DNA from: Pycnococcus provasolii
Taxonomy: Eukaryota; Chlorophyta; Pseudoscourfieldiophyceae; Pseudoscourfieldiales; Pycnococcaceae
Reading direction: 5' to 3'
Assembly: GCA_938743325.2 (NCBI GenBank)
Contig: OW568874.1
Coordinates: forward strand, 496,001-560,000
Length of the DNA: 64,000 bases
This document shows positions 1 to 64,000 of the stretch, piece by piece. Each line of letters opens with the position of its first letter. Positions within the stretch are counted from its first letter, which is position 1. The position numbers were made by a program, and so were the translations under genes. The notes under the pieces are model-generated. The model worked only from the letters and a program-made list of their open reading frames with translations. It searched no databases and had not been told where the DNA came from.

Positions 1-3000
1 TGTCTTTGAGCAGACTCGCACAGGTCTGCGTAGTCCTCGTCAACAAATCGGCGGAGACTCCTGCTCTCGGTGAGATCAAGAGTGTATCCGCGCATGTGAT
101 CATCGCGTCCTCCAGCAGCTCGCGGCTCCATGCTCTTGGTGAGAGCTTCAGAAAAGTTTGTGTCGATATCGAGATCGAGCTTCTCGTAGTGCTTCTCCTT
201 GCCATTGCAAAGCCAGGGGAAGCTGCGAATGAGAGCATTCATTTCCACGCCTGGTTGGTTTTTCTTCTTGTACTCCTTGCGGAATTCTTTATACGCGTAT
301 GCCTTGACTGCGTCTTCGTAGCACTTTGATGCTTCCTCCGTGTGCGGCTCCGGAATTTTGGGTCGCTCCAGAGGCTGGCTCTGGCCAAGCGACGCCGCCT
401 GGTCAATTTCACGTATGTAGTATCGCCCATCCGGCCGCCGGATCAGAAGGAAGTCGTTCAGCTCCGTTGCCTCGCAGGCCACATCCGCATCTGGGTCATT
501 CGCCAAAATATCGCCCTCCATTTTATCAGCATCGTCGTCATCGTCGTCGCCGTCAAGATTTTCAGCATCCCACTCAGCCTCCTTCGCAGCCACCGCTGCA
601 TCCGCCGCTGCCGCCTCTCTTGCAGCCTTTTTGGCAGCCTCCCGTGCAGCAATACCGCCATGTCGGTGGTAGGTGTGCCTCGACAGAGTCGTTTCGAAGC
701 ACGGTATCGAGTCGCCAGGGTTCATGATACCGAGCAGTGGGCCCGGCTCATCGGTAAGGGTCACGACATGACCAGGTGCCACGTCCGGTGGCGGCAGATC
801 GGATTCGGTGTCCTGCGACGAAGCCACGGCGCTGCGTCTGTGGTATGTGACAATGTTCGCTCCCATACCAAGATTTGGAAGCAAAGGAGGTCGCTCCTCG
901 ACCACGTGCTCGACGACGTGGCTGTATCCCACAGGCTCCTCCGCGAGACTCAGATGTCTGCTGAACGTAAAAGCGTACGGAGCGCTCTGATGGTCCGTCG
1001 CGGGTGGCCTAATGTTATGCGATCGCAGCGGTGCCACGAATGTGAAGGCAACATAGACGTGCATGTCCTTGTAGCAGTGTGGGAGGTCGCGCAGCGGCAA
1101 ATCCGCATCGAGCGTGATAGGCTCATATGGCCTTGATTTCTGCACACTGCCGAAATCCAAGCTCTGGCCTGATGTCAACCTCATCCTAAGGGCGGGTGCG
1201 CCTCTCTTCTTTTGTACGCAACGCAGGAAGAAGCGCGCGCCGGCAGACGAGTCCGCGACGCGATCTCTCACCGCCGGGTAGATATCAGGCGCGTCTGCCT
1301 TCACGCGGTTGAGTGCAGCGCCGAGCTTTTCGCTGGCTTCCTGAAAAGACGCAACTGCAGGCCGCCGACGAGTCCTTTTGCCGTCGATAGCTTGTGATGC
1401 TTGAGTGCTTTCCATCCACAGCTGCTTTAAGCTTTTGCCGACTGAGGCTTGTGGAATGTAAATCTTGTTGCCCGACACTGTACAGAGATACAGCCCAATC
1501 ACACTTACCGGCGTCATTGCCGGAGATTTGGCAGGATGCTCCACCATTCGCGGCAGCGGCGGCGGGGCAAGTCCGTGCCTCGGCCGATGCCAGAGCAGCA
1601 GCGCGTGCGCGCTGAGATGCCAGTGCACCAGGCCAAGGTAAGCGGCGACCTCGCTGTGCTTCGCTAGCGGCGCCTTGCCCTCGGACGACTTGCGTTCTGT
1701 CGTTTGCGACCCACCAGTCAGTGCGAGGAGCTCATCATCACCTTGCGTAATGGCGTACGCCTGCCTCTGTTGGTGCTGCTTCGATTGCTCCCGTTCCAGG
1801 CTAAGCGCGAGGAGAAAATCCGGGACACAGCTGAGACACGCACCATCGCCGGTCAGTACAGCTCGAGTTGTATGGAAGTCCTTCGGATTGTGGAATGCCA
1901 CGGCAAACGTTGCCGCCTGCATGTGAGCGCCGCCAATTCTCTGCGGCTGCGGGCCGAGCACAAGTGCAGGTGTCTCAGTCGCGGCACGCGAAAGCAAAGC
2001 TTTCCATGCCTTTGCTGAAAGGTTTGCCGAGTTTATCGCTTCGAAAGTCTGCTTTCTGTCGTTGGGGTCCAGAAGCACTGCGCTCGGCTTTTGCCTGTGA
2101 GCTCTTGTGAGAGCCTGCTCTATCGTCGGGTTGAATCGAAGAAGAATGTTTTCGCCCTGGTTTATCGTCTCTTTGACAGCCTTCTGAAAGTCCAGGTGAA
2201 ACGAAGGCGCATGGCTGGTCCCTTCAAGTCGCACGAGAGGGTATGGCATGCTCGTGTAGCTGACATCGTTCTTCGGCGGCTTGCGTCTATACGGAAGCGT
2301 CGCCGCAGACGGCGGTGCGTGACCCACCACTTTCATTTGCTGGTTCTGCTGTACCTCCTCCTTGTCACGATGATCGTTGGCGGTGGCGGCAGCGGCAGCG
2401 GCAGCGGTGGCGGCTACGTTCCCAGCGACACTGGCTAATGCATTCGTGCACATTCTCCTAATTTCTTCAAAATGCGCCATCGCTTGATCCTTGTCTGAGG
2501 ATTTGTTGTTGGCCAGCTGCTGCCATGCTGCCGCGGCGATGGACTCCATCTCGTCGTCGTCGTCGTCGTCTTTGGCTTTTGGTTCTCCGGCAAGGTGAGA
2601 TGTGACGATAACTTGGGTATTTCGTGTCAGGTCAGTCAAGGGGACGACAGCGGCACTTTTCTTTGGTGGCGGCTGTGGTGGCTGCTGCTGCTGCTGCTGT
2701 ACCACCGGCTTCTGCTGCTGCGGCTGTGCAGGTTCTTTCGAGAGCATCGAAGAAGAACTTAAGGTGAATTTTAGCTTTAGTGGCTGCTGTTGCGACGAAG
2801 CTGGTGTGGTTGCTCGTGACGACAGTAATGCTGACACTGTCGGTGTTTGTGTTGGTGTTGCCGTAGTTGCTGTTGATATTGTCTGTGGTAGTTGTTGCTG
2901 CTGCTCTGGTTGACTTGTTGTTCGCAGAAGAAACGAATCGTCGTCGGTTTTGTCTTCGTCTTTTAGGTAGTAGTCTTTTATGGAATCTTCCCACGCAACG

Positions 3001-3647
3001 AGGCGTGCATCGCACATCCACGGGTCGTCAACTATCGCGAATGCGTGCGTCGTATCGCCGTCTTCTTCTTCTTCTTCTTCTTCTTCGTCGTCGTCCTGTT
3101 CCGTGCTGGTGACAGCGAGTGCTTTTGGTGTGGCTGGCGTGCGTGTGACGACGTCGTCGACGTCCATGGCGTCCCTATTTTTTGGTTCGTCTTCGCTCGC
3201 CTGTTCTGTGAGCGTGATTGGCAAGTCGTGTGCGTCGTCCGTCGTCAGGGTTTCGTGCACGTCGTTGAAGAATGCGTCTTCGAGGTCGGAGGAGTCGTCC
3301 ATGTCGTCGTCGTCATGATCATCGTTGGTTTCCAGTGACACCAACGCGAGCTGCTGTTGTTTTTTCTCACGGTTGATTCTTTCTCTTTTTCTTCTTCTTT
3401 TATGTTCCAGAGCGGCTCTTTGTAAAGGCAATAAGGAGGCGACAGACGCAGGAGCGAATCCGGGGACCACAGGAGGTCCCTGGAGAGACGACGACGACGG
3501 CCCCCCAGAAGCAGCTACCCCTGATGCTGATGCTGACAGGGCCAAACTACGGTCCAGTCGCGACGATAACAGCGCACGCGTATCCATGACTTGCGTATGT
3601 TTCGCGTCTAGCAGATGAACGCGGGATATCCATGATGAGGACTCCAT
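1..3647 (-). CDS. TAF1: TAF1, largest TFIID subunit (3' end beyond window)
   Basis: TAF1 is the scaffold subunit of the general transcription factor TFIID and acts in the nucleus at RNA polymerase II promoters. The minus-strand frame is open from an ATG at 3647, with an in-frame stop just upstream, through base 1, giving about 1,215 residues and no stop. The N-terminal 400 residues are low-complexity, with acidic runs and polyglutamine. The later part carries TAF1 core signatures: an E-x-x-P-P-L-L-P-N-L-G-M-G segment followed by a Tyr/Arg patch (about residues 900-930), then P-G-D with a downstream H-T-Y-H-R-H, and NDFLLIRRPDGRYYIREI, which matches the FLIIR...YYIRE block of animal and plant TAF1. 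The downstream helical block (EFRKEYKKK, SFPWLC) also fits. Bromodomains and zinc knuckle, if present, would lie off the left edge. The family call rests on motif recall, with no alignment run. Confidence 0.85.
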   Translation of the reverse strand, partial: MESSSWISRVHLLDAKHTQVMDTRALLSSRLDRSLALSASASGVAASGGPSSSSLQGPPVVPGFAPASVASLLPLQRAALEHKRRRKRERINREKKQQQLALVSLETNDDHDDDDMDDSSDLEDAFFNDVHETLTTDDAHDLPITLTEQASEDEPKNRDAMDVDDVVTRTPATPKALAVTSTEQDDDEEEEEEEEDGDTTHAFAIVDDPWMCDARLVAWEDSIKDYYLKDEDKTDDDSFLLRTTSQPEQQQQLPQTISTATTATPTQTPTVSALLSSRATTPASSQQQPLKLKFTLSSSSMLSKEPAQPQQQKPVVQQQQQQPPQPPPKKSAAVVPLTDLTRNTQVIVTSHLAGEPKAKDDDDDDEMESIAAAAWQQLANNKSSDKDQAMAHFEEIRRMCTNALASVAGNVAATAAAAAAATANDHRDKEEVQQNQQMKVVGHAPPSAATLPYRRKPPKNDVSYTSMPYPLVRLEGTSHAPSFHLDFQKAVKETINQGENILLRFNPTIEQALTRAHRQKPSAVLLDPNDRKQTFEAINSANLSAKAWKALLSRAATETPALVLGPQPQRIGGAHMQAATFAVAFHNPKDFHTTRAVLTGDGACLSCVPDFLLALSLEREQSKQHQQRQAYAITQGDDELLALTGGSQTTERKSSEGKAPLAKHSEVAAYLGLVHWHLSAHALLLWHRPRHGLAPPPLPRMVEHPAKSPAMTPVSVIGLYLCTVSGNKIYIPQASVGKSLKQLWMESTQASQAIDGKRTRRRPAVASFQEASEKLGAALNRVKADAPDIYPAVRDRVADSSAGARFFLRCVQKKRGAPALRMRLTSGQSLDFGSVQKSRPYEPITLDADLPLRDLPHCYKDMHVYVAFTFVAPLRSHNIRPPATDHQSAPYAFTFSRHLSLAEEPVGYSHVVEHVVEERPPLLPNLGMGANIVTYHRRSAVASSQDTESDLPPPDVAPGHVVTLTDEPGPLLGIMNPGDSIPCFETTLSRHTYHRHGGIAAREAAKKAAREAAAADAAVAAKEAEWDAENLDGDDDDDDADKMEGDILANDPDADVACEATELNDFLLIRRPDGRYYIREIDQAASLGQSQPLERPKIPEPHTEEASKCYEDAVKAYAYKEFRKEYKKKNQPGVEMNALIRSFPWLCNGKEKHYEKLDLDIDTNFSEALTKSMEPRAAGGRDDHMRGYTLDLTESRSLRRFVDEDYADLCESAQR

Positions 3648-4749
3648 GACGAACTAGGGGCGTGACGAGTATAGAATACGAAGGTAACAGCTAGGAAGGT
3701 ATCGCCGCCGCCGACGCCAACACCTCCCGAGACCGAGGTGCTGCTCAGAATGCCTAATGGGCGAAATGGAGGATGCGGCAAACTAAAACCCTAACCCTAA
3801 GGGCTAGTAATTGCTCAGGTCGCCTGAAAACCCTAAGATAACCCTATCAGGAAAAGACCTCAGGAAAAGGTTAAAGGGCCCTCTGTTGGAAACCCTAACC
3901 TTTATCGTATCTCCCAGGTGGCTTTCTCAGGTGGCTAACCCTATCGTAGTTACTAGACTATCATAGGAGGACCTGGTTAGAAACCCTATCCTACAGACCT
4001 ACAGTACCTTATCGTAGAAGGTCTCGATAGTCCTACATAGTCTATGTTGTGTCACGTTAAAGACTTAAAGTTTAGTCTATCGCAGTGAGGTTAAGGCGGA
4101 GATTGAGAGAAATTGAGGTGGGCAAGACTCATCAAGAGGGTGAAGAGGCCAGCAGCCGGTGTATCCTGAAGGTATTACGTGGATTGCTCAAGGTGGGCAA
4201 GACTCTTGAAAGCCACTTGAAAGAGCACTCATCAAGCGCAAGAGGAGGAGCAAGAGGGCTCCAAGAGCCAAGAGGCCAGCCCACCTATAAGCTTACTTCT
4301 ACCAAAGGTAACTTAAGGTGGTCAAGAGGTTAATTCTTACCTATAACGTAAGAATACGTGGTCAAGAGGTCAACCATGATGCCCTGATACATAGGTGGTA
4401 AGTGGTAGGTGGTATGTTGTTGTTGTTGTCCCTCATTCAGGGTAGTCAGGGATAGTTGTCGTCGTTGTTGGTTCCAATTGGGGAGCGTGAAGAATAATGG
4501 GACTGTTTGGTAGGGCAATATTGGAGGCCTTGCCGGAGCCCGGAGCTCCTGTTGTTGACTGCCTGTTGGTCCCTGTCCAGGTCCAAGTCAAGTCCCCTCG
4601 GTCATCGGTGTCCCCCTACGCTACCGGGAAGTCTAGTTCGGAAACGGACAGCTTTGCTTCCCCCTCAGGGTTCATTCACTGTTGCCGTGTGTGTTGCCGT
4701 GTTCATTTCCTGTATTCGTGTATTAGCCTTAGTGTATTTGCCTGCTATT
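3648..4749. other. Intergenic region between divergent genes, telomere-like remnants
   Basis: No convincing gene. The region separates the head-to-head TAF1 and the small gene starting at 4750. It starts with a short CCCTAA tract (3785-3800) and continues with scattered degenerate pieces (aaccctaa, ccctatc, ggttag) to about 4000. From 4090 to 4330 there are repeated gtgggcaagactc and caagagg words, suggesting decayed tandem repeats. A short open frame at 4085-4333 has repeat-like composition and is not called. Confidence 0.6.
3785..3800. repeat. Short interstitial CCCTAA tract
   Basis: Two and a half units of CCCTAA on the plus strand (TTAGGG on the minus), about 140 bases upstream of the TAF1 start codon. 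Confidence 0.7.
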
Positions 4750-5319
4750 ATGGTGCGCACGCGTCGTTCGTCCAGCTATGGCCGGTCGTTGAAGTTGAAA
4801 GATAGTAGTGGTACGGCGAAGAAGCTGTCGTGGGGAGATGAGCTCAACCTTTTGAAGTCGCCCACAGGGAAAGCTGGAGAGAAACAACAACAACAGAGCA
4901 ATAAGCTGAAGCAAGTCGCCGCGGGTGGTGTGACGAAAAAGAGAAATTCTAACGGGAACTTCAACACGATCGACGCGGGTAAGACGCCGGGAAAGACGCT
5001 CGAGTCCGCGTCGGCGAGGAAAAGGAGAATGAACGCACGACGAACTTCGCGCGGAAAAACGGTGGAGCGAAAACTTCCCGAAGAAAACATATTCAGCCCG
5101 CCGCCTGCACCAAAGGTAAGCAAGCTCAAACACGGAACGACTCAAAAGTCAAATGCATACCTAACTCAACATCCTCGAAAACAACAACCACCACAGGTGG
5201 CTGCGCGACCCGTCACGTCGCCCGTGACGCCCGGAGTACCCAGCAGCGCCTCGCCCGCCGCGGGATTCTTCTCTTTCCTCAAGCCTTTCCGTGCGTGGGC
5301 GTTTGGCGAGCAGAGGTGA
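4750..5319 (+). CDS. Small basic Ser/Thr-Pro-rich protein, probable one intron
   Basis: Function not recognised. The ATG at 4750 opens a frame of 189 codons; an upstream extension in the same frame lacks coding character. A likely 81-base intron lies at 5116-5196: GT donor (gtaagc), a branch-point-like cctaactc about 35 bases before the end, and CACAG acceptor. It is a multiple of three, so the frame reads through either way; spliced, the product has 162 residues. The protein is very basic, starts MVRTRRSSSYG, contains several Ser/Thr-Pro sites (KTPGK, IFSPPP, TSPVTPG) and ends in an aromatic patch (FFSFLKPFRAWAF). Such a protein could be a nuclear, cell-cycle-phosphorylated factor, but that is a guess from composition. 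Confidence 0.6.
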   Translation: MVRTRRSSSYGRSLKLKDSSGTAKKLSWGDELNLLKSPTGKAGEKQQQQSNKLKQVAAGGVTKKRNSNGNFNTIDAGKTPGKTLESASARKRRMNARRTSRGKTVERKLPEENIFSPPPAPKVSKLKHGTTQKSNAYLTQHPRKQQPPQVAARPVTSPVTPGVPSSASPAAGFFSFLKPFRAWAFGEQR

Positions 5320-5467
5320 ATTGTCACGCTCTCACGACCGCGAGAGTATACGATACGACAGAAGTGGGAATATTATGAAATGAACAACAAGTTACAGAAA
5401 GTCTTGACGCAGACAAAAACAAAATTCTCGCGCGCACTTATTTATGCCTCAGAAAAGCCTACAAAAC

Positions 5468-5749
5468 TCACTCTGGCGTCGTCGTTTGGTTCTTCCCACG
5501 ACGCTGAAAGTTTTCGTAGCATTTCTTGAGAAGTTTGATTTCCTCTTGACATTTCCCAAAGCTTCTCTCAGAACTTTCCAAACATGCTTCAAGACGTTTG
5601 TAGTGAGCGCCACATCCATGCGAGTTAACAAGATCGTGGAAGAAGTCGTCATTGTCGTTGTTGTTGTCATCACCACTGCCACCACCACCATTACCACCAT
5701 TACCACGAGAAGAAGAAGGAGAGTGAGCAGACGACATACCAAGACGCAT
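5468..5749 (-). CDS. Twin CX9C (CHCH) protein, COA4-like
   Basis: A 93-residue protein with the twin CX9C signature: Cys-x9-Cys (CGAHYKRLEAC) followed by Cys-x9-Cys (CQEEIKLLKKC) in two predicted helices, about residues 46-77. CHCH proteins of this size are imported into the mitochondrial intermembrane space by the Mia40 oxidative relay. COA4/CMC-type members help assemble cytochrome c oxidase. The L-E-A-C-L-E-S-S-x-x-x-F-G-K-C spacing between the two motifs fits COA4 best, though other small CHCH families are possible. The N-terminus is Ser/Gly/Asn-rich and low-complexity. It is divergent from the RING gene that starts at 6186. Confidence 0.7.
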   Translation of the reverse strand: MRLGMSSAHSPSSSRGNGGNGGGGSGDDNNNDNDDFFHDLVNSHGCGAHYKRLEACLESSERSFGKCQEEIKLLKKCYENFQRRGKNQTTTPE

Positions 5750-6185
5750 ATTACCAAGCTACACGTGTATTACTCACACAATTCACACAATTCACACAAC
5801 TAATTCAGCAGATATCGATTTCACACTGACACACACACACACACAAGTTAATTAATTCACACACACACACAGTCCAACCATCCATAAACTACTCATAACC
5901 AAGAAACAAAAAGAAAGAAATCGTCAACGACAATAACGACAACGACGGATCCCTAAAAACACAATTCTCAACTGTAACTACCCGTTAAAATTTATGAGGA
6001 ATTTCCGCCGAGCCCGCCCGGTCACTCCACCCTGAATTCCCCCTCCAAGGGGCTTTTGGGGCCCACCCACCCCCCATCCCATCCCCACTGTGCAGATCCT
6101 CTCGATCGGATCATCCGTCATCCGCGCGCGCACATCACATCGTTCATCTAGCTTACACTTGGTTTGGATTTGGATCACAAGACTC
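5750..6185. other. Divergent promoter region with CA microsatellite
   Basis: Shared upstream region of two head-to-head genes. It has (CA)n tracts at about 5828-5844 and 5859-5870, then AT-rich sequence, then a C-rich stretch at 6005-6085. No gene seen. Confidence 0.5.
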
Positions 6186-8516
6186 ATGGGCAACGAGACG
6201 TCGACTCCTGTCTCCTCAGGCTCAGGAGCAGCCTCATCAGGAGCAGCCTCAGGTGGTATGGTGGCGACCACCTCAGCCAGTGCGTCGTCTGTGTCTCATC
6301 AGGCCGCAAACGCACCGGCGTCAGAGCTTAACCCGTACGCCGCGGCCGCCTCGTCCGTGGGAATACCGCTCAGCCACCCGTCACACCCCGCATTCATACA
6401 CGCCGCACTCAAGCTTGGCATGGGCGCTACGCAGCTATTCATGGAGAGCATCAACGACAGGGACCTGCGCGCCGTCCTGCAGTACCTCGGCGTACCTTGC
6501 GACGACTGCGGAACGTACGCAGCCTTGCGCGACCGCCTGCAAAGCGCAATCGGCTCCGTTGAGCCGTTCAAACTTCCTAACGTCGGAGACACGCGCATTG
6601 ACCTCTCCAAGGGTGTCATCGGCATGGAGTGGTTTCTCAACGCCACCAAAGGAGGTGTCGCTGGTGCGGGTGTCGCGCCGCAGTTTGGGGAGGGGGCAGG
6701 ACTGTCCGCCCCCGAAGAACGCGACCTGCTGCGCCGCCTGCCGCTGCCCGTTCTCATCGCGATCGTCGCCGCGCGCGCGCCAGACCCAATCGCCGTGCTC
6801 GATGCGGGCAAGGGCGTCAGCGCCAGTGGAGTCGACCGAGAGTATCTCGTCGAGGTGGCTGCACGCTGCGCAAGTCGAAAAAGTGCCTCCCACCTGCTGG
6901 AGCAGGGTGGGATCAACGTGCAGGAGGCTACCGACGAGGAGACGCGACGCGCGCGCGTGAGCGCATGGCGAGAGGCTCAAATGGCGTGCACTGTGTGTGG
7001 CGAGTGCAAGCGTGAGCTTAAGCCGCACTGGGCCCCGAACTGGTCTGACGGTATGTTCTGCGAGTGCGAGCTAAATGACGCGGTCGTGCGCCGCGTGGGC
7101 ACCGTCGACAATGACGTCAAGGTGTGGGATGACACCCTCACCAGCGCCAACGCTGGCGCCGCCGACGAGGGTGAAAGCGAGCCACGAAAGGATGCCGACG
7201 CGGGCGAATACGAACCGAGGTGGTATGCTCCCACACCCGCAGATGCATCCGCACGCGAGACCGCGGCAGCTGCTGCTGCACTGGAACGCGCGGATGCGCC
7301 GCTCATCGAGTCGATGACATGCCCGGCTTGCAGCGAGCTCTTCTCCGAGCCTGTCATTCTATCGTGCTCGCATCGTCTGTGCCTGCGATGCGCGCAGCAC
7401 TTTGCGCAGAATATTCCAATCGCACCGGAGGACATGCCGAAGGTTGGCGAGGAGCGAGACATTGCGACTCTGCACTGTCCCGTCTGCGACGTCGCTAGCG
7501 GCATTGGCATGGCTGGCCTGAGCTCGTTGAAGAAGGATACGCTGCTTCATAACACGGTGGAGCGCTACCTGCTGCGCTACCGCGCGGCTCAGCGCGGCCT
7601 TTCCATTTTAGCCCCGGAAGCGACGTGGGAGAGCGGTGTGACGTGCGAGATCTGCAGCGAGCGCGACGCCAGTGTGCAGTGCGACCAGTGCCGTGTCAAC
7701 TACTGCGTCCCCTGCCGCGCGATGGCTCACCCAAATAAGGGAAAGCTCGCGAGCCACACCTTCACGCCGCTTCGTCCTGAGGCTGCTCTGAACAACGCCA
7801 TTTCGAGGTACTGTCAATTTCACCCGGAGCATCGGCTGACGCTGTTTGACACCGCCACTGGCACGGCGGTGTGCCCGCAGTGCACGGAATCGACCCACAA
7901 GGGACACGAAACGCGCCCTCTACGTGAGACGTACGAAGAGTGTGTCGCGAAGGTGAGCGCCAAGCACGACGAGCTGAAGAAGTCGGAGCGCCTCTGCCAG
8001 GAGCGCATGGAGGCGTACGCAGATGCGGCAGCCACGTTGCGCGACGAGGGCCAACGCCTTCGCGTTGGCATAGAGCACAGCTTTGCAGCGCTGCGTGCAA
8101 GCCTCGGTCGTCAGGAGCGTGCGCTCGTCGAGGCGGTGCGCCATCGCGAGAATGCCGCTCGGCTGAGCTTGCGCGAGGCTCACGTGCAGGTGAAGGGTAC
8201 ACACGAGACGCTGCGTCGCGCGAATGCATTCTGCGAGGGCGTGCTCGAGGAGCCGGATGCCGCGGACTTCACCGCGGGCGCGGACCGCCTGCTCGTCGAC
8301 CTTGCAGCGGTTTCTTCCGCGACTCAGAAAGAGGTTGACATGGCGGCAAAGAAGGACGTGGATGTCTCGGAAATGCTGAACCTCGCGAAGGAGGCGCGTG
8401 CGGTGCACGCGGGTCTCGCGGACGCCGTGTCGTCGTGGGACGTGCTCGGCGGCTCAACGGCGGCTGACTTGGCGAAGAGACTAAAGGAGAGGGCGACGTT
8501 GGCTGAGGAGAAATGA
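6186..8516 (+). CDS. RING, double B-box, coiled-coil protein (TRIM-like E3 ligase)
   Basis: A 776-residue protein starting at ATG 6186 (MGNETSTP); the frame extends upstream but only with non-coding character. A C3HC4 RING finger sits at about residue 378 (CPACSELF...LSCSHRLCLRC...CPVC). A first B-box follows at about 486 (CEICSERD...CDQCRVNYC...C) and a second at about 541 (CQFHPEHRLTLF...CPQC...HKGHE). A long charged coiled coil then runs to about residue 700. This is the RBCC order of TRIM ubiquitin ligases. An extra Cys cluster near 268 (CTVCGECKRELKPHW) precedes the RING. The N-terminal MGNxxS fits the N-myristoylation pattern, so membrane tethering is possible. No C-terminal TRIM substrate domain such as SPRY is recognised. 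Confidence 0.8.
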   Translation: MGNETSTPVSSGSGAASSGAASGGMVATTSASASSVSHQAANAPASELNPYAAAASSVGIPLSHPSHPAFIHAALKLGMGATQLFMESINDRDLRAVLQYLGVPCDDCGTYAALRDRLQSAIGSVEPFKLPNVGDTRIDLSKGVIGMEWFLNATKGGVAGAGVAPQFGEGAGLSAPEERDLLRRLPLPVLIAIVAARAPDPIAVLDAGKGVSASGVDREYLVEVAARCASRKSASHLLEQGGINVQEATDEETRRARVSAWREAQMACTVCGECKRELKPHWAPNWSDGMFCECELNDAVVRRVGTVDNDVKVWDDTLTSANAGAADEGESEPRKDADAGEYEPRWYAPTPADASARETAAAAAALERADAPLIESMTCPACSELFSEPVILSCSHRLCLRCAQHFAQNIPIAPEDMPKVGEERDIATLHCPVCDVASGIGMAGLSSLKKDTLLHNTVERYLLRYRAAQRGLSILAPEATWESGVTCEICSERDASVQCDQCRVNYCVPCRAMAHPNKGKLASHTFTPLRPEAALNNAISRYCQFHPEHRLTLFDTATGTAVCPQCTESTHKGHETRPLRETYEECVAKVSAKHDELKKSERLCQERMEAYADAAATLRDEGQRLRVGIEHSFAALRASLGRQERALVEAVRHRENAARLSLREAHVQVKGTHETLRRANAFCEGVLEEPDAADFTAGADRLLVDLAAVSSATQKEVDMAAKKDVDVSEMLNLAKEARAVHAGLADAVSSWDVLGGSTAADLAKRLKERATLAEEK

Positions 8517-8662
8517 TAGTACTGCCAAAAACAAATTTATGATGTGATGATTGGGTGGGAGGCTTGGCCTGAGGGAGGGTGGTGGGCCAGTTTGACGTAG
8601 TAAACTCCATTACATTTTTGTGGCAACTTCTGTGTGAATCCTCGATGCGCCGCCTGCAACGG

Positions 8663-9304
8663 CTACGTTTTCATGAGGCGGCTTAGAAGTAACTCGGCGC
8701 GTGCAATTTCGTCGTCCGCTGCAGGTGCAATGTGTCGATATCTCTCGTCGAGTGCATTGACGAACGCTGGCATCGCCTCTTCTTCCCACTTATCTTCCGG
8801 AACGTTGAACATAGCTTCAGCGACGATGCGCGCACGTTCCGCGTCGTGCGTGTCGCTGTGCACTTGGAACGCCGCCCTTTCCGCGGACGCCGTGGCAGTT
8901 GCTTGGAGTTCTTCCCGCGTCAGTGGTTTTTGCTGTTTTTGTTGTTGTTGTTGTTGTTGTTCGTCGTTGTGTAGCAGGGCATCCTCATCCTCTTCGTCAC
9001 CTGGTACGCTTTTTGTTTGTGCACCATCATCGTATACATCCGCATCCACATCCGCTGAAAAGCGAACACGCCCTGAAACCTTCCTTTTCCTACCACCACC
9101 TAAACGACCAGAAGCACCATGACCACCAGCAGCACCAGCAGCTAAGTCACCAGAAGCACCAGCAGCACCACCATGAAGGGTATTGCTGGAGAGTAAGCCG
9201 AGAGGGCGACGCGTCAGGGGCTGGCCAAGTTCCTCCTCCATTTCTCGTATGTAAACTTTGTACGGATCTGTTTTCGGGATTTTCAAATCCGGAAAAAAAC
9301 ACAT
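8663..9304 (-). CDS. Uncharacterised acidic, Gln-rich protein; 5' end uncertain
   Basis: Not recognised. The reading frame ends 146 bases from the convergent RING gene. The start at 9304 gives 213 residues; the frame extends to 9517 but there crosses a GC-rich palindromic stretch that does not look coding. An acceptor-like aacag near 9262 could instead begin an internal exon. The N-terminal DPYKVYIREMEEELGQP looks like a conserved helix, a Gly/Ala-rich linker and a polyglutamine run follow, and the C-terminal 75 residues are a charged helical region (RIVAEAMFNVPEDKWEEE...ELLLSRLMK). The well-formed C-terminus makes it a likely real gene, but no function is proposed. Confidence 0.55.
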   Translation of the reverse strand: MCFFPDLKIPKTDPYKVYIREMEEELGQPLTRRPLGLLSSNTLHGGAAGASGDLAAGAAGGHGASGRLGGGRKRKVSGRVRFSADVDADVYDDGAQTKSVPGDEEDEDALLHNDEQQQQQQQKQQKPLTREELQATATASAERAAFQVHSDTHDAERARIVAEAMFNVPEDKWEEEAMPAFVNALDERYRHIAPAADDEIARAELLLSRLMKT

Positions 9305-9324
9305 TGAACGCGCCGAACCGGACT

Positions 9325-9385
9325 GCCGGACCCGGCTGGCTGCCCGGGAAAAAGTGTCCCCCGGGCCCCGGGGGCCCGGGCCCTG
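9325..9385. repeat. GC-rich palindromic stretch
   Basis: Runs of C and G that pair with each other (cccccgggccccgggggcccgggccc within 9358-9383). Similar G/C clusters occur near 10040-10160, 18215-18260, 20795-20840 and 42460-42500, possibly a degraded short inverted-repeat family. Confidence 0.4.
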
Positions 9386-9397
9386 TTGGGGGATTGT

Positions 9398-10000
9398 ATG
9401 GCACGGACACCTGGCGAGAAATACCTGAGCGCGGACGAGCTTGCCGCCGGTGCGGGTGCGGCGGCGATCGATCTGACGGGAGCGACGACAACGGAGAAAG
9501 AACTGCGTATTATACAACTGCGGTATGTATGTTGCTGACTCGGCCCGAACAAAGACGCATGGGTGATTTACGACTTGGGTCAGCCGTTGTCAAATAAAGA
9601 GCTGCATGAGAGGGCTTTGGTCAAGTGGACGGAGTTTTCTTCTGGGCAAAACATTGATGGAAAGCCTTTGCAACTAGGCTCATATGTGGCGATGTGTGTC
9701 ATACTTGCCACGACCACGCCGCACGTCATGTCAGATGATGACGACGACCCGATGTACGTGTGCAATTGGCTGCAAAACACGTCTAGACTCTAGACCGTCG
9801 AAAGCACTCGGCGACGTCATGAAAGAACTGAGAGTGAATGTCGAGTCCCTTCCTGACATGCCGAGCGCCGGAGGTATTCGCACAGGCGTGGCGAACTTCT
9901 TGGCCCAACATGTTCCCCAGGAGCTGAATTTCTCATCCACACCACCGGCCATGACGGCAATGTCCGGATCCGTGCATTTTTGGCATAGGGGATACGGAGA
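9398..10000 (+). pseudogene. Disrupted coding region, possible recombinase-like relic
   Basis: A coding-looking frame opens with ATG 9398 (MARTPGEKYLSADELAAG), hits TGA at 9536 and continues in the same frame (KDAWVIYDLGQPLSNKELHER) to a TAG near 9791. It resumes in another frame with LGDVMKELRVNVE and GGIRTGVANFLAQHVP. Neither intron borders nor frame allow a clean splice across the TGA. The G-I-R-x-G-V-x-N-x-L motif faintly recalls the catalytic region of tyrosine recombinases in Crypton-like elements; that is inference only. A 20-base segment at 9574-9593 recurs in the same reading frame at 37707-37726, consistent with a dispersed repeat. Confidence 0.35.
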
Positions 10001-10221
10001 GTCCGAAACGGGTTTCTGGAGAATCGGGGGTTTGGTTTGGTTAGGCTGTCCCGAGCCCGGGGAGGGTCAGATTCGCTTTCCGAAGAAGATTTTCTTATCT
10101 CAGATCCCATGTCTTAGACTCCCAGGCCCTGAGAACCCACCCCACGGCCCCCCCCCGGCGCCGACTGCCAAGCACGAACTCCTAGCAGCCACAAACAACC
10201 AGTTGTTTGTGTCGTCGCTCA

Positions 10222-11106
10222 ATGCCGGGCGCACCATCCTTGTTGGCTCGTGCTTCTTCTCGATCTTTTTGTTGTCAACTTCATGATAGTAGTCGTCGTA
10301 GTAGTAGGATTAGGGGCGGGTTAGGGGTGACGTGCCAATCCTTTGGAAAGTTCTATCAGGTTCATTCTGTCAGTGAGCCACATGTTCGTTGTAGTGCGTC
10401 AAAAATGGATCATCAGCCACGAGGATTATTTGTGTTTCAAAAGAGCAGAAGATTTCGTCATCGTGTGGAAACAAAAGCTGTGGGAGCACCAGCAGCAGCA
10501 GCAGCAGCAGCTCTATCAGCCGTCACGCCGGAGGCGATTTTCTCACTCGCGACATCTTTCACGTTGTTGTACTATGCGACCGTCATCTGCGCCGCGCGAA
10601 TCTGGAAGCCGCGAAGAACGCAAGCTTTCCTCACGGTGTACTCGCTGCTCATGGCAACAGGACTCGCCGTTAGCCTCGCTGCCGCCGGATTCACGCCCGC
10701 CAACGCGCTCGCGTTCCTGGGTGGAGGGGGAAGCTTCCCGCCAAGCCTCGACGCGTGGGTTTCGCTCTTCCACGAAAACAGACCCGCCGTCGCCGTGTCA
10801 TGGGTTCTTCTCATGGGTGCAGATGCTGTCGTCGCGACCGTCATCGCGCTCGACGCCATCAGGGACCACGTGCCGTGTGCGCACAGCATAGGCCTATGCC
10901 TCTTCTTCGGACCAACCGCTCGACTGTGCCACGGCTTGACGCTCTGGGCGACAGGCGTGCTGCGCAAGCTCGGTTTGACACGCGCACGTGTCGCCTCTGC
11001 TCCGCCCGCGCCATCGACGAAAGAGCCGCGACCTGGGCAGGCGTCCGCCGCCGCCGCCGCCGCCATAAGGTCCCGCGCGAAGGCTGCTAAGGTGTTCGTC
11101 GAATAG
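10222..11106 (+). CDS. ABA4-like (DUF4281) plastid membrane protein
   Basis: The C-terminal 190 residues match the ABA4/DUF4281 family: hydrophobic helices with the hallmark LFHENRPAVAVSWVLLMGAD and LCLFFGPTARLCHGLT. In plants ABA4 is a plastid membrane protein needed for neoxanthin synthesis from violaxanthin. Start ATG 10222 gives 294 residues with a Ser/Arg-rich N-terminus like a chloroplast transit peptide (MPGAPSLLARASSRSF). A second in-frame ATG at 10405 has good context (aaaaatgg) and would avoid translating the telomere-like ttagggg words at 10310-10327, so it may be the true start. About four membrane helices lie between residues 110 and 255. A basic tail with an alanine run ends the protein. 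It converges with the EF-hand gene at 11316. Confidence 0.75.
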   Translation: MPGAPSLLARASSRSFCCQLHDSSRRSSRIRGGLGVTCQSFGKFYQVHSVSEPHVRCSASKMDHQPRGLFVFQKSRRFRHRVETKAVGAPAAAAAAALSAVTPEAIFSLATSFTLLYYATVICAARIWKPRRTQAFLTVYSLLMATGLAVSLAAAGFTPANALAFLGGGGSFPPSLDAWVSLFHENRPAVAVSWVLLMGADAVVATVIALDAIRDHVPCAHSIGLCLFFGPTARLCHGLTLWATGVLRKLGLTRARVASAPPAPSTKEPRPGQASAAAAAAIRSRAKAAKVFVE

Positions 11107-11315
11107 TAATGCTTTGTGATGTAATTATTTTTTTTTTCATGACACATTTTTCACCACCGGTCGTGGGGCTGTCAAGGCGGCCTTCCTTCGCACGTGCGAC
11201 TTTGCTACATCCGGGTGCAACGTCTGTTTCCAAGCTGAGGAGCCGCGTGGACGGATATGCGACGTTCGTATACAAGGGCTTGCAAAGAAATTTCAATAAC
11301 GTATTTGTTGGATTT

Positions 11316-12911
11316 TTACACGACGCCCAGCGGGCCGGTGAGAACGCTCGAGGCACCCGTCAGCGAGTCGTGCAAATGACGCGCTTGACCACGGTGCTGC
11401 ATGATGTGCCGCGGGCTCGGATGAGGTACCGCGTGCGGCGGTCGCGGAGTCAACTTGTCAGCCGCATGTGATGGAAGCTTCAACAGAGGAACGGGCGGCG
11501 AACGCCGGCTGCTCAGTGGCATGCGCGGCGACATGAGAGCGTTGCTCATGCCGACATGCCTGGTGGATGACGAGTCGTGCTCGCGACGGGCGAACGACAC
11601 GTGGTCGCGAGGCGTCGCCGTGTACGCAGGAGTTGTGCTCATCGTGCGCGAGCTCTTCTTGCCGCGATTCGCGGACGCGAGCAGCGTCTCCATTCTTCGC
11701 TTCGCCTGCAACTCGCGCTCCTTCATCGCCGCCTCGCTCCATTCAACCATTGTGTGACCATCCGAAAGCGCTCCATCGCTCTTCGCGCGATATGCACCCA
11801 AGCTTGGCAGCTTGCGCCGCAGCGCGCGGTCAATTTCGTCCGAGTCAAATCTCGGGGATGCCGCGAAGTGGCTTAGGTCGCGTCGCTTCATGAACACGGA
11901 TCGCCTGCCCACGTGCGGCATGATCGAAGCCTTCGGGATTTCGTTCGGATCGTAGTGGAGCGACTGCATGAAAGACGGGGCGCGAGTCACGGATCTGGAG
12001 ATGGTTGGAACGTCGTCGTCGCTCGACTCGTCGTTCACCGCGTCGAGCGCCTTCTCCGCCTCCTTCCGCCTCACCTTCCAGATCTCGACGAGCTCCATCA
12101 GAATCACCGCGGGTGGAACGTCGATGCCGTTCATGTCAAGGGCGTTTACGTCCTCGTCCGCGTGTGCGTTCGGATCGTTCTTGTTAGCGTACTTGTGCAG
12201 CATCGCTAACGCATTGCGCTTCGCCAAGTCGAAGGTGTCTGACGCCTCCTGCGCTAGCGCCGGCGTGTCCTTGAGCATAATCAGTCTCTCCCTGATTGCG
12301 CGTTTTCGCGTCATCCCACCTTTCATGATGTGCTCAAGAAACTGCTTCCTCTGCGCCGCTTGGGCCGCCTCCGCGAACGTCTTGCCTTGCGCGCCGAGCG
12401 CGCTGCTGATATTCGACTCGTCTCCGTCGTTGTTCAGTGCGGCAGAAATCATGACGAGAAAGTCCGCGAATGCGAGGCTCTGCGTTTCGTTGAGCTCCAC
12501 CTGCTCGAGCATGGCGACAACGTCATGCCGCGAGACGTCGAGCTGTATTGCCCTGAGCGCGTATGTGATTTCGTCCACGTCGAGGTCGCCGTTCCCGTCG
12601 CTGTCGAGCAGGTCGAACCACTGTCGCGCCTCGCGCACCTGCGCGGGCGTCAGCTCCTTGGGCCGAACGCTCCTCCCTCTCTTGCGCATGAACGTGTTCG
12701 TGTCATGGCTCGCGCACGCGTTCTGGTGCTTTTGGCTTATTGTCGCGCGGTCGCGGAACGTCAGGAGGAACGACGGCGTGTCCTGTGTCGCATCTGCAGA
12801 TGCAGGTGTGGCCAGTCCGTTTGCCGGCGTAGCCTGTTGTCTCGGCGACCCTGATAAGGCTGTTGGCGACGTCCCCGCGCTGTTTGGCGAGCGAACAGTC
12901 GTCAGCGACAT
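11316..12911 (-). CDS. EF-hand protein with disordered tails
   Basis: A 531-residue protein starting at ATG 12911. A canonical EF-hand loop sits at residues 103-114 (DSDGNGDLDVDE), followed about 35 residues later by a degenerate partner (ELNETQSLAFADFLVMIS) that lacks most calcium ligands. One bound calcium ion per pair is therefore expected. The middle is a charged helical region (about 165-290); the C-terminal 200 residues are Ser/Arg/Pro-rich and probably disordered, with many Ser-Pro and Arg-x-x-Ser phosphosites. No kinase or channel domain is visible. It could be a calcium sensor or scaffold; I do not recognise a specific family. Confidence 0.7.
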   Translation of the reverse strand: MSLTTVRSPNSAGTSPTALSGSPRQQATPANGLATPASADATQDTPSFLLTFRDRATISQKHQNACASHDTNTFMRKRGRSVRPKELTPAQVREARQWFDLLDSDGNGDLDVDEITYALRAIQLDVSRHDVVAMLEQVELNETQSLAFADFLVMISAALNNDGDESNISSALGAQGKTFAEAAQAAQRKQFLEHIMKGGMTRKRAIRERLIMLKDTPALAQEASDTFDLAKRNALAMLHKYANKNDPNAHADEDVNALDMNGIDVPPAVILMELVEIWKVRRKEAEKALDAVNDESSDDDVPTISRSVTRAPSFMQSLHYDPNEIPKASIMPHVGRRSVFMKRRDLSHFAASPRFDSDEIDRALRRKLPSLGAYRAKSDGALSDGHTMVEWSEAAMKERELQAKRRMETLLASANRGKKSSRTMSTTPAYTATPRDHVSFARREHDSSSTRHVGMSNALMSPRMPLSSRRSPPVPLLKLPSHAADKLTPRPPHAVPHPSPRHIMQHRGQARHLHDSLTGASSVLTGPLGVV

Positions 12912-14328
12912 CCTCCTCTGAACAGGAGAGGAGAGGAGGCTGTGTATCTTATCTACCTTACCTGCGCCGCGTGTAAGTAAAGTACGTGTACCTGTACCTG
13001 CACCGTCTCGCTAACACGGGCCGGTACACGGTCGGTCAGTCGGTCGGTCGGTCTGTCCGTCGCGCCGAACGGCAACCACTCACGAAGCAAGCGAAACGAA
13101 ACGAAGCAAGCTCAACGAAACGAAGCAAGCTCACGAGAATGGAGAATGATGGGAACGTCGTCGTCGTCGTCGTCGGAGCGAGCCCACCGTGAGACGGAGC
13201 TCCGGCCTCCGAGGAGCGAGCGAGCGATCCCAAACGAGGACCTGCGAACGATCAACGATGGATGGCCTTTTGTTTTTGACCTGGCGCTGTCACTACGCTA
13301 GCACTACCAAATAGTGGTATGATAAAATTGAGTGCGCCGCTCAATTCATGCGGCCTAATGCTGTGGAGGTCCGCTGTGGGCTGTTGGATGAATTTACCAT
13401 TAACCATTAACAGGTGGGATGGTATTTACCTTTACCCTACCTGTCGGCTGTCGCTCGCATGGGCTGTGCACTCACAGACATCGCGTGATCGCGTCGTGCA
13501 ACTCGTCGAGCCTCATGTTGTCGTCCAGCACATACTTTACTGTAAGGCGTCACAGGTCGGCGTCACCTGAGAATCGCCTTACTTATTAAGGTTACCTCGG
13601 AGTTTCCCTCAAGGCTCAAGCTGTCTCACTCGTCGAGTCCCTCTACTTTTTACGACGACTTCAGACTTCAGACGGAAAACGGACGACGTCTTTGATCGTC
13701 GTCTTTGCGACCAGGTTTTGCGACCGGTGCGTTCCCTGCACAAGCAAGTTGTGTCTCGCCGGTGCGTTGAGAGGTTGTGCACATCCGGGGAGGGTTAGGG
13801 TTAGGGTTAGGGCTTGCTAGGCTGGCAATTCGGGTTTTGGACAAGTTTCCATGGCACGCCCAGGGAATTCTATCGTCCACGGTATGATCTTATGTGCGGT
13901 CCTTTGCACATCTCAGGAGGCTTTATGTAGACCGCCTTGCTCCCCTGAGTACTGACTGAGTACTGACCACCTCACGTGACTGCGTTTTCTACTCCTCTTC
14001 ATCACCGATCAGTCGATCACGTTCCTCCCAGCCAGCGCCTTCCATTCAGCACTCAGCGGTTCCATAGTCCATACCAGACGCGGTGTTTTCCCCCGACCAA
14101 CAAGGTGGTATGTAAGAAGTTCACGACACGTCGCTCAGGTTGGGTTCCTTTCCGTTTCCGTTGGGTTTTCTTGCCATGTCACCGTTGTCGCATTATGCCC
14201 ATGCGATGATGTCGACGTGGCTGGATGAACGATGAATAAATAAAATGACCCAAACCCTTGACCTAAAGACTTCTAAGAGTAGTGCTGTAGTCATTTCCAT
14301 TCATTTGTTTTTCAAATTTCATTTAAGG
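12912..14328. other. Intergenic region upstream of the EF-hand gene
   Basis: 1.4 kb without a supported gene. Just upstream of the EF-hand start are short direct repeats (cggtcggt at 13032-13052, cgaaacgaagcaagctca at about 13093-13131) and a TTAGGG tract at 13793-13812. Several short open frames have no coding signature. The right part is AT-richer and contains AATAAATAAA at about 14232, which points away from the dynein-EF gene. Confidence 0.5.
13793..13812. repeat. Interstitial TTAGGG tract
   Basis: Three perfect GGGTTA units on the plus strand, about 880 bases upstream of the EF-hand gene start. Confidence 0.8.
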
Positions 14329-14901
14329 TTACCCTGATTCGGCAGTGACCTTGCCGAACCCGCTCTTCGCGAATCCCGTGACGAACTCGTCGAACGTGAT
14401 GACACCGTCCCCGTTGAGGTCGAGCTGGGGGAGCAGCTTGTCGGCCGTCGTCTCCTCTCCGAGCTTTTCGAGCGCGAACTTCACTTCGTCCATGTCCAAG
14501 CTGCCGTTGCCGTTGAGGTCGATTTGTTCGAAGACGGCCCACTCGCGCGGGTTCGTGTCCTTCGTCGGCCCGGCCGCTCCGGAGCCAGCAAGCTCGTGCA
14601 GCCACTCGGCAATGAACGCCGCAGACTTTGACTTGACGTCCTCAACTTTGTACGTTGCCACATACTTTTTCAACGCTGGCGCCGCCTTGGACGGCACGGT
14701 CCCGTCGTGCTCTTGTATGAGTTTGACAAACCCTGGGTCAGAGATGGCCTTCACGCCGTTGATCCACTCGTCAGATTTCTTCACTCCAGTCACGACTGCG
14801 ACGAGCACTAGAACCGTCTCCTTGACAGTTTCCGGCGGGTTACCCAACGACTTGATTTCGCCAAGGATGTTCTTGTCAATCTTTTCACGGGCAGACATCA
14901 T
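14329..14901 (-). CDS. Dynein microtubule-binding-domain/EF-hand fusion protein
   Basis: A 190-residue protein from ATG 14901. Residues 13-105 closely resemble the microtubule-binding head and flanking stalk of a dynein heavy chain: IKSLGNPPETVK corresponds to the conserved SLKNPP...VK entry helix, SDPGFVKLIQEHD to the DPxFLxxL...D helix, and VKSKSAAFIAEWLHEL to the V..S.A...I..WV exit helix. The rest of dynein (AAA+ ring, tail) is absent. Residues 128-139 and 161-172 are two canonical EF-hand loops (DLNGNGSLDMDE and DLNGDGVITFDE) with all usual ligands. I infer a calcium-regulated microtubule- or axoneme-binding protein. The frame is complete, not a fragment of a longer dynein. Confidence 0.8.
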   Translation of the reverse strand: MMSAREKIDKNILGEIKSLGNPPETVKETVLVLVAVVTGVKKSDEWINGVKAISDPGFVKLIQEHDGTVPSKAAPALKKYVATYKVEDVKSKSAAFIAEWLHELAGSGAAGPTKDTNPREWAVFEQIDLNGNGSLDMDEVKFALEKLGEETTADKLLPQLDLNGDGVITFDEFVTGFAKSGFGKVTAESG

Positions 14902-14990
14902 GTGTCGATGGAAACGAACAACAAGTTATATACTTCTGACCTTTACGAGGTAAGATACAGTACGCGTGGCACACGAGACGAGACGAGATG

Positions 14991-15055
14991 TTAGGGTTTT
15001 AGGGTTAGGGTTAGGGTTAGGGTTAGGGTTTGGGTTCGGGTTAGGGTTCGGGTTT
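14991..15055. repeat. Interstitial TTAGGG array with degenerate edge
   Basis: The longest telomere-like array here: about five near-perfect TTAGGG units, then variants (tttggg, ttcggg). It lies 90 bases from the dynein-EF start and 290 bases from the ABM gene start, inside their shared divergent promoter. Confidence 0.9.
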
Positions 15056-15343
15056 GCTCCCCCGGTTTAGTTAGGGCCCTCTACCTTTACGGGTAACTAG
15101 CCTTTGGGTGTGTTCTCCCTTCCCTCCCCTTTCATCGGCCCATCCGCGTGAGTTGTCCCCGCAAAAGGCGCAATCATTCATTGCCTTGCCGGTAATCGGA
15201 ATCTCAGCTCATCTTGCCGGCCTTGAAAGGATCTTTTGTCTATTGTGTGCTTCTCAGTGACTGTGTTTTGCGTTTACAGGGGAGTGATCAATCTGTACCG
15301 TACCTCTTTTTTGCCATCTTGGTATTTCTGTTAAGCATAAATC

Positions 15344-15898
15344 ATGCTCGCCTCTCACTCGCACGTGAAGGTGCGAGTGCCTTACCGTGCGTGTAGCGCA
15401 TCATCAGCCGGAGATTCTTCACGGATGGCGTCACGGATGCAACGCTGTTTTCTTGGGGGACGGAAACATACCACGGTCGCCGCCGCATCCGCGGAGTCGA
15501 CGGACACCGCGTCGAACGGCGCGCCTGCTGCGCGCTCTTTCGTGAACAACGGGAAGTTCCTGGTGGAGAAAAAGGCGGAGGGTGAGTTCGTGCAGACGTG
15601 GAAAAACCGTGAGGCGAACATGAACGGAACACCCGGTTTTGCTTCCTTCTCTATCGAAAAGCTGAGTGATGACGCTGAAGGACGAGGGGTGGTGTATGCG
15701 ACGTGCTCGACGTGGAGCAGCATACCTGAATTCGAGGAGTGGAACCTAAAGCCGGAGAACCTCAGGAGTCACCTGCCTCCGGGTGTTTGGCAGTGGGTGC
15801 AGCCGCTCGGCATGGGTTTCCCGGAGGACTTCGTGCCTCTTGTGGACACCATGGAGTTCCCGAGTGCAAAGTACCCGCCGAAGCCGAAGAAGAAGTGA
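15344..15898 (+). CDS. ABM-domain protein, probably plastid-targeted
   Basis: A 184-residue protein from ATG 15344. Residues 1-60 are Ser/Ala/Arg-rich with few acidic residues, like a chloroplast transit peptide. The remainder resembles an antibiotic-biosynthesis-monooxygenase (ABM) ferredoxin-like fold: a beta strand (GKFLVEKKAEGEF) followed by FVQTWKNREANMNGTPGFASFSIEK, where the W-x-x-R and G-F-x-S-F pattern is typical. ABM proteins include heme-degrading IsdG-type oxygenases and cofactor-free monooxygenases. Catalytic residues cannot be assigned by eye, so the substrate is unknown. The C-terminus is Pro/Lys-rich. Confidence 0.6.
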   Translation: MLASHSHVKVRVPYRACSASSAGDSSRMASRMQRCFLGGRKHTTVAAASAESTDTASNGAPAARSFVNNGKFLVEKKAEGEFVQTWKNREANMNGTPGFASFSIEKLSDDAEGRGVVYATCSTWSSIPEFEEWNLKPENLRSHLPPGVWQWVQPLGMGFPEDFVPLVDTMEFPSAKYPPKPKKK

Positions 15899-16195
15899 GC
15901 CAAAGCTGGCCCTTTTGTGCTTTTCTCGTCGGCAGGGTGGAACTGAAACGCGAACGAGCGATGCGCCAAAGTGGCAAACACGACGTTTTTTCCTTTTCGC
16001 TGACTGTTCGCAAGCTTGGTGTTTTTGTTTTAGTTTGTTTTCGGACCTTTTCGATAGGGTAAGGTTAGGTGTGGTGAACTACTTGAAAATATTGGTAACT
16101 AAGGAACTACATAACGTGGAGGAGGACAAAAGAAGAAAATATGAGAGATAAAGAGAGAGATTACATCACAAGGCCAGAAACGGAACTAACCTAAA

Positions 16196-16840
16196 CTACT
16201 CGCTCTTCGCCTCTGACTTTTCCCACTTCTCTCCCATGATGGGCTCAGGCGCACCTTTGAAACCCGTGGCACCCTTCCAGTTGTCCGTCCCTCCGAGTGC
16301 TATGCCGTATCCCCAGTCACATTGCGTTTCAATCGTGCAGTCGCTCGCCGGTCGCGCCATGCAGAGCAGCGCCATTCCCGCCTCTTGCTGTTCCTCGTCG
16401 AGCGTGTAGTCGAGGTCCTGGATGTCGCTTTGGTCTACCGTTCCTTCGACGACGCGTCCGACGCACGTTCCGCAGATTCCTCCTCTGCAAGTTGCGGGCA
16501 GCTCGAGTCCTGCTTCGTCCGCGGCGTCGAGTATGTACGTATCTTCCGGCACTTCGAGCGTGATATCTTCCTCGTCTGCCCCTTTGAAGGTGACGAGAAA
16601 CTTCTGTCCCAGTCCCTGACTTTCTTTTCTGATATTCATTTTGTCCTGTGCAAATCCCATCTCCTTGTCTTTTTCATTGGAGTACTCCAGTTTCGCCGTT
16701 TTTCCAAAACCCACGAGTTTCTCAAAGAGTGCCAAGCATCGCCCTGACGAGCGTCTGCTAACACGACTAACACGACTAGCACGACGCCAACGAAACTGCT
16801 GACGCTGGGAACATTGGGAGACGGACGAGGAGGCGAGCAT
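16196..16840 (-). CDS. Plastid-type 2Fe-2S ferredoxin with extensions
   Basis: A 214-residue protein from ATG 16840. A Ser/Arg-rich N-terminus looks like a transit peptide. The core (about 79-165) is a plant-type ferredoxin with cluster ligands Cys118, Cys123, Cys126 (TCRGGICGTC, spacing CX4CX2C) and Cys160 (ALLCMARP). Such proteins carry electrons in the chloroplast stroma. It is longer than photosynthetic ferredoxin: about 40 extra residues lie between the presumed transit peptide and the fold, and a 50-residue C-terminal tail (GYGIALGGTDNW...) follows the fourth ligand. It may therefore be a specialised ferredoxin rather than the main PetF. It shares a 336-base divergent promoter with the HAD gene. 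Confidence 0.85.
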   Translation of the reverse strand: MLASSSVSQCSQRQQFRWRRASRVSRVSRRSSGRCLALFEKLVGFGKTAKLEYSNEKDKEMGFAQDKMNIRKESQGLGQKFLVTFKGADEEDITLEVPEDTYILDAADEAGLELPATCRGGICGTCVGRVVEGTVDQSDIQDLDYTLDEEQQEAGMALLCMARPASDCTIETQCDWGYGIALGGTDNWKGATGFKGAPEPIMGEKWEKSEAKSE

Positions 16841-17176
16841 GGCGTTGTGTCGGAAGGTGGGAAGTGGGAAGTGGGAATGTGCAGTGGGGAAGTGGACTTG
16901 GAGGGGAAACAAAAACAAAACTCACCCAAATGGAGATCTCCTGTGGATAACCCTCCTGTCCCTCCCTATTAAAGGAAAATCTGGGGATCCGTCGTTGCCG
17001 TTACGTACGCTCGATTATAATCACTCGTAGTGGAGGAGTTAGTTAGGGTTCAGGCTATTAGGGGTTCTCGATGTCGTCTCAGCCTCTCAGCCTCTCGTCT
17101 TCGTCTGTCGTCATCTCCACGCCGTATCAGAGCCACGTGTTAATCATTTCTCAGTTGCTTGTGTGCTTTGTGTGGT

Positions 17177-18052
17177 ATGCTCCTGTGTAGTAGTAGACGT
17201 TCTCTTAAGTCACCGTTTCTTGCACTGAAACCCTTTGAGAGGTGGTTTGGTCTTCGGCATCAATCGTCAGAATCACGAAGTCACCATCACACCGTCTTTG
17301 TGCCTCGTTCTGCATCCCTGTACACGTCCTCGATGCCGAACCAGCTTGTGGGCATCGTGTTCGACATGGATGGAACGCTTACTCGACCTAACCTAGACTT
17401 CAAGGCGATGTACCAGAGGGTAAAGTCTACCACTAACCAACCATAGCGAATAAACAAACAGTTCACTTACAACCTATCACACATTAAAATAAAACAGTGC
17501 GGGGTGTGCACATCAAAAGACCTCATTGTGGAAATTGAAGCCATGCCCGCGGAAGAAAGAAGGCGCGCGTGGGAAATCGTCGACGAAATGGAGGAGCACG
17601 CGGCTCAGACGGCGGAGCTGATGGATGGCGTCGTTCCACTCGCGCAGTTCCTGAGCTCGAAAAGTATACCCATGGCGCTCATCACGCGAAACAGCAAGGC
17701 GAGTATCGCGACGTTCCACGAGCGACTTTGGCGTCCGAACAACCTCCCTGAGCTCAAACCTGCACTTTGTCGTGCATTCAAGCCAACGAAGCCTGCACCT
17801 GACGCCCTGCTTCACATCGCGGAGCAGTGGGGCGCGCCGCCGCACCACCTGCTCATGGTGGGCGACAGTCCGAGCAACGACGTTGTCAGCGGCCGTCGCG
17901 CCGGCGCGATGACGGCGTTAGTGGATACCGGTCGCCGCCACTTCGAGAGTGTGGGTGGCAAGACGAACCTGGTTGGCGAGAGTCAGCCTGACTTCCACGT
18001 GTGCCAGCCGGACGAGCTGATCAGCTTATTGCAGACCCACTTCCACATCTAA
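17177..18052 (+). CDS. HAD-superfamily phosphatase, one intron
   Basis: Two exons, 17177-17419 and 17498-18052, joined in phase 0 across a 78-base intron (GTAAAG donor, AT-rich body, AACAG acceptor). The join restores one frame of 265 residues. HAD motif I is VFDMDGTLT (Asp63 nucleophile, Asp65), motif II LITRNSKAS, motif III the lysine in PTKPAPD, and motif IV VGDSPSNDV. The helical cap between motifs I and II is small (type C1), as in phosphoglycolate-phosphatase-like enzymes. The substrate cannot be deduced. The N-terminal 50 residues are basic and Ser-rich and may target an organelle; an internal ATG at residue 53 could give a cytosolic form. Confidence 0.85.
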
Positions 18053-18132
18053 GAAGGATGAACCACAACAACATCAAGCAAGGCACATGTAAACGTAGAA
18101 ATTAGAACCCCTAGATAAAACCTGCAGATTTT

Positions 18133-18148
18133 CCTAACCCCTAACCCT
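18133..18148. repeat. Short CCCTAA-type tract upstream of DXR
   Basis: Degenerate cctaacccctaaccc, about 240 bases before the DXR start. A C/G run follows at 18215-18255. The 18053-18387 interval holds no gene. Confidence 0.5.
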
Positions 18149-18387
18149 TCCCGAACCGGTATCCCCGGGCTTTTTCCTCTGGACCTTTTGTTGCACCTAT
18201 TTGGTAACTCGTTCCCCCGGCCCCCGGGGGCAGCCCGTGAGGGGGGGGGGGGAGATTCGCATCCTCCCCCCCTCGTCTCGGCAAACAAAAGCCCAAACTC
18301 CCTCGGCTGCTCGGTGGTGGATAAGAACGCTATCATCCGCATCCGCATCCGCGTCCGCAATCCGCAATCAGATCAGGCTTGTCTTTC

Positions 18388-19782
18388 ATGATGCTGTCAG
18401 GTCCTGCTACTTCTACTCCTTCTCGTGTTCGGTCCTCACGACGTGTTATCAGGTCCTCATGTGTTTCCAATAATAATAATGAGGCGCGGTACGGTGCGTG
18501 CTGGCCGGGCCGATGTGCCATCCCAGAAGAAGGTACGTATCAACGACTCGGCGTTGACGGGTACCGTAAGAAAATATCACTCCTCGGATCCACAGGGTCC
18601 ATTGGAACGCAGACGCTCGACATTGCCGAAGAACACGCTGACAAGTTTGAGGTGGTCGCGCTCGCCGCGGGACGGAACGTCGACCTGCTCGCGAAGCAGG
18701 TGAAGCAGTTCGCGCCGAAGATGGTCGCCGTGCAGTCGGCGGACAGCATCGAGCCTCTCAAGGAGGCGCTCAAGGCGGAGGGCGTCACAGACGTGCCGGA
18801 AATCCTCGTAGGCAACGAGGGCGCCATCGAGGTGGCTCGCCACCCTGACTGCGAGGCGGTGGTCACGGGCATAGTCGGGTGCGCGGGACTGCAGCCAACG
18901 GTGGAGGCGATCAAAGCTGGCAAGGACATCTGCCTCGCCAACAAGGAGACGCTCATCGCCGGTGGGCCGCACATCGTGCCTCTCATCAAGAAGCACGGCG
19001 TGAAGATCCTCCCCGCAGATAGCGAGCACAGCGCGCTGTTCCAGTGCATTCAGGGACTACCTGAGGGTGGCCTTCGTCGCATCATTCTCACAGCTAGCGG
19101 AGGGGCGTTCCGCGACTACTCGCTCGACGAGATGCGGTTCTTGGCGGAGAACGACCCTCTCGCCTTGCACGCCAAGGCGACGACACACCCGAACTGGGAC
19201 ATGGGCGCGAAGATCACGTGCGACAGCGCGACGCTGATGAACAAGTCGCTGGAGGTGATCGAGGCTCATTACCTGTACGGAACAAGCTACGACGACATCG
19301 ACGTCGTGATCCACCCGCAGTCGATCATCCACAGCATGGTGGAGACGGCGGACAGCAGCGTTCTCGCGCAGCTTGGCTGGCCTGACATGCGTCTTCCTAT
19401 CCTGTACACGATGTCGTGGCCGGAGCGCGTGATGTGCAGCGAGGAGACGTGGCCTCGCCTCGACTTTATCAAAATGGGCGACCTGACGTTCAAGGAGCCT
19501 GACACGGATAAGTACCCGAGCTTGACGTTGGGATACGCCGCAGGCCGCGACGGTGGCACGATGACGGGTGTGTTCAGTGCGGCGAATGAGCAGGCGGTTG
19601 CGATGTTTTTGGACAAGCAGATTGGGTACTTTGACATCTTCGCGGTGATTGAGAAGGCTTGCGAGAAGCACAAGCAGGAGCTCGTGCTTGACCCGAGCCT
19701 CGACGACATCGTGCACTTCGACCAGTGGGCGCGTGACTACGTGTCAAGCGTCGTTAGCCCTGACATGGCGATAAGTAAGTAA
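18388..19782 (+). CDS. DXR: 1-deoxy-D-xylulose 5-phosphate reductoisomerase, plastid
   Basis: 464 residues from ATG 18388, close to the usual plant DXR length. DXR makes 2-C-methyl-D-erythritol 4-phosphate from DXP with NADPH, the committed step of the plastid MEP isoprenoid pathway. The first 60 residues are a Ser/Arg-rich transit-like leader. GSTGSIG at 67-73 is the NADPH-binding turn. The enzyme signatures follow: the metal-binding stretch [13 protein letters not shown], then [10 protein letters not shown], then [18 protein letters not shown], and [13 protein letters not shown]. The C-terminal helical domain is complete ([14 protein letters not shown]). No intron is needed. It lies downstream of the HAD gene on the same strand. 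Confidence 0.95.
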
Positions 19783-21119
19783 GTCTAAGACCGCTCAATT
19801 CAGTAAAGTGATAGAGTTTACTTCGAACGAACGTTTTCATTCCATGCATGGTGTTTGTTTTTGTTTTGTTTTTCGGCTGATTTTATCTTACGGGTACTTT
19901 CTTTAGCAGCTAGCTATGTTAATGTACTTTAAGAAGCAGGTTTCGTGACTCCTTCCCGCGAGCTTCCCACTCACTCACTCATGAACACTGTAGTACTACG
20001 ATAAGTACGGGGAGGATGCCGTACTAACCTTAAGTAAGTAACCCCCGTCGACGACTCGATACAGTATGGCGATGATGTGGAGGCAGAAAGCACCAGCAGA
20101 GCATGTTTGAGACGTGACATCACGCAAATGAATACGTAGTAAGTGAACTGGACAAAGAAGTACATAAGAAGTATGATAACGTTCGACCAAATATGTATCT
20201 CGATCAAATTGTGATAGAAGAAGCCGTGAAGGTTTATCAAATGGCAAAGGAGGTTGGCAAGCGTGCGTCGGGCGTACTGTAGGCAATCATAACGCCACAC
20301 TGCGACTGACAGACTGTCGATGGTGAGTTATACTGTAGGTACGACCAGGTGTTTACGACGTTGATTTTTTTTCCTGGAATGAACGTCTTCATTCAGGTGT
20401 CAGGTGTTGTAGAAGTATCACGTTGTGGCACACGAAGTGGCCTTGACATAAAGCCTTTACCACTAAAGCTATGGATGTGTCGTGCGAGCATTTGCACATT
20501 GACGAAACCTGCTCGAGTGAAACCCTCAGTGCAGTGCAGTGGTCCCCCGCAAGCAGGCGCCAGGCCGACTACCCGGTACTCCGAAGTGATCCGAACTTCA
20601 GATGTGTGTGCGCGTGTGAGGGGGGGACGACAGACAACAACAGTGAAACGCGATTGATTCCTCCATCTGCATCATCGCTCTGCTCCCCTCTCCCTGAAAG
20701 TTTCAGGGAGAGAGAGGGGAGCGTTCCCGAAAAACGAAAACGGACAAAACTCGACAAACCTCTTTCGTGGAAAAAACAAACCCCCGGTAAAGTTTACCCG
20801 GGTAGGGGATACCCTCGGTCCGGTCCCTGTCCCCCTCCGCTAAAGCTTTAACTTATCACGCGCACGCATTTCATTGAACGGAACTGAACTGCACGCCATT
20901 TCCCGGCCATCGCGTGAACTGAACTGAACGTTTATAGGCAAGCAAGTATCTTGTGTGTGTGTGTGTGTGCCGTTTACTGGTTTACTGGTGATTTACTTGG
21001 TGACTAGGGAATATCATCTTTATCATCTGCGTTCTTCCATCTGCTTGTGGTTGTTTCTTTGTGTTTGTTCGTTCGTTTTCTGGTTCTTGGCCCTATTCAT
21101 CCATTGTGATTTTTTGTTC
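19783..21119. other. Intergenic region, no supported gene
   Basis: 1.3 kb between two plus-strand genes. The left part is AT-rich. A perfect inverted pair (ccctctccctgaaagtttcagggagagag) lies at about 20686-20715. A TG microsatellite (20951-20970) and repeated gaactgaact words precede the next gene. No RNA gene recognised. Confidence 0.45.
20686..20715. repeat. Short perfect inverted repeat
   Basis: ctctccctgaaa followed by tttcagggagag with almost no loop, able to form a 12-base-pair hairpin. Could be a degraded element end or a 3' processing signal. Confidence 0.5.
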
Positions 21120-24100
21120 ATGTCGTCGCCCCATCATTCAGGCCCGCCCTCATTCCCTGGCGTGCCTCACTGCTTAGGAGGGGCGCCAGGGGCACGTGGG
21201 GGAGCAGCAGGAGGAGGTGCACCTGCATGGCCACCTGGTGGTCGTCCAGGGGCAGCATCATCACCGGGAGGAGGGAAAAGAACGGCACGAGGAGGGACTT
21301 CGTCTTCGGTGCAGCCAGGGTTCTTGCCCGCATCCCTCCTCCAAGGGGGTGCCGTACGCGCGGTCGTCACGAAACCTGAAGATAAAACACGAGTTGATGA
21401 TGTACAACAGCAGACGGCGTACAGGAACATCAACGAAGAAGAACCATGTCTCGCGAGACAGGTACAACAGCAGACCGCGAAACGAACCCCCCAGGAGGAT
21501 GAAGAGGCACGCCCGTCGTCGTCACAGGGACAGGGGGGAAATAACCCACCCGCACTTGTGAACAATCCCTTGTGCGTCGACGTCGACGTCGACGTACCAG
21601 GCCGAGACCTCAACATGCCAGAACAAAATACACATACGCCTGCTGCAACAAACGACGACGACGACGTTCCTGCTTCTGACCCAGCAAACAACAACACGGA
21701 CACCCAGCAGCACCACAACGCCGATGCTGCTGATGCGCCCTCCTCAGCAGCAGCAGAAGCACCTCCGCACTCATCCACGACACCGCCACCACCACAACGC
21801 GCACCATCATCACCACCGCCCCCAACTTTGTCGCGACTCAGGTCCACCTCTGCGAAGGAACTCGACGACGAAGCACTCGCACGACGGCTTTCGGTTGCGC
21901 TGAACGCGCGCCCGCGTAGGACAGCTGTCGTCACAACCGTGCCGACCAAGATTCAAAGGCAGGCAACCGTTGGCGGTGAACTCGTCGACGGCGAGCCCGT
22001 CTGCTTTGCTTGCAAGCGCACCCATTCGTCCGCAGGACTTGTGCCTGACGTTCCGTGCTGCCACGCGGGTTGCTACAAGATGTACCATGCACACTGCGTG
22101 AAGCTCGGTGGTGCGACGGGACCCAACAACCGCGGCCTCGTCAAGGTGACCATGAAGGGGAAAAGGTGGGTGTGCGGACACCACGTGTGTGCTGACGGAA
22201 TGGACGATGGAAATGGCGCGCTCGTTACGTGCGCGATGTGCCCGACGGCATATGCGAGTGAGCGCGTACCGAAGACGTTTGTGCGTGACTCAGATGAGTC
22301 GTGTGTTGGGCTGTGTCATACGTGTGCCTGCGTTGTCGCTGCCGCGGTGGACTCGCGGACCAAGATTACCGCGAGGTCAGGATCGCAAGGTGACGAGGTT
22401 GTTCTGCGAGAGGAATTGAGTGCCGCACGAAGGTACTGGGAGCAGGTGGCACAACCGACGATTGAGCGAACACTGAATCCGCACGAAGCACCACCTCCAC
22501 CGCCTCCTGTGCCACCACCTTTACCACTAACACGAACACAGCCGCAGGCACAAAAGACGCGTGCTCGACATAACGATCGCAGAAACGACGACGGCGACGA
22601 CGAAGACGAAGAAGAGGCGCAGCAGCAGACAGAGGAAGAGGAAGAGGAAGAGGAGGAAGAGGAAGTAGAAGAAGAGCCGCGCAGTGCACTGAACCAATTC
22701 GACTGTCCGCTGTACGCCGCACCTCCGCCGCGAAGGGCGGCAAACAAAGGAATTCAACGCTTTGACCCTTCCGCGCCTGTGAACGTGGGTGCCTTTGCCA
22801 ATACGAAATCGCGCAAGACGACGACGACGACGACAAAAACAGCAGTAGCACGCGCACCGCCGAAAGGATCAAGTTCTTCGCTGCCATCGAAATCAAGGTC
22901 TACCACGAACACTCCGAGCGACGTCATCATGCCACCCCCACCACCACCTCCACGACGAGTGTTGAACAGGAATGTGAGACTGGATGAAGTGGATATGGTA
23001 GATGGCGATGAGGTGCGCGACAAGAAGACGGAGTCTGTGAAAGTGTCTGCACCGACGAGCCGTAAAAGAAAGCAAGAGCAACAGCGTGTTAGTGCAAAAT
23101 CTAAGAAGCGTGTGTCCAAAGGAGAGAGAATGACGAATCGAGCTGCTGGTGCTGCTTGTGCTGCTCCAATGAATACTTATGATGACGCCGACGACGGCGA
23201 TGATCACGTGGACTACGACGACGACGAAGCTGAAATCGATGATGTTGCCAATGAAGACGCGGCAGTCAAGTGTCTGATGGGTCTCGCAGATGCACCTATG
23301 GTGGGTGCCAACGTGCACAATACTACGACGACAAAGCAGCCAACGAAGCAAACACGCGAATCCTCGAAACCTAAGAAGAACAACACAGGAACACCCACGT
23401 CAACGCTCACGCCAAACCCCACACGACCGACAACGGCGATTACGCCTGAAACAAAGCAGCAACCGAAACTTGTGAGCGCTAAGGTGCAGGCACAGGCACA
23501 GGCGACGAGGGTTGTTCCTCTTGATACGATACCACGCAAACTTGCAAAACCGAAGTCGCCTCCTGCCGTCACTATCACCCCAACGACAGAGGGAGTACAT
23601 TCGACGGATGTCGTCGCAAGCCCGAGCGCTTCGGAGACACAGGCCGCCGGGATCGATGCTATTGCTGTTGCTCGTGCCGCTGCCGCTGCTGCGATGCGTC
23701 CTTTCTGGAAAAAACAGCAGTCAGATGATGGAAAGAAGTCTGTGGAGGAAAAGGTGTGCTCCGACGAGGCTACAACAGTGCCGTTGTTGGAAGTGGCGCC
23801 GCGATCAGTGTCACAAGCGTGGCCTGACGATGAGAAAGCTGCAGGTGAGGACTTAAGTCGCGGCGGTGAAAAGTCTGTTGGACGATCGAGGTCGAGGTCG
23901 AGGTCACCCGTGAGGAACAGTGGACCCTCAGAAGAAGAGTTGTCGATATTATGTGCTCTGGAGTCTGGGTTTGTCACACGCAACGATCTCATGAACCTTG
24001 TGCGCATGAAGAAGCTGGATGCCGCAAATCAAGCCATTGTGTCATTAGCGAATGGTCCGGAGGCTCGAAGGTTGGGTATTACCGCAGCCTACTGCATTTG

Positions 24101-25136
24101 CCAGCTCGACGTGTCTCCGTGCATAGCGGAAGCCGCGCACCGTCAGATGGAAGCTTCCCGAACGGCCGGTTTGCCCACGCCAAATGTTGCTATACGCGTG
24201 CTTCCCTTCATAGGCGAGAAGTGGCAATGTGATGGTCGCTCGAGTACGCGTATGATGAATTTCACGGTCGGTATCATGGATGTGGAAAACAAGCGGCCAA
24301 CTATCGAGGATGCTCAGCGCATGTTCCGTTCTGGAGCTCCTATGATAGGCCACAGTTTGATGCAACGCGTGAATAAAATTGTGAAAGAGGCTCTCAATGG
24401 CGGCATCGAGAGCACACAACCACCACCCTTGCGAAGCCAGCCAACACCACTTCCAACTGCTCACGGTCAATCACCACCACAACTACCACCGTCATCATTA
24501 CCACAACCACCACCACCATCACACGCGATAACGAAGTCGCAGCCGCAGCAGCAGCAACACCATCAACGGCAGCAGCAGCAGCTGGAGGAGAAAAAGCAGT
24601 ACCCGCCACCACCACATCGCCACATGCCACCTCCACAGCAATACCCCCCTCCACCTTCGCTTCGCCACATGCCACCTCCACAGCAATACCTCCCACCGGC
24701 TCCGCTTCGCAACCCCTCATCAGCACCCGGCGCTGCTTACATGCCACCTCTACCGTTCGAACAATCGCCGGCGCCTCCGTTGTGGCAATACAGTGCCCCG
24801 GTGCCTCCTCGTCGTCACCCAGATCCACGCTCCCTGCCACTAGGTCCGCCGCCACCATTCAGGCCCTATGATGGTCCATCATCACATCCACATCCGCACG
24901 CTGAACGATTTCGTCGTGGAGACTCGCCAGAGCGATTTCGCCGTGCAGACTCGCCAGAGCGATTTCGCCGTGGAAGCTCGCCAGAGCGATTTCGCCGTGG
25001 AGGTTCGCCAGAGCCACGTCGTGGTGACCGCCACGATTCCAGTTGGAACTGGAATTCGCCGCCATCTCGACGCTCGGACTATGACGACAGGGATCGTGAC
25101 CGGAACAGACCTCCCCCTTCGCATCGACGCTGGTGA
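21120..25136 (+). CDS. Large PHD-type zinc-finger protein with disordered regions
   Basis: 1,338 residues from ATG 21120, an uninterrupted frame; the 55 codons upstream are hydrophobic and not part of the protein. Residues about 290-407 hold two linked Cys/His clusters: CFACKRTH...CCHAGCYKMYHAHC...WVCGHHVC, then CAMCPTAYASE...CHTCAC. This resembles the adjacent PHD/C5HCH arrangement in NSD- and EDM2-type chromatin proteins. An E-rich acidic run lies near 500. A folded-looking block (ELSILCALESGFVTRNDLM... to EALNGG) occupies about 940-1095. A Pro/Gln-rich tail ends in five copies of a nine-residue SPERFRRG-type repeat. I infer a nuclear regulator that binds histone or RNA. Low-complexity regions could hide introns. 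Confidence 0.65.
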   Translation: MSSPHHSGPPSFPGVPHCLGGAPGARGGAAGGGAPAWPPGGRPGAASSPGGGKRTARGGTSSSVQPGFLPASLLQGGAVRAVVTKPEDKTRVDDVQQQTAYRNINEEEPCLARQVQQQTAKRTPQEDEEARPSSSQGQGGNNPPALVNNPLCVDVDVDVPGRDLNMPEQNTHTPAATNDDDDVPASDPANNNTDTQQHHNADAADAPSSAAAEAPPHSSTTPPPPQRAPSSPPPPTLSRLRSTSAKELDDEALARRLSVALNARPRRTAVVTTVPTKIQRQATVGGELVDGEPVCFACKRTHSSAGLVPDVPCCHAGCYKMYHAHCVKLGGATGPNNRGLVKVTMKGKRWVCGHHVCADGMDDGNGALVTCAMCPTAYASERVPKTFVRDSDESCVGLCHTCACVVAAAVDSRTKITARSGSQGDEVVLREELSAARRYWEQVAQPTIERTLNPHEAPPPPPPVPPPLPLTRTQPQAQKTRARHNDRRNDDGDDEDEEEAQQQTEEEEEEEEEEEVEEEPRSALNQFDCPLYAAPPPRRAANKGIQRFDPSAPVNVGAFANTKSRKTTTTTTKTAVARAPPKGSSSSLPSKSRSTTNTPSDVIMPPPPPPPRRVLNRNVRLDEVDMVDGDEVRDKKTESVKVSAPTSRKRKQEQQRVSAKSKKRVSKGERMTNRAAGAACAAPMNTYDDADDGDDHVDYDDDEAEIDDVANEDAAVKCLMGLADAPMVGANVHNTTTTKQPTKQTRESSKPKKNNTGTPTSTLTPNPTRPTTAITPETKQQPKLVSAKVQAQAQATRVVPLDTIPRKLAKPKSPPAVTITPTTEGVHSTDVVASPSASETQAAGIDAIAVARAAAAAAMRPFWKKQQSDDGKKSVEEKVCSDEATTVPLLEVAPRSVSQAWPDDEKAAGEDLSRGGEKSVGRSRSRSRSPVRNSGPSEEELSILCALESGFVTRNDLMNLVRMKKLDAANQAIVSLANGPEARRLGITAAYCICQLDVSPCIAEAAHRQMEASRTAGLPTPNVAIRVLPFIGEKWQCDGRSSTRMMNFTVGIMDVENKRPTIEDAQRMFRSGAPMIGHSLMQRVNKIVKEALNGGIESTQPPPLRSQPTPLPTAHGQSPPQLPPSSLPQPPPPSHAITKSQPQQQQHHQRQQQQLEEKKQYPPPPHRHMPPPQQYPPPPSLRHMPPPQQYLPPAPLRNPSSAPGAAYMPPLPFEQSPAPPLWQYSAPVPPRRHPDPRSLPLGPPPPFRPYDGPSSHPHPHAERFRRGDSPERFRRADSPERFRRGSSPERFRRGGSPEPRRGDRHDSSWNWNSPPSRRSDYDDRDRDRNRPPPSHRRW
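24899..25020 (+). repeat. 27-base coding tandem repeat (ERFRRGxSP units)
   Basis: About five head-to-tail units of 27 bases encoding ERFRRGDSP-like peptides near the C-terminus of the zinc-finger protein. Arg/Ser-Pro repeats of this kind occur in RNA-binding and splicing-associated tails. Confidence 0.8.
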
Positions 25137-25375
25137 TTTAAAATCATTTTCGGCATCTGCCTCATGCAGGGCACTTGTAAAACAACCAAATTTTTTTGGG
25201 CACCCAAAAAGTCCAAACCCTCAAAAGTGAAAACACTCAAAACGAAGGCGGTTGGGAGGTTCGGCATCTGCTTCCCAATCGAAAGATTGGAAAACTTTCC
25301 AGCGAGATATGCTCCACTTTTACACTTCCACTTTTTGGAGTACACTTATTCCAAACGTGTTAGCATTTGTCTGCC

Positions 25376-26569
25376 ATGTCCATGTCGTCCGACCCCTCGG
25401 CAATGCTTGCTGCTTTCATCCAGCAGCAGATGCAGGATGTTCAAGAAGAGGGTGCTGGCGGCGGTCCACAGCGGCGGTCCACACCTGGCGGCGGTCATGT
25501 GTTTCGCATGCCTGATGCTCTGCTTCAGCAGCTTCGTCAACAAGCCACTCAAGCGCAGCAGCAGCAACGTGGTGGTGAAGGAGAGGAGGAGGAGGACGCC
25601 ACCTTCATGACAATGCGCATCTCAGGCGGTGCAGGAGATGGTCCAGTCGATGTGAGTCGCGTTCGTGTCGTCGGACCAGGATCGATGCAACCAGCATCAG
25701 CCGCAAATCTTCCGCCAAGCTTTGTACAATCGATGGTGGAGCAAGGTGTCGACATCTCGAATCTGGTAGTCGATGAAGATCCTATGGGATTCGGCGCTGA
25801 ATTCGCCGAACTCGCGTCCATCATAACTCTCGACGGAAGTGGATGGAACAACGAGATGAAGCAAGCACTAAACGAAATGTGCAGTATGCTTGGACTTGGT
25901 ACCATCCAGATGGCGGAGGATAACGACATCCACCTCGCACTGGCGTCTGTGCTCAAGCGCGACGACGCACCGAGCGAAGTAAAGGCGACTGCTGCTCAGG
26001 GTCTTGGCACACTCATCGGTCTATCTTTGGAATGCGATAGGACCGTCCGGGCGCCTATGCCTGGCATGCCTGCTCGTGGTCGTCCCACCAACCGCACGAG
26101 TATGATGGAGAAGGTGCATAGCACGCTTCCGTATGCAGCTCTCAACGAGATGTTGGATTCAGACCACATTCCTTCCCTTCGCTATGGCGCTCTTCTCGCT
26201 TGCAATCTGAGCATCGCAATGGTAACTAATCCAGAAGCCGAAGACACCACGATGAATGCTTTGGGAGCGGACGGACTGATTGAACACGGTGTGCTCACTC
26301 GACTCATAGGAGTCATGCAATTAGCAGGGCTCAACGAGGATTTGAAGCGAGCGCGATGGCACGCACGCGGGGCGGTGAGGAATTGCGTCGTGTACTTGAT
26401 GGAGCTGCTACGCACAACGACCGAGGAGGATGACATACGTACTGACGACGACGAAGAATACGAGGAGGGTGAGAGCGACGACGACGATGACGATGAGAGC
26501 GATGACGCTTGGGTGACTGACGACGATGATGACGAGAGTGGGGAGCAGGGATTATTATCAGTGGACTAA
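25376..26569 (+). CDS. Uncharacterised helical protein with acidic tail
   Basis: 397 residues from ATG 25376. The N-terminal 90 residues are Gln-rich and low-complexity. From about 130 to 340 a helical region reads like armadillo- or HEAT-type helices (VKATAAQGLGTLIGLSLE, SLRYGALLACNLSIAMV, RARWHARGAVRNCVVYLMELL). The last 50 residues are almost entirely Asp/Glu/Ser. Family not recognised. The acidic end would suit a chaperone- or chromatin-associated factor, but that is speculation. It converges with the CLC gene, 228 bases apart. Confidence 0.65.
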   Translation: MSMSSDPSAMLAAFIQQQMQDVQEEGAGGGPQRRSTPGGGHVFRMPDALLQQLRQQATQAQQQQRGGEGEEEEDATFMTMRISGGAGDGPVDVSRVRVVGPGSMQPASAANLPPSFVQSMVEQGVDISNLVVDEDPMGFGAEFAELASIITLDGSGWNNEMKQALNEMCSMLGLGTIQMAEDNDIHLALASVLKRDDAPSEVKATAAQGLGTLIGLSLECDRTVRAPMPGMPARGRPTNRTSMMEKVHSTLPYAALNEMLDSDHIPSLRYGALLACNLSIAMVTNPEAEDTTMNALGADGLIEHGVLTRLIGVMQLAGLNEDLKRARWHARGAVRNCVVYLMELLRTTTEEDDIRTDDDEEYEEGESDDDDDDESDDAWVTDDDDDESGEQGLLSVD

Positions 26570-26797
26570 AAGTCTATAAAACGCTAGCTTAGCTGTGCCT
26601 ACAATTTGGGTGGTGATGATTGTGGTGTCTGGTGGTGGTGAGAGAAAAACAAACACATTTTGACTGATTTTGTGGGTGGAAGGTGATTCACTTTGTTGTT
26701 GTAAGAAAACTGTATGTAAGAGAGAGCAGTACTTCGCTTGTGATGACTGATGAATGAAGAAATGAAACAACTTGATGATGGCTCTCAACTGTCATCA

Positions 26798-29272
26798 TTA
26801 TGCGTGCATTATCATTGACTGAGCATTGGTAATCTCGTGGCGCGTGATGACACCACGAAGTCGACCTCGGCAATCACAAACGGTCAGCTGCCTCAAACCG
26901 AAGAGACGAAAGCACGTATAAACTCTTGTCATTGGCCAATGTTCACGTGCGATGATGGGGCAAGGGTGAAAGATTTGATCAATCCTAACCGTGCGTCTCG
27001 CGTCGAGGCGATCCAGTTTCACATCATGCGCAGACAGCTTTCCCTCAGCCATCTCGAGCAAAATGTCCTCAGCCTCAACGCCGTCAATGAGTGACATGAG
27101 GGTGTCTTCTTCCTCGCCACGAGGATCGCCACCACACTCCTCCACGTCGTTTGCTCGGTGGTGGTGGTTGTTGCCTCCGTCGGTGGCATTCCCGTCTTCT
27201 GGCGGCAATAAAGGTCGGTAGAATTCCTCCTCCTCGCCCTCGGGTGGTATGGAAGAAGATGGCGTCGTCGTCTTCTTCCGCTTCTCAAATCGACGACGCG
27301 TCAGACTCCTGGTGGTTTTCAACAGGCTCCTCTGTTGCGTTGGAGTGTCCGCCTCCACCGCCCTTTGCGACGCAAGCATGGCGTGTAAGAGTCTCGTGAG
27401 TGCATCGCGCGTCACGTGCCCCTCGACACAAAATTCGCCACCACCGCAATCAGCAAGAACTGGAAATCCGTTGTGAGAGCTTCGACGAAGCAACTGCAGA
27501 ATACTCCCAACCGTCTCACCGTGCAAGTGTGCAACGTCAATTCCATGTTCCAGCTTGTGCATTACTGTCCGGGCGTCGATGAAGGCGAAGTGACTTGGCG
27601 CGTGTGGTCCAAGGAAGGGTATGTTTTTCACATCCACTACGTGCGCCTCGTAGATGGATTCATTGAAGGCATCTCCGACCCACTTGCTCACAAGTAGGAC
27701 AATCATGATGGGAAGCACCCACGTGATGTTTCCCGTAGTCTCGGCTATGATCACGCTCAGAGATACGGTCATTCGTGTCACACCGCCCAGCATCGAGGCG
27801 GCACCAATGAGCGCGTAGCTGCCAGGATTAAAGCTTGTGACACTTCCGCCAAGCGAAGCACGAAGGAACTCGCCAATGATGCGCCCACCAGATGCTCCCA
27901 AAAAGATGAGGGGCACGAAAAGTCCGGCGGGAATGCCGATCCCGAACGTGATCACCGCCTCAACGTACGTGACGATCGTCACTAGAACCAAAGCCGACGT
28001 ACTGAGCGATATTTCGGCATGCAGGAGTACCTTTAGGCTCTGCTCCATGGGTGAGAAGATGAGCGTTGCCACGTCGTTGAATTCACCCTGGGGACAAGTG
28101 TACCTCCTGAAATACGACACGTCAACATGCGCGTGCTTTGGCACGCTCTGACAGTGACTTGCCCTCGAGTAGACACTCGGTGCCCAATATCCGATCGTAC
28201 TGGTGAGCGCAGCAATGACAATAACCTCGACGACACGCCGACGTGGCCCGCTCACGTGAAGTCTCCTCCACTTTGCGAGTCGCACATTGATGGAGTTGAA
28301 GACGGCGCCGAGAACGCCGCCGAGTGCACCAATGATTGCAAAGATTGGAATTTCCCAGATGGTGAAAACCATGCTCTGGTTGCTCAATCCGAAACTGATC
28401 AAACCAGATCCGCCAATGTTGTTGATGTCGAAGACATGTCCCGAGCGAAGTGCGAAACACAGTGTGAGCGTGAGAGCCGACATCATCGCACACGCGAAAT
28501 TGTACCACAGTCCTTCGAGCGAAAATCGGGTGGATGCCTCCTCGAGGCTGAACAAGACTCCTCCGAGAGGTGCCCCGAACGCGGCAGCCACACCAGCCGC
28601 GGCGCCGCCCGACACGAAGTTGCTGAGTTGCGCCTGATGCTTGAAGCTGCGGAACTTCAAGCTGCCTATCACATTCGCAAGCACTGCACCGGTGTGTACG
28701 AGCGGTCCCTCTTTGCCAATTGCGAGGCCAGCAGATACACTCAATGCGAGCCCTACCATCTTCACCGCACCCGTGATCAGGTCGAGCACGCGTGGGATAG
28801 CGCACCCGTTGAGGTACGACTTCACTTCGGGAATGCCGCTGCCCGCGGCAATAGGAGAGACGAACGCGGTAAGCGTTGCGGCTATGCCAGCGTACAAGAT
28901 ACACGTGGCAAGGTGCGCGAAATATGCGGCGACAAAGTCAGCGTCAAGAGGATGTTCCGTCGTCGGTTTAACGATGATCGAATGCAACCAGAACTTGAAT
29001 CCTGTTAGCATCTCCACGGCTGTTGCAAGAGCAAACGCGACAATGCCCGTGCACACGCCGACGGCGATGAAGACGAGCCACATTTTCATTTTGCGAGCGA
29101 CACTTCGATGGCGGTGCACCATCCACGCGATTTGATTGGATTCGGCGCCGGACGTTACCAGCGCGCTCCTCGCAACGTGGAAGAGTGCGAAGAAGTACAG
29201 GTGACTTTCTTCAGTATCCAGGTCGAACGCCTCGTAGGTGTTGTTGTTGTTCGACGCAGCAGCAGCCGCCAT
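26798..29272 (-). CDS. CLC-family chloride/proton antiporter
   Basis: 824 residues from ATG 29272, typical of eukaryotic CLCs. About a dozen membrane helices carry the three filter motifs: GSGIP at 144-148, GKEGP at 186-190 and GIPAGLFVP. The gating glutamate is present in GKEGP and an EE pair follows in LFSLEEAS, where the proton glutamate of exchangers lies; both favour Cl-/H+ exchange over a channel. Serine in GSGIP, instead of proline, favours chloride over nitrate. The cytosolic C-terminus holds a CBS pair, with an acidic and basic low-complexity insertion between the halves, and ends in a second CBS (TRVYTCFRLFGLRQLTVCD). Likely on an endomembrane such as vacuole or Golgi. Confidence 0.92.
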   Translation of the reverse strand: MAAAAASNNNNTYEAFDLDTEESHLYFFALFHVARSALVTSGAESNQIAWMVHRHRSVARKMKMWLVFIAVGVCTGIVAFALATAVEMLTGFKFWLHSIIVKPTTEHPLDADFVAAYFAHLATCILYAGIAATLTAFVSPIAAGSGIPEVKSYLNGCAIPRVLDLITGAVKMVGLALSVSAGLAIGKEGPLVHTGAVLANVIGSLKFRSFKHQAQLSNFVSGGAAAGVAAAFGAPLGGVLFSLEEASTRFSLEGLWYNFACAMMSALTLTLCFALRSGHVFDINNIGGSGLISFGLSNQSMVFTIWEIPIFAIIGALGGVLGAVFNSINVRLAKWRRLHVSGPRRRVVEVIVIAALTSTIGYWAPSVYSRASHCQSVPKHAHVDVSYFRRYTCPQGEFNDVATLIFSPMEQSLKVLLHAEISLSTSALVLVTIVTYVEAVITFGIGIPAGLFVPLIFLGASGGRIIGEFLRASLGGSVTSFNPGSYALIGAASMLGGVTRMTVSLSVIIAETTGNITWVLPIMIVLLVSKWVGDAFNESIYEAHVVDVKNIPFLGPHAPSHFAFIDARTVMHKLEHGIDVAHLHGETVGSILQLLRRSSHNGFPVLADCGGGEFCVEGHVTRDALTRLLHAMLASQRAVEADTPTQQRSLLKTTRSLTRRRFEKRKKTTTPSSSIPPEGEEEEFYRPLLPPEDGNATDGGNNHHHRANDVEECGGDPRGEEEDTLMSLIDGVEAEDILLEMAEGKLSAHDVKLDRLDARRTVRIDQIFHPCPIIAREHWPMTRVYTCFRLFGLRQLTVCDCRGRLRGVITRHEITNAQSMIMHA

Positions 29273-30314
29273 TGTTGTTGTTGCTATTACTTGTTGCCGA
29301 TTGAAATAAATGTGAAGAAGAAGTGATCAAAAAGACATCGCATCAGGTCCAGGACTCCAGGGTCCAGGGCTGGGACATATCATATCGTTCCCGGGGAGTT
29401 AATAATACTCGCCCAGTCGCCCTGATTCCTGATTCCTGAATGGGGGTTTCGGGTTTGGTTTGGTACTTTGGTTGTGAGATAACTTTACTCACTTTACTGA
29501 CTGGTCAACACTTCGTCAACCCATTCACCAACCCCGACAATCATCCGGTCGGTCATAATAATGATAGGAAAATGATCCTTGTTTGAGATCGGCCGTCGGC
29601 CGTCGGCCGTCGGCCGTCTCCAACCACCAAAGTCCAAAGTCCAAAGAAAGTTCGTACTTCGTCCTAAGGCACTAAGCTTAGACTAATCTTAGAAGCTGAC
29701 CACCCTTTTGTTCCACCCACTTGTACTTAGTCGGTCCACCACCAAAGTCCGAAGGCACGACGGACCACCCAACCCAACAGGTAAACCCAACGGTAAATAG
29801 AGGTAGACGGGCAAACGGCGCGTGCCAAGCAAGGCATCGAGGGACCTCAATACCTCATACCAACCTAGGGGCCGAGCCGAGGCCGGAGGGGGGGAGACCC
29901 CAGGCACCAAGACAAAAAAATCTAAGGCATGCAAGAGAAAGTGACCGTTGGAAAACCGAGTAAGTTGGACATCCCTCCCAAAGAAACGGAAAGGGAAGGG
30001 AATCCCGAGGAGACGTCCTTCTTGGAACCTCCTCCCTCCAACTGACTGACTGATCCCTGACCAATGCATTGGGTCAAAGGGAAGGTTCCCCCTAGTCTAA
30101 AAACCAAACTAAATATTCTATCTGTCAATTTCCCCTTTGGATTTGTACGGGTCATCCTTTTTCCACCTATTTGGTACTCTACGTTCCCCCCCCTTGCAGC
30201 CTTGCGTGGAGTGCCGTGGACTGCATGCGTGGTCTTGCAAGCTGCAAGCACCTGCCTCCCTGTTCGTTCCCGCCATTCTTCGTCCTTCGTCCTTCATCCT
30301 TCATCCTACTCGAG
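29273..30314. other. Intergenic region before the first surface-glycoprotein gene
   Basis: No gene supported. It has four tandem ggccgtc units at 29591-29618. A C-run with a cacctatttggta word at 30168-30195 resembles 18193-18220 upstream of DXR, a possible short dispersed repeat. Confidence 0.45.
29591..29618. repeat. Tandem ggccgtc heptamer, four units
   Basis: Four perfect copies of ggccgtc in the divergent intergenic region. Confidence 0.85.
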
Positions 30315-32366
30315 ATGCCTTCCTCACGATCACCTCCTCGGCTTAACATTGCCAGCGTTACTCATGTTGCGATCCTAGTATCACTCGTTGTACTCTTAGT
30401 GCAAGGTATGTTACTTATGTAGGCTTTCGTTTTGTCTTAAGGGTGGTGCCTTTTGTCTTAAGGGTGGTCGCTTTGCACGTACCTTCTGCAGGGTTCGTTC
30501 ACGACTCGAGAGAGAGATCGGGCACACCTAGAGCTCTTCACACCAAAACTCTCCTGCCTGTTTTGCTTTGTTTTGTTTTGTTTTGTTTGTGTTTGTTTTT
30601 TCCCACTGTGGACTCGCAGTTCTCGATGAACTCTCTCACGCACTCACACGTGTCATTTCGCAGGTAACTTTGCATCGGCCGAGTACTTGATGCCCAACCA
30701 GGCTGCGCCTGCGGCTATGGCACTCACCTCGCCGACGCTCACCGTCGGAAGCACCACCGTGAACTGGGGAGAGCCCATCTGCCTATCCGTCAACGACATT
30801 TTGACGCACTCCACGTACTCCGCGGAGGTCGAGATGGTCTACGACAGGGGCTTCTCCGTTACCTACAAGGAGGCGCTCGCGAACAACAACGGAAACACCT
30901 ACGGGCCGTATGACAACAAGCTCTTCTTTGACGGAGAACTCAAGCAGACGATGACACGCACGCAGATCGCCGACGGGGAGACACGCACCGTCCAGAGCTG
31001 GTTCTCGAGGTCGACGGGTGCGAAAGACGGAGGAATCAGCCTCGGAACCACGGAACGGCTGTACACTTCGAGCAAGTTCGACAGCAACGCACACCCGCTC
31101 AAGCTCGAGATGGGCGGAGGAAAAGTGTACACGTCGATGGCCTTCTACTCGTGGAAAATGAGCTCGTGCCCGCCTGCGATGTGTGCGTGTGACTGCGCCA
31201 CGGGTGATCTGATTACCGCGACGACGACGGAGGCACCCACGACGACGGAGGCACCCACGACGACGACGACGACGGAGGCACCCACGACGACCACCACAGA
31301 GGCACCAAGCAACACACCCACCACCACGGAATTCTGGTATGCGGCTAAGCGACACCTGCTCGAGGCGCAGTGCCAGTGCCCGTGCCCGACAACACAGGCA
31401 CCAACCACCACCACGCAGGCGCCCTCCCCGCCGCCGCCGACGACCACGGAGGCGCCCTCCCCGCCGCCGCCGACGACGACTACCGAGGCGCCATCCCCGC
31501 CGCCGCCGACGACGACCACCGAGGCGCCATCCCCCCCGCCGCCTACGACGACCGAGGCGCCCTCCCCCCCGCCGCCTACGACGACGACCGAGGCGCCATC
31601 CCCGCCGCCTGCGACCACCACGGAGGCGCCTGCGACAGCCACCACCACGGAGGCGCCCGCTGCGACGACCACCACCACGGAAGCGCCCGCTGCGGCGACC
31701 ACAACCACGGAGGCGCCCGCTACGACCACGGAGGCGCCAGCTGGACCGCAGCAGACGATGTCTGCCTCGCTCCGTCTCACGGGAGTCACGGAGTCCACGT
31801 TCGACGCCGCGAGCTTCAAGCAGGGCATGGCCGCCGTGCTCAAGGTGTCGAAGGAGGCGATCACCATCAAGCAGGTGAAGCCGTGGTCCACCGCACGACG
31901 CATGCTGCTTGCGACGGAGGGCGTGGATGTCGACTTCACGGTGTCCGCCGCGACGGACACGAACTTGGCTTTCGTGTACAACACGGTGCTTGCGAACGGA
32001 TCTCTGCTGAGCAGCCTGACGAGCGCGGGCGTGTCGGCGACGAAGCTTGCGGCTGCACCGCTTACGATTGCACCTGTGTCGGCGCCGACTGGTGCGCCAG
32101 CGGGAGAGAAGAAGGTGTTCGGCGACGACAAGAAGTCGTCGTCGGACAACATGCCCATCATTATCGGCGTCGTGGTTGCGATTGCGCTCGCACTGGTGGC
32201 TGGTGTTGGTGCCATGCTCTGGCTGCGCCGTCGTGATGCTGCTCGCTACGCGAGCCAGGCGTCGTTCGACGAGTTCCCCCCCGAGAAAATGGTTAAGGTG
32301 CCGGTGGCAGCGCCGCCGTCGCCGCTTCCGCTCTCGAAGCAGATTCCGGCTGAGAAGAAGCCGTGA
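30315..32366 (+). CDS. Thr/Pro-rich type I surface glycoprotein, copy 1
   Basis: Two exons, 30315-30405 and 30664-32366, joined in phase 1 across a 258-base intron (GTATGT donor, CATTTCGCAG acceptor); 597 residues. The join completes a signal peptide (basic start, AILVSLVVLLVQG, cleavage after ASA). Order: an unknown N-terminal domain of about 160 residues ending in Cys-rich CACDC; a TTTEAPSPPPP mucin/hydroxyproline-type linker interrupted by KRHLLEAQCQCPC; a folded module (SLRLTGVTESTFDAAS...ARRMLLATEGVDVDFTV) like those in algal extracellular proteins; one membrane helix (IIIGVVVAIALALVAG); and a short tail KVPVAAPPSPLPLSKQ. It probably stands on the cell surface or in the secretory system as a heavily O-glycosylated rod. 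Paralogue of the gene at 35116. Confidence 0.8.
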
Positions 32367-32554
32367 TCAGATTGAAGAAATAACCTTTGGATTTATTGCG
32401 TTTGGGTATGGGTGAAGCGATTTAACGTTCACAGTTTTGTTTGAAAACTACTTGAGTAACCATACATTCATTTTTGGTGTACCTACACTATACTGTTGTT
32501 TGGTTGACGTATGGATCTGCATTACTCGCCAGCGCGTCTCTCTCGAGAGCACAA

Positions 32555-34132
32555 TCACTTTGGAATGATGCATCCAATCAAGTTGTTCTCCGCGCGTACA
32601 GTCTTCACAAGCGATAGCTGGGCTTCTTGCGAATTCGCGTGATTCGATGGCGATGCTGCTGACGCATCAAGCGAATTACGGAGGGATTCTCGAATCTCTC
32701 CGAGCTTGGTTTGGCACAGCGGCTTGTTGCACACGTACGTCGTAGTTTTGAGATTGTCCTCGTCTCGCTCGAGGCGAGAGGTGCACTTTCTGCAACATAC
32801 TTTCAAGCATAGTGCGCAGAATGATTCAGCAAACTCTCGGCAATCTTGCCAATGATCACCACACTCACTGCACGTAAGCAACTCTAGCTGCCGCTGCCAT
32901 TTCTCTCGAAGGCGCTTGGCCGAGTCATGCATAATTTTTACCGATGCTAATCTCGACTGATCAACACAAATGGCAGCTTGAAGGACGTCGAGCCGCTCAC
33001 GTGCAGCGATTACCAGCGCGTCCTTTGCAGCCATATCAGCGCGTGCATTGTCGATATCCATATCATCCACGGCTACAGAGTTAGCAGTAGTAGGCGGCGA
33101 CGATGGTGTCAGTTTTTTAATTCGTGTGCTTATAGGCTCGAGACCATCTGCAATGCATTCTCCGCCACATCTCCACGATTCGCAATCCGTGCGGTGTAAT
33201 TCTTTGGCGTGACGCACTTCCTTGGCATGATCTGCCTTGGCGCCATTTAGGTTCGCTTGACACTCAGAAGCGGTGCACACATAAATGTCTTCCTCCTCTT
33301 CCACATGGCCTTCATCGTCTTGCACAAGCTTAGCGGTACTCACAGGGACGATCTCAGCACAGGACACACATGTCACTCGAGTCTCATCTGCATTTCCAAA
33401 ATCTGCACCACATAGTGCGCATTCTTGACTGCAAAGGTGCTTCTTGAGCTTTGCGCCCGCCGTCGAGTTGCGCATACTTTCATATTTTTGCTTCGCAGTC
33501 TGAAAGGCTACTTCTCGCTCGGCAAGTGTCCTTTTGAGCTGCGAAAGGCAAGGCGCATGCAGTGCTTCGGCCGCATTTTTCTCAAGAGCCAGTTTCTTAG
33601 CCAACGTCTCAGCCTCCTTCTCACGCGCCTTGCGAATGAGTCGATTTGCACGTTCGACATTCTTCTTCGCATCCTCCTCTAACTCACTCTCACTTATCTT
33701 AGCGTAGAAGCAGGCCGGCACCAGGTCTTTCATCGTCCCCGTTTGGTTGTTGTTGTTGTTGTCGTCGTCGTCGTCGTCGACTTCATCGTCATCGTCGTCT
33801 TCACTGTCTTCTCCCTCGTCGGATTCGTCGGACATCGATTCATCAAGGCGCTTCCTTTTTCTATTTGCTTTGCGCTTTTCCCGCTCTAGCTTGCGCTTCT
33901 CCCGCTTCAGCTTCTCTTTCACTTCGCGCATTTCCTCCTCCAGCTCATCTTCAAAATCCTCTGGGAAGTCGTACTCGTCGGCCCGTTTGCAGTACTGCGT
34001 CGCCACCTCCCGAGGTACACGCACACGCCACGCGTAGTCCGGCGCGGATTTGCGTGCCGCCGGAGTGGGAAGGTGTTTACGTGGCCGCAAGCCTCCGGTG
34101 GACTTGCGAGCATACTGCTTGGAACGCGCCAT
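32555..34132 (-). CDS. Histone H3-tail-mimic zinc-finger protein
   Basis: 525 residues from ATG 34132; the frame runs further upstream but in sequence without coding character. After Met, the protein reads ARSKQYARKSTGG, then PRK, L, T and AARKSAP at the spacing of histone H3. Against H3 residues 1-30, 23 positions are identical. K4, R8, K9, S10, K18, R26, K27 and S28 are kept; K14 and K23 are not. The match stops after P30 and no histone fold follows. Next come a basic coiled region, an Asp-rich acidic tract with an Asn run (about 97-130), helices, a first Cys cluster (CALCGADF...CVSC...YVCTASEC, about 236-287) and a second (CSECGDHW...CALCLKVCCRKC...YVCNKPLC, about 418-468). I infer a nuclear protein whose tail could be read by H3-tail enzymes and readers. 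No known family recognised. Confidence 0.8.
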   Translation of the reverse strand: MARSKQYARKSTGGLRPRKHLPTPAARKSAPDYAWRVRVPREVATQYCKRADEYDFPEDFEDELEEEMREVKEKLKREKRKLEREKRKANRKRKRLDESMSDESDEGEDSEDDDDDEVDDDDDDNNNNNQTGTMKDLVPACFYAKISESELEEDAKKNVERANRLIRKAREKEAETLAKKLALEKNAAEALHAPCLSQLKRTLAEREVAFQTAKQKYESMRNSTAGAKLKKHLCSQECALCGADFGNADETRVTCVSCAEIVPVSTAKLVQDDEGHVEEEEDIYVCTASECQANLNGAKADHAKEVRHAKELHRTDCESWRCGGECIADGLEPISTRIKKLTPSSPPTTANSVAVDDMDIDNARADMAAKDALVIAARERLDVLQAAICVDQSRLASVKIMHDSAKRLREKWQRQLELLTCSECGDHWQDCREFAESFCALCLKVCCRKCTSRLERDEDNLKTTTYVCNKPLCQTKLGEIRESLRNSLDASAASPSNHANSQEAQLSLVKTVRAENNLIGCIIPK

Positions 34133-35115
34133 CGGCCTTAATGAACGTTCTAAGACTTGTAACGCTAAGACAGACGCAAAAAGCTGTTCTGGCCTTAACA
34201 ACAACACACACACACACACGTGTACGCGTACTGCTTCGAAGTTAGTGATGCGAGCGAGCCCACCCGGACGCAACGCAAGAAACAGTGTTTCTTGGTGAAG
34301 TGAACTTGGAACATGTTCAAATCAAAAATCAAAGGGACCCTAACCCTAACCCTAACCGGATGAGACCTCCCTCCCTTGGAAAACGAAGCAACATTTTACC
34401 TTACCAAACAGTTTGGTAGGAAGGAAAAAGCACATACGGAGTATGAATACTAAACTAACGACGGATCCCCCTACATAGCTAACATTAAGGTACCAACAGG
34501 AAGCAGGTCACATCAGGGAGCAGGCCTTGGGTGGGCCCCTTGCTTGATGGAGGGATGGCAGATGATGCCCCTATCGTAACCCTTGATGGATGCCCTTGAT
34601 GGGTCCATCAATTGATGGGGCCACCGGCCACCCCTTGAGGGGCCCCACCTGGGGGAAAAGAGCCGTTGGAGCCCCTGGGGGGAACTAAATACTAAGACTC
34701 GTATGTGTCTTTCCCCCCCTTAAAAGGTGGTAGGAACTTCCTTCAGGCCAACGCCTCCGAGGGGTACGTTTGACTTTTTGATAGTCTATCAGGTTCCAAC
34801 GGATGGATGGGTTCCGGAACGTACGTACACCATACAAGAAGGCTCAGGTGGACCAAACGTTCTGTACCGTCTTGCGTCGTAGTCTTGCCATCGAAGGGTT
34901 CCTCCCCCCTGGCACCTAGGTGGGGCCCACCCAACCTGTTCTCTGCTCTGAACATACTGTAATACGTTGTGTGAAGTGACAGCTCTCCCTCTATTCTCTT
35001 ATTGTGAGGGCCTGCTTCGTCTTCGTTCCCCTCCCCTCCCCTCCCGCCATTTCATCTCAGCACCTGCGTCATTCTTCATTCCCTTCATCCACGGACTATC
35101 TTCTTTGACAAGAAC
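34133..35115. other. Divergent promoter region, no supported gene
   Basis: Upstream region shared by the H3-tail-mimic gene and the second surface glycoprotein. It holds an (AC)n run at 34205-34219, a TTAGGG-type tract at 34337-34357 and tgatggatgcc/tgatggg repeats at about 34530-34625. Confidence 0.5.
34337..34357. repeat. Interstitial CCCTAA tract
   Basis: Three CCCTAA units, about 205 bases upstream of the H3-tail-mimic start codon. Confidence 0.85.
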
Positions 35116-37396
35116 ATGGTTCGCCTTAACACACGTTTGTGTGTCCTTCCCGTGAAGATGAAGAATAAGAGCTTCATGGCCGTCTTCATAATGGGACTTG
35201 CAGGTATGTAAGCTTGCTTCGTGTCTTGGTGTCTTGTTCTTGTTCTTGGTCGTCTTTGTCTTTGTCTGTTTCTTGTTTTTCATTTTGTTGGTGTTGGTGT
35301 TGGTGTTGGTGTTGACTTGGTGGTTTGGTGTTGGTGTTGACTTGGTGGTTTGTTAATTCATTGGTTTGTTTTTGGTTTTTGCTTGTTTTTGCTTGTTTTT
35401 GGATATCGTTTTAAGTCTCAGCCCTTAAAGTCTTCTCAGCCCTTAACAACCATATATACTTCGAACGCGAATGTTCTCCACAAAACTCACAAAACTCACA
35501 CACACACACAACATTATTGAATACCTTACAACCGTTTTATTAGCCACTTGCTTTCTGAACACCGCCTCTGCGCAGACGCAGATGAACCTCTACTCGCCAA
35601 CGCTCACCATCGGAAGCACGACCGTGAACTGGGGAAACCCCGTGTGCCTTCAGGCGGCGGACGTCGTCACGCAGACGTTCCAATCGTCCGAAATGGAGCT
35701 CACCAACGACAGGGGATTCTCCGTCAAGTACAAGGAGAGCCTCGTCAACAACAACAACAACCCCTACGGGCCGTACGCAAACCAGCTGTACTTCGACGAC
35801 GTTCTCATGCAGACGATGGCACGCACGCAGATCGCAGACGGCGAGACGCGTGACGCTGAGAGCAAATTCACGACGGACAACGGCAAGAACTCAGGAGGAA
35901 TCAGCTTCGGTACCACGCAGTCGCTCTCAAAGTTCGACAGCAACGCGCACTTGCTCAAGCTCGACATGGGTGGAGGACGCAGCTACACCGCGACCGTGTA
36001 CTACGCGTGGAAAATGGATACGTGCCCGCCTCCGATGTGTTCGTGCGACTGCCCCGATCAGCCGACCACGACAGCGGCTCCCACGACGCCGGCTCCACCG
36101 ACTACGACTCTCGCCTTCACGCCATTTGCGGGAAAGCGACACCTGCTTCAGGGAATGTGCCAGTGCGCCTGTGCGACGACAGCCGCTCCGCCGACGCCGC
36201 CTACGACAACGGCGCCCGTGACCACGACTACGACCTGCATGTGCCCGGTGCCGTCCCCGCCGCCGAAGAGCAGCCCGCCGCCGCCGTCGCCACCGACGTC
36301 GTCCCCGCCGCCGAGCCCGCCGTCGCCGCCGTTTGAGAAACCGAAGTACTTCTTCTCAGCCAAGCGACACCTGCTCAGCGGACTGCGTCGTACGCTTGAG
36401 GCGAACACTGTGTGCGACTGCAGCACACCCGGAGCGATTGATGCCAATACGCCTACTACGCAGGCGCCCTCCCCGCCGCCGCCTACGACCACCACTGAGG
36501 CGCCATCCCCCCCGCCGCCTACGACCACCACCGAGGCGCCATCCCCGCCGCCTGCGACCACCACCACCACGGAGGCGCCCGCGACCACCACCACCACGGA
36601 GGTGCCTGCGACAGCCACCACCACGGAGGCGCCTGCGACGACCACAACCACGGAGGCGCCCGCTGCGACGACCACCACCACGGAGGCGCCCGCTACGACC
36701 ACGGAGGCGCCAGCTGGACCGCAGCAGACGATGTCTGCCTCGCTCCGTCTCACGGGAGTCACGGAGTCCACGTTCGACGCCGCGAGCTTCAAGCAGGGCA
36801 TGGCCGCCGTGCTCAAGGTATCGAAGGAGACGATCACAATCAAGCAGGTGAAGCCGTGGTCCACCGCACGACGCATGCTGCTTGCGACGGAGGGCGTGGA
36901 TGTCGACTTCACGGTGTCCGCCGCGACGGACACGAACTTGGCTTTCGTGTACAACACGGTGCTTGCGAACGGATCTCTGCTGAGCAGCCTGACGAGCGCG
37001 GGCGTGTCGGCGACGAAGCTTGCGGCTGCGCCGCTTACGATTGCACCTGTATCGGCGCCGACTAGTGCACCAGCGGGAGAGAAGAAGGTGTTCGGCGACG
37101 ACAAGAAGTCGTCGTCGGACAAGACGGACATGACGCCCATCATTATCGGCGTCGCGGTTGCTGCCATTCTTGCGCTCTCAGCTGGTGGCGGCATCATCTG
37201 CTGGCTGCGTAGCCGCAACGTGACGCGCTACGGACTGCCGTCGCCGATGATTGTTAAGACTGGCGGTGCGAACACCACGTACAAGAGCTGGAGCTCCTTT
37301 AAGGAGCCGAAAAAGGAGGCGGAGAAGGTGCCGGTGGCAGCGCCGCCGTCGCCGCTTCCGCTCTCGAAGCAGGTGCCGTCTGAGCAGCACATTTAA
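35116..37396 (+). CDS. Thr/Pro-rich type I surface glycoprotein, copy 2
   Basis: Two exons, 35116-35203 and 35544-37396, phase 1, 340-base intron (GTATGT donor, TTTTATTAG acceptor); 646 residues. The splice yields a good signal peptide (MKNKSFMAVFIMGLA continued by ATCFLNTASA). A one-exon model from ATG 35471 in the same frame also gives a signal peptide, but the spliced one repeats the intron position and phase of copy 1. Domains match copy 1: N-terminal domain (SPTLTIGSTTVNWGNP), Cys-rich end, a Pro-rich linker with two KRHLL motifs (KRHLLQGMCQCAC, KRHLLSGLRRTLEA), TTTEAP repeats, ARRMLLATEG module, membrane helix and the same KVPVAAPPSPLPLSKQ tail. The intron contains ttggtgttggtg tandem repeats (about 35286-35350). 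Confidence 0.8.
36703..37125 (+). repeat. Near-identical duplicated block shared with copy 1 (31730-32150)
   Basis: The two surface-glycoprotein genes are almost identical over roughly 415 bases here, with about eight substitutions counted by eye. They differ clearly in the N-terminal domain, linker and membrane helix. A further 50-base identity covers the cytosolic tail and part of the 3' untranslated region (gggtatgggtgaagcgattt). Confidence 0.8.
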
Positions 37397-37874
37397 TGGG
37401 AGGTTCTTTTTTGTTGGGTATGGGTGAAGCGATTTAACGTTCTCAGTTTTGTTTCAAAACTAACTTAAAACAGCCTTAAAGTAAAAAATAATTACGGTTA
37501 AGCCACCACCTTCACTCGCTTTTGCTGGACGGTTTCGGTGTAGGTGGAGCTGCGGCTGTGGACAACAGAACGGAATCAACCGCAACAAGCCTGGGCATAG
37601 CTGCCGCGAGCCTAGACGACCATGCAAGCTGGGGTGCTCGAGCAACTTTCCCCGGCGACGATGGTGATCATGGCGCCGCACTACTCGAGCCGATGTCGGC
37701 AGATTTCTTGGGTCAGCCGTTGTCAAGTCCGCCACACGCGTGTAAGGTGACGACACCCGAATTTGTAGACACTAGACACGCGCATGCCAAGCGCCTCGTC
37801 GAGCACAGGCAAGGATCCACCTTCTTCGACGAACTCTGAAATGTTCGCGCGTAAAGCAGGACGCGGCATCCCAT
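37397..37874. other. Intergenic region with a shared 20-base element
   Basis: An unstopped plus-strand stretch (37522-37839) has coding-like composition (LDGFGVGGAAAVDN, SADFLGQPLSS) but no good start or partner exon. Bases 37707-37726 repeat 9574-9593 in the same codon frame. It may be a decayed element or lost exon. Confidence 0.35.
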
Positions 37875-38258
37875 TTAGAAGTCATGCCAAATTTGCGCGT
37901 CGCCATCGCTTGCCTTCGTGTTCAGGATGATGCGTCGTGCTCTCCTCTCCTCAGTCGCACTTTGCTCAGGCAATGCGAGCCAAAAGCAAAGCTCCTCCTC
38001 AACATCACTTGGTCTAGGTTGTGAGCAATCCTCGTAATCGATCATCCTCCTATCCCCCACCGGAAGAAGCACGTCAATAAGACGATACGACAAATACCGG
38101 AGTAATTTGCCATAATTGACGCGAGACACATTCATCGCGTCCAAAATGTCTTGCATGTGTTGCACGCCAACAATTGGTTGAAATTTCGCTCGAGAGTGGC
38201 GGGCTAGCGGCAGCGACGACGGCGGTTGCGGCGGTGGTGGTGGTGGCACATTGTTGCG
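37875..38258 (-). CDS. Short reading frame of unknown function, possibly a relic
   Basis: A minus-strand frame of about 128 codons without a clear ATG; the first internal ATG is at about 38157. After a Pro-rich start it reads FQPIVGVQHMQDILDAMNVSRVNYGKLL and later DRRMIDYEDC and LCFWLALPEQ, coding-like but unrecognised. No 5' exon was found. Its left end lies in the divided interval before cactin, where a conventional gene is not otherwise needed. It may be a terminal exon or a mobile-element fragment. Confidence 0.3.
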   Translation of the reverse strand, partial: RNNVPPPPPPQPPSSLPLARHSRAKFQPIVGVQHMQDILDAMNVSRVNYGKLLRYLSYRLIDVLLPVGDRRMIDYEDCSQPRPSDVEEELCFWLALPEQSATEERRARRIILNTKASDGDAQIWHDF

Positions 38259-38503
38259 CAAAACGCATTCGGCGGCGCGCCGGGCACGCTAGCGCGGTTG
38301 GCCGACGCCACTAGCCGGCGGCGGCAGGAGCACCGGCGTGGCGGGCCCGGCCCTCCACCCATTCTGTTTGTCCCGACCGGGATCCCCAGGGGACACCTGG
38401 CCGTCGAAAGCACCAACGACGCATCCCCATATCCGGACCCCCAGTGGGCAAGAAGCCCCTCCCTCCCAACCCACACATCACTAACCTTTAAGGACTACCA
38501 AAC

Positions 38504-40504
38504 ATGGACGGCGGCGGCGTCGGCGACGACCATGGCGATGGTCGCAGCCAGCATAATCACAAGCACAGGCACCACTCTTCTCGGTCGCACCACTCTCATT
38601 CTCGGTCGCACCACTCCTCCGGGACCGGGGGTGCCCACTCCTCGCGCCACCACTCGTCCTCTCGGCACCACTCGTCCTCTCGGCACCACAGCCACTCGTC
38701 GAGGGAACCCGCAGGCGACGACTCCAAACGCCCATCGGGTCACTCCTCGGGGGGAGGAGCACAGTATGCGGAAGTTGCGGCGCGACTCGCGGCGGACCTC
38801 GAGGAGGCGCAGCGCAAAAGCATAACGGAGCAGACGAATGACGACTCAGCCGCTGACCCCGCGGCGGTAGCAAAGCCCGTGTTCGTGTGGAAGAAAAAAA
38901 TTGAAGTGCAGCTCGCGTCCGGGGCCGCCAAGGTGGAGGAGTTCACGCCAGAGGAGCAGAAGAGGAAACACGAAAAGCGACTCGCGGACATCGAGGCTGT
39001 GCGAAAGCTGAGGGAACAGCGAGAACTTGAAAAGGAACAGCGCGAAGAGGAGCGCGAGCGCAAGGAGCGGCAGAGGGCGATGGACGAGGCGCGCATGTGG
39101 CACGCGCGTGACGAGGCGTTCCACAGTGCACAGGATCTACAGCGTGCCGCGCTGCGCTTCGCGAACCGACGCGCGACGAATCGCGACGTGCTCGTTCTAC
39201 TCGCCGCGGCGGGTGGCGCGTACAACGCGAACACTACCGTCACGGAGGCGGCGGCGGCAACAGTGTCGGAGGAGGAGACTGACCCGCGAAAAGTTGCGAA
39301 TAAGCTCGGGCCAGCCCTGCTCGAGCAGAACCCTGCAGATGTCGTGGACAAGGCGGCAAACGCATCGAGCATGGAGGAGTTTGGCGCATTCGTCGACGAA
39401 GTTCGGCGGATGCTTCACTCCACCGGCCCGAGCGATCCGGAGGCGAGCGCGTACTGGGCAGCTGTGGTGGCCGTTGCGGAGGGTGCACTAAAGACGAAGG
39501 ACCCGGGACTCCACCAGAGCCTTGGTGCAGAGGTTCTTGCTCTGCTCGAGGGCAAGAACGTCGCGGAGCTCGACACCCTGGAAGGCGAGATTCGCCAGGG
39601 CATGGGCGGCGGCGACGACGAGTACTGGCAGGCTGTTCTGGCACGCCTGCGCGTGGCTCGCGCGCGAGCTTACCTCGGTGAATTCGCGCACCGCACTCGA
39701 TTTGGCAGCGCTGCCGCGGCGAACGATCCTGCAGAGCAGCAGGGAGGTGATGCCGGCGTTGGCGTTGACGTTTTCGGCGACGCTGCCGGCGAAGAGCTTC
39801 GTGCAGATGACGAGCAGGATGCCGTAGTGGAGCGTGCGGCGTCGCCGCCGCCGCTTGACGTCAGCGAAGCCAGGGTGTCCACGCTCACGATCGTGGACGA
39901 AGATGACATGCTTCGGGAGCTCGAGGCGAGGCGAGCCGCGGCTACTTCTGCCACCGAGATGCGCCGCCAGCAGGCGCTGCTTGCTTCGGGAGAAGGGGCT
40001 TTGGCAACTGGCTCGAACGATTACATGCGCGTGGCGGCGAGTCGCGCGATGGGTGGTGACAACGAGGACGAGCTGGACTTTGGTGGTGAGGTGTCGGTTG
40101 CGCAGAGAAATGCCGCTGCAATTATGGACCGCTTCGAGCCGAGAAAGCCGCGGTACATGAACAGGGTACACACCGGCTTCGACTGGAATCGGTACAATCG
40201 CACGCACTACGACCAAGACAATCCGCCGCCGAAGCTCGTGCAGGGGTACAAGTTCAACATTTTCTACCCTGACCTCATCGACCCCTCGAAGCCTCCAACG
40301 TACAAGTTAGAGGCTGACCCAACTTCCCCGAACGGTGAGACTTTGCTGCTGCGCTTCTCTGCGGGACCTCCGTACGAGGATATCGCATTTCGCATCGTCA
40401 ACCGCGATTGGGAGCACTCGCACAAGCATGGCTTCAAATCCCAATATTCTCGCGGCATTTTGCACCTGTGGTTCTTCTTCAAAAAGCTGCGGTATCGCCG
40501 GTAA
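38504..40504 (+). CDS. CACTIN: Cactin homologue
   Basis: 666 residues from ATG 38504. The N-terminus is a His/Ser-rich low-complexity tract (SRHHSSSRHH repeats), then a charged helical stretch (EEFTPEEQKRKHEKRLADIE...KERQRAMDEARMWHARDE) and the cactin middle region. The last 120 residues carry the conserved cactin C-terminal domain: KPRYMNRVHTGFDWNRYN, HYDQDNPPPKLVQGYKFNIF, YPDLIDPSKPPTYKLE, and an end in GILHLWFFFKKLRYRR. Cactin is a nuclear protein associated with the spliceosome and needed for efficient pre-mRNA splicing; animal and plant versions have the same C-terminus. Its stop lies only 65 bases from the convergent PPOX stop. Confidence 0.92.
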   Translation: MDGGGVGDDHGDGRSQHNHKHRHHSSRSHHSHSRSHHSSGTGGAHSSRHHSSSRHHSSSRHHSHSSREPAGDDSKRPSGHSSGGGAQYAEVAARLAADLEEAQRKSITEQTNDDSAADPAAVAKPVFVWKKKIEVQLASGAAKVEEFTPEEQKRKHEKRLADIEAVRKLREQRELEKEQREEERERKERQRAMDEARMWHARDEAFHSAQDLQRAALRFANRRATNRDVLVLLAAAGGAYNANTTVTEAAAATVSEEETDPRKVANKLGPALLEQNPADVVDKAANASSMEEFGAFVDEVRRMLHSTGPSDPEASAYWAAVVAVAEGALKTKDPGLHQSLGAEVLALLEGKNVAELDTLEGEIRQGMGGGDDEYWQAVLARLRVARARAYLGEFAHRTRFGSAAAANDPAEQQGGDAGVGVDVFGDAAGEELRADDEQDAVVERAASPPPLDVSEARVSTLTIVDEDDMLRELEARRAAATSATEMRRQQALLASGEGALATGSNDYMRVAASRAMGGDNEDELDFGGEVSVAQRNAAAIMDRFEPRKPRYMNRVHTGFDWNRYNRTHYDQDNPPPKLVQGYKFNIFYPDLIDPSKPPTYKLEADPTSPNGETLLLRFSAGPPYEDIAFRIVNRDWEHSHKHGFKSQYSRGILHLWFFFKKLRYRR

Positions 40505-40569
40505 TATTGTAAAATGAAAACAAAAAAAAATTGTCAATTGTGTTAGGTTACTCCACCCTGAGTTGCTTC

Positions 40570-42210
40570 TCAATTCTCAACCATCTCTTTGACCTCCTCC
40601 TTCACGGAACGAGCGTGCTCGGCAATCTCGCCTGCGAGGTTTACGTACCCATATTCAACGCACTTGCCGAGCGCCACGCCGCTCACGTAGTTTCCGCCGA
40701 GGAAGAGGCCGCTGCATCCCGCCTGCTTAAGGCCGTCCTTTGCCGCATTCACACGGTCGAAGTGGCCAACGTTGAATTGCGGGATCGCCTTTGGCCAGAT
40801 TCGCAGACCCACCTTGGTGGGTGCCGGTGCGTCAGGCTTGAGCAGCATTGTTCTGAGATCCTTGTCCACCTGAGCGACAATCTCATCCTCGCTCTGGTCG
40901 ACGATGCCCGTGTTCGTGCAACCGCCGATGTAGTTGAGAATGAGCACCTGGCCCTTGGGCACGCGCCCGGGGAAGAGCGCGCTGGAGTAGATGGTTCCAA
41001 GCGTGGTCACACCCTGCGTGCGCGGGTGCAGCTGTCCAAATCCCTCGAGAGTGCGTCCTGGGCCGGTCATCGACTCGTCGCGCACAGCCTCCTCGGGGTA
41101 CGCGATGGTCACAGCCGCCACGGGTGGATAGTAGATGTCGAGCAGTTTGTCGCTTGCATCTCCCGCCATCGACTTGATCAGCGGCGCGGCGACGTATGCG
41201 GGAACGGTGAGCGCAACAGACTTCGCAACGAGCGTGCGCGCTCCGTCGGGCGTGTCGTACGACAGGTTGTACTTGCCGGTGGTTTCGTCGCGCGAGATGG
41301 CGGTGAGCTTCCAGTCGCATCGCACGGCGTCGTCACCCTGCTCGCCACGCACGTACGCCTCGATGGCGTTTGGCAGAGTTTGCAAGCCTTCGCGGTACGA
41401 TCCCACAGTTTGTCCCTTGGGTTGCGGCAGGCGTGGGTCCGGCGGCGGCGGCGGGTTGTCCCTCTGCTCCTGCATGAATTTTAAGGAGCCTCCCATGATG
41501 GAGCCTCCCTTCTCCTCGAGCACGTGCACCTTTCCAAACGCCGCCTTCATGCTGAGCTTGCTGGGATCGCCGGCGTACACGCCTGAGCAGAATGGCTCGA
41601 TGAGGCGGTAGAACGCCTCGTCGCCTAGGTTTCGCTTGACAAACTGCTCGACTGACTCCTCGTAGTCGGGGAGCTTTCCGTTCATGATGCCTAGTGCGCC
41701 CAAGCCCGCGCGTATTTTCCCCCATATGCTGAGCAGGTCGAACGTGACAACGTCCGGTCCCGAGGGTGTTTTGCGTAGCTTTTTGTCCCAGAGTACGAAA
41801 CGAGGGGCGGTGGGGTCACCGAGCACAAGTTTTTCCTTGAGTCCTGTGTCAACGGTAGCTTTCATCATCGAGACGTTCGGCTGGAACGAGTTCGGTCCTT
41901 CTTCCCAGACGTACCCTCGTTCGTCGGATCGCGACGTGATGTTACCACCCACACGCTCGCGTCCTTCCGTCACGACGAGCGACGTGAACGCGTCTCTGTG
42001 TTCGGTGAGCAGCGCTTGCGCTGCGCAAAGTCCGGAGACACCTCCACCGACAATCACGACATCAACGGACTCACTAGACGCTGCTGATGCCACCTGAGAA
42101 GCACCACGAGAAGCATGAGAAGGAGAACGAGCACAAGAGCGAGAGCGAGAGCGAGCACAAGAAGGAGCCCTAACCCGTCCGTCAGAGCGGGACGACACAA
42201 CTGGAGTCAT
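40570..42210 (-). CDS. PPOX: Protoporphyrinogen oxidase, plastid
   Basis: 546 residues from ATG 42210; the frame extends upstream through sequence without coding character. PPOX oxidises protoporphyrinogen IX to protoporphyrin IX with FAD and oxygen, the last step shared by heme and chlorophyll synthesis. The first 48 residues are Ser/Arg-rich, a likely transit peptide. VVIVGGGVSGLCAAQAL (about 51-67) is the Rossmann FAD-binding turn. GYVWEEGPNSFQPN and AFYRLIEPFCSGVYAGDPSKLSMKAAF are PPOX signatures, and the C-terminus has GLFLGGNYVSGVALGKCVEYGY, the second FAD contact. Length and order match plant PPOX1. Confidence 0.94.
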   Translation of the reverse strand: MTPVVSSRSDGRVRAPSCARSRSRSCARSPSHASRGASQVASAASSESVDVVIVGGGVSGLCAAQALLTEHRDAFTSLVVTEGRERVGGNITSRSDERGYVWEEGPNSFQPNVSMMKATVDTGLKEKLVLGDPTAPRFVLWDKKLRKTPSGPDVVTFDLLSIWGKIRAGLGALGIMNGKLPDYEESVEQFVKRNLGDEAFYRLIEPFCSGVYAGDPSKLSMKAAFGKVHVLEEKGGSIMGGSLKFMQEQRDNPPPPPDPRLPQPKGQTVGSYREGLQTLPNAIEAYVRGEQGDDAVRCDWKLTAISRDETTGKYNLSYDTPDGARTLVAKSVALTVPAYVAAPLIKSMAGDASDKLLDIYYPPVAAVTIAYPEEAVRDESMTGPGRTLEGFGQLHPRTQGVTTLGTIYSSALFPGRVPKGQVLILNYIGGCTNTGIVDQSEDEIVAQVDKDLRTMLLKPDAPAPTKVGLRIWPKAIPQFNVGHFDRVNAAKDGLKQAGCSGLFLGGNYVSGVALGKCVEYGYVNLAGEIAEHARSVKEEVKEMVEN

Positions 42211-42580
42211 TCGAGAATGAAGAATCCGGCGGCGGATGAAGATGAAGATGAAGATGAAGATGCGGATGCGGAACGGAGGGGAGGGGGCAGCAACACAAGC
42301 ACGCACACAATATGTCGTTCCCCTTTCGGGGATAAGGAGAAAGATCTCCGGGCTGCCGGGGGGATCTATGAAAAATCCGGATAAAATCCCTCGAGTGCCC
42401 AGGTTTATATTCCTTGGGCGTTTCGGGATGCGCCCTTGGTCACCAACCCGCAACTGGGCCGGGCCGGGCTCTGGGTTGGGGGCCGGGCCCGGGCGAAAGG
42501 GCCCACTATCTTCTCGAAGGGGCCGTTCGTGGGGTGCGCGAGGTCCAACAACTTCGTGTGAGTGCCCAGGAAGGAAGTGT
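42211..42580. other. PPOX upstream region, GC-rich clusters
   Basis: A degenerate gatgaagatgaag-type run lies at about 42234-42275. A GC-rich cluster (gggccgggccgggctctgggttggg and ggccgggcccgggcg) lies at 42460-42498. No gene. Confidence 0.4.
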
Positions 42581-43423
42581 CATGGTGCAAGAGCTCGCCG
42601 CGAAGGCCTTCGCCGCTCACGCCGACGCCGACGCCGCCGACGCCAAGCCGCCGCTCAACTGCTGCTGGCCCGAGAAACCAAAACCCCGTGGTGGGCGCAC
42701 TTCTACTCGAGGCTTTCTTATCACCTCCGGCATATAGACGGGGACACAACGAACCAGACCTACAAGCTGTTTTGGCGTAGCGAAAACTCCTTTTTGTTTT
42801 TTGAGCGCAAGGGAGAACGCGTGACGAAACGCTTGGGTCCTGGCTATCTTGTCGCAGTCCCTATGGACCTTCTGAACGGTAGCACAAAGCACGGCGTTTG
42901 GGCCTTTGGGGGTCCGTTCATGAAGGGTTACAGATACGCGTCAAGGGGGACCTCAAGGCCGAGAAGTGGGCCACGCAGGAGGGCTTGTTCACTGCCGAGT
43001 TTGCAAAACCTGAGCCGGAGGCTTTCGCCGACGTACGTTTTCGAGTTCAAGGCCAGTTTGGGGCCGGCTTTTGCGGACTATCCTCTAGTTGTTTGGGGAA
43101 ACCCTGCCGCTGGAGGAGAAGTTTTGCACAATAGGGCGTACGCGCAGTCTATTCTGGGTTTGGCGGACGACGACGAGCTCTGCTCCGTCCTATCGATGGA
43201 TGTTGAAAGAGGCTGGTTTTCGACATGCTTCTACTACAACGATGCCCACGAACGCGATGATGTTTTCAGGGACCGAGAAAAGAGGTACATACCTCTCTTG
43301 GATGAGCTACCATTCGGGATGCCGCTACTATGGGTGCAGATGACCGAAGAGAGGTTCGCCGAGATGGATGGAGCTTGGGGAGATACCATCATAGCGACCG
43401 GCGCCACCATCCATCGAGAGTGA
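42581..43423 (+). pseudogene. Frameshifted gene remnant of unknown family
   Basis: Coding-like protein sequence moves between frames at least three times: VMVQELAAKAFAAHADAD in one frame; TPWWAHFYSRLSYHLRH and LFWRSENSFLFFERKGERV in a second; VKGDLKAEKWATQEGLFTAE in a third near 42937; then the second again from about 43033 (YVFEFKASLGPAFADYP) to an intact end at 43423. No GT-AG pair cleanly explains the switches. The product, about 260 residues, is not recognised. It ends 340 bases before the VSR gene. Either it is a young pseudogene or the sequence holds several indel errors. Confidence 0.5.
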
Positions 43424-43761
43424 GGGCATCTATCAGTGAAATATCTTGCAATAAGGGTTTGCGAGCGATGATAGTCCCGAGAGAAGAAGTAAGAAAAAGG
43501 AATTCGGGGACTCCCATTTCCCCGTGCAAATTTAACAACCTAATTTACCAGTGTGAAGACGCCTTCCTTTTTTCTTCCTCCTTCTTCCCTCCGACCCGAG
43601 CAAGTCCACACTGAGGGGGGAGGGAGGGAGAAACGCACACGGCACACGCGCGTGACGCGTCACAGATAGATCGATCTATCAGGGTAGTTCGGTCACTCAG
43701 CAGCAGTAGCTCGTTTTTGCTCGCTTGATTTCTTTCAACAACTCGTTCGTTCGTGGTGACG

Positions 43762-46008
43762 ATGAAGTCGTTTGCCTCATCAACTTTGAATTTGATTTTC
43801 TGCTTTTTCGTCATCATCAACATCATCAACGTTGATGAAGTTAGTGATGCGGCGGATTTCAACGTGCAAACCGGATCGCTGCGAATCACCTCGCCAGAAG
43901 CAATACGCCAAACCGCCGACTCCGCCATCGGAGACTTTGGCGTGCCGCTGTACGGGGCAACACTCGTGGGCGAGGTGGTCGTGCCGCCGACTGGGGAAGA
44001 ACGAGGATGTGCGCCGCTCTCCAAGCAGCTCGTCGCGACGTCGCCGAACATGCCCGTCATTGCACTGCTCACGCGAGGCGACTGCTTCTTCGTCGAGAAG
44101 GTGCACAACGCACAGCAGGCGGGTGCCGCGGCGGCGATCATCATGGACAATGTCGACGAAGGACTGCTGACGATGGCAAATCCCGTCGACAACCCGTCGG
44201 TGGACGTCATCGCGGAGAAGGTGGTCATCCCATCCACGCTCGTCGCGAAGTCCGTGGGCGAGGCGATGCGAGGCGCGCTCAAGGAAGGATCGCGCGTCGT
44301 CGTCGAGATGGACTGGAAGGAGAGCATCAGCCATCCTGACGATCGCGTCGAGTACGAATTCTGGACGACGTCAAACGACGGGTGTGGACCCAACTGCGAG
44401 AGGCAGGCAGCTTTCAAGCGCGACTTTAAGGAGAAAGCCATCAAATTCGACCAGGGGAAACACACGCTCAGCACGCCGCACTTCCTGATGTGGCACTGCA
44501 CGAATCACGAATCGACATCCTCCACCACCGACAAGGAAGGATGCTACAGCCAGTGCATTCGCGGTGGCCGATACTGCGATCCCACCGCGTCGAGCGACGA
44601 GCAGTCGCGATCGGAGGTGATGGGTGGTGGCGGTGGAATCAAGCCTGTGCTCGGGCGCGAGGTGATGGCAGAGAACCTTAGGCAGCTCTGCCTGCATCGT
44701 AACGCCGCCCAGAATGGCCAGTCATGGGTGTGGTGGGAGTACGCCAGTCGCTACGTCGACGAGTGTCCCGCCACAGGATCCGGGTCGCGCGGATTTGGGC
44801 GCGACTGCTCGCTGCGTGTGATGGACGATATCTCGCGCGAGTTCCGCGGTGCGATTGACCTTCAGAAGATTGAGTCGTGCGTCGGCGACGTCGACGAGGA
44901 CCTGCCACACCCTCTCCTCGACGAGGAGTCGAAGCTGCAGGCTGGGAGCACGCAACGCACGAAGGTGATCCTTCTGCCGACAATCATGATCAACGAGAGG
45001 CAGTACCGCGGGCGACTCGACGTGCAGAGCGTCATGCACGGCCTCTGTGCCGGTTTCGACGAAAGCACCGAGCCCGCGGCTTGTCTCAGCAGCGTCATCG
45101 AGCGCAACGAGTGCACGAGGGACAACGACTTTGGAGGCTGCTGGAAGTCAGATTCCGCTGGCACGTTCCACGCGTGCTTGGACACGTTCCGAGGATATCG
45201 GTGCGAATGCCCCAGCGGATTCCGCGATGCAGCTGGTGAAAATGCGGATCTAGAGACGAAAGGTAAGTCGTGCCGCGACATCGACGAGTGTGACGAGGGC
45301 ACGCACGAGTGCGACCAGACGTGTGAGAACACCGTTGGATCGTACCGATGCTTGTGTGCACCGGGATATCGGCTCGTGCTCGACCGCGCGTGTTTCGTCT
45401 CGGACATGTGCAAGGCTTTCCCGAATGGTGGTTGCGGAGCGCATGCCACGTGCATTTCAGATCCAGTCGAAGATAAACGATTCGACGGTAGGGAAGCTGA
45501 CGGTCGGTGCCAGTGCGACGACGGATACGTTCTCGATCCTCACAATATCAAGATGTGCATCAAGGAGCACAAATTCCACGAGGGAATTAGCATCGGCATG
45601 TTCGTTCTTGGCAGCATCGTCGTCGTTCTCCTCCTCGCGACGATTGGGTACTCGCTGTACAAATGGAGGCTTCGTCAGCACATGGATGCGGAGATCCGAC
45701 AGGTTCTGAGCCAATACATGCCCTTAGACACCACCGCTGCCGGTGCCGCCGCACCAGCCCCACCTCGAGAGTTTGGCGACGAATTCACTCGAGATTTTAA
45801 CGACAGCTACCACGAAGACGACACTTCGACCATGCCGTTGGGCGAAATTCGTGCTTCAAAGAAGGTGGCGGTGGAGGAGGAGGAGCAGCGCGATGGCAAC
45901 ACAACAAATGCTGTTGTGCACGATATGGCCGTGGTGAGATTTGCAGAGGAGGACGACGACGACGACAAGGACAACCAAGATCGGCGAGGTGGGACTACTG
46001 CAAACTAA
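43762..46008 (+). CDS. Vacuolar sorting receptor (BP-80/VSR type)
   Basis: 748 residues from ATG 43762. A type I receptor that carries soluble cargo from the Golgi to vacuoles. Order: signal peptide (1-31, LIFCFFVIINIIN), protease-associated domain (to about 180; ITSPEAIRQTADSAIGDFGVPLYGATLVGEVV), a Cys-rich central domain (WTTSNDGCGPNCERQAAF, KEGCYSQCIRGGRYCDPTA), and EGF-like repeats including a calcium-binding one (DIDECDEGTHECDQTCENTVG). One membrane helix lies at about 609-632. The cytosolic tail holds YMPL near residue 651, the Tyr-x-x-hydrophobic motif for clathrin-adaptor sorting. Gene order and domain order match plant VSRs. AATAAA at 46066 lies 60 bases past the stop. Confidence 0.93.
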   Translation: MKSFASSTLNLIFCFFVIINIINVDEVSDAADFNVQTGSLRITSPEAIRQTADSAIGDFGVPLYGATLVGEVVVPPTGEERGCAPLSKQLVATSPNMPVIALLTRGDCFFVEKVHNAQQAGAAAAIIMDNVDEGLLTMANPVDNPSVDVIAEKVVIPSTLVAKSVGEAMRGALKEGSRVVVEMDWKESISHPDDRVEYEFWTTSNDGCGPNCERQAAFKRDFKEKAIKFDQGKHTLSTPHFLMWHCTNHESTSSTTDKEGCYSQCIRGGRYCDPTASSDEQSRSEVMGGGGGIKPVLGREVMAENLRQLCLHRNAAQNGQSWVWWEYASRYVDECPATGSGSRGFGRDCSLRVMDDISREFRGAIDLQKIESCVGDVDEDLPHPLLDEESKLQAGSTQRTKVILLPTIMINERQYRGRLDVQSVMHGLCAGFDESTEPAACLSSVIERNECTRDNDFGGCWKSDSAGTFHACLDTFRGYRCECPSGFRDAAGENADLETKGKSCRDIDECDEGTHECDQTCENTVGSYRCLCAPGYRLVLDRACFVSDMCKAFPNGGCGAHATCISDPVEDKRFDGREADGRCQCDDGYVLDPHNIKMCIKEHKFHEGISIGMFVLGSIVVVLLLATIGYSLYKWRLRQHMDAEIRQVLSQYMPLDTTAAGAAAPAPPREFGDEFTRDFNDSYHEDDTSTMPLGEIRASKKVAVEEEEQRDGNTTNAVVHDMAVVRFAEEDDDDDKDNQDRRGGTTAN

Positions 46009-46198
46009 CACAACAACTTCGAACGTCCGTGTGTGAGCGAATCAGTGAAAAACCGAAAGCAAAACAATAAAGTGAGAGATCAAGCTTACATAGAAAGAGA
46101 GAGAGGAGGAGGAGGAAAGAAAGCGCGATGTTTTTTTTAGCATTGATTGTAGTAATCAGCAAATCGTGAAATAAAAATCATTTGACTGGTCGTCGTCA

Positions 46199-47515
46199 TC
46201 AGGAAGATGTTGGTATGACCTTCGGTGGAGGTCGACGAGGTTGTCGTCGTACAATTTTCTGTGCACTCAAGTGCAATGCAAGCGCGCCAGCTTCTATCAT
46301 CACAGTCACAAGAAGATGGTTAGATTTGGGTGCGAAAGCAGCACGACGCAAACAGCCACAAAGCAGGGGGAAGAGCATCCTGCATCCGTGGCGTGATTTC
46401 TTCTTTCGTTGTTGTTGATGAGCATCGGACTGCTCCTCCTCCTCCTCCTCTTTCTCCTCCTGCTGCTTGTCAGCCTTGCAAATGTTGTTGTCGTCGTCTT
46501 GATCCTCTTCTTCGAATTTCAGCACGCGCCACACACTACATGATTCATCATCAGGCGACTCAGATTCCTCCTCATCCGTGGCGAAGGATGGTGCTGGTGG
46601 TGACTCCAAAATCCTCCTCCTTGCCATCTCTATTGCCGCGTCCGTCGACCACGAAGATGAAGATGGAAGAATTTCCAGAGACGACACAGCATACGGATGA
46701 TGCGTTGCAGCAACGTGTCTGCTCCCAAGAACCTCGCCGAGCATGGAAAGTGCATCTGACAGGTCAGCAGCAAGCCGTTCGCGGCTTTTGTCAGCATCAA
46801 TGATGAGGCGACGCAGTCGCACGCATGTTTCACACATCACCACTTGGGCCTCATCGTCGTCTTCGCTATTATTGCTGCTGCTACTGCTGCTTAAACTAAG
46901 AAGCGGGTCGTCGTCGTGCACCTCCTCCTTTTCGTCATCGCTCAATGAGGAATGCGGCGAGAACACTAATCGACGCGCCGGGAACACGAGCAGCTCGATA
47001 GGAGGTTCTCGACCACCACGGTCATCTTCTTCCCGGCTTTGCCACGACGTCCTAGTAGTAGTAGTGGGCGTGACCAATTGAGCAAGTGCAGTTGGACTGA
47101 GCAGCGGGTCAACAACGGCAGGAGCCTGAGCACCTCCTCGATGTTGTTGTCGCGTCCATGGTGCGGCGGTACTGCTTGGATGAACGTCGTGGAGCAGATC
47201 ATGCGTCGTCTCATCATCATCGTCATTCGACCATAAATCAGAGCAGCGCGGCGGCGGTATAATGGTGGCTGGAAAGACCAAGAGCCGCACCTCCACCGCG
47301 AACGAGTCGTCGAGTGGCGGCGGGTCGAGCACGCGGAGTGCGACGACGACGCGGTACCGAAACCACTCATCGTCGTCGCAGCAAATCACACCAGCCACTT
47401 CGTCCCACTCGCTTGGTGCGCGTCGTCGTGACATCGTCGACGATGCCTCCATGAAATCATTGCAATGTTGTTCTTCATCTGAGGAGGAGGAGGTGGACGC
47501 AGCGGCAGGTTCCAT
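46199..47515 (-). CDS. Uncharacterised low-complexity protein
   Basis: 438 residues from ATG 47515. Not recognised. It is rich in Ser, Asp and Glu runs. Two related segments (FAVEVRLLVFPATIIPP at about 98-114 and PIELLVFPARRLVFSP at about 185-200) look like a duplicated beta strand that could be the ends of one fold split by disordered insertions. A helical stretch with CETCVRLRRLIIDADKSRERLAADLSDAL follows near 255, a possible coiled coil. The C-terminus is basic. It converges with VSR and diverges from the ankyrin gene. Confidence 0.55.
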   Translation of the reverse strand: MEPAAASTSSSSDEEQHCNDFMEASSTMSRRRAPSEWDEVAGVICCDDDEWFRYRVVVALRVLDPPPLDDSFAVEVRLLVFPATIIPPPRCSDLWSNDDDDETTHDLLHDVHPSSTAAPWTRQQHRGGAQAPAVVDPLLSPTALAQLVTPTTTTRTSWQSREEDDRGGREPPIELLVFPARRLVFSPHSSLSDDEKEEVHDDDPLLSLSSSSSSNNSEDDDEAQVVMCETCVRLRRLIIDADKSRERLAADLSDALSMLGEVLGSRHVAATHHPYAVSSLEILPSSSSWSTDAAIEMARRRILESPPAPSFATDEEESESPDDESCSVWRVLKFEEEDQDDDNNICKADKQQEEKEEEEEEQSDAHQQQRKKKSRHGCRMLFPLLCGCLRRAAFAPKSNHLLVTVMIEAGALALHLSAQKIVRRQPRRPPPKVIPTSS

Positions 47516-47783
47516 GGCGGAATTCGATTTATTTTGAAGAGTTTGAAAACTGGTCTGTCGGTCTCGTCGGGAGGGAAGGGGGGCAGGGGGGAGGGAGAAC
47601 CAAAAAGGGACCAAAACGGGACCAAAAAGAGGGAAAAACCTCAAAAACCGTCTTGAGTAGAGTTTGGGGCCGTCTAAAAAGGTCGTTTTTCAAACCAGAG
47701 AATAGGGGGTCCCGACCAAAAGATTCGTTGCAGACAGATGCAAATTTATTGGGCGCGAAATCATTCCCATCAAAATATCTCAG

Positions 47784-47804
47784 GTTAGGGTTAGGGTTAG
47801 GGTT
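47784..47804. repeat. Interstitial TTAGGG tract
   Basis: Three TTAGGG units in the 358-base divergent promoter, 70 bases before the ankyrin start. Confidence 0.9.
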
Positions 47805-47873
47805 TGAAAAGGGGGGCAAGATGATTTCGGATTTTGAATCATTCACTTCGACAGCTATCACGTCGCGAGCGAT

Positions 47874-49202
47874 ATGCCTCGCGGCGGCGGTGCGTCATCA
47901 CGTTGTAGTAAAGATCACGAAACATGCACCATGACGCATGCGCCTGCTGTAGAGGAGGACGAGGAGGACGACGAGGAGCAGATGAGAATGCAGGTGGATG
48001 CGCTGTTGCGTGATGAGAAAGCGAGATTGGCGCACGAAAATGCCCGTCTGCAGCGCGAAAATGATGGCCTGCGCGAGCTTTTGCAGTACCAGCAGCATGC
48101 GACGGTTGAGGATGACGATGTTTGCGACGAAGAGGCAGTCACGCCCGAAGCTGAGGGAACGCCGTGGTACAGAGAACGCCTGTGGCGTATGGCACAGCCT
48201 GCTCATGATGGGACGCCGTCGTCGTCGGCATGCATTCAGCTACCACCCCGAGGAACGCCAGAGCGAGCCGAAGCTGTGCACACCTTCAACGCATTCTTTC
48301 GCAAGGATCGTGCAAATGCTCAGCTCGCATTGTCCAAATCGCGATGCCACATGGCGACGCGGCACAATAGGCCTGAACATCTCCAGACTCTGATCTTTCG
48401 TCAGAGAGAAGACTTCAACAAGCCTGATCTAGATGGATTTGCACCCATACACATCGCTGCTCGCGAGGGATACGATGAGTGCCTGCGCATCCTACTTCGC
48501 GCGAAGGCTACCGTGGATGACGCAGACAACTCTGAATTAACGCCCATTATGCACGCCGCGTGGAATGGACACGAGGAGTGCCTGCGCATCTTAATCCGCG
48601 CGAGTGCGAGCTTGGGATACAAGGATAGGCCTACTGCCGTGCACGCCGCCGCGTGTAATGGACAAGCGACGGCACTACAGATGCTCATCGACGCCGGGGC
48701 GGACATCAATGCCCAAGATGACAAAAAGTGTACTCCCGTGCACCACGCCGCCGCAGCAGGACGCGCGAAGGCACTGAAGATGCTCATCGACGCCGGGGCG
48801 GACATCAATGCCCAAGGTTACAAAAAGCAAACTCCTATGTATGCCGCCACCTTTTATCGACGCGCGAAGGCACTAAAGGTGCTCATCGACGCCGGGGCGG
48901 ACATCAATGCGCACGATGACGAAAAGTGTACTCCCGTGCACATCGCTGCGTTTCATGGACACGTGACGGTAGTGCGGATGCTCATTAACGCTGGGGCAGA
49001 TGTCAACGTAAATGATAACGTCAGAAAGCAAACTCCCATGCACATCGCCGCTTTCAATGGGCACGCCACAGTTGTGCAGACGCTCATCGACGCCGGCGCG
49101 GACGTCAACGCAAAGGATGACGAAGGCGCAACTCCCGCGATGCTTGCTGCTCGGAATGGACACAAGGAGTGCGTGAAAGCAATCGTTGCCGCGTGCGTGT
49201 AA
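47874..49202 (+). CDS. Ankyrin-repeat protein with coiled-coil N-terminus
   Basis: 442 residues from ATG 47874. Residues about 35-75 form a short acidic/coiled segment (EARLQREN-like heptads: ARLAHENARLQRENDGL). From about 175 to 440 there are eight ankyrin repeats; each has the TPMHIAAFNGHATVVQTLID-type helix pair and GADINA or GADVNA turns. The middle repeats are nearly identical (MLIDAGADINAQ), reflecting a 99-base coding tandem duplication between 48661 and 48930. Ankyrin repeats bind protein partners; none is indicated here. No catalytic domain or membrane segment is seen. Confidence 0.85.
   Translation: MPRGGGASSRCSKDHETCTMTHAPAVEEDEEDDEEQMRMQVDALLRDEKARLAHENARLQRENDGLRELLQYQQHATVEDDDVCDEEAVTPEAEGTPWYRERLWRMAQPAHDGTPSSSACIQLPPRGTPERAEAVHTFNAFFRKDRANAQLALSKSRCHMATRHNRPEHLQTLIFRQREDFNKPDLDGFAPIHIAAREGYDECLRILLRAKATVDDADNSELTPIMHAAWNGHEECLRILIRASASLGYKDRPTAVHAAACNGQATALQMLIDAGADINAQDDKKCTPVHHAAAAGRAKALKMLIDAGADINAQGYKKQTPMYAATFYRRAKALKVLIDAGADINAHDDEKCTPVHIAAFHGHVTVVRMLINAGADVNVNDNVRKQTPMHIAAFNGHATVVQTLIDAGADVNAKDDEGATPAMLAARNGHKECVKAIVAACV
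48661..48930 (+). repeat. 99-base coding tandem repeats (ankyrin units)
   Basis: Near-identical units containing ctcatcgacgccggggcggacatcaatgc; three copies by eye. This indicates recent unit duplication inside the ankyrin array. Confidence 0.75.
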
Positions 49203-49308
49203 ATACATCTTATTTAATTTTTTGGAAATAGTGAAGGACATCTGTTATTACGGCTACACAAACAAACAAACAAAACACGAACAATAAATGCGTGTCAACG
49301 TGTGTGTC

Positions 49309-52161
49309 TCACCGCATCGGCGGGTGGTTCAGAGGACGGGCCGAGCTCGGCCTACCGCTGCTCGGACGACGCGGTCGATCGGTCGATGACGGCGGCCGCT
49401 CGGGACCACGCGAGTCCTTCGCCGCGGCTGGCGACGGTGCCATGGCCGTGCCATCTGAGGTGGAGGTGGTGGAGGAGGAAGAGGCAGATGCCGTGTTAGC
49501 TCTTGCGGAGCCGAGCTCCACGGCGCGAACGCGCTGCGCGAACGTGAGCGAACATCCTGTCTCCGACGAGCACGAGGTGGTTGCACTCACGTTCACCACC
49601 ATGAGAACCTTCGAATTGCCGCCGAGGCTGTCCTGCAGCACGTGCGTGAGGCGGCTGTTGCGGTACGGCACGTGCTTTTCCTTCGCAGCCAGTGACGCAA
49701 TCACGTCGCCGAGTGCGCTTAGGCTCTTGTTGATCGCCATCGCCTCCGCCAATCTCTCTCCGCTCGCTTCCGATTGCTTGACACGCTCGCTGCCAGCCAG
49801 GTCGATGATGTGAAGCTTGCCCATGCTCGAGACGCCCGTGAGCTTGTTTTTTGCGTAGCAAGAGACGCTCAGCACGCTGTGGCTTCGCGACGAGTGCTCG
49901 TTCATGTTCGTCGAGAACGTCGCGCGATTGCCCTGCGCTCGTTCCATCATCAGCTCGACGTCGTGCGCACTCGACACCGATTCGGCAGTCAATCCTGGAA
50001 CGAACGTGCCGCCGCCAGGAGCCATGTGCACCTCAAGCTTCTGCTGCGGCGGCGCGCCCGGCTGCCTGGCAGCCGCGGGAGCAAGCAGGTCGCGGATCGC
50101 CTCGAGGTAAATTTCAAACGCCGACGCCTTCATCGAGAGCTCGTAGTCTCCCTCGCGCTCAGTCGCCGTCTCGAACAGCTTGCACAGAGCTCGCTGAGCT
50201 ACACCAGGATCATCACGTGATGATCCGATCATCGTGTGGGTCTTTCCACTTCCCGTCTGGCCGTATGCAAACACGCATACATTGTAACCATCGAGCACGG
50301 ACGACGTGAGAGGCGCAATGTCGCGGAAGACGTCCTCCTGCGTGCAGTCCGGATCAAAGACGCGGTCAAATTCGTACGTCTTTGTAGCGCGCTCGCCAAT
50401 CAGCGAAATCTCGTCCTCGCCTGGGAATCGGATCGGACCCACAGCCCTGTTGCGTGCACTAGACGCGTACAACTGCGCAGCGCGACTGCCTCCCGTGGCG
50501 CGCGCCTCTTCGATCACCTCCGCCTCCTCGATCGCCTCCCTTTCCGAAAGCGGGCGCACACGGCAGTACACGCGAATGTTGCCGCGCAGCTCCTGCAGCA
50601 GGTTGTACAGGCGCTTGCGCTCCTTGCACTCTCGGCGGTACTTTGAAATGGCATCATTCAGCGACATGATCGCTCCGCTGGCAAGGAAGAGGTTGAGTTC
50701 GCGCTGGAACAGTGCCGCAAACGCAGGCACGGCTGTGGCGAGCGCCTCCGCCTCGCTTCTCGTCTGATTGTTCTTCTCGCGGAGTTTGGCGAGCTCAGCC
50801 TGCGCGCCGCGCAGACCCTGCACCGTGCTATTCATCCTGTCAGCCATCGTCGCAGCCGCCGCCTCCGCCGCCGCCGCTGCCGCGACGCTCGACTCCGAAC
50901 GAAACGACGCGTCGTTCTCCGCCGCCAGCCGTGCTTCCTCTGCGAGCTGCCGTGCATCGCGCTGCGCCTCGAGAGCCGCGCGGAGCTCTGCCACCTCCGC
51001 CTCGGAGCGCTGCGCCCCCGCGACCTGTTCATCAAGCATCGCTTGGTTCTCCTCCAGCATAGACATCAGGCTCTCCGCCTGGACCGCCGCCTTGGCGCGC
51101 TCGTCTTCCACGGTCTGCATGCGCTCGCGCATTGCGGCAGCGGCCGCCTCGCCGTTGCCAGCCTCCGACGCCTCAGCCGCCGCGACGTGCGCGGATGCCG
51201 CCTCCTCGCGGAGCTCCTCGCACTTCGTTTCGAGGTCGGCGATGCGCGCACGAACGTGCTCGAGCTCGCGGTCGCGCGAAGCCAACTCCGTCTTAAGTGT
51301 GTCTGTCGAGCCTTCGCGACCCCCTTCCGACGCGGCCAAGCGCTCGAGATCCTTGCTACGCAGCCTCTCCGCCTGCAGCTCCGCCTGCAGCTGCGCGCAC
51401 TTCGCCTTGACATCCATGAGCGCCTTCTTCGCGCCTTCCTCGCTGATGTTCGCCATGGCCTTTTCACCGGCGTCCGCGTTAGGCGCGGGTGCAGAAGCCG
51501 CCCTGATGGGTGGCGGTGGCGAGTTGGGCGCGCGCTGCCCAAGAGCCTCCGCGGCAGTCTTTTTCCCGCTTGCAAGCGTGGCGTCGATGAACCCGGTCGC
51601 GCCGAACGGCTCGACGAGTTCGAGCGGCCCGTCGGGAACGCGACTTCCCTCCGTGAGCGGCGGCGTGGCGTCCTGCAGTTCGCGCACGACGTCCGGCGAG
51701 TCGAGGTAGAGGTTGACGGTGACCCAGAGCGTTTTCTTGAGCTTGACTGCCCACTGGTATCCGACGACGTACACCTTGCTTTTGACCTTTCCCTTCCTGC
51801 CCACGACTTGCATTTTGAACATGTCGCTCTCGACAGCCCAGCTGGCGATTTCGTTGTAAGCGAGCGTGCGGTATACCCTCTTGCTAGCGTCAACGACGGC
51901 GACCCCGTTTATGTCGACCCATATGAAGCAGTCAACGTCCTTGGCCCCACCGAACGCGGTATCTCTGACTTCCTTGGCGACGACGACGACAGGTCTCACG
52001 GGTGTATGTTCTGGCACGGCCTTAATTTTCGCCTCGAGTGCGATCCGTTCGGCGTAGTCGAAATCGGCGTCTGAGAGAACGAGAGAGGAGTCAGGCAACT
52101 CCTGAGGAGAGAGCGTGTGCGGCAACGTGTAAACGCCCGGTGGTGGCGGTGGGGCGGACAT
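49309..52161 (-). CDS. Kinesin-14, C-terminal motor with FERM-like N-terminus
   Basis: 950 residues from ATG 52161. Residues about 77-150 (FIWVDINGVAVVDASKRVYR, WAVESDMFKMQVVGRKGKV) look like the PH-like C-lobe of a FERM domain, as found in the plant calmodulin-binding kinesin KCBP; MyTH4 and other FERM lobes are missing. A long coiled coil (200-540) follows. The motor lies at about 555-905 with the P-loop GQTGSGKTHT near 637, switch I NEHSSRSHS and switch II DLAGSERVKQSEASGERLAEA. Kinesin-14 motors walk towards microtubule minus ends in spindles and transport. The tail (about 45 residues, Ser/Pro/Arg) lacks an obvious calmodulin helix. Its stop is 106 bases from the ankyrin stop. Confidence 0.9.
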   Translation of the reverse strand: MSAPPPPPGVYTLPHTLSPQELPDSSLVLSDADFDYAERIALEAKIKAVPEHTPVRPVVVVAKEVRDTAFGGAKDVDCFIWVDINGVAVVDASKRVYRTLAYNEIASWAVESDMFKMQVVGRKGKVKSKVYVVGYQWAVKLKKTLWVTVNLYLDSPDVVRELQDATPPLTEGSRVPDGPLELVEPFGATGFIDATLASGKKTAAEALGQRAPNSPPPPIRAASAPAPNADAGEKAMANISEEGAKKALMDVKAKCAQLQAELQAERLRSKDLERLAASEGGREGSTDTLKTELASRDRELEHVRARIADLETKCEELREEAASAHVAAAEASEAGNGEAAAAAMRERMQTVEDERAKAAVQAESLMSMLEENQAMLDEQVAGAQRSEAEVAELRAALEAQRDARQLAEEARLAAENDASFRSESSVAAAAAAEAAAATMADRMNSTVQGLRGAQAELAKLREKNNQTRSEAEALATAVPAFAALFQRELNLFLASGAIMSLNDAISKYRRECKERKRLYNLLQELRGNIRVYCRVRPLSEREAIEEAEVIEEARATGGSRAAQLYASSARNRAVGPIRFPGEDEISLIGERATKTYEFDRVFDPDCTQEDVFRDIAPLTSSVLDGYNVCVFAYGQTGSGKTHTMIGSSRDDPGVAQRALCKLFETATEREGDYELSMKASAFEIYLEAIRDLLAPAAARQPGAPPQQKLEVHMAPGGGTFVPGLTAESVSSAHDVELMMERAQGNRATFSTNMNEHSSRSHSVLSVSCYAKNKLTGVSSMGKLHIIDLAGSERVKQSEASGERLAEAMAINKSLSALGDVIASLAAKEKHVPYRNSRLTHVLQDSLGGNSKVLMVVNVSATTSCSSETGCSLTFAQRVRAVELGSARANTASASSSSTTSTSDGTAMAPSPAAAKDSRGPERPPSSTDRPRRPSSGRPSSARPLNHPPMR

Positions 52162-52341
52162 GATTCCCAGTACTTCGCCGAATGAATCGGGGGAGGGGAA
52201 GATTTGAAACTCAAGAACTCGATTCGGCACTCGCTTTCTCGCTCGCTGTTACCAACCTAATTCTTTCGTCATCCCGTCTAAATGCCTTGAGTATTTCCTC
52301 CAAGGTTTTGCAGCTTCTTGGTCTATTATCGTAGTGGTTCT

Positions 52342-52360
52342 GGGGGGGGGGGGGGGGGGG
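52342..52360. repeat. Poly-G run
   Basis: Nineteen consecutive G in the kinesin/FMN-reductase divergent promoter. The count may be unreliable, and such runs can form four-stranded structure. Confidence 0.7.
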
Positions 52361-52537
52361 ATGATTATTTTGCTCGTCTCTCGTAGTGGTATTTATGAAC
52401 CAGGTCCAGGTGGTCTGCTTTGATGGACCCGGCCTGCTTTGTTGTTTTGCTGTCTGTGCAAGGCTGTTGCTTGTGTTGTTTCGTTTTCAAAAAGTCCAAA
52501 CGCAGTTTTTTGGGCCTGTTCTGTTGTCCATCCTGTC

Positions 52538-53227
52538 ATGGAGACCGTGAGCAGTGTGCGCATCCTGAACACGCTCGTGATTCTTGGCAGCGCGCGCAAC
52601 GTCGTCCCGCCGTGGGGCGGCGTCGCGCGACTCGGAGACCGCGTGCTCCAGCACGTCGTCTCCGTGCTGGAAAGCAGAGAGACGGTACTGGGAACGGAAG
52701 TTATCAAACACGCAACCACCGTGATCGACCCGCTCACCGCGTTCGGACCAGGGGGCGCACTCTGCGGCGACGGACACCTCTCCACGCCGCACTTCTTCCT
52801 CAAGCCAGGAACCGACGCGCAGATGGACCAAATGGCGAACACAATACGCGCGGCGGACTGCTATGTCGTCGTCACGCCAGAGTACAACCACAGCATACCG
52901 CCGGCTTTGACGAGCTTGATGGGACACTTCGGGGGAAGCAACTACGCGCTCAAGCCCTCCGCCATCGTCACATACAGTCCTGGGCCGTTTGGAGGCATGC
53001 GATGCGCAATGGCTCTCAGGCCGTTCCTCAGCGAGCTCGGATGCCTGCCGATATCGAAGCTCGCGGCGTTTCCCAACCCCGCGGAGCTATTTCGCGACGA
53101 CGGAACGCCCACGGACGCCAACCACAGGATGCTCAAGCAGCTGCCAAGCATGCTCGCGGAGCTCGAGTGGATGGCAACGGCTATGCAAAAAATGAGACAC
53201 AGCGCTGGACCGCCGCCGAGGGAGTGA
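52538..53227 (+). CDS. NADPH-dependent FMN reductase-like flavoprotein
   Basis: 229 residues from ATG 52538. The fold starts with a beta strand and GSAR loop (TLVILGSARNVVPP, about 12-25) that binds FMN phosphate. The signature PEYNHSIPPAL is at about 114-124. GPFGGMRCAMALRPFLSELG follows at the position of the last flavin contact. The family transfers hydride from NAD(P)H to FMN or quinones and helps in oxidative-stress defence; the natural substrate here is not deducible. The upstream frame (MLFCCLCKAV...) is not transit-like enough to prefer, so a cytosolic location is more likely. Its stop lies 60 bases from the convergent neighbour. Confidence 0.88.
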   Translation: METVSSVRILNTLVILGSARNVVPPWGGVARLGDRVLQHVVSVLESRETVLGTEVIKHATTVIDPLTAFGPGGALCGDGHLSTPHFFLKPGTDAQMDQMANTIRAADCYVVVTPEYNHSIPPALTSLMGHFGGSNYALKPSAIVTYSPGPFGGMRCAMALRPFLSELGCLPISKLAAFPNPAELFRDDGTPTDANHRMLKQLPSMLAELEWMATAMQKMRHSAGPPPRE

Positions 53228-53287
53228 AGGTGCGCGAGTAATACAGTAGACTATTATTTACAATTCTTCACTTCACTTCACGTCACG

Positions 53288-53980
53288 TCACGGCGACGGA
53301 GACAGCTCGTCAATCGGCTCGAGCGCGTCCGTTGGCGTGCAGCTTGTCTTGCGGCGCAGTTCCTTATCCAGCGCCCGCAAGCGCTGGTTTTCTGCGAGTC
53401 GGCGGTGTCGGTCCTTGTCGAGTGCGTCCTCCGTCTGGTGGCGGAATGCGCGCCTGAGCCCGACGCGACGCCCAAGCTGGTGCAGCTTTCCAACCTCGCT
53501 CGCCGCACGGCGCTTCGCCAAGCCGTCGAGACGCAGGCGCTCCGAGCGCGCCGTTGCCTTCATGAACGAGGGCGTGGCATCTCCTGCAGCCTTATCGTCG
53601 CCGTCGGTATCCTTGCTCGTCTGCGTTCGTATTCCAGCCCGTGTACGTTCGTGCGTGGGCGACGTGCTTGACGACGCCTTGAATCTGGCGAGTGACTCTT
53701 GCACACACTGCGGTGCGCTCGACTCCGCACCCTTTACGGCACCCCCATTGCCCGAGAGTCGCGAAAGCGGCGTGCGCGCTTGAGGTGTGCGCGCGCTGTG
53801 TTGGTCGTCCCCGTCGTCCCCGTCGCCGCCGCCGTCGTCATTGCGTATGTGGTTATGTATGTTTCGCTCTCTCCGACTTTGGTGCAGACTTTGGTGAATT
53901 TTCGTCGAAGGTCGTCGGCCGAAGTGGTCGAGCGAGTTCTTTGTGCCTGAGGAGTTGTTGTTCTTCTGCGTGTTCGCCAT
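53288..53980 (-). CDS. Uncharacterised basic, disordered protein
   Basis: 230 residues from ATG 53980. Not recognised. The N-terminal half is Asn/Asp/Ser-rich with a run GGGDGDDGDD. The C-terminal 90 residues are Arg/Lys-rich and helical (RSERLRLDGLAKRRAASEVGKLHQLGRRVGL). Composition fits a nucleic-acid- or microtubule-associated protein, but no motif supports that. Convergence with the FMN reductase and an open, well-bounded frame favour a real gene. Confidence 0.5.
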   Translation of the reverse strand: MANTQKNNNSSGTKNSLDHFGRRPSTKIHQSLHQSRRERNIHNHIRNDDGGGDGDDGDDQHSARTPQARTPLSRLSGNGGAVKGAESSAPQCVQESLARFKASSSTSPTHERTRAGIRTQTSKDTDGDDKAAGDATPSFMKATARSERLRLDGLAKRRAASEVGKLHQLGRRVGLRRAFRHQTEDALDKDRHRRLAENQRLRALDKELRRKTSCTPTDALEPIDELSPSP

Positions 53981-54822
53981 ACCTTATGGTTGAACAAACC
54001 AAACCAAGTGCGTGAGGTGTGAAGGAACACCTAAAACGTGTACTAAAACGAACAAAAAATGTGTGAACGAGCCAACACACACACACCGCGTAAGCGTAAG
54101 CGCCGGCCGAACGCTTACTGTATTCGCAAGGATGGCGGGACCCGGGTACGGGACGGCGCACGGGTCCCACAGGTCACTTATGCGTGAGACTTCGAGTCCC
54201 TTGACTCGCGTGCGACTTCTGATGTGCGACTTCTTCGGCCTTGGCTGCTTTATTAAGGTTAGGTAAAGCAGAGCGCACAGGCCGGCCTGGATTCCTCGCA
54301 TGACCACCCACCCTCCTGACTGAACCAACGGACCCGCCGCCGATTGCCGAACTCTCGCAGTGTCGCACAGGTGTATCGGGCGTGTATCTAAACCCGCACC
54401 ATCACCCCAGCCCGTGCCTGAGAAGGTCACCTCTGTCTCGACCGTTTGTCTCGACCAGGAAGGTGGTAAGTACGACCTAAGAACCTGCCAGAATATGCCG
54501 GCGTCATGGCGTCGTCGCCACTCGCCGGCGGTGGAAGAAGCGCGCGTAGTGGTGCAGTCTAAGGTGTTAGGCAGGCCGCCCCGGGACTGCTCGGATGACT
54601 GGTGCGGTGCAGGTGTGGCCTCAAGTGAGAGCATGTAACAACATCTTCAACAACAAACCAACTGGAGGGGGAAGGCGACCTTTAAGTGAAGAATGGGTTG
54701 ACCTTAAGGTTGTTTGGGACAAGATGTTCTTGTTGATGTTACAACATGAGCTTACACAAGGTGTACACACACCACACCAGCGCACCAGCGCATAACAAAT
54801 ATCAACTTCGATCGCTCACTGA
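53981..54822. other. Intergenic region, no supported gene
   Basis: Upstream side of the 53288 gene. Some short open frames, none with a recognisable domain or a matching neighbour exon. No RNA gene recognised. Confidence 0.45.
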
Positions 54823-55251
54823 TCATGGCGGCAGATTTGTACCTGCGGCCCAGTGCCTTCGTCGGTTGCGCCGGCCTGTATTTCTGTTCACTTTCTTAAA
54901 GTCCTTGAGGATCTCGCCTCTCAGCGGCTTGCCCGGCGTGTGCAGGCGAACCTGTCCACCAACGGTGTTTACGAACTGCTGTTTGCCGTGCTCTGGGTGT
55001 CTGACGGTTCTCATCGCCCCCTCCTCGTGCAAGTGCGCGTGACTTGTCGATCCCTCCATCACTCCTGCGAGCTTCGACGCCATCTTTCCTTTTGGGTTGT
55101 GGAAGACCGTTGGTTTTCCGAACAGCTGTTTTTGTGCTCGTGCCGTGGGTGCGACAAGAAGGAGAAGCAATACAAGCAGTAGCGTCAGCGTGTGATATGC
55201 GGCGGACTTGCACGTGCGCGGTACGCGGCCCATGTGCGTGCGCGTCGGCAT
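54823..55251 (-). CDS. Small secreted or signal-anchored protein
   Basis: 142 residues from ATG 55251 (the frame extends to 55356 but the inner ATG precedes the best signal peptide). A basic stretch is followed by a run of hydrophobic residues (LTLLLVLLLLLVAPTARA) with cleavage likely after ARA. The mature part is short, His/Lys/Arg-rich and has QLFGKPTVFHNPKGKM and VGGQVRLHTPGKPL segments. No known family. The protein could be secreted or enter the ER. It lies upstream of an AT- and repeat-rich region. Confidence 0.5.
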   Translation of the reverse strand: MPTRTHMGRVPRTCKSAAYHTLTLLLVLLLLLVAPTARAQKQLFGKPTVFHNPKGKMASKLAGVMEGSTSHAHLHEEGAMRTVRHPEHGKQQFVNTVGGQVRLHTPGKPLRGEILKDFKKVNRNTGRRNRRRHWAAGTNLPP

Positions 55252-56746
55252 CGCGAGAACGCGTTTGTGCGCGGCCGCGTGTGGCAACTCGAGACGGGCG
55301 ACGAGTCTCGGGTGTAAAATCCATACTTCTAAATCGGAATATGTGAGTATGACCATGACATCACAGTATGTGGATTAAGTACGACCCATGGGTTGATATG
55401 CCCTTGTACGACCCAGCGTTAGGGGTTAGGGTAGTGCAAGTTCGAGCAGCCTCCTGGAGTACGATGTATTTCATTTTTCCCGGCCTGTGTCTTGGGAATG
55501 CGGAATGCGGCACGCTGGTTCCAAGAAGGACAAAAGCGTTGGCAGGAGAAAGGAGAAGGGAAACGAAGCAACTCAGCAGTCAAGTGGGTTGGGTTGCGTT
55601 GCTTGCTGAGTTTCTGCTCTGCTGGCTCACTTTCGGTCCGATTACCTGGTCCGACTAGGAAGCCTATGTAAAGGTTTACTGCAGTAAGTACTACGATACA
55701 GTAGAGGTACAGTGCACGGTGCAAACCCGGATCGGGAGGATGTCGGGGGGGAAAACAACGGGAGGAATGGTCGCAAGCACTAAACCCTTTACCGGGTACT
55801 GGCCACGGCCTGATATCAGCTGCCCTTCCACTCCGCCCAAAACACGCACCTTTAGACTAGTATCCGCTGTGAAATGTGAATTCACAGCAGAGCAGCGCCC
55901 GAACCAAAAGCCTACCCCCGCGGGGGATCCCCTGGACTCTGGCATAGGAGGACAGCAGAGCAAGCTTCAGCAGAGGCCGAAGAGTACAGTAGTACTAGAG
56001 TAAGATACAGCAGCTTAAGGCAGGCCGACTCTCCTCCACGAGAAGACACAGGCAACCAAAGAACAGAACCAAACCCCCCACGCTCCGATTCCTCCGAAGA
56101 CCTGATAGCTCCGAGTTTCTGAGGAGCATCGGCGTACAGTATTTGCTCTCCCAGCCAGCTCTTAAGAGCGTCTCAGCGTCCCGGGGGGCACCTGAGGTGG
56201 GGGTGAGTGAGTGAGCCTTCTTTTCCGTTGGCGTTGGGTCCCGTCCCTCCCAGGCCCAGAGCACGGCCCACGGGGAAGGGGAGCTTCGTCCCGTCCGCGC
56301 CGCAGGGGTCCCGTCCGCCCCGGCAGCCCCGGCTAGAACTTATGGCGCCCTGGCCGCTCTCCGGGGCCGCGCCGGCGCCGCTCTCCGGGGGGTTACCTTT
56401 AGAGGCCGCCTTAAGGCCGTCCTTAAGGCTTACTCCCCCACCTCCGGCGCCGGGTATGCGTTTTGATATTCTACCTCTTATACTAATTCTTGTACTATGT
56501 TTGGTCTTGGCGTGTTCTCGTCCGATTCTTGGTGGTGGTGGTCTGTTCTTCGTCGGATGTGTGTCTTCATGGATGTGGTGGTGTGTGCTATTTCGACGGA
56601 TACCCTTAAGCGTCTCTCCTCTTAAGAGCTTGCAGAGCGACGCTTGTGAATCAGGTGAAGGTGTGGGAAAACGCAGACGCGCAGGTGCCTTGTGTTCCCC
56701 TTACGGATACACGCGAACAAAGACATCCTCGGCGACATCCCAAGTC
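55252..56746. other. Long divergent intergenic region
   Basis: 1.5 kb without a supported gene. It contains a short ttaggggttaggg tract at 55419-55432, C/G-rich clusters at 56290-56420 (ccggggccgcgccggcgccgc) and a split palindrome of cctcttaagagc type near 56615-56630. Confidence 0.45.
55419..55432. repeat. Short degenerate TTAGGG tract
   Basis: ttaggggttaggg, two units, inside the divergent region between the 54823 and 56747 genes. Confidence 0.5.
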
Positions 56747-59700
56747 ATGGCACAACGCGGGACGGCCGCTCTTTGGCTGACACTGCTTCTCGTGCTCGCG
56801 CTGCCACAGCAGCCGACGGCGCTCGGGAAGACCAAGACGGCGGCGGGAAAACCACCCACGCCGACGCCGCACCCTGACAGCAACGATAGACTACACGCCG
56901 ACGACGGACCTGTGCCGGACGAACTAGGCAAGTACGTCTGGCGGCAGGAGGCGGTGGCGCACATCGCCAGCCTCACGGCGAGGTACACGTTCTGCCTGAG
57001 CAGGGCGCTAGAACAGGACCAGCACTGCGCGGAGAGCGCGCGGGAGTACGAGAAGGCTGGCGAGATGCGAGAGTGGGCCGCGCGCGAGCCTGGATGGGAC
57101 ACAATCCTAACAGCCGCCGAGTTCTACGAGGACGCCTCCATCTTGCTGCAGGAAGGACTCGTTGCAGACGCGCTCCGGCAGCTAGAGCGGTCCATCGCAC
57201 TGAAGCTGTATCCGTTCAGCGAGCCCACGGCGCTTGCTCGCTGGCAGAAGCACCTCGCAACGCCCGGAGAGGGGTTTCGCCGGGTTCGCCTCGAACTCGC
57301 TGACGCGCTGACGCTCGCCGCTGACTGCGCGCTCGAGCTCGCGCAGGGACACGGGGGCGGACTCGCGGCGCTCGTGCGCGCCAAGAATGCGCTCGAAACG
57401 GCGGCGGAGCTAAGGAGTGTCGAGGATGACACCAGCGCGCTCGACGCAAGCAGTGGATACATGCGCGTACTGCAAAGCGAAATTCTTGCTGCCGCGGTTG
57501 ACTCGCTAGCGCAGCTGAGAAGCCGCGAGGTGCGCGCTATGCTGGCATCGCGCGGCTTCGACTGCCGAGAGTGCTCAAACATCAGAGCGCTCGTGCGGCT
57601 AGCGCTGCTACTTCACCTTCCGCCCACATCAAGCCTTCCGCAGCGCGCACGCGATCCAATCTGCGACGCAGCGAAGGCTAAGAAGTCCGACGCCACCGGT
57701 GGCGGCACGGAGGATGCTCACGATGCTCTCGTCTCCGAGTCTGTGCGTGTGCGCACGCTGCTCGGGCGTGCCGCTTCTTTCGTCTCCGCTGAAGCGTTCG
57801 AGGCGTTTTCCGTGCCATGCACGGCGAAGTCGAAGTCGATGTGTACGGATGGAAGCGCCTATGTCAGCGATGCTCTGCTTCTGTGCCCGCCAACCGCGGA
57901 CGGCCTGATGCACGGCTCGCCTGATGCGGAGCCGTCAGACAAAGCTGATGCGAAGTCGGCAAGAAGCCTTGCAGAGACGGACGTTCGCGAGGACAGTGGC
58001 AGTAGCAAGGCTGGAGATGGTGAAAATGTCCATCCGCAGAGCCAGGCGAAAACGAAGGGAAAAAGCAAGTCGAGCGGAAAGGCTCGAGGTGGTGGCAAGG
58101 CGAAAGACGCCTCAACGAAGGACAGCCCCATGATCGAAATGGACTTGCAGGAACTCTTCGGCGGTGTTGCAGGGCGCGATGCGCCATTCCAGTCCCTGAC
58201 AGAAAGCTCGGCGACGGCGTCAAAGTCCTCAGCCACAACGTCGCCGGAGACTGGCGCAGCCTCCTTCTCAACACTGATGACGAAAATCAAGGGCGACGCA
58301 AAGGCGGAGCAGGAGTGGGCAGAGATTCTAGCCGAGGTGATCCAATGGCAGAACCAGCACTGGGGTGGTGTCGAGCACGAACGCTTGTCGATGAAGTCGC
58401 TTCACGACGAGGGTCTGCAAGCTGGCATGGGATCGCGTCTCGATGCCTTCACAGTCGGATTCGCCGATGCCGACGGCTACCTTAACAACGCTGCAGAATT
58501 CGTAGAAGGCGATGACATTGGCGATCCGTCATTCGACGATGCGCGTTCCGAGCTCGATCGTCAGCTGCAGGAAGAGCTCAGCAGACAAATGCTACGGGAT
58601 GCGCACGCAATGCAGCGTGACGGCTGGGAGGTCCCATTGACGCTGGCGCTTATCGGCGTGGTCTGTGCGCTGGTGTGGCTTGCTAGAAAGCACCGCCGAC
58701 AGCTGAGTCGTTTCAGCGTCGAAGCGCTGCTGAATGCAGTTGGCATCGGCGGTAAATCAGGCGAGGGGCGTGCTGGCAAAGCTGGTGCTGCAAGCGCAAC
58801 GGCGGCGCTGCGCACCGCGCTGCAGTCCGGCGACCCCGTAAAGGTGAAGCGGGCTCTCGAGACGGCAGAAAAAATCGTTGCCCCAGGTCCAGGAGTCCAG
58901 GCTGTGGATCCCGCCCTTCTCAGGCGCGCGCGCACGTTCCTCTCGGAGCGAAAGCGCGCCGAGAAGGCTTTGGCGGAAGGTAAGCGACGCGAGGAGATGA
59001 AAAGGCTGGAGGTGCAGCAGAAGAAAAAGCTGGAGGAAGCGCAGCGCGAAGCGCGTGGCGCGCCTCGCGCGGCCCCACCTCCCGCACCTGCTTCGACGGC
59101 GACAACTCCGGCGGAAAATAATTCGAAGGAAACTGCTGACCTAATTCCTGTCGAGTTCGCTAAGTCAAGCTTTGCCCTGGCGGCGGAGCCTGCTGGCGAA
59201 TCGAAGTCTGACGAAGACGTTTGGGTCAACGCAGGCGAGCGCCATTTCAAGCGCACGTCGCGCGACGTCGAGCCGAATACAGAGGAGAAGGGTCGCTATC
59301 GATGGTCGAGCGCGTCAAGCGTCGATTCGGGCGATGGCGTAATGTCAAACAGGCGGCCAGCCGCGGCGGCAGCTGCAACTGCATCGATGGTTCGCAAGGG
59401 TTTCATATCAGCACCGGAGAGCCCGGTGTCTCCGCTGACGAACCGCATGGCTCCAAAGACGGCGAGTGCACCGGTGAGTGCCGCTGCCACGGCCAGGTTG
59501 CAGCGACCTTCGGTCCCGATACCGTCACGTCCGTTGGTTGCATCAACGACAACGGCGGCAGCGGCGGCGGGAGCAGCGCCGCCGCCGCCGACGGTGACAA
59601 AGACGACTGCAGATCCCAAGTCTCCGCCTCACGGCACCCGCCCAGGCAAGGTTGGCGCTGGCGCAGCAACTCCGATGCATGCAGCGGCACACGCAAACAC

Positions 59701-60505
59701 GGGAATCCTGCCATCACAGGGCACGCCGTCAGCGCCCGTAAGCTGGTCAGCCGTCACGGCAGGTCCGGAGACGGCTGCCAACGCGGCTGCACGCGCTGCT
59801 GCGATGACTACAACCGCAATTCCTCAGGCAGCCCAAGAGCCTGCGAAGACGACGTCGCACAGGCGCAGCCGTCGCGGCGGAGCTCGCGAGAAGGAGAAGG
59901 CGCGTCGCGCGCGCGAGAGAGAGATGAACAATGCACTGGCCACAAATCAGGGCATGGCTAGTCTCTTCCAGCAGCCTCTTCCCGTGCCACCGGTGGGTGG
60001 ATCCGTGCTGAGCGCTCACGGCTTAAATGCTGACGCGCCTGTTTGGACTGGCCCAAGAGTTTCGGCGCCCATACAGGTTGCCCAGCATCAGGCTCTTGGC
60101 GGATTCGACGCTCAGCAGCGCCGATCGCTCGACTCTCAGCGTCCCGCTGAATGGGCGCCTGGTGGAAGTGCCGCGTCGCCGCCGGTGTCCGCGTCGCCGC
60201 CGTCCACCGGACTGCTTGCCACCCTCGGTGGATCCATCTGGTCTCCTTCAGGCCCGACGGCGTCTGCGACTCCAGCGGCCACTTCCGCTGCTTCGCCGAG
60301 CCCATTTGATCTCTTCAGTGGTGGTATTGGAGGCATCTGGTCGTCTGGCAACAACGCGAATTCCACACGTACATCCACCGCTGGTCAAACCCCTCTGGAC
60401 GCTACGCGCCCGACGGAGAGCAACCACCGTCGCCAAGATTCCGGCTCAGACTGGGAAAACCTTAGCCGCAGCCTGTGGGCTAGTAGCGCACCGCGCGTCG
60501 AGTAA
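56747..60505 (+). CDS. Very long ER-type membrane protein with MANF-like CxxC motif
   Basis: 1,252 residues from ATG 56747. A signal peptide is likely (LWLTLLLVLALPQQPTALG, 9-27). The luminal part (30-400) is mostly helical with TPR-like segments (YEDASILLQEGLVADALRQLERSIA). At about 258-285 a SAP-like helix pair with CREC (REVRAMLASRGFDCRECSNIRALV) resembles the C-terminal domain of MANF/ARMET, an ER stress protein, where the CxxC is CKGC. Glu/Lys/Ser-rich linkers follow. A single membrane helix (VPLTLALIGVVCALVWLA) lies at about 628-645. The cytosolic half is basic, coiled and Pro/Ala-rich, ending in a disordered tail with repeated basic clusters. I infer an ER membrane protein, function unknown. 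Confidence 0.65.
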   Translation: MAQRGTAALWLTLLLVLALPQQPTALGKTKTAAGKPPTPTPHPDSNDRLHADDGPVPDELGKYVWRQEAVAHIASLTARYTFCLSRALEQDQHCAESAREYEKAGEMREWAAREPGWDTILTAAEFYEDASILLQEGLVADALRQLERSIALKLYPFSEPTALARWQKHLATPGEGFRRVRLELADALTLAADCALELAQGHGGGLAALVRAKNALETAAELRSVEDDTSALDASSGYMRVLQSEILAAAVDSLAQLRSREVRAMLASRGFDCRECSNIRALVRLALLLHLPPTSSLPQRARDPICDAAKAKKSDATGGGTEDAHDALVSESVRVRTLLGRAASFVSAEAFEAFSVPCTAKSKSMCTDGSAYVSDALLLCPPTADGLMHGSPDAEPSDKADAKSARSLAETDVREDSGSSKAGDGENVHPQSQAKTKGKSKSSGKARGGGKAKDASTKDSPMIEMDLQELFGGVAGRDAPFQSLTESSATASKSSATTSPETGAASFSTLMTKIKGDAKAEQEWAEILAEVIQWQNQHWGGVEHERLSMKSLHDEGLQAGMGSRLDAFTVGFADADGYLNNAAEFVEGDDIGDPSFDDARSELDRQLQEELSRQMLRDAHAMQRDGWEVPLTLALIGVVCALVWLARKHRRQLSRFSVEALLNAVGIGGKSGEGRAGKAGAASATAALRTALQSGDPVKVKRALETAEKIVAPGPGVQAVDPALLRRARTFLSERKRAEKALAEGKRREEMKRLEVQQKKKLEEAQREARGAPRAAPPPAPASTATTPAENNSKETADLIPVEFAKSSFALAAEPAGESKSDEDVWVNAGERHFKRTSRDVEPNTEEKGRYRWSSASSVDSGDGVMSNRRPAAAAAATASMVRKGFISAPESPVSPLTNRMAPKTASAPVSAAATARLQRPSVPIPSRPLVASTTTAAAAAGAAPPPPTVTKTTADPKSPPHGTRPGKVGAGAATPMHAAAHANTGILPSQGTPSAPVSWSAVTAGPETAANAAARAAAMTTTAIPQAAQEPAKTTSHRRSRRGGAREKEKARRAREREMNNALATNQGMASLFQQPLPVPPVGGSVLSAHGLNADAPVWTGPRVSAPIQVAQHQALGGFDAQQRRSLDSQRPAEWAPGGSAASPPVSASPPSTGLLATLGGSIWSPSGPTASATPAATSAASPSPFDLFSGGIGGIWSSGNNANSTRTSTAGQTPLDATRPTESNHRRQDSGSDWENLSRSLWASSAPRVE

Positions 60506-60744
60506 AATCGACCCCTTTTCAAGTAACACAAAACGGATGATTATGATTCCGCTGAAAATGGCACAATTCAACACGAAGAGAGATTTTTCACACATAAATA
60601 ATAGGATATTACTTTTTCTTTCTTTTAGAATAAAGCGTCACCCGCACCCATCCCAATTTTGTTAAAACCCATCTGCGGCGAAACTTTTCTATTTCCCTGA
60701 ACCCACAGCAAGAAAAAAAACATACATTGGCGTCAACTGCCTTC

Positions 60745-62188
60745 TCAGCGACGCGCATCGAAGTTTGTCATCTTCTCCATCTGCTTTGCCATGAGCTGCT
60801 GCTTCATGTGACGCGCGAGATCCTGACGAAGCCTCGCGCGCGCATCCTCCTCCGCCCCGATGTCCTTGATGGCCGCCTCGGGGCTGGCTGCGGATCCCAT
60901 CAGCTCTGCTGGCACTTCATTCAGCGGTCCTCGCTTCGCCATCGGCGTCTGCGCCGCCTTGTACGCCTCCATCTCCGCCTTGCGTTGCTCCGCCTTTTTG
61001 GCCACCAGAATTTCGCGCTGCTGCTTCAGGTATTCAGAGCGGCGCTGCAGCTCCGCCTGACTCACGTCGCCTAGACCAACCTTCTTCACATTCTGCGACG
61101 TCGAGCTGAGCTGGTCACGCTTCGCCACAAGAGCGCGCTGCGTGTCCGCAGCCGCCTGCGCCGCTTTTCGGATCTCGTTCGGATCGAAGCTCGCCGAGGA
61201 GCTGCTACTCGAGTAGCCGGCGGACGATCCGGCACGGATGCTTCCGGACATGGACATTGTGGAGGACATGCCGCCGCCATTGGATGCTGGCGACACTGGT
61301 GGAATGGATGCGACTGGTGCGGGTATGGATGCGACTGGTGCGGGTGGTGGAGGCACGGCAGCGGCAGCGACTGGTGCGATATTCGGCAATGGCTTTGGCA
61401 GTGGTTTGGGTGCGGCGGGTGCGGCAGGTGCGGCGGATGCGGCGGGTGCGGCAGGTGCGGCGGATGCGGCAGGTGCGGCGGGTGCGGCGGCGGCAGCGGG
61501 TGGCGGCATCGGCGACGGCGGCGTGAATTCGCCCGCTTCCACCTCTTTCAGAAGTCGCTCCTGCTCCTGCTGCAGCGCAAGGCTGAGTGCAATAGCCTGC
61601 TCGAGCTCGGCACGTTCTCGGTCAAGGCTTGCCGTCTCCTTGAGGCTTTCGGTGAGCGCTCGGCTGAGAGCCTCCTCCTCGCTCGTCTCAGGCGGGTGGA
61701 ACATGTCCGCGCGTGACTTCTCAATCTCGAACTGCTCACGGCTGAGCCTGAGCGCCTCCTCTAGTTCCGAGTCGTTCTCGTTGTTTTCGCTGTTCGCAGT
61801 TCCCTCGGAGTTTGCGGTGTTGCCGGCGGCTGCGTTTTGTGCCTTTGCGTGCATTTCGAGCACCTCGGCGGTAAGGTCTGTATTTCTCTTGACCATCATC
61901 GCCTTGAACTGCACGAAGTCGTCAACGGTGAGTATGCTCGTGAGCACGAAGCTGTTAAGTTTTGACGACGCCTTGGATGTGACGGCGTCCATGAACACCT
62001 TGTCCTCCACCCCGAGGTCGGCAATGAATCCTGTGATGAGGTCGTCGACGAGCGCTTTGAACTTGTTGTGCACGTCTGTGAACTCGAGTTTGTTCTCCTC
62101 CTCGTCGTCGAAGATGTGGCAGTTGTTGTCAATGAACCCCATGAGCGGCGCAGAGTACATCGGACCCTATTTAAGATGTTTGTTTGTT

Positions 62189-62236
<48 letters not shown>

Positions 62237-62832
62237 TGTTTGTGTAAGACTTTCAAGCCTCTTCTTCTTGTTCGCGTGCAACTCTCTGTAACTTCACTCT
62301 CTGTAAGACTTTCTGGATCGAAGTGCAAGTGCCACTTTAAGGCCAGGCCAGGCGGTGGGAGCCCAGCATCAACAAGGCCAACGGACGAGGTGGCGCCACC
62401 TCTAAGTGTCTTCTCAAGGTCGCTGCCGGCCTGTTAACGTGTGCAAGTGCGAACGAAACTCGATTCCGATCCGAGTCCCAACACCACGACGAGAGGTCGA
62501 GGCTCACGAGAACGGCACACACCTTGAATTTGCCGAAACACGAACACGACTGACTTAAAGTTCAAGGCTTAAGGCCCAAAAAGCCGCCGCCAAGAACAGA
62601 CACTCAAACCAAATTACGCTTACACAAGAAACCACCACAACACAACACAACACAAAAAAAAACCACAAGTTAAGCCACCACAAGACCATACCAAGCAAAG
62701 CAAAGCAAAGCAAAGCAAAGCACGCAAAGCAAAGCACGCAAAGCACACGGAGCATACCTGCAGGAACCTGATGATTGCGTCGTAAAGCCACTCAAGGTCA
62801 CCACCACCACCACCACCGGAGGAGTCCGCCAT
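60745..62832 (-). CDS. CFAP36: CFAP36-like protein with N-terminal BART domain, one intron
   Basis: Exon 1 62758-62832 and exon 2 60745-62166, phase 0, intron 591 bases (GTATGC donor, TAAATAG acceptor); 498 residues. The splice makes FLQ-GP-MYSAPLMGFIDNNC, matching the R/Q-G-P junction of animal CFAP36 (CCDC104). The N-terminal BART fold (about 10-125) carries IFDDEEENKLEFTDVHNKFKAL and ILTVDDFVQFKAMM, both family signatures; BART domains bind ARL3 and ARL2 GTPases. The rest is a charged coiled coil (SLDRERAELEQAIALSLALQQEQERLL) with Ala/Pro-rich repeats near residue 240. CFAP36 is a cilia-associated protein. Confidence 0.88.
62193..62234. repeat. TG dinucleotide microsatellite in CFAP36 intron
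   Basis: About 21 TG units, located in the long first intron of CFAP36. Confidence 0.9.
62693..62743. repeat. CAAAG pentamer repeats in CFAP36 intron
   Basis: Repeated caaag units, some as cacgcaaag, immediately inside the intron next to exon 1. Confidence 0.85.
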
Positions 62833-64000
62833 GGTATTCACAAGGAGAGTGACTTTGTTCCAAAAGTGTCGTTGGCGGCAATGGCCGTGTCTCGAGGGTT
62901 TGTTTGACTTCCACCTTGGCCCTCCTGTTTCTTTCAAAGCCCTGTTTCTTTCAGCCTTTCAAAGCCACGTTTCCTCCTTGGGAAGCACGCCTGGTCTGGC
63001 CTTGTCTGTCACAAGTGCAAGGGTGCATCCCCTCTCCTCCTCTCCTCTACAACGGTCACTTCTGTCAGTCGTAAGGGTAAAGTTTTACCACTTGATGGAC
63101 CCAACCTGTGTTTCTTGACCACCTCAACCTCGAGGCTCAAGTGGGAAGGAAGGAGCCTCGCTTGAATGAGGCTTGCACAATGCACCTGGCTTTGGGGTCA
63201 TGGCGTCATGCAAGGCAGAGGTGCAAGGACCTGGTGCAAGGCCGGCTTTTGTCGATTTCCCGTTTGGTTTTTCCGTTTGGTTTTCCAGTTTGGTTCGCCG
63301 CTGCATCTTGCAGCACCTGCTTGCAACCCGGTAAAAACTACTACGACCATCTCCTATTATAGTTCAAGAACGGGTCTCGTAAAGGCCCAAACATACCGTA
63401 CAGCAGAGACGACGAGATTCGAGCAAGTAGCACCAGAGAACGGATCAGCCTTCCTACAGCTGTTCTTCTGGTGCAGGGAGACTCTTACAGGCGTGTGCGG
63501 CCGTCTGGTGATCTCAAAGAGACGCAAAGTTCGTGTGCGGCCGGCGATTCGGCGTTTCCCCCCTTCCAGCTTGAGGCTCAGGAAACCACCGGCCGCAGCC
63601 TCACGAAAGCCGCAGGCCGGGTAACTCAGTCTACGATAGACTAGGGTCCCCAACCCCACCCCACATCACATCTCCCAATCTGAGCGCGCGCGCATCACGA
63701 TTCCCGATTAAGATACGTTTTCAAAGTCTGTTGAAGTGTGCACATCTTTATCTTAAGGTTATCTTAAATATAAGGGTTCAGGAAACTCTTTCGTTTTGGC
63801 TCGTCGCACACCTGGTCTGAGTGAGTGTGCCTCAGAGGTTGAGCGGTGGAAATAAGTAAGAAGGCCGCTATATCCGTATCTGTTGCAACTGCGGGCTGGA
63901 CACCACAGCAGAAGCATCATCTACCTTGGGCCAGTGCAATACCCGAGTTCCTCCATATTTGGCGAACGCACAAGAAAACGACACAAAGACACACCCTTGT
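62833..64000. other. Right-end region upstream of CFAP36, no supported gene
   Basis: Short open frames only. The AT-rich end has a minus-strand frame open from the edge to about 63867 (FVSFSCAFAKYGG) that might be the end of a gene beyond the window, but it is too short to call. Confidence 0.4.

Follow-up and report, generated by a model that had tools for sequence, protein, structure and literature searches.

An N-terminal histone H3-like tail on a cysteine-rich protein, one of at least four tailed non-histone proteins in one genome, as a possible H3K9-type mimic

The window analysed here, the whole 64,000-nt stretch of DNA and part of contig C14 of a genome of 32.3 Mb in 46 contigs, contains a gene, zfA, whose predicted product begins like histone H3. 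The 525-aa product (ORF 34132-32555, minus strand) starts MARSKQYARKSTGGLRPRKHLPTPAARKSAPD, and window positions 33950-34132 of the minus strand translate as MARSKQYARKSTGGLRPRKHLPTPAARKSAPDYAWRVRVPREVATQYCKRADEYDFPEDFE. Upstream of the predicted start, no in-frame Met was found back to the preceding in-frame stop. The initial annotation had described an H3 tail after the Met, and the comparison bears this out: 23 of 30 residues are those of H3 at identical spacing, with the changes T3S, T6Y, K14L, and K23P as it had listed and with A15R, Q19H, and A21P in addition. By composition, the chance of such agreement for a single N-terminus is 1.3e-21, and residues 18–30 alone agree at 10 of 13 positions (P 7e-10). 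The top match of zfA in a phmmer search against PDB chains was a histone H3 chain (E 1e-6), and the PDB matches stop by residue 42 (best 60 of 136). No Pfam histone family was found in the 525-aa protein at E ≤ 1, which confirms that no histone fold follows the tail.

The tail is followed by a charged linker and then by two modules rich in Cys (Table 1). Module 1, of which module 2 appears to be a repeat, is related to the Cys module of a second protein encoded in the genome, zfB (BLASTP as a single comparison: E 8e-8, 30 of 99 residues identical). The label "zinc finger" given to zfA earlier is plausible only: the Cys pairs are present, but no Pfam family exceeded its cut-off on the modules, the nearest zinc finger being FYVE_2 (E 0.27, 11.8 vs 27.2 bits). 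The modules gave no convincing relative in the PDB (best E 0.43). A match of Nop53 to the linker scored under its Pfam cut-off and was rejected. A search of the whole protein and its first 45 residues against algal proteomes had been proposed; the protein database that we searched returned nothing for full zfA at E ≤ 1 (7999 candidates scored), nothing for residues 185-500 at E ≤ 1 (2258 candidates), and nothing for residues 1-45 at E ≤ 10 (11 candidates). Since the tail query drew 11 candidates only, the database appears to be poor in eukaryotic H3-tailed proteins of the allowed length, and its silence therefore says little about algae and their proteomes.

Table 1. Positions of zfA, of its parts, and of the other tail-bearing proteins (zfA and its parts in window positions, the others by contig)
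Feature	Position	Strand	Remarks
zfA, tail-bearing protein	32555..34132	-	525 aa; one uninterrupted frame ending in a stop; ATG at 34132
H3-like N-terminal tail, Met and residues 1-30 (mature numbering)	34040..34132	-	23/30 residues as in H3
K9 core ARKSTGG (A7-G13)	34091..34111	-	21/21 nt same as own H3 gene
Second ARKS motif (A25-S28, K27 equivalent)	34046..34057	-	among the four tails, zfA only
Charged linker	33743..33961	-	Glu/Lys-rich stretch, then Asp run; from translation
Cys-rich module 1, C234 to C326	33155..33433	-	related to the zfB Cys module (contig C30)
Cys-rich module 2, C421 to C473	32714..32872	-	CX2C-X4-CX2C core, YVCNKPLCQTKL end
SET-domain protein	C36:172436-174505		689 aa, starts MARTKMTAQKSTGGKAPRTELPT; Pfam SET
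SMCHD1 homologue	C24 from 611166		starts MVRTVQTARKSTGGKAPSK; Pfam and PDB
zfB, Cys-rich protein	C30 from 485544	-	245 aa, starts MARARKMARKSTGGNAPRR; kin of zfA beyond the tail

The tail is not an isolated case. Genome-wide tail queries, when pooled, gave four non-histone loci besides the three canonical H3 genes, which lie on C22. The four are zfA, a SET-domain protein, an SMCHD1 homologue, and zfB. The genome's own H3 tail as the query retrieved all four loci along with H3. Beside H3, the zfA tail retrieved itself and the SET protein, the SET tail retrieved itself and zfA, and the SMCHD1 tail retrieved only itself; the whole zfB protein retrieved itself and zfA. The four ORFs are unrelated or distantly related, and in each the tail starts with the first Met that the frame offers after a stop; Ala or Val follows this Met. 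An H4-tail query of the same genome gave three loci only, all of them H4 genes on C22, and a general borrowing of histone tails is not supported by this control, which covered H4. Two DNA pattern scans were also performed. The first gave 140 matches against 162 in the reversed control, and 30 loci checked for the motif among the 100 matches listed yielded two internal cases and no further N-terminal tail. The second gave 88 matches against 89 in the control (8 exact and 80 with one mismatch). The exact matches were the three H3 genes, zfA, SMCHD1, zfB, a place on C10, and C4:107408, which reads ARKCTGG; among the 80 one-mismatch matches, the known SET gene alone was examined. Because the scans did not rise above their reversed controls and were followed in part, the four tail proteins are a lower bound.

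The place on C10 (C10:881251-881270; L081, G000:C10:880600-881400) has an internal ARKSTGG in an open frame beside a stretch that appears Tudor-like by eye. It was not counted as a fifth tail because the motif is not N-terminal, and it may be an internal K9 mimic or a chance occurrence. Against viral contigs, the tail alignment produced 8 pattern matches, none of which was confirmed, and one short viral-contig match of the SET protein (L082), phage-like by its ORFs, was taken as chance.

Two of the four hosts, the SET protein and the SMCHD1 homologue, possess chromatin-type domains, and a chromatin role of zfA and zfB is putative. The SET protein matched PF00856 in two stretches (E 3.2e-11, 44 bits vs a cut-off of 22.4). 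Its VDYG motif is present and its NHxC motif is, by eye, not canonical, so that its activity is putative; among the best 60 of 124 PDB matches, H3 chains alone appeared and no SET chain. The homologue of SMCHD1 has both the GHKL ATPase and the S5 domain (HATPase_c_3, E 1.8e-5; SMCHD1_S5, E 1.1e-27) and matched SMCHD1 in the PDB (6mw7, E 1.4e-33), and its SMC_hinge match (E 0.13) was under the cut-off on a translation that lacks its end. Pieces 88-91% identical to the SET gene, short and with small frames, occur at C38:446900, C43:4951, and C23:710, in two cases no more than about 5 kb from where a contig starts. They are possibly remnants of duplicated copies, and the SET gene may therefore be part of a duplicated sequence. 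An ORF resembling DNA methyltransferases (L014:265-1632, plus strand; PF00145, E 1e-7) and the SET-tail gene converge, with some 800 bp between this ORF and the end of that gene.

We compared the four tails residue by residue to determine which part of H3 is kept. Residues 1-17 agree with H3 at 13, 15, 14, and 12 of 17 positions in zfA, SET, SMCHD1, and zfB, respectively. With KSTGG left out, the values are 8, 10, 9, and 7 of 12, for which the chance expectations over an assumed 12,000 genes are 0.0018, 1e-6, 5e-5, and 0.043; the case of zfB is accordingly supported in part by the seed and by its kinship to zfA. Agreement over residues 18-30 is clearly above chance in zfA only (10/13, against 3/13 in SET, 2/13 in SMCHD1, and 3/13 in zfB). 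R2, A7, K9, S10, T11, G12, G13, and P16 are kept in all four tails, although part of the constancy of KSTGG reflects ascertainment, the searches being dependent on shared words. The core reads ARKSTGG in three tails and AQKSTGG in the SET protein, in each case at the N-terminus. K4, K14, K18, and K23 vary among the tails. K4 is present in two, the N-termini being ARSK in zfA and ARTK in SET, and is replaced by Val in SMCHD1 and by Arg in zfB; K27 stands in an ARKS context in zfA alone. A reading through K4 or through Polycomb proteins (K27), which the initial annotation had offered beside K9, thus does not extend to the set. It had also held that relatives conserved elsewhere and not in the tail would speak against the idea; the one paralogue compared, zfB, is tailed and shares 14 of 27 tail residues with zfA.

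The origin of the tails was examined at the DNA level. Over 34 codons, zfA and the genome's own H3 gene are equal at 75 of 102 nt, and their DNA alignment starts at the ATG and ends at nt 109. The same codon is used at 16 of the 23 identical residues, whereas 9.6 are expected from the codon usage of the window (P 0.0026) and 7.7 from that of the gene itself (P 0.00025). This likeness in nucleotides and codons indicates that the zfA tail is probably a copy of the 5′ end of the H3 gene, or has been refreshed from it by gene conversion, and that it is probably a younger copy of that gene's own DNA. Codon identity is at expectation in the other tails (SET 5/18, SMCHD1 9/16, zfB 6/15). Capture of an H3 promoter is not supported because, of the four DNA alignments, three begin no more than 1 nt from the ATG and one begins within the coding part.

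Over codons 1-17 against H3, pS and pN were 0.84 and 0.12 for SET (Fisher p 8.5e-7), 0.82 and 0.23 for zfB (p 6e-5), and 0.55 and 0.14 for SMCHD1 (p 0.006), where pN is biased low since the tails were found through protein similarity. Over 30 codons, the difference was significant for SET (p 2e-5) and zfB (p 0.004) and not for SMCHD1 (p 0.22). These values point to selection on the protein in the SET, SMCHD1, and zfB tails. We read each of the three as an older tail held by selection at the protein level or as a product of convergence, and both would imply function. The corresponding test on zfA, which the initial annotation had proposed in the form of dN/dS, was not clearly passed: 30 codons gave dN 0.20 and dS 0.47 (Fisher p 0.051), and codons 1-17 gave p 0.41.

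Known histone mimics are, to our knowledge, mostly short motifs, found singly and largely in animals and viruses. The SNAG sequence resembles H3 only loosely, and its core, which we take to be of the PRSFLV type, is absent from zfA, whose tail starts ARSKQYARKS. Like the tails described here, the SNAG domain imitates the H3 tail at the N-terminus of a non-histone protein, where it occupies LSD1 (PMC5896174); it differs in that the substrate cleft of LSD1 is bound, whereas here K4 is dispensable and K9–G13 is constant. G9a and GLP automethylate H3-like motifs that are then bound by HP1, a contact that can be blocked when the next threonine is phosphorylated (PMC9768651). The likeness to the present tails is an H3K9-like lysine on non-histones, one of them a SET protein, with an adjoining Ser/Thr as a possible phospho switch. 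The motifs of G9a and GLP are internal (K185 and K239; K205), whereas the present ones occupy the extreme N-terminus over 17–30 residues at H3 spacing, in at least four proteins, with one tail recognisable as a probable copy of the H3 gene. Mammalian SMCHD1 is tied to H3K9me3/HP1 chromatin indirectly, via LRIF1/HBiX1 and HP1 (PMC4628070); there the adaptor LRIF1 makes the link, whereas the homologue described here has a K9-like tail itself. In one study, 313 H3K9-like mimic candidates were proposed among EHMT interactors (PMC10611923). Among the matches listed from the open-licence literature, and in the portions consulted, N-terminal H3 tails on several non-histones of one organism were not described. 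Several gene-derived N-terminal tails within one genome were not found in print among these matches; mimicry as such is known, with SNAG and G9a/GLP as examples.

The constant K9 and S10 site, the two chromatin-related hosts, and the SMCHD1/HP1 and G9a/GLP precedents lead us to favour an H3K9-type mimic that is methylated and read. On this reading zfA begins with a borrowed H3 tail, as do at least three other proteins of the genome, and we adopt it tentatively, as our leading explanation and somewhat short of probable. Removal of the initiator Met is usual ahead of residues such as Ala and Val, so cleavage of the present Met would expose nearly the N-terminus of H3. The K9-like lysine would then be methylated by the cell's own H3K9 methyltransferase(s), the methylated tail would be bound by a reader of the chromodomain type, and phosphorylation of S10 could break the contact. 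The host proteins would be recruited to, or retained among, K9-marked chromatin. The SET protein would perhaps act on its own tail in the manner of G9a, and the Cys-rich modules of zfA would be the effector or binding part. The earlier suggestion that the tail could be used by H3 machinery is retained here as the best explanation and gains three further proteins, but the part that is kept is the K9 region rather than K4 or K27, and precedents exist. The set suggests that the cell may steer tail proteins with the same marks as chromatin. A possible extension, in which we have clearly less confidence, is that the histone code reaches non-histones, the four tailed proteins serving as surrogate nucleosomes that are jointly recruited through H3K9 writers, readers, and S10 kinases.

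Candidate components of such a system were sought in the genome. Chromodomain searches gave 22 matches at E ≤ 1, and 9 of these exceeded the cut-off alone or with frame neighbours; one of the 14 control genomes gave a match, and none was over the cut-off. One small chromodomain frame on C28 reached a Pfam E of 1.2e-6, and its aromatic cage, at the positions that we take to form it, seems incomplete by eye. A Pre-SET search gave no SUV39-type gene, and its controls were silent as well. At L079 (around G000:C22:213468), a frame combines a weak chromodomain (E 0.058) with a PHD-like finger (NSD PHD-1, E 0.00026, under the cut-off) and is a candidate H3 reader. At 21120-25136 (plus strand), the window itself encodes a possible reader of H3 tails, a 1338-aa protein whose PHD finger is NSD-like (PF22908, E 2.3e-5, over the cut-off).

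Several N-terminal H3 tails, one of them traceable to the DNA of an H3 gene, would show mimicry arising through gene copying. If the favoured reading is true, the genome would allow a direct test of the H3K9 system as a general code for protein recruitment, and an SMCHD1 homologue that carries a K9 tail of its own bears on how SMCHD1 became tied to HP1 chromatin.

We weighed H3K9-type mimicry against four other explanations. The tail might act in cis as a pseudosubstrate that folds onto the protein's own reader or enzyme (the SET cleft or the Cys module) and keeps it off until displaced by H3 or by modification. We consider this unlikely, although one tail is on a SET protein and two are on related Cys-rich proteins, and although in BAZ2B a histone-mimicking linker weakens the binding of H3 to the PHD finger of the same protein (PMC5663869). 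BAZ2B likewise imitates the H3 N-terminus within one molecule, but its mimic consists of lysine-rich interdomain-linker stretches that resemble the positively charged H3 N-terminus and not of a full tail (PMC5663869). The identity of the Cys modules as fingers is only putative, and recombinant mammalian SMCHD1 alone did not bind an H3K9me3 peptide (PMC4628070). A target in cis is therefore not obvious in the SMCHD1 homologue.

The tail might instead be mainly a tag for nuclear import or chromatin localisation, a basic peptide for H3 importins or chaperones. H3 tails are basic and bind importins, and the chromatin-type domains of two of the four hosts make these two probably nuclear. We judge this explanation quite unlikely, since the four tails keep R2, A7, K9–G13, and P16 in exact spacing rather than charge: the lysines K4, K14, K18, and K23 are variable, and three of the tails agree with H3 over residues 18-30 hardly better than by chance. 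A functionless accident, in which 5′ ends of H3 were copied ahead of other genes, agrees with the visible derivation of the zfA tail from the H3 gene (same codons at 16 of 23 residues against 7.7-9.6 expected, alignment from the ATG) and with the unclear selection on it. The occurrence of four cases against zero for H4, the two hosts with chromatin-type domains, and, in three tails, the retention of residues 1-17 despite divergence at synonymous sites make it highly improbable. Capture in the manner of SNAG, with the N-terminus in the pocket of an LSD1-type demethylase or a K4 reader and the complex recruited, is the least probable, since the ARSK and ARTK N-termini of zfA and SET and the precedent on repressors such as GFI1 and SNAI1 (PMC5896174) are outweighed by Val and Arg at K4 in SMCHD1 and zfB and by a constant part that beyond R2 consists of A7, K9–G13, and P16.

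The surroundings of zfA were also inspected. The gene is flanked by paralogous Thr/Pro-rich proteins at 30690-32366 and 35471-37396 (plus strand), opposite in strand to zfA, and their C-terminal parts are very similar by eye. Perfect (TTAGGG)n tracts of 2-5 units occur within the contig at window positions 3789, 13795, 14999, 34338-34355, and 47785-47802. The ATG of zfA is preceded by one of these tracts at a distance of about 206 bp, and an ATG at 47874 by another at about 72 bp. The tracts may be promoter elements or insertions of telomere repeats. Other ORFs in the window resemble, by eye, plastid-type DXR and protoporphyrinogen oxidase, from which we infer a photosynthetic eukaryote.
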